From: Cyclobacteriaceae bacterium
GTDB lineage: Bacteria > Bacteroidota > Bacteroidia > Cytophagales > Cyclobacteriaceae
Length of the DNA: 32,734 bases
Direction of reading: 5' to 3'
Assembly (NCBI GenBank): GCA_021604845.1
Contig: BQJT01000021.1
Location: forward strand, 1 to 32,734
Part shown: piece by piece, positions 1-32,734 of the stretch
Layout: each line of letters opens with the position of its first letter
Numbering within the stretch: the first letter of the stretch is position 1
Made by a program: the position numbers and the translations under genes
Notes under the pieces: generated by a model
Databases searched by the model: none
What the model was told of the DNA's origin: nothing
The model's input: only the letters and a program-made list of their open reading frames with translations

Positions 1-160
1 CATTGAAAGATATTCGTTTACCCATATTCTCGAAAGCCGGGGCGTCGCCGTGTTTGGCAAAACATTCTTCGAAGAAATCTGGCACTGAAGGGTATAGGGC
101 GGGATCAATTGAATGAGGAACTCCTTCAGGATAGCTTTTGAACCAACGATTTTCTTTCAT
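1..160 (-). CDS. long-chain fatty acid-CoA ligase, N-terminal fragment
   Basis: The gene begins on the minus strand at 160 (ATG) and runs off the left edge of the window, so only about 53 residues are visible. The start MKENRWFKSYPEGVPHSID and the following segment reading FFEECFAKHGDAPAF..MGK match the usual N-terminus of bacterial FadD-type long-chain acyl-CoA synthetases (W..YPEGVP, then a helix ending in PAF.NMG). These enzymes use ATP and CoA to activate fatty acids on the cytoplasmic face of the membrane. The AMP-binding motifs lie outside the window, so the assignment rests on the N-terminal signature alone. The gene is separated from the RNA gene to its right by a terminator. Confidence 0.8.
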   Translation of the reverse strand, partial: MKENRWFKSYPEGVPHSIDPALYPSVPDFFEECFAKHGDAPAFENMGKRISFN

Positions 161-268
161 TACCAATGTTTGATTTAACTTAGGAAATGGTTTGGAGAAA
201 ATAACGTAAAAAATTATTTATATCCTAATGGCAATGGTTGCCGGATAGTAACAGATTGAAGTGAAATA

Positions 269-299
269 AAAAAGGTTCGTTTATCGAACGAACCTTTTT
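269..299 (-). terminator. intrinsic terminator of the tRNA-like gene
   Basis: A 13-bp perfect hairpin (269-281 with 287-299, loop 282-286) has A/T runs on both flanks. It lies 28 nt beyond the 3' end of the tRNA-like gene on the minus strand, where it would give a GC-containing stem followed by U residues. This suggests that the RNA is made as its own short transcript. The hairpin is symmetric enough to work in both directions. Confidence 0.75.
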
Positions 300-326
300 C
301 ACAAACAACATTAACCCAAAATTAGC

Positions 327-492
327 TGTAGGAGAAGGATTCGAACCTCCACGAAGTGGTTAGCCTTAGCACAAATTTAGAGTATTGGTGGTCAACCCCA
401 GGCAAGCCAAGGCGTGCCCATTATGCTATGTTTATCCCATTCTCTTCACCCCCGAGACAGGAGGGCATGTCTGCCAATTTCATCACCCTACA
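327..492 (-). tRNA. tRNA-like RNA with a class II (Leu-like) body, GUC in the anticodon position and a ~98-nt variable region
   Basis: On the minus strand the ends pair as a perfect 7-bp acceptor stem (486-492 with 327-333, one G-U). A Leu-type D-arm follows (stem 481-483 with 467-469, loop with TTGG), then a 5-bp anticodon stem (461-465 with 449-453) with a 7-nt loop whose central bases are GTC (456-458). The T-arm has a 5-bp stem (346-350 with 334-338) and the loop TTCGAAT. U8 and U33 are in place. Between the anticodon and T stems lie 98 nt (351-448) in place of the usual 5-20. No CCA is encoded and the discriminator base would be G. The inserted stretch could form a pseudoknot (414-417 with 369-372, and 409-413 with 363-367). 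It could be a decayed or intron-bearing tRNA, or a non-canonical tRNA-like RNA. The four-arm fold is clear; the function is not known. Confidence 0.6.
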
Positions 493-509
493 GTGTACAA
501 ATTGCCCTT

Positions 510-517
510 CAAAGTTA
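510..517 (-). promoter_or_regulatory. possible -7 element for the tRNA-like gene
   Basis: The minus strand reads TAACTTTG, a full match to the Bacteroidota -7 consensus TAnnTTTG, 18-25 nt upstream of the RNA 5' end. No convincing -33 TTTG is present at the expected spacing, so the call is tentative. Confidence 0.35.
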
Positions 518-554
518 AGAAAAAATTAAGACCCTTATAAATTTGATAAATATT

Positions 555-585
555 TTTGATAATTTTTATATAATTAATAATTTTG
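555..585 (+). promoter_or_regulatory. promoter of the Lrp/AsnC gene
   Basis: TTTG at 555-558 and TAATTTTG at 578-585 are separated by 19 nt, an excellent fit to the Bacteroidota primary-sigma promoter (TTTG, about 19 nt, TAnnTTTG). Transcription would start near 592, downstream of the ATG at 543, which supports the internal start at 627 for the gene. Confidence 0.65.
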
Positions 586-626
586 GTTCAGTTTCATTAG
601 ATGATTATCAGCAAAGTCGTTCAACA

Positions 627-1094
627 ATGAGCAAAAATTATGAAATTGATAAAATCGATTTAAAGATCCTGGAGCTCCTAATGGAGGATGCCAAAACACC
701 CTACACGGAAATAGCTAAAAAAGTATATGTGTCAGGTGGGACGGTACACGTGCGTATGCGTAAGATGGAAGAAATGGGCATTGTAAAAGGCACCACTTTG
801 AGTATGGACTACAGTAAATTGGGGTGGGACCTTACGGCTTTTCTTGGCATTTACCTGGAACGTAACTCATTGTATGATGAAGTCTGCACCAAACTGAAAG
901 ATGTTTCCGAAGTGGTAAAAGTTCACTATACCACTGGTGATTATAGTATCTTTGTTAAAATTCATTGCAGGGATACCAGGCATCTGCGAGATGTGCTTCA
1001 CGATAAAATTCAAAAAATAGACGGCATTCATCGTACGGAAACTTTCATTTCTCTTGAAGAAAGCCTTAACCGGCATATTAACCTGGATGTCTGA
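627..1094 (+). CDS. Lrp/AsnC family transcriptional regulator
   Basis: This 155-residue protein has the standard Lrp/AsnC layout: an N-terminal winged helix-turn-helix (about residues 5-65; IDLKILELLMEDAKTPYTEI, then VSGGTVHVRMRKMEEMGIV as the recognition region) and a C-terminal RAM/AsnC ligand-binding and oligomerisation domain (about 70-150). Such proteins sense amino acids and bind DNA as octamer-like assemblies. The open frame extends upstream to 543, but the 28 extra residues are AT-rich, unlike the family, and overlap the promoter at 555-585, so the ATG at 627 is preferred. It is transcribed in the same direction as the SUF operon, which starts 226 nt downstream with its own promoter, so a role in SUF control is possible but unproven. 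Confidence 0.92.
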   Translation: MSKNYEIDKIDLKILELLMEDAKTPYTEIAKKVYVSGGTVHVRMRKMEEMGIVKGTTLSMDYSKLGWDLTAFLGIYLERNSLYDEVCTKLKDVSEVVKVHYTTGDYSIFVKIHCRDTRHLRDVLHDKIQKIDGIHRTETFISLEESLNRHINLDV

Positions 1095-1237
1095 GGTTTA
1101 AGATCCCAGATAATCACCATTCAAATAACCCTGGCTAAGTAGGGAACTTTAAAGCCCACATTTTTGTGAATGGTATAAATAATTCGTTATTTAGATTAAT
1201 TATAAATAAGCTCGATGTCGCAATAGATTAATATTAT

Positions 1238-1277
1238 GGTTTTGAAAACCGAATTGAACGAATATTGTTTAATTTTG
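1238..1277 (+). promoter_or_regulatory. SUF operon promoter with overlapping palindrome
   Basis: A -7 element TAATTTTG lies at 1270-1277. The nearest TTTG is at 1241-1244, with a 25-nt gap, longer than usual. That TTTG is the centre of a perfect 13-bp inverted repeat, GGTTTTGAAAACC (1238-1250), a plausible operator. The predicted start site near 1284 leaves a leader of about 37 nt before sufB. Confidence 0.5.
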
Positions 1278-1320
1278 CACCAGAAACCAGTGAATTGCGC
1301 AACATCAGCTGGATATAGAT

Positions 1321-2766
1321 ATGAGCAAAGACGATCAGATATTAGAAGAGCTAACCAGTTCTGAATATAAATACGGATTTGAAACGGCAATTGACGCCGA
1401 TGAAGCTCCCAAAGGGCTAAATGAGGATATCATTAGGTTTATATCTGCTAAGAAAGAGGAACCTGAATGGATGTTGGAATGGCGACTGAATGCATTTGAG
1501 AAATGGAAAACACTCAAGGAACCTAAGTGGCCCAATGTAAAATATCCGGAAATTAACTACCAGGATATCATTTATTACTCTGCAATTAAGCAGAAGGCAA
1601 CTCCCAGCAACCTGGATGAAGTTGATCCGGAGTTAATAGAAACCTTTAAAAAACTTGGTATCTCCCTGGAAGAACAAAAAAGATTGACAGGAGTTGCAGT
1701 TGATGCAGTACTGGACAGCGTTTCGGTGGCAACCACTTTTAAAGACAAGTTGGGGGAGCTGGGTATTATTTTCTGCTCCTTTAGCGAGGCCGTGAAGGAA
1801 CACCCGGAACTGGTAAAAAAATACATGGGATCGGTGGTTCCCGTAAACGATAATTATTTTGCGGCTCTAAACTCCGCAGTTTTTTCTGATGGCTCTTTCG
1901 CATACATACCAAAAGGTGTCCGTTGCCCAATGGAGCTTTCGACCTATTTTCGAATCAATGCAGCCAATACCGGGCAATTCGAACGGACCTTGATTATTGC
2001 TGAAGAAGGCTCATATGTAAGTTACCTTGAAGGTTGTACAGCTCCGATGCGTGATGAAAATCAATTGCACGCAGCAATTGTGGAAATCTACGCAGCCAAA
2101 GATGCCGAAGTGAAGTACTCTACGGTGCAGAATTGGTACCCTGGAAACAAGGAAGGCAAGGGAGGCATTTACAATTTTGTGACCAAAAGAGGTATATGTG
2201 CTGGTTCCGGGTCGAAAATATCATGGACACAGGTAGAAACCGGCAGTGCCATAACCTGGAAATACCCCAGCTGTATTCTGAAAGGTGATAACTCCGTAGG
2301 TGAATTTTACTCAGTGGCTGTGACCAACAATATGCAGCAGGCGGATACAGGTACCAAGATGATACATATTGGCAAGAACACTAAAAGCCGAATTGTATCT
2401 AAGGGTGTTTCTGCAGGAAAAAGCCAGAACAGCTATCGTGGGTTGGTCCAGGTTATGCCCAGAGCGGAAAATGCCAGGAACTTCAGTCAGTGTGACTCGC
2501 TTCTGATGGGTGACAAGTGTGGCGCCCATACCTTCCCATATATTGAAACTGGCAATAAGTCAGCTCAGATCGAACATGAGGCTACCACTTCCAAAATCGG
2601 TGAGGACCAGATCTTTTACTGCAATCAGCGGGGCATTGGCACCGAGGATGCAGTAGCTCTTATTGTAAATGGTTACTGCAAAGAGGTATTGAATCAACTA
2701 CCGATGGAGTTTGCAGTTGAAGCTCAAAAGCTCCTGGCTCTAACATTAGAGGGCAGTGTTGGCTAG
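1321..2766 (+). CDS. sufB: Fe-S cluster assembly scaffold SufB
   Basis: This 481-residue protein is full length for SufB, the scaffold subunit of the SufBCD complex that assembles iron-sulfur clusters in the cytoplasm. Recognisable family blocks include [20 protein letters not shown] in the middle, the YLEGCTAP block of the beta-helix core, and the C-terminal [12 protein letters not shown] and VNGYCKEV blocks with the cysteine implicated in cluster building. The start ATG at 1321 follows a leader with a good -7 promoter element and directly precedes the family N-terminus. It is the first gene of the suf operon, with sufC starting 37 nt downstream. Identification is secure. Confidence 0.97.
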
Positions 2767-2802
2767 TCAGCTGAACACTTTATTTATAAACCATAACATA
2801 TA

Positions 2803-3564
2803 ATGTTAAAAGTTGAAAATTTAAAAGCCTCTATTGAAGGCAAACAAATACTGAACGGGGTCAATTTATCGGTGAACCCCGGAGAGATTCATGCCATCAT
2901 GGGACCAAATGGATCCGGTAAAAGTACCTTGGCTTCAGTGCTGGCAGGAAGGGATTCATACCAGGTAACCGAGGGCAGTATCTCTTTTCTAAACCAGGAC
3001 CTATTGGAAATGGCCCCGGAAGACCGGGCGCGGGAGGGATTATTCCTTGCCTTCCAGTATCCCGTAGAAATACCGGGCGTGAGCACTACTAATTTTCTTA
3101 AGACTGCTGTCAACCAAATTCGCGAGCATCGTGGGCAAGAAGCCCTGGATGCAGTCACCTTCCTCAAGTTGATCAAGGAAAAGATGAAGTTGGTGGAAAT
3201 TGACAATAGCCTGCTTAGCAGAGCTTTGAATGATGGATTTTCAGGAGGAGAGAAAAAACGCAACGAAATCTTTCAAATGGCCGTACTTGAACCACGTCTG
3301 GCAATTCTGGATGAAACAGACTCCGGATTGGACATTGATGCCCTGAGAATTGTTGCCAATGGAGTTAACACTCTTAGAAACAAAGATAATGCTACTATTG
3401 TAGTAACCCATTATCAGCGGCTATTGGATTACATCATTCCGGATTTTGTTCACGTATTGTACAACGGCCGTATCGTGAAATCAGGCACCAAGGAACTAGC
3501 TAAAAAACTTGAGGAAAAAGGATACGATTGGATCCGGGAAAACGAAACCACCATTGCCGGTTGA
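2803..3564 (+). CDS. sufC: Fe-S assembly ATPase SufC
   Basis: SufC is the ABC-type ATPase of the SufBCD scaffold complex; it is cytoplasmic and not a transporter. The 253-residue protein has Walker A GPNGSGKST (about residues 35-43), the SufC-type signature FSGGEKKRNEI, Walker B LAILDETDSGLD and the switch histidine in VVTHYQRLL. Length and motifs are all as expected. It lies between sufB and sufD, 7 nt before the chosen sufD start. Confidence 0.97.
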   Translation: MLKVENLKASIEGKQILNGVNLSVNPGEIHAIMGPNGSGKSTLASVLAGRDSYQVTEGSISFLNQDLLEMAPEDRAREGLFLAFQYPVEIPGVSTTNFLKTAVNQIREHRGQEALDAVTFLKLIKEKMKLVEIDNSLLSRALNDGFSGGEKKRNEIFQMAVLEPRLAILDETDSGLDIDALRIVANGVNTLRNKDNATIVVTHYQRLLDYIIPDFVHVLYNGRIVKSGTKELAKKLEEKGYDWIRENETTIAG

Positions 3565-3571
3565 TCCAGCT

Positions 3572-4900
3572 ATGAAAACAACAGAACAAAATCTAAGAGA
3601 CCATTTTACTGAGCAATTTTCGGATTTGACCCAATCTCTAAACGGGGGACAGGTACCGGAGATTAAGCAGTTGCGATCAGAGGCCATCAAAGCTTTTACC
3701 CAAAAAGGGTTCCCACAAGGCAAAGAAGAAGAGTATAAATATACTCCTATCACAAAAGCGCTTTTAAGATCTGAGATAAACCTCCAAAGCCCTGCGGAAG
3801 TAAGCATGATTCCGCCCTTTAATGAACATTTGTTGCCTGAGCTAAAAGGACATATTTTGGTTTTTTGGAATGGAAGATTAGTATACAGTTCTGAAGATTT
3901 TCCTGAAAGCCTGGAGGTACAGCAGATGGATCAACTGGGTGCTGACAGGGAAGATTTGATGGTGAAGTATTTTGGAAAAATCAGTAATTATAAAAAAGAT
4001 GCATTTGCGGCGTTAAACACTGCCCTGTTTAATCATGGCAGCCTGATCACTGTAAAAGAAAACAGCAAAGTGGATCTACCGGTGATCATCTATCATTTAT
4101 CTGATGCCAGAAACGGCCTGGTTTATTCGCAGACCCGTCACCTGGTAGTAGTTGAGAAGAATGCGCAGGTAACACTGGTTGAAATATGCAAAAACCTCAC
4201 TCCGAAGCAGCAGAATTTTCATAATACAGTATCCGAAATTTACCTTAAAGAACAGGCTAAGCTTCAACTTAACAAGGTTCAAACAGGGTGTTCCGGAATG
4301 ATATTGGTAGACAATACCGATATCAATCAGCTAGAAGGTAGTGAGTTAATGTGCAACACCATAACCACCAACGGTACCATTGTCAGAAATAATCTGAACA
4401 TTACCATTGATGGGATGGATTGTACCTCTCACATGAATGGACTGTATCTGGCCAAAGGAACTGACCATATAGACAATCATACCCTGGTCGACCATCGGAT
4501 TGCTAACTCGTTCAGTGATGAGCTTTACAAAGGAATCATTGATGACTCAGCGACCGGAGTTTTTAATGGTAAGATTTACGTACAGCCCGATGCACAAAAA
4601 ACCAATGCCTTTCAATCAAACAAGAATATCCTGTTGTCTGACAAGGCCAGCATGAATACCAAGCCACAGCTGGAAATTTGGGCTGATGACGTCAAATGTT
4701 CGCACGGGGCCACAACCGGTCAGATCGATGCAGAACAGGTATTTTACTTAAGAACACGCGGGCTGGATGAGCAGCAGGCCAAAGGTCTTTTATTATATGC
4801 ATTTGCCACCGAATTCCTGGAGCACATATCACTCCCGGCACTAAGTGACTACTTAGAGCAGGTAATTGCGGACAGACTCTACAGAAAAATTGATGAGTAA
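3572..4900 (+). CDS. sufD: Fe-S assembly protein SufD
   Basis: SufD is the SufB paralogue that forms the SufB-SufD heterodimer needed for iron entry in cluster assembly. This 442-residue protein shows the C-terminal beta-helix and helical blocks of the family, including VKCSHGATTGQID, with the functionally important histidine, and RTRGLDEQQAKGLLLYAFA. The open frame extends back to 3509 inside sufC, but those 21 residues read through the sufC C-terminus, and the ATG at 3572, 7 nt after the sufC stop, gives a normal N-terminus. Its stop overlaps the start of sufS. Confidence 0.95.
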   Translation: MKTTEQNLRDHFTEQFSDLTQSLNGGQVPEIKQLRSEAIKAFTQKGFPQGKEEEYKYTPITKALLRSEINLQSPAEVSMIPPFNEHLLPELKGHILVFWNGRLVYSSEDFPESLEVQQMDQLGADREDLMVKYFGKISNYKKDAFAALNTALFNHGSLITVKENSKVDLPVIIYHLSDARNGLVYSQTRHLVVVEKNAQVTLVEICKNLTPKQQNFHNTVSEIYLKEQAKLQLNKVQTGCSGMILVDNTDINQLEGSELMCNTITTNGTIVRNNLNITIDGMDCTSHMNGLYLAKGTDHIDNHTLVDHRIANSFSDELYKGIIDDSATGVFNGKIYVQPDAQKTNAFQSNKNILLSDKASMNTKPQLEIWADDVKCSHGATTGQIDAEQVFYLRTRGLDEQQAKGLLLYAFATEFLEHISLPALSDYLEQVIADRLYRKIDE

Positions 4901-6140
4901 TTCAGGTCATATCAGTCAAATCGACAATCTGACGCAAATCAGAGCGGAGTTTCCAATCCTGCACCAGCAGGTGAACGGCAAACCCCTGGTCTATTTTGAC
5001 AATGCAGCCAGCAATCAAAAGCCGCTTTCAGTATTGAATGCACTGGATCATTATTACCGGAATGATCACGCTAATATTCATCGGGGGATCCACACATTGG
5101 CTGAAAGGGCGACTGAAGCTTATGAATTAAGTCGTAAACGGACGGCTGAGTTCATCAATGCGGCGGAACCTGAAGAGATCATTTTCACCAGTGGAACCAC
5201 CGAGGGATTAAATCTGGTAGCATCTACTTATGGCAGAAAATTACTTAAGCCAGGTGACGAAGTCCTGATCACTAACATGGAACACCACAGCAACATTGTT
5301 CCCTGGCAAATGTTGTGTGAAGAGAAAGACCTTAAGTTAAAAGTGTTGCCTTTACGAGACAATGGCGAAGTTAAATGGGAACTGCTGGATTCTATGCTTA
5401 CCGAACGCACTCGGATTGTGTCGATCGTTCATGCCTCAAATTCACTGGGGACTATTAATCCTATAAGTGAGCTCAGTGATAAAGTACACCAGGCAGGAGC
5501 CATCCTGGTGGTGGATGGTGCACAGGCCTCAGCTCACCTGGAGATTGATGTCCAGGCATTGAATTGTGATTTCTATGCATTGTCCTCACATAAAATGTAC
5601 GGTCCCACCGGGGTTGGAGTGCTTTATGGAAAAAGAAAGTGGTTGGAGAAAATGCCCCCTTACAAGGGTGGAGGTGAAATGATAAAAGAAGTCACTCTGG
5701 AGAAAACCACTTATAGCGACATACCTCATAAATTTGAAGCTGGTACTCCTAATATAGCGGATGTAGTGGCTTTTAAAACCGCCATCGAATTTATTGATGA
5801 GATCGGCAAGAATACCATTATTCAGCATGAAAACAAGTTGCTTAACCATGCCCACGCCGAGTTGGAGGCAATTGATGGACTAAGACTTATCGGCACAGCT
5901 GCTGAAAAGGTAGGTGTTGTTTCCTTTGTTGTTGACGGTGTACATCATTTTGATCTTGGCGTTATGCTAGACACCAAAGGGATAGCAGTTAGAACTGGTC
6001 ACCATTGTACCCAACCCCTGATGGAGTGCTATGGACTCGAAGGAACCGTGAGGGCTTCGTTTTCTGTTTACAATACAATTGAAGAAGTAGACTTGCTGGT
6101 TGAATCTTTGGATGCCATTGTAAAGAAACTTAGAAATTGA
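4893..6140 (+). CDS. sufS: cysteine desulfurase SufS
   Basis: SufS is a PLP-dependent group II cysteine desulfurase that takes sulfur from cysteine and passes it to SufE. With the start at 4893 it has 415 residues, normal for the family. The PLP lysine is K234 in SSHKMYGPTG, the PLP-phosphate contacts are in FTSGTTEGLN, and the catalytic cysteine is C372 in RTGHHCTQP. The ATG at 4893 sits inside the end of sufD (8-nt overlap), which implies coupled translation; the upstream in-frame ATG at 4866 would overlap sufD further and is less likely. The next gene, sufE, encodes its sulfur acceptor. Confidence 0.96.
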   Translation: MSNSGHISQIDNLTQIRAEFPILHQQVNGKPLVYFDNAASNQKPLSVLNALDHYYRNDHANIHRGIHTLAERATEAYELSRKRTAEFINAAEPEEIIFTSGTTEGLNLVASTYGRKLLKPGDEVLITNMEHHSNIVPWQMLCEEKDLKLKVLPLRDNGEVKWELLDSMLTERTRIVSIVHASNSLGTINPISELSDKVHQAGAILVVDGAQASAHLEIDVQALNCDFYALSSHKMYGPTGVGVLYGKRKWLEKMPPYKGGGEMIKEVTLEKTTYSDIPHKFEAGTPNIADVVAFKTAIEFIDEIGKNTIIQHENKLLNHAHAELEAIDGLRLIGTAAEKVGVVSFVVDGVHHFDLGVMLDTKGIAVRTGHHCTQPLMECYGLEGTVRASFSVYNTIEEVDLLVESLDAIVKKLRN

Positions 6141-6568
6141 AGTCGATAAACCATATTCAGGATGAAATAATTGATGAGTTCTCCATACTTGAGGGAGATC
6201 TGGATATGTGCGTGGAATATTTGATAGAATTAGGAAAGAAACTAAGCCCGCTATCGGATAAACACCGGGTAGAAGACAATATTGTTAAAGGCTGCCAGAG
6301 CAAGGTTTGGCTGATCGCCAATTTCCAGCAAGGGACGATAACGTTCCAGGCTGACAGCAATACCATGATTACCAAGGGCCTGGTTAGTATGTTGGTCAGG
6401 ATTTTGTCGGGGCAGAACCCTGACGATATTTTGAATTCAGACCTGTACTTCATTCATAAAATAGGTATGAATCGTTTTATTGGTACGCAACGGTCCAACG
6501 GCCTTGCGGCAATGATAAAGCAAATGAAACTTTACGCACTGGCTTTTATGGCCAAGGAACAAAAATAA
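6137..6568 (+). CDS. sufE: sulfur acceptor SufE
   Basis: SufE accepts the persulfide from SufS and delivers it to SufB. The 143-residue protein has the conserved active-site cysteine C53 in KGCQSKVW and the IQDEIIDEF N-terminal helix typical of the family. The start codon is TTG, overlapping the sufS stop as TTGA; the next in-frame ATG would remove the conserved N-terminal helix, so TTG is preferred. The presence of SufE, with no SufU gene seen here, defines this as a SufSE-type system. Confidence 0.95.
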   Translation: MKSINHIQDEIIDEFSILEGDLDMCVEYLIELGKKLSPLSDKHRVEDNIVKGCQSKVWLIANFQQGTITFQADSNTMITKGLVSMLVRILSGQNPDDILNSDLYFIHKIGMNRFIGTQRSNGLAAMIKQMKLYALAFMAKEQK

Positions 6569-6573
6569 TCCCC

Positions 6574-6888
6574 ATGAGTGAAGAACCTTCAATAAAAGAA
6601 AAAGTAGTAGATGCACTTAAGTCGGTCTATGACCCCGAAATTCCGGTTGATGTCTATGAACTTGGCTTAATTTATGAAATCAATGTATACCCTGTTGATA
6701 ATGTGTATATATTAATGACGCTCACCAGCCCTGCCTGCCCTGCCGCTGAAATAATTCCAGTGGAGGTTGAGGAAAAGGTTAAAGGTATAAAAGGAGTGAA
6801 TGATGTGAAAGTAGAACTTACATTCGATCCCCCCTATACCCAGGACATGATGAGCGAGGCAGCTAAATTAGAATTAGGATTTTTGTAA
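6574..6888 (+). CDS. SufT-like DUF59 (MIP18 family) protein
   Basis: This 104-residue protein is a single DUF59/MIP18 domain. The hallmark VYDPEIPVDVYELGLIY lies near residues 17-34, and TLTSPACPAAEIIP, with the reactive cysteine, near 49-62. SufT-type members help Fe-S cluster maturation or carriage, and the family also includes PaaD and eukaryotic CIA2. It starts 5 nt after sufE and is surely part of the suf operon. The gene symbol sufT would fit, but the exact biochemical role in this phylum is not settled. Confidence 0.92.
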   Translation: MSEEPSIKEKVVDALKSVYDPEIPVDVYELGLIYEINVYPVDNVYILMTLTSPACPAAEIIPVEVEEKVKGIKGVNDVKVELTFDPPYTQDMMSEAAKLELGFL

Positions 6889-6906
6889 ACATTAAATAGA
6901 ATAGAG

Positions 6907-7323
6907 ATGTATCCAGAACAACTAGTAGCCCCCATGAGGGAAGATCTTACTATTGCCGGATTTGACGAGTTTAAGACAGCTGAAGAAGTTGATGCCCATA
7001 TGGAATCCCACAAGGGAACCACCTTAGTAGTAATTAATTCTGTATGTGGGTGCGCTGCCGGCGCTGCGCGACCCGGGGTTAAATTATCTTTGCAAAATAC
7101 GGAAAAGCAACCGGATAAACTGGCTACCGTATTTGCTGGGGTTGATCACGAAGCGGTAAGTCGAATGAGGGAATATACCCTGCCCTATCCTCCCTCCTCA
7201 CCTTCTATTGCTTTATTTAAGGATGGCGAGCTAATTCATTTTGTGGAACGACATCACATCGAAGGTCGTAACGCTGAGATGATTGGCAATCACCTTAGAG
7301 AAGTATATCAGGAACTTTGTTAA
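6907..7323 (+). CDS. BrxA/BrxB family bacilliredoxin
   Basis: This 138-residue protein is a full-length member of the YphP/YqiW (bacilliredoxin) family, recognised by the N-terminus MYPEQLVAPMREDL and the CGC redox motif (C47-G48-C49 in NSVCGCAAG). Family members in Firmicutes remove bacillithiol from proteins under oxidative stress. As the last gene of the suf operon (18-nt gap) it links thiol repair with iron-sulfur assembly. Whether this organism makes bacillithiol cannot be told from the window; another thiol partner is possible. A strong terminator follows at once. Confidence 0.92.
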   Translation: MYPEQLVAPMREDLTIAGFDEFKTAEEVDAHMESHKGTTLVVINSVCGCAAGAARPGVKLSLQNTEKQPDKLATVFAGVDHEAVSRMREYTLPYPPSSPSIALFKDGELIHFVERHHIEGRNAEMIGNHLREVYQELC

Positions 7324-7326
7324 TTG

Positions 7327-7379
7327 AAATAAACTAAAACTCCCCCATCAAAAGTGGCGGAGTTTTAGTTTATTTTTTT
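7327..7379 (+). terminator. terminator of the suf operon
   Basis: A 17-bp perfect stem (7327-7343 with 7359-7375) is followed by a T run to 7379. It begins 4 nt after the bacilliredoxin stop and also overlaps the end of the small minus-strand ORF at 7370-7549. Confidence 0.93.
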
Positions 7380-7549
7380 CTTAGAAAATAACCGGAATTA
7401 TCAATATTGAATAACAATGAGCAGTTGTTCAATACTTGTTTCATTTTCCGCTCCCTGAACCACCCACTGCAGACCAATTGAAACTCCTGGTCATATACAA
7501 AGACCTTTAAATCGGCTGGGTTTCCATTGATTTTTTTAAAGTATCCCAT
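7370..7549 (-). CDS. possible small protein, 59 aa, unknown function
   Basis: Reading the minus strand from an ATG at 7549 gives 59 residues, starting MGYFKKINGNPADLKVFVYD and ending NSGYFLRKK, with the stop inside the suf terminator stem. The composition (aromatic, charged, hydrophobic alternation such as LKVFVYDQEFQLVCSGW) looks like a real small folded protein. I do not recognise it. There are no membrane segments or metal-binding motifs beyond two cysteines. It lies downstream of, and in the same orientation as, the epimerase gene but 163 nt away. No clear promoter was seen. Confidence 0.4.
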   Translation of the reverse strand: MGYFKKINGNPADLKVFVYDQEFQLVCSGWFRERKMKQVLNNCSLLFNIDNSGYFLRKK

Positions 7550-7712
7550 GACTTGTTTGCTTTATACGGTGGGATAGTCCAATCTTATGCCATAAATTGC
7601 ATTTATCTGATTACCAGAATTATATCGCTCGAAACTTATAAAAAATCAGGGGTAATTTTGTTCATATTCGAACAGGGCCTGATCGCATTTGTACACGGTA
7701 GGAAAAAGTGGA

Positions 7713-8651
7713 TTAGCGTGTACCTAAGCCCCCAAATGGCAATTCTTTAAAGAACGATCGTAACTCCTGTTCCAGGTCACCGGCGACTTCACTGCCAAGA
7801 TTGGACATTAACCGGATGTTCGGCTGAATCCGTAGTCCTCGTAAATTCAGATGCTGATTTACAAACATGAATTCCAGTTCAGGATAAATATTCTTAAAGA
7901 CATCGACCAGTTCCAGAACCTGATAGTTGTGGGTGGATACATTATAGATGCCTGGGTTGACCTCAGTTTTGATCAAGTTTGCCAGTATCTTACTGATTGT
8001 GTCAACATGAATAAACGCACGCGCCTGGGTGCCGTTACCGTTTATGGTAATTCTCTTCTTATAATTGGCATCGAAAACAAATCGGTTAATGACCGAATCG
8101 AACCGAACGCTTTTGTTATAACCGTATACATTTCCGCATCGAATAATGAAAGTCTGCATCTTATCGAATAAACGCATAACGTGCTCCTCGCCGCGTAACT
8201 TGCTAATTCCATAAAACGTTCTGGGATTTGGTACTTTTTCTTCGGTCGCCAGTTCTTTGGATCTGCCATAAACAGAAGTACTACTGAGGTAGATCATCCG
8301 CTTGACCTCAGATTCTTCCAAAGCGTAAACCAGTTCCGCGGTACCCCAGTGGTTTACCTGCTCAAAAAAATGGCTGTCAATGTTTGCAAATGGAGTAGTA
8401 ACCCTGGCAGCCAGATGTATTACTGCATCCATTCCCTTAAGATGCTTTCGCAGCTTCCTGGAATCCAATATGTCGCCTTCAATGAAATCCAGTTTATGTC
8501 CATTTTTCAACCCTCCACCCAGGAAAAAACTGAAATTCTCCCGGCTAAGATTGTCGTATACAACAATTTTTTCAATTTCAGGGAGAGACACCAACTGACT
8601 AACCAACCCGGTTCCTATATACCCTGCTCCTCCGGTAATTAATACGTTCAT
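7713..8651 (-). CDS. NAD-dependent epimerase/dehydratase (extended SDR)
   Basis: This 312-residue cytoplasmic enzyme is an extended short-chain dehydrogenase of the nucleotide-sugar epimerase type. The NAD-binding GGAGYIG is at residues 7-13, DILDS and HLAARV follow, then the catalytic SSTSVYG serine and YGISK tyrosine-lysine pair. The substrate is likely a nucleotide sugar but cannot be named. The frame is open to 8684, but the ATG at 8651 puts the Rossmann strand at the very N-terminus and overlaps the cysH stop as ATGA, so it is chosen. Coupling to cysH, which yields sulfite, is unusual. At 312 residues it is shorter than typical SqdB sulfoquinovose synthases (about 400), so that identity is not claimed. 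Confidence 0.88.
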   Translation of the reverse strand: MNVLITGGAGYIGTGLVSQLVSLPEIEKIVVYDNLSRENFSFFLGGGLKNGHKLDFIEGDILDSRKLRKHLKGMDAVIHLAARVTTPFANIDSHFFEQVNHWGTAELVYALEESEVKRMIYLSSTSVYGRSKELATEEKVPNPRTFYGISKLRGEEHVMRLFDKMQTFIIRCGNVYGYNKSVRFDSVINRFVFDANYKKRITINGNGTQARAFIHVDTISKILANLIKTEVNPGIYNVSTHNYQVLELVDVFKNIYPELEFMFVNQHLNLRGLRIQPNIRLMSNLGSEVAGDLEQELRSFFKELPFGGLGTR

Positions 8652-9331
8652 GGCTTCTTTATAAGATCGGTGTGCAAGCCACACTCAGTTTTATTCAGTC
8701 CGTACCATCGTGCTTCCCTTTCATCAATATCGGGATGCCTTTTCCTGGTGCAAGGCTCACAGCCAATGCTTAGGTATCCCTTTTCATCCAGTGGATGTCT
8801 GGGAATATCGTGCTGCTTTATATATCGGAATATGTCCCTGGTATTCCAATCCAGCATTGGATGGAACCGCATACAGTTAAATGGAGCTGGTTCTTCTTCC
8901 TTCAGGGTATTCCTAAATTTGTTCTGGTCCCTCCGAACACCATTGATCCAAACATCATGAGAATTTAGAACTTTCTCCATCGGTTGCGTTTTATTTAAAT
9001 AACAGCAGTAGTCAGGATCGGAGGCAAATAATAGTTTCCCGCCAGAATCTTTCTGCATTATTTTTGGAGTCTCTGCATAAAGGTCAATGACCCGCAGTCC
9101 AAAGATTTTGGCAACTTGCTCTTTAAAGCTTATGGTTTCGGGAAAATGATAACCAGTATTAATGAAGTATACTGGGATATCCAGCTTGGTTTGGCTGATT
9201 ATATGGAGTATTACCATACTATGAGTCTGAAACGAAGAAGTGGTAAACAACTTCTTTTTTTGTTTGGTATAGGACTCCAACCTGGAAATGATTTGTTCTT
9301 TTTGCAATATTTTTAACGATATATTATACAA
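8648..9331 (-). CDS. cysH: APS-type phosphoadenylyl/adenylyl-sulfate reductase
   Basis: CysH reduces activated sulfate to sulfite in assimilatory sulfate reduction. The 227-residue protein has the catalytic cysteine C217 in ECGLH and two further cysteine pairs (C109-C110 in YCC, C191/C194 in GCEPC) that ligate a [4Fe-4S] cluster. This pattern marks APS reductases rather than cluster-free PAPS reductases. The start is TTG at 9331, the only plausible start giving the usual N-terminal segment before LFTTSSFQTHS; the next ATG is at residue 39. No sulfate adenylyltransferase or sulfite reductase genes are in the window. The stop overlaps the downstream epimerase start. Confidence 0.92.
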   Translation of the reverse strand: MYNISLKILQKEQIISRLESYTKQKKKLFTTSSFQTHSMVILHIISQTKLDIPVYFINTGYHFPETISFKEQVAKIFGLRVIDLYAETPKIMQKDSGGKLLFASDPDYCCYLNKTQPMEKVLNSHDVWINGVRRDQNKFRNTLKEEEPAPFNCMRFHPMLDWNTRDIFRYIKQHDIPRHPLDEKGYLSIGCEPCTRKRHPDIDEREARWYGLNKTECGLHTDLIKKP

Positions 9332-9445
9332 TTATAAAAAAAAGCCTCCATATCATGAAAATGTTAAAATGGTTATGAATCGGAGCGGCTGGTAAAATAT
9401 ACCTGTTATTATTAAACAATTTTTCATTTATGTATGTTTGATCTT

Positions 9446-9856
9446 ATGAGAACGGCGGTGATCAGGAAAGAACATTTTAATGCAGCCCATCGATTATATA
9501 ATCCAGATTGGTCTGACAAAAAAAATGATAGGGTATTTGGCAAGTGCAATAATCCCAACTTCCATGGACATAATTATGAGTTGCTGGTTAAGTTAATCGG
9601 CCATCCGGACCCAGAAACCGGTTATGTATATGATATGAAGCAATTGAGTGACGTGATCAGGGAAGAGATTATCACCGCTTTCGATCATCGCAATCTAAAC
9701 CGGGATGTGCCGGAATTTCAGCAATTGAATCCAACAGCGGAAAATATTGCTATGGTCATTTGGCAGAAGTTAAGGAAGCGAATTGACCTCCAGTATGAAT
9801 TAAAAATAACACTATATGAAACCGAAAGAAACATTGTCGAGTATCCCGGGGAGTGA
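9446..9856 (+). CDS. 6-pyruvoyl-tetrahydropterin synthase / QueD family protein
   Basis: This 136-residue protein belongs to the PTPS/QueD family, which converts dihydroneopterin triphosphate for queuosine or pterin synthesis. The zinc ligands are H15 (FNAAHR), H40 and H42 (HGHNYE); the catalytic cysteine is C34 and the FDHRNLN block follows. An in-frame ATG at 9434 is also possible, but MRTAVIRKEHFNAAHR from 9446 matches the family start, and the sequence TATGTTTG at 9433-9440 resembles a -7 promoter element, which would put the start site at or just before this ATG. It overlaps folE, which makes its substrate, so the two act in sequence. QueD versus a PTPS-like role cannot be separated here. 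Confidence 0.9.
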   Translation: MRTAVIRKEHFNAAHRLYNPDWSDKKNDRVFGKCNNPNFHGHNYELLVKLIGHPDPETGYVYDMKQLSDVIREEIITAFDHRNLNRDVPEFQQLNPTAENIAMVIWQKLRKRIDLQYELKITLYETERNIVEYPGE

Positions 9857-10505
9857 AACTGTCCTGAATGAAATTGATAACGAGCATATTGCAAGTTCAA
9901 CAGATACTCCCTTAAGAGCAGACGCATTCGATCTGAGCGACAAGGATAAAATGGATAAAATCGAGCATCATTTTAGGGAGATCATGAACGTGTTAGGTTT
10001 GGATCTTAATGATGACAGTTTACAGGGTACTCCCAAAAGAGTTGCCAAGATGTATGTTAAGGAAATTTTCAGCGGCTTGAATCCCGATAACAAACCACAT
10101 GCGAAATTATTCGACAATAAATTCAAGTATAACGAAATGCTTGTAGAGAAGGACATCACCTTTTATTCCAACTGTGAACATCATTTTGTACCAATAATCG
10201 GCAAAGCCCACGTGGGTTATATATCAAGTGGTAAGGTAATTGGACTTTCCAAAATTAACCGAATTGTACAATATTTCGCTAAAAGACCCCAGGTTCAGGA
10301 ACGGCTGACCATGCAGATTGCCGAGGACTTGAAATCAGCCCTCAATACAGAAAGTGTAGGGGTAGTAGTGGATGCTACCCACCTCTGTGTGTCTTCCAGA
10401 GGGGTTGGAGATACCAATAGCACTACTGGCACTGCTTATTTTAGCGGACTGTTCAGAGAACCTAACACACGGTCAGAATTTCTTAATTTTATAAATAGTC
10501 AATAA
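9816..10505 (+). CDS. folE: GTP cyclohydrolase I
   Basis: FolE converts GTP to dihydroneopterin triphosphate, the entry to folate, queuosine and pterin pathways. The 229-residue protein carries the zinc-site residues C120 and H123 in SNCEHHFVP and C191 in HLCVSSRGV, plus GTPKRVAKMY and the KINRIVQYFAKRPQVQE block. The N-terminal 35 residues form a variable extension before the conserved domain. The ATG at 9816 overlaps the upstream PTPS gene by 41 nt; no other ATG precedes the conserved part until residue 46, so this start is kept with moderate certainty. Confidence 0.95.
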   Translation: MKPKETLSSIPGSETVLNEIDNEHIASSTDTPLRADAFDLSDKDKMDKIEHHFREIMNVLGLDLNDDSLQGTPKRVAKMYVKEIFSGLNPDNKPHAKLFDNKFKYNEMLVEKDITFYSNCEHHFVPIIGKAHVGYISSGKVIGLSKINRIVQYFAKRPQVQERLTMQIAEDLKSALNTESVGVVVDATHLCVSSRGVGDTNSTTGTAYFSGLFREPNTRSEFLNFINSQ

Positions 10506-10541
10506 ATCATTATAATTGCTCTTGGTAAAGTTCAACCAGCT

Positions 10542-11000
10542 ATGCGCATCGAGGAAGAAATAAGCCAGGAGAAATTCCTGAATCAGAATCATAAAACTCT
10601 TGTAAACCTTCTATACACTCACAGCTTTCTCATTAACAGAATGGCTGGATTTTTTAAAAGCAGGGGTATAACCAGGCAGCAATTCAATGTGCTGCGGATA
10701 TTAAGAGGTCAGTACCCTAATTCCGCTAATCTAAATCTGATCAAAGACAGGATGATGGATAAGATGTCGGATGCATCCAGGATTGTTGAGCGGCTTCGGT
10801 TAAAGAAGCTGATATCGAGGAAGCAAAGCCGTAGTGATCGACGGGAAGTTGAAATTGTTATCAGTCAGGAAGGACTGGCGCTTCTGGAGAAAATGGATAC
10901 CGAAATCAAAGAGATCTATAAATTGTTCGACAGCCTGTCGCCCAACGAACTCCTAAAACTGAACGAACTATTGGATAAGTTCAGGAATGGAGTGAAGTAA
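10542..11000 (+). CDS. MarR family transcriptional regulator
   Basis: This 152-residue protein has a MarR-type winged helix-turn-helix: GITRQQFNVLRILRGQ, then the recognition region MDKMSDASRIVERLRLKKLISRKQSRSDRREVEI with the wing carrying the typical DRR. Flanking N- and C-terminal helices would form the dimer interface. MarR proteins usually repress nearby genes in response to small ligands. It lies 36 nt downstream of folE and 114 nt before hppA, which has its own promoter; either could be a target, but no operator was identified. Confidence 0.9.
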   Translation: MRIEEEISQEKFLNQNHKTLVNLLYTHSFLINRMAGFFKSRGITRQQFNVLRILRGQYPNSANLNLIKDRMMDKMSDASRIVERLRLKKLISRKQSRSDRREVEIVISQEGLALLEKMDTEIKEIYKLFDSLSPNELLKLNELLDKFRNGVK

Positions 11001-11002
11001 AC

Positions 11003-11046
11003 ACCCCACTTGTTATACATTTCGCTTAATACCTGCGTGGGGTTTT
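11003..11046 (+). terminator. possible terminator after marR
   Basis: A 7-bp stem (11003-11009 with 11037-11043, core CCCCAC/GTGGGG) has a 27-nt loop and is followed by a short T run. It starts just after the marR stop. The loop is long, so termination may be partial. Confidence 0.45.
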
Positions 11047-11065
11047 ATATTCAGCAGTGTTCTTC

Positions 11066-11073
11066 TATCTTTG
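11066..11073 (+). promoter_or_regulatory. -7 promoter element of hppA
   Basis: TATCTTTG matches the Bacteroidota TAnnTTTG consensus. It predicts a start site near 11080 and a leader of about 35 nt before the ATG at 11115. No clear TTTG is seen at -33. It supports rejecting the upstream ATG at 11010 as the start of hppA. Confidence 0.5.
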
Positions 11074-11114
11074 TGGGGTTTTTACGCGAATATCAAGCAA
11101 ACAATAATATAACT

Positions 11115-13301
11115 ATGGATAATTTTGTATATGTAATTCCTGCGATGGGCATTTTGGGAATCGTGGTTCTGGCGATAAAATCTGCGTGGGTTACCAAACA
11201 GGATGCAGGTGATGAAAATATGCAGGAGTTGGCGGAGCACATTGCTAAAGGGGCAATGGCATTTTTAAAAGCGGAGTGGAAAGTACTTTCCTATTTTGCA
11301 GTAATTACCGGGATCTTATTAGCTTATTCCGGAACGCTGGTTCCGGACTCTCACCCGATTATTGCTATCTCATTTTTAATTGGTGCGTTCTTTTCTGCAC
11401 TTGCCGGTTATATAGGGATGAACATTGCAACCAAAGCCAATGTACGAACTACCCAGGCCGCACGTACCAGTTTGTCCAAAGCGTTACAGGTTTCCTTTAC
11501 CGGAGGGGCCGTTATGGGACTCGGCGTAGCCGGGCTGGCGGTATTTGGATTGGGTTCACTATTCATAGTACTCACTCAAATGTTTGTTCCGGAAGGAATT
11601 GCAGTTACCGGGGTTGAAATGAGAACTGCCATCGAAGTGCTGGCTGGTTTTTCACTGGGTGCTGAATCGATTGCTTTGTTTGCCCGGGTAGGCGGTGGTA
11701 TATATACCAAGGCCGCGGATGTTGGAGCAGATTTAGTTGGAAAAGTAGAAGCCGGTATTCCTGAAGACGATCCAAGAAACCCTGCCACAATAGCGGACAA
11801 CGTAGGAGATAACGTAGGAGATGTAGCCGGTATGGGAGCAGATCTTTTCGGTTCATATGTGGCCACTATACTGGCATCCATGGTGCTTGGGCAGGAAATC
11901 GATGCCAGCAGTGACCAGTTTGGAGGGCTAAGCCCGATACTGCTACCAATGGTTATAGCCGGTTTGGGTTTGATCTTTTCAATTATCGGAACCTTCCTGG
12001 TGAAAGTAAAAGAAGGAGGAAACGTTCAAGCCGCTTTAAACATGGGGAACTGGGGCTCTATTATACTCACGGTGATCGCGTCCTACTTTCTGGTACACTG
12101 GATGCTTCCGGAATCCCTGGTACATCGAGGAATTGCCTTTACCAATACCGCTGTATTCTGGGCAATATTCCTGGGACTTGTAGTTGGTGCACTCATGAGT
12201 ATTATAACCGAGTACTACACATCAATGGGAAAACGGCCGGTTAATTCAATTGTTAAACAATCCTCTACAGGTCATGCTACCAACATAATCGGAGGGTTAT
12301 CTGTTGGAATGGAATCTACCCTACTCCCGATAATTGTACTGGCAGTAGGTATATACGGCGCTTTCGAACTTGCCGGATTTTATGGGGTAGCCATATGTGC
12401 TGCAGGAATGATGGCCACTACCGCTATGCAATTAGCCATTGACGCCTTCGGACCGATCGCTGACAACGCTGGTGGAATTGCAGAAATGAGTGGACTTCCT
12501 GAAGAAGTACGGAACAGAACTGATATCCTGGATGCTGTGGGCAACACCACGGCTGCAGCGGGAAAAGGATTTGCCATTGCATCCGCGGCGCTTACCGCGC
12601 TGGCGCTGTTTGCAGCTTTCGTGGGTATAGCCGGGATTGACAGTATTGATATTTATAAGGCAGATGTTCTTGCCGGTCTGTTTATCGGGGCGGTTATACC
12701 ATATATATTTTCTTCACTTGCGATCGCTGCCGTTGGACGGGCTGCTATGGAAATGGTAACTGAAGTACGCAGGCAGTTCCGGGAAATACCCGGAATAATG
12801 GAACATAAAGCAAGACCGGAATACGAAAAGTGTGTTGCGATATCTACCAAGGCCTCAATCAGGGAAATGATTGCACCAGGTGCCATTGCGCTTATCGTAC
12901 CGGTACTCATTGGGTTCTCATTTGGCCCGGAAGTGCTGGGAGGTGTACTGGCTGGCGTTACTGTTTCCGGGGTGTTGATGGGTATTTTTATGAATAACGC
13001 AGGAGGAGCCTGGGACAATGCCAAAAAATCTTTTGAAAAGGGGGTTGAGATCGATGGGGAAATGCAGTATAAAGGGTCCGAAGCACATAAAGCATCAGTA
13101 ACCGGCGATACGGTGGGTGACCCATTTAAGGATACATCAGGACCTTCTATGAATATTCTTATAAAATTGATGTCCATTGTTTCTCTGGTAATTGCCCCTC
13201 ATATTGCGGTGATAGATCATCACGATACTTCCTCACTTGACAAAGCCAAAGAAATTACCCTTGAAGGAGATTCAGAACATAATCATCCGGAGAAACTTTA
13301 A
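11115..13301 (+). CDS. hppA: membrane-bound ion-pumping pyrophosphatase, K+-dependent type
   Basis: This 728-residue polytopic membrane protein hydrolyses pyrophosphate and pumps Na+ and/or H+ across the inner membrane. It shows the PPi-binding block DVGADLVGKVEAGIPEDDP, the DNVGDNVGDVAGMGADL metal-binding block and the C-terminal GDTVGDPFKDTSGPSMN block. The motif GNTTAAAGKG has Ala where K+-independent enzymes have Lys (GNTTKA), so it belongs to the K+-dependent clan, which holds most Na+-pumps; the ion cannot be fixed from sequence alone. The open frame starts at 11010, but the first 35 residues overlap a terminator and promoter, so the ATG at 11115 is used. Confidence 0.95.
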   Translation: MDNFVYVIPAMGILGIVVLAIKSAWVTKQDAGDENMQELAEHIAKGAMAFLKAEWKVLSYFAVITGILLAYSGTLVPDSHPIIAISFLIGAFFSALAGYIGMNIATKANVRTTQAARTSLSKALQVSFTGGAVMGLGVAGLAVFGLGSLFIVLTQMFVPEGIAVTGVEMRTAIEVLAGFSLGAESIALFARVGGGIYTKAADVGADLVGKVEAGIPEDDPRNPATIADNVGDNVGDVAGMGADLFGSYVATILASMVLGQEIDASSDQFGGLSPILLPMVIAGLGLIFSIIGTFLVKVKEGGNVQAALNMGNWGSIILTVIASYFLVHWMLPESLVHRGIAFTNTAVFWAIFLGLVVGALMSIITEYYTSMGKRPVNSIVKQSSTGHATNIIGGLSVGMESTLLPIIVLAVGIYGAFELAGFYGVAICAAGMMATTAMQLAIDAFGPIADNAGGIAEMSGLPEEVRNRTDILDAVGNTTAAAGKGFAIASAALTALALFAAFVGIAGIDSIDIYKADVLAGLFIGAVIPYIFSSLAIAAVGRAAMEMVTEVRRQFREIPGIMEHKARPEYEKCVAISTKASIREMIAPGAIALIVPVLIGFSFGPEVLGGVLAGVTVSGVLMGIFMNNAGGAWDNAKKSFEKGVEIDGEMQYKGSEAHKASVTGDTVGDPFKDTSGPSMNILIKLMSIVSLVIAPHIAVIDHHDTSSLDKAKEITLEGDSEHNHPEKL

Positions 13302-13321
13302 TCTAACTGAATAACGTTAGT

Positions 13322-13355
13322 AAAGGAGTGGTCACCAAGGTGCCACTCCTTTTTT
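13322..13355 (+). terminator. terminator of hppA
   Basis: A long hairpin (AAAGGAGTGG arm at 13322-13331 with its complement, and an inner CACC/GGTG stem) is followed by a run of T. It starts 21 nt after the hppA stop. Confidence 0.9.
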
Positions 13356-13743
13356 GTTGGGGATATTTTTATTGGTCAATTCGGATAATGAATTGAAATA
13401 TATACGGTGATAAATTTAAAGAAAGCTCATTTATGTAAGAATTGAATTCGGAGAGCAGGATATGACGGAGTAACGTTTCATAAATTCATACAACCTGCTG
13501 CTTTGACAATTACAGAACCCCCAGTCATGGTTTTAAGGCCCTGAAAACAATCTGTTCATGATAATAATGCCAAAAATTACCATGTAAGTTTTAGAATTTG
13601 ATTGCGGACTTTATTTTAGTAAATGACTGATTTTAGCCGTAATTTTAGCCACAATTGAAGCTGTAAATAGACTCCCATTTTAAAATGATGAGCACACCGG
13701 TTACATTTTACTTTGAAACTGTATTAACTAACAGGCAGAGGAC
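13356..13743. other. AT-rich intergenic region upstream of the ECF sigma operon
   Basis: About 390 nt with no convincing gene. It contains three spaced ATTTTAG words near 13612-13650. A 20-codon mini-ORF from the ATG at 13685 ends in an ATGA overlap with the sigma-factor start. No full TAnnTTTG promoter with a partner -33 was found, which would suit a promoter read by an alternative sigma factor. Confidence 0.4.
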
Positions 13744-14283
13744 ATGAAAGATGCTGAGATTTTGGCAAGAATGAGGAAAGGAGATGAATCTGCCCTGGAG
13801 TATCTGTACCAGAAGTATTATCGAATGATGATTAAATTGGTTAGTTCGAATAGCGGTACAGAATATGAGGCAAAGGATATTTATCAGGAAGCCCTCATCG
13901 TATTGTGGCAAAAGGCTGTAAGCGGTAATTTGGTATTGACATCGAAATTAAGTACTTATCTCTATAGTATTTGCCAGAATCTCTGGCGAAAAGAACTAGA
14001 CCGGAAAAGTAGGTTGAGTAATGAGGCCGTCGATCGGACCGAGTACATTGACCATGACAGAGATGAAAGGAGCAGAGTGATAAGGGAGTGTATTGAACAA
14101 TTGGGCGATACCTGTCAGAAAGTACTTACCTATTATTATTTCGATGGTATGTCCATGACAGATATTGCGGACAAACTTAATTTTTCAAGTACTGATACTG
14201 CAAAGACGAAAAAATATAAATGCAAAAAACGACTGGATCAATTGGTGAAATCCATATACAAAGCCAGTGATTTCTTAGACTGA
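13744..14283 (+). CDS. ECF RNA polymerase sigma factor
   Basis: This 179-residue protein is an extracytoplasmic-function sigma-70 factor. Region 2 is near residues 15-80 (YLYQKYYRMM, then EAKDIYQEALIVLWQKA, the core-binding and -10 recognition part), and region 4 near 105-165 (LGDTCQKVLTYYYFDGMSMTDIADKL, the -35 helix-turn-helix). It directs transcription of a stress or envelope regulon. The following gene, one base away, encodes a membrane protein with the look of its anti-sigma factor. It is not beside a FecR or SusC/D pair, so it is unlikely to be a nutrient-uptake sigma. Confidence 0.92.
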   Translation: MKDAEILARMRKGDESALEYLYQKYYRMMIKLVSSNSGTEYEAKDIYQEALIVLWQKAVSGNLVLTSKLSTYLYSICQNLWRKELDRKSRLSNEAVDRTEYIDHDRDERSRVIRECIEQLGDTCQKVLTYYYFDGMSMTDIADKLNFSSTDTAKTKKYKCKKRLDQLVKSIYKASDFLD

Positions 14284-14284
14284 C

Positions 14285-15217
14285 ATGAGTAAATATTCAA
14301 AATATAGTGAACAAATCGCCTCCTACCTGGACGGTCAAATGAACCCGGGTGAGATGCAGCAGTTCGAAAAGCAGCTTCATACCGATCCATTGATGCGGTC
14401 TGAGTTCGAACTTCAACAAGACATCATTCATAACCTCAGGGACTTCAGAAAAACCCAACTGAAAACCAGACTTGATCAGGTACCGGTAGGTATGGGCCCC
14501 ACTGCAATGATAGGAATGAAGGCTGCTGCTGCCTTAGTAATTTCCGGTATCATAGGAGTTGGCACATACCTGTATTTCACCACACCCGCTGAAGATGCTG
14601 TTCTGGTAAATGAAACCGAACTGGTTACTGAATCGATAGAAAGCACCGATGAGCCCGTAACAGTGATAACCGAAGCACTTCCGGAAGTAAGTACGGATCA
14701 GCAGGAAACTTCAACAAAAGAACCTCTGATAATAGAGCCGAAAATTGCAGAAACTAAAAGAGAAACGGTAAGAGAGCCGGTAAAAGAAAACACCGTGCTT
14801 CCCAGTGAAGAGAAAGTGCCAGTGGAAGAGAACATAGCTCCGGTTATTAACAGTCCTAAATTGATGACGCCCATCCTTGAGGATACCGGATTTGAGGAGT
14901 CTATTCAGATCCCCAGCGCCGGACTAGCCCAGGACGGATTAGCTGACAACAGTGTAGTAGCGGTAGAAACTGCCAGAAAGGATGCTGATATGTTTCACTA
15001 CCAGTATTTCAGTGGAAAATTATATCTATATGGGGATTTCAGGGACAATCCGTATGAGATTCTGGAACTAAACTCCACCAAAGGAAAGCGACTGTTTATT
15101 TATTACAATGGCGATTATTACAGGATAATCGATGGTCAGCAGCAGATAACGCCGCTCGAGAAACTAACTGATCATGATATAATTAAGAAGTTAGAGATCA
15201 TTCAGGCTAACAAATAA
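14285..15217 (+). CDS. membrane-anchored anti-sigma-like protein
   Basis: The 310 residues divide into a cytoplasmic N-terminal part (1-70) with the motif YSEQIASYLDGQMNPGEMQQFE, typical of anti-sigma factors, one membrane helix (about 78-98), a Glu/Thr/Pro/Val-rich linker (100-190) and a C-terminal domain (235-305) with YQYFSGKLYLYGDF and FIYYNGDYYRI. The N-terminal region lacks the zinc HxxxCxxC signature. It would hold the sigma factor at the membrane and sense an envelope signal through its outer domain. Location (1 nt after the sigma gene) and layout support the role; the outer domain is not recognised. Confidence 0.78.
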   Translation: MSKYSKYSEQIASYLDGQMNPGEMQQFEKQLHTDPLMRSEFELQQDIIHNLRDFRKTQLKTRLDQVPVGMGPTAMIGMKAAAALVISGIIGVGTYLYFTTPAEDAVLVNETELVTESIESTDEPVTVITEALPEVSTDQQETSTKEPLIIEPKIAETKRETVREPVKENTVLPSEEKVPVEENIAPVINSPKLMTPILEDTGFEESIQIPSAGLAQDGLADNSVVAVETARKDADMFHYQYFSGKLYLYGDFRDNPYEILELNSTKGKRLFIYYNGDYYRIIDGQQQITPLEKLTDHDIIKKLEIIQANK

Positions 15218-15233
15218 GATTTGAGCTTGTTTT

Positions 15234-15267
15234 AAAAATCCCGCCCTGCAAGGCGGGATTTTTTTTT
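15234..15267 (+). terminator. terminator of the sigma/anti-sigma operon
   Basis: The stem ATCCCGCC/GGCGGGAT (15238-15245 with 15252-15259), with extra A-T pairs at the base, is followed by a run of T. It lies 16 nt after the anti-sigma stop. Confidence 0.95.
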
Positions 15268-15299
15268 GACCTCTTTTTAGGGATTAATGCTTAACTTTG
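15265..15299 (+). promoter_or_regulatory. promoter of the ftsX-gldC operon
   Basis: TTTG at 15265-15268 and TAACTTTG at 15292-15299 have a 23-nt spacer, at the long end for Bacteroidota promoters. The predicted start site near 15306 gives a very short leader before the TTG at 15318. Confidence 0.55.
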
Positions 15300-15317
15300 G
15301 TCCATTAGATTTCAACC

Positions 15318-16211
15318 TTGAATAAAAAGAAATTCCGTAAAAAGAAAAAACTCGGGTCCTACCCGTACCTCAGTGTAGTTTTTAGTATTACACTGGCACT
15401 TTTTGTAATGGGGCTATTCGGTCTGCTGTTTATACATAGCCATAAACTCAGTGAATATTTAAAAGAGCAGATGGAGGTGCAGGTCTACCTGGAAAACCAA
15501 CTTTCTGAAAGCAGGATCATTGGTATTCAGCAAACACTGGCCAGTAAGGAATTTACCCTGGTAAAAGACAATGAACCCCAGTTGACATTTATTACCAAAG
15601 AGCAGGCTTTGGAGGACTTTACCTTAAAAGCAGGAGAAAACCCGGAAGAATTCCTGGGGCATAACCCTTTGAGAAATGCTTACCTGCTGAAACTTAAACC
15701 TGAATATCTGGATAGCCTGCAGTTGGCGCAGGTAAAAACTGAAATAGAATCAATAAACGGTGTCTTCGAGGTTAGCTACCTGGACAGCATTATTGCCGAT
15801 CTGAACAAAAACACCGCAAAGATAGGGATGATCCTGATTGGGTTCTTTATAGTATTACTGCTAACAGTAGTAATACTCATCAACAATACCATCAAGCTTG
15901 CACTCTTTTCCCAGCGGTTCCTAATCAGGAGTATGCAATTGGTCGGTGCCACCGGAGGATTTATTCAGAGACCTTTTTTGTGGCGGTCGATGGCACATGG
16001 CTTGCTGGCCGGGATACTGGCATCAGTTTTCTTGTTCGGATTGCTGGAATATGCCAGGTTTCAAATCCCTGATCTTAATACCATCAGTGACCTCAATAAG
16101 GTGTTGATCCTTTTTTTATCACTGATCTTTATTGGAGCCCTCATTGGTTTTTTCAGCACCTTGAGAGCCATTAGAAGATATTTAAAAATGTCATTGGACG
16201 AATTGTATTAA
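15318..16211 (+). CDS. ftsX: cell division protein FtsX
   Basis: FtsX is the membrane subunit of the FtsEX complex, which controls peptidoglycan hydrolases at the septum. The 297-residue protein has a basic cytoplasmic N-terminus, a first membrane helix (about 20-42), a periplasmic domain with QMEVQVYLENQL and SYLDSI, and three C-terminal membrane helices (about 168-190, 215-240, 255-280) with the MQLVGAT motif of FtsX permeases. The start is TTG at 15318, just downstream of a good promoter. The ATPase partner FtsE is not in this operon and must be encoded elsewhere. Confidence 0.93.
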   Translation: MNKKKFRKKKKLGSYPYLSVVFSITLALFVMGLFGLLFIHSHKLSEYLKEQMEVQVYLENQLSESRIIGIQQTLASKEFTLVKDNEPQLTFITKEQALEDFTLKAGENPEEFLGHNPLRNAYLLKLKPEYLDSLQLAQVKTEIESINGVFEVSYLDSIIADLNKNTAKIGMILIGFFIVLLLTVVILINNTIKLALFSQRFLIRSMQLVGATGGFIQRPFLWRSMAHGLLAGILASVFLFGLLEYARFQIPDLNTISDLNKVLILFLSLIFIGALIGFFSTLRAIRRYLKMSLDELY

Positions 16212-16212
16212 A

Positions 16213-16425
16213 ATGAGTAATAAAGGATTGCCGTTTGGAAAGAAGAATTACATCATCATGCTTTCTGGTTTAGCAGTACTGGTAATTGGGTTTGTAATTA
16301 TGTCGTTGGATACAAAACCTTATGGTTTTGGCTTTCTGGGATTAACACTGGGCCCTCTGGTGGTGATGGCTGGATTTATAATCCAGTTTTTTGCCATTCT
16401 TCATAATCCGGACAAAAGTAAATGA
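16213..16425 (+). CDS. DUF3098 small membrane protein
   Basis: This 70-residue protein has two predicted membrane helices (about 13-31 and 39-62), joined by a short loop containing KPYGFGF. It matches the DUF3098 family, found between ftsX and uppP in many Bacteroidota. Its function is unknown; the fixed position suggests a role with FtsX or in envelope growth. It begins 1 nt after ftsX and its stop overlaps uppP as ATGA. Confidence 0.88.
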   Translation: MSNKGLPFGKKNYIIMLSGLAVLVIGFVIMSLDTKPYGFGFLGLTLGPLVVMAGFIIQFFAILHNPDKSK

Positions 16426-17210
16426 CCCCAGTCGATGCTATTATCCTGGGCATTGTCCAGGGACTTACCGAATTCTTGCCAATTAGCAGCAGCGGCCATA
16501 TTGAACTGGGAAGTGCTCTGTTAAACGTTCAATCCACTAACAGCCTGCTCTTTTCAGTGGTAGTACATGCCGCCACCAGCCTTAGCACCATAGTAGTATT
16601 CAGAAAGGACCTGATCCAGTTGATTTCCGAATTATTCCAACTTAAGAAGGAGGCGGTATACTATTCTGGTGCCCTGATTCTTTCTGCTGTTCCCGTGGGA
16701 ATTATAGGATTAACATATGAGAAAGAGATTGAAAGTTTTTTTAGTGGTCAGGTGTTGTTAGTAGGGTTTATGTTATTGGTTACCGGTCTGCTTTTGGCCC
16801 TGACCTACTATTCGCGCCCAAGAGAAGGTAAGGTTACACTGGGCCGGGCCCTGCTGATTGGATTGTCACAGGCACTGGCCATACTCCCTGGTATTTCCAG
16901 GTCCGGAGCAACCATCTCCACCGCATTATTATTAGGTGTAGATAAGGAGCAGGCGGCCAGATTTTCATTTCTTATGGTATTGATTCCTATTCTGGGAGGT
17001 TCAGCACTTAAATTGCTTGATTTCTTAGGTGACCCAAGTTCCTCAGGGGATACTTCCGTGTGGACATTGACTTTTGGATTCCTTGCTGCTTTTATTACCG
17101 GCCTGGTCGCTTGCAAATGGATGATTTCAATCGTCAAAAAGGGAAAACTGATATATTTCGCTTTCTATTGTTTCATAGTTGGTAGTATTACAATTCTGTT
17201 AACTATATGA
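16422..17210 (+). CDS. uppP: undecaprenyl-diphosphate phosphatase
   Basis: UppP (BacA) removes a phosphate from undecaprenyl diphosphate so that the lipid carrier can be reused for cell-wall and glycan export. The 262-residue polytopic membrane protein has both family signatures: GLTEFLPISSSGH near residue 14 and LPGISRSGATIS near residue 155. Length and hydrophobic pattern are normal. ATGA overlaps on both sides (with the DUF3098 gene and truB) show tight translational coupling. Confidence 0.96.
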   Translation: MTPVDAIILGIVQGLTEFLPISSSGHIELGSALLNVQSTNSLLFSVVVHAATSLSTIVVFRKDLIQLISELFQLKKEAVYYSGALILSAVPVGIIGLTYEKEIESFFSGQVLLVGFMLLVTGLLLALTYYSRPREGKVTLGRALLIGLSQALAILPGISRSGATISTALLLGVDKEQAARFSFLMVLIPILGGSALKLLDFLGDPSSSGDTSVWTLTFGFLAAFITGLVACKWMISIVKKGKLIYFAFYCFIVGSITILLTI

Positions 17211-17887
17211 CTAGCACAGACCAATCACAGCAAGGGAGTATGTTGATGATTAACAAACCCTACCAGTGGACTTCATTTGGAGTAGTGAAGAAGCTCAGAG
17301 GCGCTCTTGGGGTTAAAAAGATTGGCCATGCCGGTACACTGGACCCACTGGCTACCGGACTGCTTATACTATGCACCGGTAAAATGACCAAGCAAATCCA
17401 TCAGTATCAGGCCCTTGAAAAAGAATACGAAGGCACGCTGGTTTTAGGCAAAACTACTCCGTCAATAGATCTTGAAACCGGGTTTGATTCTGAAAAGGAT
17501 ATCTCTAACATCACCGAGGATGTGGTTAAGAATACTACCGGGAACTTTATTGGGGGGATTGAGCAAACACCACCAATATACTCGGCAGTTAAGGTGGACG
17601 GACAGCGTGTTTATACTAAAGCCCGAAAAGGGTTAAAAGTGAAAATTGAACCACGCAGGGTTGAAATAAAGGAATTTCAGGTAACTGAGTGCAAATTACC
17701 CGAAGTTCACTTTAGGGTAGTATGCTCAAAAGGAACTTATATCAGGAGTCTGGTCAGGGATTTTGGAGAACAATTGAATACGGGAGCCTATCTGAGCAGG
17801 TTGGTGAGAACCCGCATTGGTCCTTATATACTGGAAGATGCTTATGACCTGGATGAGTTCTTGAAGCAAACCTCCAAAGTTCCCTAA
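17207..17887 (+). CDS. truB: tRNA pseudouridine(55) synthase
   Basis: TruB makes pseudouridine 55 in the T-loop of tRNAs. The 226-residue protein has the catalytic Asp46 in GHAGTLDPLATG, the preceding KPYQWTSFGVV start, and the SKGTYIRSL motif near residue 175. It is shorter than E. coli TruB and lacks a long C-terminal PUA-like extension, as is common in this phylum. It is coupled to uppP and followed after 4 nt by ribF, a gene pair widespread in bacteria. Confidence 0.96.
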   Translation: MTSTDQSQQGSMLMINKPYQWTSFGVVKKLRGALGVKKIGHAGTLDPLATGLLILCTGKMTKQIHQYQALEKEYEGTLVLGKTTPSIDLETGFDSEKDISNITEDVVKNTTGNFIGGIEQTPPIYSAVKVDGQRVYTKARKGLKVKIEPRRVEIKEFQVTECKLPEVHFRVVCSKGTYIRSLVRDFGEQLNTGAYLSRLVRTRIGPYILEDAYDLDEFLKQTSKVP

Positions 17888-17891
17888 GTTT

Positions 17892-18824
17892 ATGCGCATC
17901 TACCACGGAATTAAGGCTTTCGAAAAGATCCAATACCCGGTAGTAACCTCAGGTACTTTCGATGGAGTACACCAGGGACATCAGAAGATTATCAAGAAGT
18001 TGCAGCACCTGGCAACGGATAAGCAAGGAGAAACGGTAATCATTACATTCTGGCCTCATCCAAAGTATGTGCTGAATCCCGGAAGCTCAATGAAGCTGCT
18101 GACAACATTCGAGGAAAAAGCGGAGTTGCTCCGGTCATTAGGAATAGATCACCTTATCAGAATACCCTTCACCAGGGAGTTTTCTCAAAAAACTTCAGGA
18201 GAGTTCGTCGAAGAAATTCTGGTGAAAAAAATCGGTACTAAACAACTGGTGATCGGATATGATCACCGCTTTGGAAAGAACCGGGAAGGAAGTTTTGAGT
18301 ATCTTCAAACCAACGCTTCGCGTTATGGATTTGAAGTAAAAGAAATATCGAGAAAGGATGTGGATCATATTGCTGTCAGCTCTACAAAAATTCGGGAATA
18401 TATACTGAATCACCGAATTCACCTGGCGAATAAACTGCTGGGCAGGTTTTATGGGATTTCAGGATTAGTAGTTAAAGGTCAACAATTGGGAAGAAAAATT
18501 GGATTTCCTACAGCCAATTTGGAAATTACTGAAGACTACAAATTGATACCTTCAGATGGCGCCTATGCAGTGCTTGCATCAGTTGATGGTAATCAATATT
18601 CCGGAATGATGAATATAGGGGTCAAACCCACTGTAGGTTCAGCCAGCAGGACCATAGAAGTGCATATATTCAATCTGGATAGAAACTTATATAATGAGCG
18701 GCTGAATGTACAGGTAGTTAAGCAATTAAGGCCTGAAATGAAATTCAATAACTTGGAAGAACTAACAGATCAACTACATCAGGACCGTAACGAAGCTGAA
18801 GAAATCCTGCATAAACATCTATAG
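17892..18824 (+). CDS. ribF: bifunctional riboflavin kinase / FAD synthetase
   Basis: RibF phosphorylates riboflavin to FMN and adenylates FMN to FAD. In the 310-residue protein the N-terminal nucleotidyltransferase domain has [11 protein letters not shown] near residue 20 and ITFWPHP; the C-terminal riboflavin-kinase domain has [11 protein letters not shown] near residue 200 and MMNIGVKPT. Both domains are complete. FAD made here is also the substrate of ApbE-type enzymes such as the one encoded at 28720-29739. Confidence 0.96.
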
Positions 18825-18829
18825 GTACC

Positions 18830-19525
18830 ATGATTAACAAGCTAGTAGCCAACGCAGATATTGCAATCAATGATATCAGGGACCGGAGCACTTTAATGCT
18901 GGGAGGGTTTGGACTATGCGGGATCCCGGAAAACTGCATTACAGCGCTGCTCAAATCAGGCGTTAAAGGATTAACCTGTATATCAAACAATGCCGGGGTT
19001 GATGATTTCGGCATTGGATTATTGCTGCAGACCAGACAAGTGGTAAAAATGATCTCAAGTTATGTAGGGGAAAACGCCGAGTTTGAAAGACAGCTTTTAT
19101 CCGGAGAACTTGAAGTAGAACTTCTGCCACAAGGCACACTTGCGGAGCGTATCCGAGCCGGTGGAGCAGGAATTCCCGGGTTTTACACCCCAGCGGGGGT
19201 AGGCACTGAAGTTGGCGCCGGCAAGGAGGTCAGGAATTTTAATGGAAAAGATTATTTACTGGAGTCCTGGTTACGAGCTGATTTTTCTTTGGTTAAAGCC
19301 TGGAAGGGCGATACCACAGGGAATCTGATATATAAAGGAACCGCACGGAATTTCAATCCAATGATGGCCGCCGCTGGAAAGATAACCATTGCTGAAGTGG
19401 AGGAACTTGTGCCCGCCGGTTCTTTGGATCCTAATCAGGTGCATACGCCGGGGATATACGTGCAAAGAATATTTCAGGGTTCCAATTATGAAAAACGGAT
19501 TGAACAATATACCACACTTGATTAA
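18830..19525 (+). CDS. scoA: 3-oxoacid CoA-transferase subunit A
   Basis: This is the alpha subunit of a succinyl-CoA:3-ketoacid (acetoacetate) CoA-transferase, used in ketone-body, butanoate or branched-chain metabolism. The 231-residue protein has the [12 protein letters not shown] signature near residue 25, the [12 protein letters not shown] block and the [11 protein letters not shown] block. The catalytic glutamate lies in subunit B, encoded next (8-nt gap). The exact acid substrate cannot be fixed. Confidence 0.94.
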
Positions 19526-19533
19526 CCACAACC

Positions 19534-20193
19534 ATGGCACTTGACAAAATTGGTATAGCAAAAAGAATCGCCAGGGAAATCCAAACTGGCTGGTATATTA
19601 ACCTTGGTATTGGAATTCCAACGCTGGTGGCAAACTACATTCCCGAAGGGATCGAAGTAGTGTTGCAATCCGAAAACGGTTTACTGGGTATCGGGCCCTT
19701 TCCTTCAAAGAACCAGGTAGATCCTGACTTGATAAACGCCGGCAAACAAACGGTTACTATGTTAAACGGGTCTTCATTATTTAATTCCGCTGAAAGTTTC
19801 GGGATGATCCGGGGAGGCCATGTGGACCTGACCATACTGGGTGCCATGGAGGTTTCGGAGCATGGGGATATAGCCAACTGGAAAATTCCCGGCAAAATGG
19901 TAAAAGGTATGGGTGGGGCAATGGACCTGGTAGCCTCCGCAGATAATATAATCGTGGCTATGCAGCATGTAAGTCGATCCGGAGTGTCAAAATTGCTAAA
20001 GAAATGTACCCTTCCCATTACCGGGTTGCGGTGTGTAAAGAAAGTAGTAACTGACCTGGCGGTATTGGAGGTAGACCCTGAAATCGGATTTAGGTTGCTT
20101 GAACGGGCGCCCGGAGTAACTGTGGATGAAATAGTGCAGGCAACTGAGGGGCGGTTAACCGTAGAGGGGGAAGTCCCCGAGATGACTTTTTAG
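19534..20193 (+). CDS. scoB: 3-oxoacid CoA-transferase subunit B
   Basis: This beta subunit of 219 residues carries the catalytic glutamate E47 in the QSENGLLG motif, which forms the glutamyl-CoA thioester. NLGIGIPTLVANY precedes it and VDLTILGAMEVS and MGGAMDLV follow. It forms a heteromeric enzyme with the product of the upstream gene. It is followed after 17 nt by gldC. Confidence 0.95.
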   Translation: MALDKIGIAKRIAREIQTGWYINLGIGIPTLVANYIPEGIEVVLQSENGLLGIGPFPSKNQVDPDLINAGKQTVTMLNGSSLFNSAESFGMIRGGHVDLTILGAMEVSEHGDIANWKIPGKMVKGMGGAMDLVASADNIIVAMQHVSRSGVSKLLKKCTLPITGLRCVKKVVTDLAVLEVDPEIGFRLLERAPGVTVDEIVQATEGRLTVEGEVPEMTF

Positions 20194-20210
20194 AACTAAA
20201 AAACGCACCG

Positions 20211-20552
20211 GTGAAAAAATCAGAAATTAACTTTACTGTCGAACTTGACGAAGAAAATATTCCGGATAAAATATTCTGGCAGGCCAGCGATCAGCAGAAA
20301 GACCAACCAGCTGAAACCAAATCAATTGCTATCTCCTTGTGGGATCATCAGCAAAAGAATACCCTGCGTATTGACCTCTGGTCCAAAGACATGCCCATCG
20401 ATGAAATGAAACGGTTTTACGTTGATACTATCGGAGGTATGGCCCAAAGTATCCTCAACGCTACCGGTGATCAGTTTATCTCACAGGAGATGAATACATT
20501 ATGTGAAAAACTGGTAGAATATCTCAAAAAGGAACAGGAAAACGGGCAATAG
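20211..20552 (+). CDS. gldC: gliding motility protein GldC
   Basis: GldC is a small cytoplasmic protein known only from Bacteroidota, where it supports gliding motility. This 113-residue protein matches it along its length, with SLWDHQQKNTLRIDLWSKDM near residues 43-62, DEMKRFYVDTIGGMAQS and NATGDQFI. The start is GTG at 20211, directly before the family N-terminus KKSEINF. It is the last gene of the ftsX operon. Other gliding genes are not in the window. Confidence 0.93.
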   Translation: MKKSEINFTVELDEENIPDKIFWQASDQQKDQPAETKSIAISLWDHQQKNTLRIDLWSKDMPIDEMKRFYVDTIGGMAQSILNATGDQFISQEMNTLCEKLVEYLKKEQENGQ

Positions 20553-20696
20553 TCTGCTTACTTTCAGACCGTATTACTGCCCAAGTATTAGCACTTTAAT
20601 CCTTCCGATTACCGTATAATTTAATAAATTGTATAAGCGGACCTGCTAAGGATCGCATAAATAGCCCATTTAATAAAACTAAATAGTGGTTATGTC

Positions 20697-23435
20697 ATGC
20701 GCTTAATCAACCTGCTTATGAAAGATTATCTTATCGTATTGTTTATACTATTGATCAACTCAATGGTTGTAGAGGCTCAAACCTCGATCTCAGGTAATGT
20801 TACCGAAGCCGGTACGCAAGAACCCCTGATAGGTGTAAATATTGTTGTTCAGGACCATGTGGTAGGCACTATAACGGATATTGAAGGTAACTTCAGCCTG
20901 CAAGTACAAAACCCTCCACCATTTACCATACTGATATCGATGGTTGGCTTTGAAACGCAATCAGTGGATATCACTGAAACGGATGTAAGTGGCCTCAGTA
21001 TACAGTTATCTGAAAGTGTCCTTCTTGGGCAGGAAATTGTTATAAGTGCTTCCCGGGTAGAGGAGAACATCATGCAATCGCCGGTTACGGTTGAAAAGTT
21101 AGATATACTGGCTATTCAGCAAACTGCCGCGCCGAATTTCTTTGAATCCCTGTCGCATGTAAAAGGAGTTACTACCAGCACCGGAAGTTTAACTTTCAAT
21201 GCAATTAATACCCGTGGATTTGCTACCATAGCCAATGTGCGATTTGTCACTTTAGTGGATGGAATGGACATCTCGGCTCCCCTGCTAAATTTCCCCACCG
21301 GTAACCTGGTGGGAATATCGGAATTGGATGCGGAAAGTGTTGAGCTGGTACCGGGAGCGGCTTCTGCGCTTTATGGACCTAACGCCTTCAATGGTATTCT
21401 CTTTATGAATAGCAAAAGTCCCTTCGACTATCAGGGCCTGAGTGCCCAGGTAAAACTTGGTGTAACGGATTCCGACGCCGGCGGTTCAGATCCCCTATAC
21501 AACTTTGGCATCCGATACGCAAAAGCATTTAATGACAGGTTCGCGTTCAAGGTCAATTTCAATTACCTGTCGGCCACCGATTGGATCGGGAATGACTACA
21601 CAACTGACCGGGTAATTCCCGGTAACCCGGAAGGCGCCCCGAACTTCGACGGGTTAAATACTTATGGAGATGAAACCGTAATTGCCGGCAACCTGGGGGA
21701 TTTAACCGGTGACCCCAACCTGGCCCCTCTGGGAGATATTGATATCAGAAGAACCGGATTTACTGAAGAAATTCTACTTGACAGCAGAGATGCAAAAAGC
21801 ATTAAGGGTGACGTTGCACTGCATTACAGGTTAAACGATAAGGTAGAGGCCCTCTATAATTATCGATATGGCCTGGGTAGTTCGATTTACCAGGGTTCTG
21901 CAAAATTTATACTGCGGGACTTTACCCAGCAGTTTCATAAACTTGAATTAAGGGGAGATAATTTTTTCCTTCGTGGTTACCATACACAAACCGATGACGG
22001 CGACTCATACAATATGAACGCGCTCGGAGGTTTTGTAAATGAAAGAATCACCCCATCTTCGTCCGAGTGGGTGCCTACTTATTTAGGCACCTATGTATTA
22101 GCCCTCCAGGGCCTGATTCCGGGCGTACCGGCAGGAGACAAGGACGCGGCCCATGCAGCAGCCCGGTCCCAGGCAGATACGGAACGAAATAACCTTACTC
22201 CCGCTGAATTAGAAAATCATATTGAAGCAACCCGTACCGCAAATTTACAAATAGATCAAAATGGCGCCGGGTTTATTGAAGGATCCCGCTTATTGCACAT
22301 TGAGGGTAATTATAATTTTAAAAATCAGATTGACTGGGTTGAAATACTGCTTGGAGGCAATTTCAGAAGATACAGCATTTGGTCCGGAGGGACGATTTTT
22401 GACGAAGACCCTAAAGAAGGAGGAGGATTTGAAAGAGTAAACATCAGCGAATGGGGGGCGTACGTTCAGCTTAGTAAAGTACTGGGCAAACTAAAGCTCA
22501 CCGGATCACTCCGCTACGATAAAAATGAAAACTTCGAGGGGCAGTTGAACCCCAGGTTATCTGCAGTATACAGCATTAATGATAATCATTTCCTAAGGGC
22601 CTCGTTCCAAACAGGATTCAGGAACCCCGATTCACAATCTCAGTTTATTTGGTTTCCCACACCAGAAGGAATCTTAGTGGGAAGTACGGAAAAAAATGCT
22701 GCACGTTATGGCATCCACAATGGAAGCGGAGGCGCTGGTGCCCTGGACCCGAATACACGTCAGCCGGTTAGTATCGATTATGTTGAACCGGAGCAACTCA
22801 CTGCCTATGAGATTGGTTATAAAGGCATATTTGCCGGCCAGGTACTAGTTGACTTCAATTATTACCATAATAATTATAAGGACTTTATCGCTAACCGGGC
22901 GGTACTTAGTGCGGGAGCAGTAGTACGACGCGGTGATACAGTCAGAAATGTGGTTGGCGGCACCAATATCCTATTAAGCCCTTACGTCAATGTCCGCAAC
23001 GATGTCCACTCCGATGGGATTGGTTTGGGACTAACCTGGAGAATCGGAAAAGGATACACTGTAAGCGGAAGTTATGACTGGATCCAGTTTGGGGTTGACG
23101 GCGAGTTGGCTGAGGGATTTGTTGCCGGATTCAATACTCCAGAACATAAACTAAATTTCAGTGTCAGTAACCGGAACCTTGGGAATAACCTGGGATTTTA
23201 TGCAGGCTTTAGGTGGCAGAATGCATTCCTCTGGGAGTCTACTTTTGGTGTAGGTGAGATTCCTGAGTACGGGGTGTTCGACTTACAGGTTAATTATAAG
23301 ATTGAAGCAATTAAGTCGGTGGTTAAAGTAGGTGGCACCAATCTGTTTTCCGGAGACTACCGTACCAATATTGGGGCTGGTTTTGTAGGATCTCAATATT
23401 ATGTGGCACTCACTTTTGATCAATTCCTGAATTAA
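20697..23435 (+). CDS. TonB-dependent outer-membrane receptor
   Basis: The 912 residues comprise a signal peptide (cleavage after VVEAQ), a carboxypeptidase-regulatory-like beta domain (about 28-115; SGNVTEAGTQEPLIGVNI), a plug domain (about 125-240; VELVPGAASALYGPNAFNG) and a 22-strand-type barrel ending in an aromatic-rich C-terminus. It imports a ligand across the outer membrane with TonB energy. A helical, Ala/Glu-rich insert at about 481-518 probably lies in an extracellular loop. An alternative start at 20718 (MKDYLIVLF) gives a shorter signal peptide. The partner gene encodes an SGNH lipoprotein, not SusD, so the cargo is likely not a typical SusCD glycan; it is otherwise unknown. Confidence 0.93.
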   Translation: MRLINLLMKDYLIVLFILLINSMVVEAQTSISGNVTEAGTQEPLIGVNIVVQDHVVGTITDIEGNFSLQVQNPPPFTILISMVGFETQSVDITETDVSGLSIQLSESVLLGQEIVISASRVEENIMQSPVTVEKLDILAIQQTAAPNFFESLSHVKGVTTSTGSLTFNAINTRGFATIANVRFVTLVDGMDISAPLLNFPTGNLVGISELDAESVELVPGAASALYGPNAFNGILFMNSKSPFDYQGLSAQVKLGVTDSDAGGSDPLYNFGIRYAKAFNDRFAFKVNFNYLSATDWIGNDYTTDRVIPGNPEGAPNFDGLNTYGDETVIAGNLGDLTGDPNLAPLGDIDIRRTGFTEEILLDSRDAKSIKGDVALHYRLNDKVEALYNYRYGLGSSIYQGSAKFILRDFTQQFHKLELRGDNFFLRGYHTQTDDGDSYNMNALGGFVNERITPSSSEWVPTYLGTYVLALQGLIPGVPAGDKDAAHAAARSQADTERNNLTPAELENHIEATRTANLQIDQNGAGFIEGSRLLHIEGNYNFKNQIDWVEILLGGNFRRYSIWSGGTIFDEDPKEGGGFERVNISEWGAYVQLSKVLGKLKLTGSLRYDKNENFEGQLNPRLSAVYSINDNHFLRASFQTGFRNPDSQSQFIWFPTPEGILVGSTEKNAARYGIHNGSGGAGALDPNTRQPVSIDYVEPEQLTAYEIGYKGIFAGQVLVDFNYYHNNYKDFIANRAVLSAGAVVRRGDTVRNVVGGTNILLSPYVNVRNDVHSDGIGLGLTWRIGKGYTVSGSYDWIQFGVDGELAEGFVAGFNTPEHKLNFSVSNRNLGNNLGFYAGFRWQNAFLWESTFGVGEIPEYGVFDLQVNYKIEAIKSVVKVGGTNLFSGDYRTNIGAGFVGSQYYVALTFDQFLN

Positions 23436-23446
23436 TCGAAAATCAA

Positions 23447-24985
23447 ATGAAAAGCTTAAAATATATAATTCCTTTATTGGCGATGGTGGTGGCCTTCGGG
23501 TCTTGTGAACAGGAATGGCCGGTATTTCCCCCTCCAAATACTCCAATTCCACCACCCTCACCAGATCCAAGTCCCGGAAGCGCTGACTTTACTAAGTTTG
23601 TAGTACTTGGGAATTCGCTCACCGCAGGATTCCAATCCAATGCCCTGTTTGATGCCGGTCAAATGAATTCACTGGGAAATATACTAGCACAGCAGTTTTC
23701 TTTGGTAGGAGGCGGGGAATTTGTGCAACCCGAAATCAACAGCGAAAATGGCTTTAATAGCCTATTTTCGGATTTGTCGGATGCAAACCCAGCCAATTGG
23801 GTAATCAAAGGGCGGCTTATTCTGGCAGGAAACCCTCCTCTTCCCTCCCCTACTGATTCTGACCTGGGCGCGGTACCTGTTCCAACTGTAAACCCCGGGT
23901 TTGTATACACAGGGGCACCGATAAATAACTTTAGCGTGCCAGGAGTACTGCTTGGACAGGCGCTGATTCCACAAACCGGTGATTGGAACCTGGCGGGGCT
24001 GGATCCCCGCTTTAACCCTTTCTATGCGCGGTTCGCCTCCAATCCTGGCACTTCCACCATGATAGGCGATGCGGTTGCTGCCGGGGGCAGTTTCTTTACT
24101 ATGTGGTTGGGCAGCAATGACGTTTTACTATATGCGGTTACCGGGGCATCGGGACAGGCACCGCTCACTTCAGCATCGGATTTTGCCTTTCAGTATGGTG
24201 CTGCGCTGTCTATCATAACAACAGACCCGGATATCCAAGGTGTGGTGGCAAACGTCCCTGATATAACCTCTCTTCCCTACTTTAAACTGGTACCCTGGAA
24301 CGCAATCCCTTTTGCAAATGGAGATCCTTTGATTAATCTGGCAAATCAGGCTTACTCCTTGTACAACGGCGGTTTGGCCCAGGCAGCAGGTGCCGGTCTG
24401 ATAACTGCGGAAGAAGCACAGCGTAGAACCATACAATTCGCAGCAGGAACCAATGGAATAGTGGTAGCAGATGAAACATTAACTGACCTGTCAGGGCTGG
24501 GTCTACCAGCTATCAGGCAAGCAACAGAGGCCGATCTTATAGGACTTACCGCAGGTGTTGTTCTAGGTACATTGGCAGACCCAAATAACCCGCTGAGTAT
24601 AATTGGTGTGGCCGTTCCTTTAGAAGATCGGTTTACTTTGCTGGCACACGAATTAGCAGAAGTGCAGGCCAGTACTGATGCCTTCAATGCAATAATTCTC
24701 AATACCATATCCGCCATCGGAGTAGATGACCGGGTGGCATTTGCGGATATTAATAAAGCCTACAAGGACCTGGTAGACCAGGGTCCGCAACTTATCGATG
24801 GAGTTGCAGTTTCTGCCGGGCTGGCACCACCCACCGGGATCTTTTCTGAAGATGGAGTACATCCGAATTCCAGAGGGTATGCGGTAACCGCAAATGTGTT
24901 TATCGAAGCCATCAATGCAAAATTCGGCGCAGTGATACCCAAAGCAAACATCGGGCTGTTCCCGGGAAACGGACTGCCACAATAA
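23447..24985 (+). CDS. SGNH/GDSL hydrolase-family lipoprotein
   Basis: The 512-residue protein has a lipoprotein signal with lipobox cysteine C20 (VAFGSC), a proline-rich linker (about 25-43) and an SGNH hydrolase fold. The nucleophile is S57 in GNSLTAG, the asparagine of block III is in WLGSNDVL and the catalytic D469/H472 pair is in DGVHPN. These enzymes cleave esters of lipids or acylated glycans. It follows the TonB receptor by 11 nt and would sit on the outer membrane beside it, so it may release or trim the ligand before uptake. Substrate unknown. Confidence 0.9.
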   Translation: MKSLKYIIPLLAMVVAFGSCEQEWPVFPPPNTPIPPPSPDPSPGSADFTKFVVLGNSLTAGFQSNALFDAGQMNSLGNILAQQFSLVGGGEFVQPEINSENGFNSLFSDLSDANPANWVIKGRLILAGNPPLPSPTDSDLGAVPVPTVNPGFVYTGAPINNFSVPGVLLGQALIPQTGDWNLAGLDPRFNPFYARFASNPGTSTMIGDAVAAGGSFFTMWLGSNDVLLYAVTGASGQAPLTSASDFAFQYGAALSIITTDPDIQGVVANVPDITSLPYFKLVPWNAIPFANGDPLINLANQAYSLYNGGLAQAAGAGLITAEEAQRRTIQFAAGTNGIVVADETLTDLSGLGLPAIRQATEADLIGLTAGVVLGTLADPNNPLSIIGVAVPLEDRFTLLAHELAEVQASTDAFNAIILNTISAIGVDDRVAFADINKAYKDLVDQGPQLIDGVAVSAGLAPPTGIFSEDGVHPNSRGYAVTANVFIEAINAKFGAVIPKANIGLFPGNGLPQ

Positions 24986-25008
24986 TGAGGTTCAGCGGAT
25001 AAGGAAAG

Positions 25009-26112
25009 CTATTTCTTACACCTGGCGATAATGCGATTTTCCCTGCTCCTGGGGTTTTTAATTATTTCAAAAAACTCGTCCAGAAAATTAAGGCAAATTT
25101 TTTTCTGGCGGTCGCTGATCAAGCTGAACTTCTCAACAGCAGCTATTATCTGCGGCTCTTTTTGAATAAACAGGTCAAAAGCTTTTTCCATATGCTCAGG
25201 AGGCAAACAATATCCCATGTACTCACGTTCGGTGACTTCTTTGATAGAAACATGATCTCCTGGAATTGCGTATGAAGCGTTGACAAACCCTGAATAATCC
25301 AAATCGTAGGTGACAGGAATAGGATTTGGCCTGGTGACGTTTGAAGTTTTAATAAGTTTCATGTTATGTAAACCAGGTACCGACCAGTCCGTATTGCCTA
25401 TCATGAATTGATATAGATACAATACTGCCGCTGTCTCCGGATCCAGGTATCTGGCGTTTATTTTCTCGTTATCGATAGGAATCGATCCCAGTCTTTTAGC
25501 CATGGCTTTTTCACTTTCAATTATGAAAGTATAAGCTTCACCTTCCTTCACCTTACCTCCTGTATCGTAATAATGGACCTTAATTAATCTCACCAGAAAA
25601 CTGTTTTCTGTAATAATGTTATACAATTTGTAGGCCATGTATTCATTGAGAATATAGTGTTGATAGCTGCTTGCCCCTTTACAGGGAACCACCATTTTAA
25701 GTTTGCTTAATCCGTCCAACAGTTGAAAAACCTCTTCAGTTTTCTTCACATTCACCCTGAGTGGAGGATTACTGCAGTTTTTCAAGCGGAATTCTCCTCT
25801 TGGCTTTATCCTGATCTCCCGTGATATGTTTATGGTGTCCCAGAGGTTGAAGATTACATCTGCAGTCTGATACTCGTCATCGTACTTATTCTTAGCCAGT
25901 GCCCTTAAATCCGTGGATACAGTGAATTCCAATGGTTGCTCCGGGCCGAATATTTTAAAGGTATCAAATACTATACTGGCCAGAGATTCAAATTGGGAAT
26001 TGTGTTGTAATAGTGAATCAAAGTCATAGTGTACCCCCTGAGACCAAGCTATGGAGCTGGGCATAGTTGTTAATAGTGCCAGGGCAATTGATAACCTTAA
26101 AATGGCTTTCAT
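25009..26112 (-). CDS. secreted protein with CotH-kinase-like features
   Basis: This 367-residue protein has a signal peptide (cleavage near SIAWSQ). I do not recognise a named family with certainty. The order of motifs resembles CotH-type protein kinases: IKPRGEFRL near 102-110, a substrate-like LDGLSKLKMV segment, NEYMAYKLYN near 156-165, then IGNTDWS (N240, D242) with LHNMKLI, and PVTYDLDYSG (D270, D272), similar to the N-W-D and W-D-L-D pairs of CotH. Secreted CotH proteins phosphorylate other proteins in spores or at the surface. The match is by pattern only. It stands convergent to the SGNH gene and 40 nt downstream of the oxygenase gene. Confidence 0.6.
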   Translation of the reverse strand: MKAILRLSIALALLTTMPSSIAWSQGVHYDFDSLLQHNSQFESLASIVFDTFKIFGPEQPLEFTVSTDLRALAKNKYDDEYQTADVIFNLWDTINISREIRIKPRGEFRLKNCSNPPLRVNVKKTEEVFQLLDGLSKLKMVVPCKGASSYQHYILNEYMAYKLYNIITENSFLVRLIKVHYYDTGGKVKEGEAYTFIIESEKAMAKRLGSIPIDNEKINARYLDPETAAVLYLYQFMIGNTDWSVPGLHNMKLIKTSNVTRPNPIPVTYDLDYSGFVNASYAIPGDHVSIKEVTEREYMGYCLPPEHMEKAFDLFIQKEPQIIAAVEKFSLISDRQKKICLNFLDEFFEIIKNPRSRENRIIARCKK

Positions 26113-26152
26113 TTAAAATGAATATAAGGAATGACTAAGATTAAATAAAGAA

Positions 26153-27142
26153 TCAACCCAGGTTATCTTTCAACATAGGGAAAACTTTACCAACCTTCTG
26201 TATCAGATACTGGCCATAAGTCCCGGTATAGGACTGAATATCTGACTGGTCCCATCTAGTGTATGAAAGCGCCCGTTCCTGACCCAGGTGTTTAAGGTTC
26301 AAATCCGCTGGTACCGCAGTAAAGTTTAAATCATAAAAAAAAGGAAACGACAATCTACCCTTGTTGGTGTTACTCTGAACCCGGTGAGGTGTGGAGCGAT
26401 AATATCCTCCGGTCATTCTATCGAGCATATCGCCGATATTGCACACGAAACTGTTCTCCAGGTAGGGCGCATCGATCCAACGATTTTTGTTGAAAACCTG
26501 TAAACCACCAACAGCATCCTGCTTTAATATGGTTAATACTCCATAGTCTGTATGCTCTCCTACACCCCAATGAGCATCCGGATCGGTGACAGATGACTTT
26601 GCCGGGTAATGGAAAATTCTAAATAAAATCAACGGATCTGACATGATTGTTTGCTCGAAATGTTTGTCGGGAAGATCCAGGCTAATGGCAATTCCGCGCA
26701 TTAATAACCGGCCAAGTTGGGACATGGAATTCAGATAATCAATCACGGATTGTTTAAAATCAGGTATATCAGGAAACAAATTAGCTCCATGCAATGGTAG
26801 ACCTGATTTTACCCGTGGGTCATGTGCAGACAACTCTTCCCCGAAATACAACCCCTCCTTAATATCAGGTTTCCCGGAAGTTAATTCGCTTAACACCGGA
26901 AAGTAGCCCCTCCAGGCCTTGCCACCCAGTTCCATGGCAATTTGACTTTTCACTTGTTCAGGCTGGTTGAAAAATTTCCAGCTAAGTGATTCCAGGGAAT
27001 CCTGCAGCTTCTTGCTTACTCCGTGACCGACAACATAAAAGAATCCATGCTCTCTGCAGGCTCGATGAATCTCCTTAGCTACCTGTGAAGTATCACCAGA
27101 GGGACTGCTTAAGGGTTCTATGTCAACTAGCGGAATTTGCAT
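26153..27142 (-). CDS. isopenicillin N synthase family Fe(II)/2-oxoglutarate-type oxygenase
   Basis: This 329-residue cytoplasmic enzyme has the N-terminal DIOX_N domain (IPLVDIEPL, HGFFYVVGHGV) and the C-terminal jelly-roll with the iron ligands H197 and D199 (GEHTDYG) and H253 (TPHRV), plus the 2-oxoglutarate-binding pair R263/S265 (RLSFPFF). Presence of R-x-S favours a 2-oxoglutarate-dependent enzyme over true isopenicillin N synthase, and no peptide synthetase genes are nearby. Substrate unknown. The start codon is only about 20 nt from an octamer repeat array. Confidence 0.92.
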   Translation of the reverse strand: MQIPLVDIEPLSSPSGDTSQVAKEIHRACREHGFFYVVGHGVSKKLQDSLESLSWKFFNQPEQVKSQIAMELGGKAWRGYFPVLSELTSGKPDIKEGLYFGEELSAHDPRVKSGLPLHGANLFPDIPDFKQSVIDYLNSMSQLGRLLMRGIAISLDLPDKHFEQTIMSDPLILFRIFHYPAKSSVTDPDAHWGVGEHTDYGVLTILKQDAVGGLQVFNKNRWIDAPYLENSFVCNIGDMLDRMTGGYYRSTPHRVQSNTNKGRLSFPFFYDLNFTAVPADLNLKHLGQERALSYTRWDQSDIQSYTGTYGQYLIQKVGKVFPMLKDNLG

Positions 27143-27163
27143 TTAATTAAAGCAGAAAACCAA

Positions 27164-27259
27164 ATCACCAACTCACCAATTCATCAACTCACCAATTCAC
27201 CAAATCACCAACTCACCAATTCACTAATTCACAAAATCACCAATTCACCAAATCACCCA
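27164..27259. repeat. 12 tandem copies of an 8-bp unit, NTCACCAA
   Basis: From 27164 to 27259 the sequence is twelve successive 8-bp units of the form NTCACCAA, where N is A, C or T. Eight copies match the core exactly and four have one change in it; the array fades into the stop of the Rof-like gene. It fills the gap between two minus-strand genes, so it would be transcribed as TTGGTGAN repeats in the leader of the oxygenase gene. Copies vary only at a few positions, which suggests repeat slippage followed by drift. It is too short-period for CRISPR. Confidence 0.9.
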
Positions 27260-27264
27260 CTAGA

Positions 27265-27534
27265 CTAATCACATTCACAGCTTATCCCATCAAATCCGCG
27301 GCCTGGGACAAATATACCAGCTACACTCACCAACCGGTCCAAACGGACTTCCATTCCATCGGACAATAACATAAATTCATAGCCATCCCTTATATAAAGA
27401 TCCTTGATAATTGCATCTGTAGTCTGAAATTCATGTATATCACTAAAAAACTGGATCCGAACGTATTTCCTGCGGGTTGCAAATGCTTCCAGGTGGTCAT
27501 AGAAGTTGCAATCGATAGGTTGGTAAGTTTTCAT
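27265..27534 (-). CDS. Rof-like Rho-binding antiterminator
   Basis: This 89-residue protein resembles Rof (YaeO), a small Sm-like beta-barrel that binds the RNA-binding face of Rho and blocks termination. The N-terminal YQPIDCNFYDHLEAF corresponds to the YQPI.C..YD.LE signature of the family, and the rest alternates in short beta strands (VRIQFF, KDLYI, YEFMLLSDGMEVRLDRLVSV). The C-terminal CECD tail is unusual. It is a lone gene reading toward the octamer array and oxygenase gene. A short inverted repeat, ATAACA/TGTTAT (27533-27538 and 27556-27561), surrounds the upstream start region. Family call by motif, moderate certainty. Confidence 0.72.
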   Translation of the reverse strand: MKTYQPIDCNFYDHLEAFATRRKYVRIQFFSDIHEFQTTDAIIKDLYIRDGYEFMLLSDGMEVRLDRLVSVAGIFVPGRGFDGISCECD

Positions 27535-27628
27535 AACATGAAATTAATCAATGATTGTTATAATTGCATGTGGGTTTTACTATTTCACCTTTCCGGATAT
27601 ACCCAGGCGTTATAACCAAGTCTACAAC

Positions 27629-28075
27629 ATGATAAGCAAACCAATTAAAATACTCACCCTGGGATTAATTATAGCTTTCAATAGTGCCGGATTGCCCTGG
27701 ATGAATAACCTGGAAGATGCCAAAACCAGGGCCAGGGAAGACAATAAGCGAATACTACTGGTATTTTCCGGCTCTGACTGGTGTCGCAACTGTATTTTGC
27801 TTGATCAGGAAGTTTTTAGCAGCCCGGAGTTCCAGGAATTGGCTCAGCAGGAATTGGTATTGCTAAAGGCAGACTTTCCCCGTAAGAAGAAGAATCAGTT
27901 ATCGGAAAGCCAGCAATCAATAAATTCGAAGCTGGCAAAAACTTTTAACCCAACCGGAGACTTTCCCAAAGTTATATTGATGGACTCCAGTGAGCAGACG
28001 CTGCTAATTTCGGGGTACCAACAAGGGCAAAAGGCAGCATTTATCGAAGAGCTGAGTACAAAATTGAATCCATGA
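27629..28075 (+). CDS. secreted thioredoxin-like protein
   Basis: From the ATG at 27629 the protein has 148 residues: a signal peptide (about 1-20) and a thioredoxin fold with VFSGSDWCRNC (redox cysteines C52 and C55), LLKADFPRKKK and the cis-proline region GDFPKVILMD. The WCxxC near the front of the domain suggests a periplasmic disulfide reductase or thiol carrier. The frame is open to 27551, but the extra 26 residues are not signal-like, and MISKPIKILTLGLIIAF is a good signal start. The stop overlaps the next gene as ATGA, so it heads the ApbE/DUF3570 cassette. Confidence 0.85.
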   Translation: MISKPIKILTLGLIIAFNSAGLPWMNNLEDAKTRAREDNKRILLVFSGSDWCRNCILLDQEVFSSPEFQELAQQELVLLKADFPRKKKNQLSESQQSINSKLAKTFNPTGDFPKVILMDSSEQTLLISGYQQGQKAAFIEELSTKLNP

Positions 28076-28710
28076 TTAAATGTACTGCTACCCTTTTACT
28101 AATAATATTACTAAACACAGTAGCCACCGCCCAACCTTCAGGCGGTTCTGGTAATGTTGAACTTGGACTCGCTACCGGAATTGCGTCCGGCTGGTGGATC
28201 TATACATTGGGAACCGGGGCCGGGATTGATCGCACAGATAATGTTCCGAAAATTTCATTTGAGGGAGTGTTTGTGTTTAAACCTCATAGGTTTGGCATTG
28301 GTGCAGGACTTGGATATAGTTTTCTTACCGACAATACCATGGAAACTTTTGAAGATACCAGGGCTCAAAGACAGAAGTATTCTATCGCGAATAAAGTGGT
28401 GCAATTCTGGACCTACTACCTGCTTGCGGAGTACGATGTGTATTCAGATGGCAGATACAGCTTAAGCCCGCAATTAAAAGCTGGCGGCTTTGGCATTGAT
28501 ACCACCCATCCACAAAAGGCAAATTTTAAGACACAATTTTTAACGGAGTTGAGCGCTTTGAATAAAATCGATCTTTCGGGTGGCCTGAGCCTAACGCTCC
28601 GGCCATTTTACCAGGTAATGATGATTTCAACCAAAGAAGACCTATTGCCCGGCGAAAAACACCGGATATTTAGCCTGGGGCTGTCATTTGGTGTCCGGTA
28701 TAATATTTAA
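28072..28710 (+). CDS. outer-membrane beta-barrel protein, unknown function
   Basis: The 212-residue protein has a signal peptide (cleavage near VATAQP) and alternating hydrophobic/polar strands such as FGIGAGLGYSFL, FWTYYLLAEYDVY and LSLTLRPFYQVMM, ending in VRYNI; this is typical of small outer-membrane barrels of eight or so strands. No known motif is seen. It is coupled by ATGA to the thioredoxin-like gene and lies 9 nt before apbE, so it belongs to the same cassette. It may be the outer-membrane part of the system or a structural partner of the DUF3570 barrel. Confidence 0.75.
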   Translation: MIKCTATLLLIILLNTVATAQPSGGSGNVELGLATGIASGWWIYTLGTGAGIDRTDNVPKISFEGVFVFKPHRFGIGAGLGYSFLTDNTMETFEDTRAQRQKYSIANKVVQFWTYYLLAEYDVYSDGRYSLSPQLKAGGFGIDTTHPQKANFKTQFLTELSALNKIDLSGGLSLTLRPFYQVMMISTKEDLLPGEKHRIFSLGLSFGVRYNI

Positions 28711-28719
28711 ATTACTATT

Positions 28720-29739
28720 ATGGATTCGGACAGGATAAGTTTTTGGCTGGCAGCTTTAATTTTTCTGGGGCTATTTGGTTCCATCAATGCCCAAACAGAC
28801 CAACAAGAATTTTCCAAAGTAAGCTTAAAGATGGGTAGCCGGTTCGAGGTTATTGCGGTTACCCCTGACAGCACCCTGGCCGGCATAGCAATAAGTGCAG
28901 CATACCAGGAAATAGATAGAATCGAGAACCTGATATCTTCCTGGAAACCCCATTCTCAAACCAGCCTGATTAATGCCAATGCGGGACTAACAATTACCCG
29001 GATTGACCGGGAATTGTATGACTTGATCTTTCGTAGTTTGAAAGTTTCGGAGCTTACAAACGGGGCCTTTGATATCACGTTTGCAGGTATAAACGATCTA
29101 TGGAAGTTTCAGCGTCAGCGAGTAGATCATTTACCGGATTCCTCCCGGATTGCTTCGGCGATTAAGAATATTGGCTATCAGAAAATACAACTGAACAGAG
29201 ACAGCCTTACGGTTTATCTTCCGGAAACCGGTATGAGAATCGGGTTTGGGTCCATTGGAAAGGGATATGCAGCCAACCGGGCGATGAAAGTAATGAAATC
29301 AACAGGAATTGAATCGGGTATGGTAAATGCTGGTGGAGATCTAATCACCTGGGGAAAAAATAAGCATGGAACCCCCTGGTCTATAGGTATTGCTGACCCG
29401 AACAAGGAGGATGAAATTCTGGCATGGTTAAGTCTTCAGGATATGGCTTTGGTTACTTCAGGGGATTATCAAAAGTTTTTCACCTACAACGGACAACGAT
29501 TCGGGCATATAATTGACCCTAGAAGTGGATATCCCTCTACCGGTATAAAGAGTGTTTCCATTCTTTGTGCCGATGCGGAATTAGCGGATGCCCTGGCAAC
29601 CGCAGTTTACGTATTGGGTTCGGATAATGGAATGAAACTGATCAATCAACTCAACCACATCGAAGGGTTGATAGTTACCGCTGATGATCGGTTGTTACAA
29701 TCAAAAAATTTAACTTTAAAATATTTCGCTTCCGAATAG
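28720..29739 (+). CDS. FAD:protein FMN transferase, ApbE family
   Basis: ApbE enzymes attach FMN from FAD to Ser/Thr of exported redox proteins. This 339-residue protein has a signal peptide (cleavage near INAQT; no lipobox cysteine, so soluble in the periplasm) and the family blocks FDITFAGINDLW, GSIGKGYAANRA, GMVNAGGDLITWG and HIIDPRSGYPSTG, with DALATAVYVLG near the C-terminus. Its target is not obvious. Candidates are the adjacent DUF4266 lipoprotein, which has EGAS and SGAN segments near residues 63-69, or a distant protein. FAD supply comes from RibF. Confidence 0.95.
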   Translation: MDSDRISFWLAALIFLGLFGSINAQTDQQEFSKVSLKMGSRFEVIAVTPDSTLAGIAISAAYQEIDRIENLISSWKPHSQTSLINANAGLTITRIDRELYDLIFRSLKVSELTNGAFDITFAGINDLWKFQRQRVDHLPDSSRIASAIKNIGYQKIQLNRDSLTVYLPETGMRIGFGSIGKGYAANRAMKVMKSTGIESGMVNAGGDLITWGKNKHGTPWSIGIADPNKEDEILAWLSLQDMALVTSGDYQKFFTYNGQRFGHIIDPRSGYPSTGIKSVSILCADAELADALATAVYVLGSDNGMKLINQLNHIEGLIVTADDRLLQSKNLTLKYFASE

Positions 29740-29747
29740 TTGGGCTC

Positions 29748-29990
29748 ATGTATAAAAAAAATTATAGGGCGTTCTCCAAAATCTACCTTTCTTTTTACTT
29801 CTGGTGTTTTCTGCTGCTGCTACCGGGTTGTGTATCAGTGGACAGCTACCAGAAAATGTACCTCAATGATCGGGACATGACGCTGGAATTGCCACTGGTT
29901 CAGACATTTGAGGTAGACTTTCAAAGTTTCCGGGAAGGCGCTTCAGGAGCAAATGGCGGTAAAACCGGCGGTGGATGCGGCTGCAATTAA
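29748..29990 (+). CDS. DUF4266 lipoprotein with Gly/Cys tail
   Basis: The 80-residue precursor has a lipoprotein signal (LLPGC, C28), so the mature protein is only about 53 residues. The mature part contains YLNDRDM, DFQSFREGASGANGG and ends in GGGCGCN (C77, C79). This matches the DUF4266 family, small lipoproteins found beside DUF3570 genes. Function is unknown. The two closely spaced cysteines in a flexible Gly-rich tail suggest metal binding, a disulfide or a cofactor attachment site. It lies 8 nt after apbE and overlaps the DUF3570 gene by 16 nt. Confidence 0.9.
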   Translation: MYKKNYRAFSKIYLSFYFWCFLLLLPGCVSVDSYQKMYLNDRDMTLELPLVQTFEVDFQSFREGASGANGGKTGGGCGCN

Positions 29991-31204
29991 TTCTGATATT
30001 CAGCATACAGTTATTGGGCATTAGCCTTAATGGCCAGTCCCTTGATACACAAAGTTCTGAAGTATCCAGAGGAACCAAGGTCGAGAATTACACCATAGGG
30101 TCAGCGGTGGATGTAAATTTTATGTTTGGATATTATGATCAGGACGGCAATCATTCAGCAGTGACCGGAGGCATAGGCACTGAAAGCCTGACCGACAGAG
30201 ATTTAAGGTTTATCATCAATATTCCTTTGGATAGTGTGCAACAACTGAACGTAAATGGAGCGGTCAACTATTACTCGTCAGCTTCAACCGATAATATCGA
30301 CACTAAAGTAAGTTCAGCATCCAGTGCGGATGTGCGATCTCAGTTTCAATTTATCTATACCAGGCTCAATCCAAAACGAAGGTCCTCCTATAGCTTAGGA
30401 TGGGGAGGTTCAGTGGAGTCAGATTATATATCAACTTCGTTTAATGCTTCCTGGAATCAGATATCCCTGAATGGTAATAGTCAGCTCAACATTGGAGGGC
30501 AAGTATTTTTCGATAACTGGGTACTGATAATTCCTGAAGAACTGAGAAACCCGGGTACTAAACTTCCGGATACCGACCGTAGGAGATCCTATAGTCTTTC
30601 AGTTAACTACCTGCAAGTATTGAACAAAAGGATGCAGTTGAACCTGGCAGGAGAACTGGTATATCAAAGGGGATTGTTATCGACTCCGTTTCACCGGGTA
30701 TATTTCAGAGAACAGGACACTGCAAAAATTGAATTACTTCCTGAAAATCGGTTTAAAACACCAATATCAGTTAGGTTAAATTATTTCCTAACCGACCACC
30801 TGGTACTGCGTACCTTTGCCCGCTATTATCGGGACAATTTCGGAATTGATGCTGTTTCCGCCAGTATCGAAACCAGGATAAAGCCAGGAACGTTCTTTAC
30901 ACTATACCCTTTCTATCGATACCACTTTCAAACTTCTGCGGCATACTTTGCCCCCTATAAACAACATTCGTTAACTGATGAATACTATACCTCCGATTAC
31001 GATCTGTCAAGATTCGAAAGTCACAGCTTTGGTGCCGGATTTCACTGGTCTCCCTTATATGGAATCGGGCGCTTTCGTTTTTTCAACAAAAAGAAGCCTG
31101 TCATATTCAATAGCATTGACGTGAGATATACGCATTACCGGCGCAATGACGGTCTGCGGGCTAATCAACTGGGTTTTGATTTTGGGTTCAGCAGGCTTAA
31201 GTAA
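29975..31204 (+). CDS. DUF3570 outer-membrane protein
   Basis: The 409-residue protein has a signal peptide (about 1-20, cleavage near LNGQS) and a long series of amphipathic beta strands typical of an outer-membrane barrel (for example YSLGWGGSVESDYI, ISLNGNSQLNIGGQVFFDNW, VRLNYFLTDHLVLRTFARYY). It matches DUF3570, a barrel family that co-occurs with DUF4266. It probably forms the outer-membrane component of the ApbE-linked cassette. The start overlaps the DUF4266 gene by 16 nt, showing translational coupling. No hairpin stronger than TTTACT/AGTAAA near 31221-31236 follows it. Confidence 0.88.
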   Translation: MRLQLILIFSIQLLGISLNGQSLDTQSSEVSRGTKVENYTIGSAVDVNFMFGYYDQDGNHSAVTGGIGTESLTDRDLRFIINIPLDSVQQLNVNGAVNYYSSASTDNIDTKVSSASSADVRSQFQFIYTRLNPKRRSSYSLGWGGSVESDYISTSFNASWNQISLNGNSQLNIGGQVFFDNWVLIIPEELRNPGTKLPDTDRRRSYSLSVNYLQVLNKRMQLNLAGELVYQRGLLSTPFHRVYFREQDTAKIELLPENRFKTPISVRLNYFLTDHLVLRTFARYYRDNFGIDAVSASIETRIKPGTFFTLYPFYRYHFQTSAAYFAPYKQHSLTDEYYTSDYDLSRFESHSFGAGFHWSPLYGIGRFRFFNKKKPVIFNSIDVRYTHYRRNDGLRANQLGFDFGFSRLK

Positions 31205-31304
31205 ATGGTCAGGTAATCCGCTTTACTGGTTAGTAAAATGTACTGTCTAATTTTTCTAAAAACATGAGTTTTTAATAAATTAAATCTCGCTAACCTATAA
31301 AATC

Positions 31305-32195
31305 ATGAAATCACTATTATTAAAAAGCCTGGCTGCGGCTTTTACATTAGCAGCTATTTGTTTATCGGCACCTGATATTTTTGCACAGAATGATGTAGTG
31401 GTGATGGCAAACGGTGATATTAAACAGGGCAAAGTTACCGCTATGGAGGATAATGCGGTAAAATTTGTCCATTCCGGTGAAGAACTTGAGTACTCTTTAA
31501 AAAAGTCGGAAATTTCAAAGATCCAGTTTGCCAGCGGGCGGGTACAGGAATTTGGGGGAGTTGCACAGGCATCTGTCTCTGCTTCAGCCGCACCGGTAGC
31601 AACTGCACCAGTAGCAACCTCAACCGCTGAGGAGCGGAAAGGAAAGTTGGCGGTAGTACCGATCGATGTGATATCAAACGACCCGGGAATAAACGCAGAG
31701 ACCATGGGAACTCAAATACAACATGAGGCGGTGAATTCGTTTAGATCTCATTCCCGGGGCATATCCGTGCAGGACCCCCGTACTACCACCTCAATATTAT
31801 TAAAAAACAACATTGATCAAGGACAGCTGGCAGCCATGGCCCCAGGGGAAGTAGCGACGATCTTAGGAGTAGAATACGTGGCTTATGGGGTGGTCAATAT
31901 CCAAAATGAAGGCACCATGACTACCGGAAGTGCGGTAACAACTTACAAGGACAAGGAAGACAAATCTTATTCTTCGGATGAGCGTCATACCCGAAATAAG
32001 GGAACTGAAGTTTCCAGCGGTTCCTCCAGTACCACTGTGAATTATGATTGTAAGGTGGAATTAAGTATCTATAACGATCAAGGCAGCAATGTATATTCAG
32101 ATTCCAGAGATGCCTTTGGTTTGAGTCAGGATTCATACAACAACGGGCTTAACTATATGATAAGGCGCACACCATTCGGCGATAAGCACAAATAA
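31305..32195 (+). CDS. secreted protein with CsgG-like domain
   Basis: The 296-residue protein has a signal peptide (cleavage near DIFAQN). A short N-terminal domain follows (about 30-80; MANGDIKQGKVTAMEDNAV, SEISKIQF), typical of Bacteroidota surface-stress proteins, then an Ala/Val/Pro linker (85-108) and a domain starting KLAVVPIDVISN that resembles the CsgG/FlgO fold (GTQIQHEAVNSF, ILGVEYVAYGVV). A Ser/Thr-rich stretch (230-247) precedes the final beta strands. It may assemble in or near the outer membrane. It lacks a lipobox, unlike true CsgG. Function unknown. It is monocistronic, with a terminator after it. Confidence 0.65.
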   Translation: MKSLLLKSLAAAFTLAAICLSAPDIFAQNDVVVMANGDIKQGKVTAMEDNAVKFVHSGEELEYSLKKSEISKIQFASGRVQEFGGVAQASVSASAAPVATAPVATSTAEERKGKLAVVPIDVISNDPGINAETMGTQIQHEAVNSFRSHSRGISVQDPRTTTSILLKNNIDQGQLAAMAPGEVATILGVEYVAYGVVNIQNEGTMTTGSAVTTYKDKEDKSYSSDERHTRNKGTEVSSGSSSTTVNYDCKVELSIYNDQGSNVYSDSRDAFGLSQDSYNNGLNYMIRRTPFGDKHK

Positions 32196-32207
32196 ATAAC
32201 AAATCTT

Positions 32208-32233
32208 AAAGCCCGTTTACTACGGGCTTTTTT
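32208..32233 (+). terminator. terminator after the CsgG-like gene
   Basis: The stem AAAGCCCGT/ACGGGCTTT (32208-32216 with 32222-32230) has a 5-nt loop and a T run. It lies 12 nt after the stop codon. Confidence 0.93.
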
Positions 32234-32421
32234 ATAATATCAGGTTCCCGGTTGTTTGGTTGGTACTTGATTGACTACCGCAATCATGTCGATTAAAACC
32301 CTATCAATAGTACTTTGTGGTCAAATTTTCAAGATATTTTAGGTGTTCCAGGTGCTTTGTTTATTTTTATAAATATCCATCGCCCCTGTAGACGGCCGGT
32401 TGCATCCCATATTAAGAACTA

Positions 32422-32734
32422 ATGACTCTAATTAAAAGACAGCATCCATCACTAAAACCTCTCTTGCGATCACTATTGCTGGCGCTGGCCTTTACTCCCC
32501 TGCTATTTAATGCTTTGGCACAAAGTGAAAGACCAAAAGTTGGCCTGGTATTAAGTGGCGGAGGCGCCAAGGGGGTTGCACATGTGGGCGTGTTAAAAGC
32601 CATGGAGGAGGCAGGGCTTACACCCGACTTTATCACCGGCACCAGTATGGGGAGTATTGTTGGTGGCTTGTATTCCATTGGCTATTCAGCAGATGAACTG
32701 GAAGAGATCGTAAACAACATGGATTGGGGGCAAA
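32422..32734 (+). CDS. patatin-like phospholipase, N-terminal part
   Basis: The gene starts with an ATG at 32422 and runs off the right edge; about 104 residues are seen. A signal peptide (cleavage near NALAQ) is followed by a patatin domain with the oxyanion motif [10 protein letters not shown] (about residues 44-53) and the nucleophile elbow GTSMG (serine about residue 79). The catalytic Asp lies beyond the window. In Bacteroidota such secreted patatins often carry a C-terminal BamA-like barrel, giving an outer-membrane phospholipase; this cannot be checked here. Confidence 0.9.

Follow-up and report, generated by a model that had tools for sequence, protein, structure and literature searches.

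Staphylococci possess dedicated non-coding tRNAs for cell-wall synthesis, and in Deinococcus, Thermus and Bdellovibrio asparagine is made on tRNA-Asn by a non-discriminating AspRS together with GatCAB. Bacterial GatCAB recognizes the pair U1-A72, as described in passages of PMC4206432 and PMC9976931, and the former source, in the part considered here, places the tRNA-Asn route likewise in genomes with AsnRS and GlnRS and asks why Bacteroidota that have both synthetases keep GatCAB. In their architecture, the closest described RNAs are tRNA-Sec, selC-type tRNA-Cys and allo-tRNAs, which are class II molecules with enlarged arms and lengthened acceptor/anticodon stems, some of them unusable in translation according to a portion of PMC7609411, and tmRNA with its tRNA-like ends. 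On the regulatory side, asnC and asnA of E. coli are divergent genes, and AsnC activates asnA, less so with asparagine (excerpts of PMC8707732).

In the 32,734-nucleotide stretch of Cyclobacteriaceae DNA analysed here (the window), the minus strand from position 492 to 326 reads directly as a succession of class II tRNA-type arms in which the anticodon and T stems lie 98 nt apart. The first-pass annotation had described a tRNA-like RNA in which about 98 nt replace the variable arm, and direct reading recovers all of its arms; the location was correct, but the span of 327–492 (166 nt) omitted G73 at 326, and the RNA, as also supported by family conservation, extends from U1 (492) to G73 (326) over 167 nt. 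Its 5' acceptor strand UGUAGGG (486–492, this and the following elements all being on the minus strand) forms seven pairs with UCCUACA, one of them G·U, which include U1-A72, G2-C71 and U3-A70. Further along are U8 and G9, a D-stem AUG/CAU and an anticodon arm CCCUC-CUGUCUC-GGGGG (449–465), whose loop (460–454) contains G34, U35, C36, U37 and C38. The giant variable arm of 98 nt (351–448) consists of a closing stem GAAG/CUUC, an inner helix UGG/CCA, an internal loop GAUAAA/CUAA and a variable distal part that carries GGUUGACCAC. It is followed by the T-arm GGAGG-UUCGAAU-CCUUC (334–350), assigned from direct reading and alignment, and by a 3' segment (325–333) comprising the acceptor strand, G73 (326) and an encoded C74 (325), with CCA not being encoded. 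The acceptor, D, anticodon and T arms and the 3' end follow the format of the genome's tRNAs, where the discriminator and C74 are gene-encoded in 23/23 ordinary tRNA genes inspected, as they are in the RNA.

The RNA shares tRNA-like ends with tmRNA but, unlike the latter, has full D and anticodon arms. It also differs from tRNA-Sec, selC-type tRNA-Cys and allo-tRNAs in its acceptor and T lengths of 7/5, with the enlargement residing in the variable arm (39–130 nt across the family), and in the fact that it tracks GatB and AsnC. ARAGORN made no tRNA call in the window and did not call the RNA a tmRNA either, and in the comparison with Rfam that had been proposed in the first pass, no family reached its gathering score for the window RNA, the best tRNA-type match being tRNA-Sec (RF01852) with 16 bits versus a gathering score of 47. 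Rfam matches are absent also for ten further loci carrying copies. No Rfam model thus matches this structured RNA family, and in the open-licence PMC literature no title or abstract among the matches listed describes this RNA. Single-sequence folding of the window RNA is unconvincing by itself (z −0.24).

The RNA looks like an independent gene with promoter and terminator signals of its own, as had been suggested earlier. We find TAACTTTG, a TAnnTTTG promoter element (−7) as is typical of Bacteroidota, at 510–517 and an intrinsic terminator hairpin followed by a T run at about 268–299, both read directly on the minus strand. The two signals recur in the family, with TAnnTTTG located within 80 nt upstream, at varying distance, in 115/198 host copies (10.5 in shuffles) and a terminator-like site downstream in 113/198 (14 in shuffles), while viral copies show the former in 5/28 and the latter in 1/28 cases.

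The distribution of the RNA was characterized by different searches. BLAST against 59 related genomes found full or nearly full-length matches of 90–91% in two of four genomes of the same genus and a 99% match cut by the contig end in a third, with the best match in the fourth (G003) having an E of only 0.059. Genomes from other families showed 69–75% identity along the greater part of the query, or else two conserved blocks separated by a spacer of variable length, and several related genomes contain tandem copies. A covariance model (R1), as had been proposed for Cytophagales, was applied to 296 genomes of the phylum and 396 of the class and separates two kinds of gene, family members scoring about 75 bits or higher and ordinary Leu-like tRNA genes, about 84 nt in length, at most 61 bits, with a single intermediate of 71 bits and 76 nt in the genome G048. 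By this model, with an E of 1e-18 and strict filters (four of the RNA-negative genomes were rechecked with looser filters), the RNA is found in 74/396 class genomes and 48/199 genera, and within the class sample in 18 of 19 genomes of its own order, counting G048 and with G635 as the miss. The intermediate (L235, 1501–1576) is a minimal relative of 76 nt without giant arm that retains the same acceptor start, U1-A72, G73, C74 and a CUAUCUC loop; the 3 kb of sequence covered around it contain no AsnC-like gene. This relative suggests that the arm is either dispensable or was lost. A pattern scan retrieved at least 119 stretches in named genomes and 55 in IMG/VR, the contigs of which are predicted viral. 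The 80 listed stretches come chiefly from Cytophagales and Saprospiraceae, and also from metagenome-assembled genomes named Chitinophagales, Chitinophagaceae, Flavobacteriales and Flavobacteriaceae. As the matches listed include cultured genera (Algoriphagus, Cyclobacterium, Dyadobacter, Hymenobacter, Pontibacter, Flammeovirga, Portibacter and others), ideas on the function of the RNA are directly testable. In Marinoscillum furvescens (L053 and L007, G011:C13:38484–44202), several full copies occur together with an array of partial copies, made up of over ten repeats at intervals of about 300 nt, whose similarity is confined to the 3' acceptor strand of the RNA and the stretch downstream of it.

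The family shows strong conservation of its structure. In an alignment of 44 sequences, 99.5% of the structure cells pair, compared to 91.6% when the 3' letters are shuffled and 51–65% when partners are slid, and all five measures lie above every one of 500 shuffles. For a broader view we used 241 copies (of 246 places) taken from the first 204 loci, which are non-independent since some genomes were included twice. A 7-bp acceptor is found in 238/241 copies when its start is picked for best pairing; in this analysis, counts of the discriminator and of pair 1-72 cover 226 of the 241. The stem closing the giant arm is formed in 225/228 copies, against a mean of 103 and a maximum of 118 in shuffles with the same freedom of three offsets, and in 210 against 97 with one fixed offset. 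Within the arm, the inner 3-bp helix is complete in 132 of the 209 copies (out of 225) that were scored, with a mean of 56 and a maximum of 72 in shuffles, and the internal loop beside it usually combines a GAUAAA-like strand with CUAA opposite (196/209). The covariation in 351–448 that had been suggested as a check is thus found in the closing stem, and it leaves the idea of a non-standard intron, raised in the first pass, unsupported because the very stem that closes the insert covaries. Decay of a tRNA, or an intron in an otherwise ordinary one, would explain why tRNA finders miss the RNA, but the 7-bp acceptor, the covarying closing stem, the poor conservation of U33 described below and the family-wide conservation leave next to no room for such an explanation, and both the intron and the pseudogene were rejected. 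That we are looking at a real, conserved RNA family is, in our view, virtually certain.

The distal part of the arm, compared in 212 distinct copies, varies. A GAGCUC loop is frequent in short forms, among them many short host copies, long forms often carry GGUUGACCAC, and many viral forms contain variable palindromes of 8–10 nt. Homodimerization via the terminal loop was considered and rejected as a feature of the family because other host copies have tips of the GCAA or GUAA type. In viral copies, the distal hairpins display palindromes of changing sequence such as GCCGGCCGGC, TCCTGCAGGA and TTGTGCACAA (L152, L165, L168, L186 and L202), an extra D-loop hairpin is present in some copies and is palindromic in some viral ones (L155), and dimerization of the viral palindromic hairpins by kissing loops is possible.

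The conserved bases were analysed in 228 distinct copies that contain U35, C36 and C38 and whose variable region measures 30 nt or more; only 28 of these copies are viral because those with enlarged D-arms drop out. G73, C74 and G2-C71 are present in all 228 of these, U1-A72 in 225 and G34 in 208. In a loop-independent scan, where loci were not fetched by the sequence of the loop, U35, C36 and C38 were found in 81/81 genuine copies and G34 in 77/81, after 8 of 89 candidates had been excluded by eye as wrong folds (seven outside any copy and one misreading the genuine copy at L014). The family does not display the combination of U33 and purine 37 found in ordinary decoding tRNAs. Position 33 is T in 199, G in 16, C in 7 and A in 6 of the 228 copies, and position 37 is T in 222, G in 4 and C in 2, thus a pyrimidine in 224; the window copy has U33 followed by U37. 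The annotation had singled out U37, U1-A72 and G73 as telling bases, which their conservation throughout the family bears out, and its suggestion of a regulatory or mimic tRNA named the right class. It had also viewed GUC as an Asp-type anticodon. This triplet is indeed present but reads better as a set of charging determinants than as a decoder, since position 33 is not U in 29/228 copies, position 37 is rarely a purine and an ordinary tRNA-Asp is present among the 31 tRNA genes found in this genome, which also include two tRNA-Leu.

PMC9976931 describes G73, G34, U35, C36 and C38 as strong determinants of aspartate identity in bacteria, and all five are present in the window copy. The same source lists G10 and G1-C72 of bacterial tRNA-Asp as determinants or crucial. 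Neither is a feature of the RNA, which counts against aspartate charging: position 10 varies between A, U and G, and the first pair is U1-A72. In 20/228 copies G34 is replaced by A, C or U, including those of Hymenobacter, where five loci (L045, L078, L096, L115 and L129) have a CUCUCUC loop with C34 instead of G34, and any model of charging by AspRS must account for them. Leucine charging was discarded, as the identity of bacterial tRNA-Leu includes A73 (again in PMC9976931), in contrast to G73 of the RNA. Charging with serine would be compatible with the body of the molecule but leave the fixed loop unexplained. AspRS was found in 17/17 RNA-positive genomes tested.

If the RNA is a substrate of GatCAB, its carriers must keep the enzyme. 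We have thus chosen 60 genomes according to the presence or absence of the RNA, taking 31 out of the 74 known positives and 29 negatives, and judged the presence of GatCAB by GatB, with GlnRS, AsnRS, AsnB-like proteins and AsnA assessed in the same set. Among these chosen genomes, GatB is present in 31/31 RNA-positive and 14/29 RNA-negative ones, and 12 of the latter 14 lack GlnRS, which would explain their GatB because without GlnRS, GatCAB is needed for Gln-tRNA. The informative genomes are those that have both GlnRS and AsnRS, where GatCAB should therefore be dispensable; here GatB is found in 22/22 RNA-positive compared to 2/16 RNA-negative cases (Fisher 1.2e-8, a value that ignores shared ancestry). 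The contrast recurs within single families, with three RNA-positive genomes with GatB and two RNA-negative ones without in f22, and six and two, respectively, in f23. The two exceptions, G635 and G361, are RNA-negative genomes with GlnRS, AsnRS and GatB; G635 is a sister of the RNA-positive G304, and the RNA may have been overlooked there.

A similar pattern might arise if the RNA were not a carrier of amino acids but a scaffold or sensor, which binds AspRS and GatCAB to assemble, titrate or report on them. Asparagine synthesis would then take place on ordinary tRNA-Asn with the help of a non-discriminating AspRS, as has been demonstrated in Bdellovibrio. A scaffold or sensor role would account for the same determinants, the same co-occurrence and the linkage to AsnC described below, the tRNA-Asn of this genome likewise starts with U1-A72, and PMC4206432, in the passages considered, proposes the tRNA-Asn route for genera with AsnRS, GlnRS and GatCAB that include some Bacteroidetes. 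A perfect acceptor stem with G73 and C74 in the 3' format of a tRNA, however, exceeds what a scaffold would need, and we regard this explanation as unlikely. A histidine at the position equivalent to E. coli L30 of AspRS marks non-discriminating enzymes. It is found in 0/25 genomes, each of which encodes one full-length bacterial AspRS, and although this would speak against the tRNA-Asn route, the residue is undecisive because RNA-positive and RNA-negative genomes do not differ in it.

The relationship to asparagine is also apparent in the distribution of asparagine synthetases. The asparagine synthase B equivalog NF006949 occurs in 52/396 class genomes, with 0/74 in RNA-positive and 52/322 in RNA-negative ones (Fisher 1.3e-5, shared ancestry being ignored; both scans were taken as covering the same 396 genomes, and all genome handles shown agree). 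AsnA is present in 5 of the 60 chosen genomes, two of them RNA-positive (2/31). What speaks against a dedicated role of the RNA in making asparagine is that AsnB-like proteins above the cut-off of TIGR01536 are found in 27/31 RNA-positive genomes, including two in the genome described here, whereas G046, G304, G324 and G351 carry the RNA without AsnA and without an AsnB-like match above cut-off, and in some carriers the RNA route could thus be the only source of asparagine. A separate case is G075, an RNA-negative genome with GlnRS and AsnRS that lacks GatB, AsnA and any match to TIGR01536 and is possibly an asparagine auxotroph.

The genomic neighbourhood provides another line of evidence. 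Divergent from the RNA and 135 nt away from it, at 627–1094 on the plus strand, is a gene overlooked in the first pass, whose product is a transcription regulator with E. coli AsnC as best PDB match (6.5e-35; Lrp, 4.6e-14) and with the AsnC model NF008384 as best of 11 matching NCBIfam families. We call it AsnC-like because its 172 bits are below the cut-off of 227. A homologue is located within 2 kb of the RNA in 87/159 host loci and in 85/145 of those with at least 800 nt of upstream sequence, and in 104/104 copies having one within 2.5 kb it is upstream and divergent, with a median gap of 160.5 nt. The remaining 60 of these 145 host loci, including some of Algoriphagus, Cyclobacterium, Belliella and Indibacter, lack the gene within 2 kb and have other neighbours. 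This organization has an AsnC-type regulator divergent from an asparagine-making gene in common with the asnC-asnA pair of E. coli as portrayed in the excerpts of PMC8707732, but the divergent gene here is the RNA and not asparagine synthetase A, and neither AsnA nor AsnB was found beside the AsnC-like gene in 11 loci. Downstream of the AsnC-like gene, from 1321–6140 on, the window contains a suf cluster (SufB, SufC, SufD and SufS-like by ORF reading), and in 34/159 host loci sufB is at most 3 kb away from the RNA.

The neighbourhood also bears on the proposal that the RNA is a charged non-decoding tRNA donating aspartate or asparagine to a non-ribosomal acceptor such as a lipid, the cell wall or a peptide. 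This would suit a molecule with charging determinants that does not decode, and the tRNAs of staphylococcal cell-wall synthesis offer a precedent. By ORF reading of ten viral and twelve AsnC-less host loci, no partner protein, and in particular no transferase, is evident beside the RNA, and the inverse relationship with asparagine synthase B and the AsnC linkage favour asparagine supply itself, which makes a donor role improbable. From the independent correlative lines provided by the conserved bases, GatB, AsnB and AsnC, we consider it likely that the RNA is tied to GatCAB and asparagine.

Viral copies are frequently found in the context of other tRNA genes. ARAGORN detects at least one tRNA or tmRNA gene in 35/55 viral stretches and none in 20, with the largest array (L165) encoding 25 tRNAs and a tmRNA on 13 kb. 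A tRNA-Asp(gtc) gene accompanies the RNA in seven viral arrays, and a tmRNA is found alongside in eight, in addition to one permuted tmRNA call; arrays that combine tRNAs, tmRNA and the RNA are L165, L161, L166, L178, L188, L191, L195 and L175. In a comparison with INPHARED phages, two viral copies remained unmatched at an E of 0.01, and a search with a whole viral stretch mostly matched tRNA genes and was uninformative on the RNA. The association with viral tRNA genes, including tRNA-Asp(gtc), would be in line with a phage-related function kept by hosts, where the RNA acts as a decoy for tRNA-cutting defences or as part of a phage translation kit. Host copies, however, adjoin AsnC-like genes outside of tRNA arrays and are near-universal in the order, and since a phage function would leave the tie to GatB and AsnB unexplained, we find it even harder to credit than a donor role. 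Asparagine supply does not by itself explain viral carriage; viruses may replace a host RNA lost in infection or provide asparagine.

We propose that AspRS and GatCAB use the RNA as a dedicated tRNA-like adaptor on which they make asparagine and which takes no part in decoding, a reading to which we assign a probability of roughly 0.6. In such a mechanism, the RNA would be matured like the tRNAs of the cell and charged with aspartate by AspRS via G34, U35, C36, C38 and G73, and GatCAB would then amidate the bound aspartate to asparagine via U1-A72. This conversion of aspartate on the RNA is moderately probable. The asparagine would subsequently be released, most simply, if we extend the argument further, as free amino acid for AsnRS and metabolism. 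The relaxed U33, the pyrimidine at 37 and the giant arm would exclude the RNA from decoding, and therefore no asparagine would be inserted at aspartate codons. Finally, the divergent AsnC-like regulator might adjust the level of the RNA to asparagine, as E. coli AsnC does with asnA. The process would be of a known kind, tRNA-dependent asparagine synthesis, and share both enzymes and the U1-A72 handle with the tRNA-Asn route. It would differ in its proposed carrier, a separate RNA that combines the anticodon determinants of tRNA-Asp with the first pair of tRNA-Asn, lacks decoding features and contains a giant arm, and it would make a non-discriminating AspRS unnecessary; the dedicated non-decoding carrier is what we propose as new. 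For the wider picture of asparagine as a primary amino acid with a dedicated RNA cofactor of its own, outside of decoding, with an AsnC-like feedback regulator that targets the RNA gene and with carriage by viruses, we see the odds as evenly balanced.

If the proposal is correct, it would explain why Bacteroidota having both GlnRS and AsnRS retain GatCAB, and the RNA would represent a tRNA that has left translation and now serves as a metabolic cofactor. Its presence in viral tRNA arrays suggests that the RNA, or the supply of asparagine, counts during infection.
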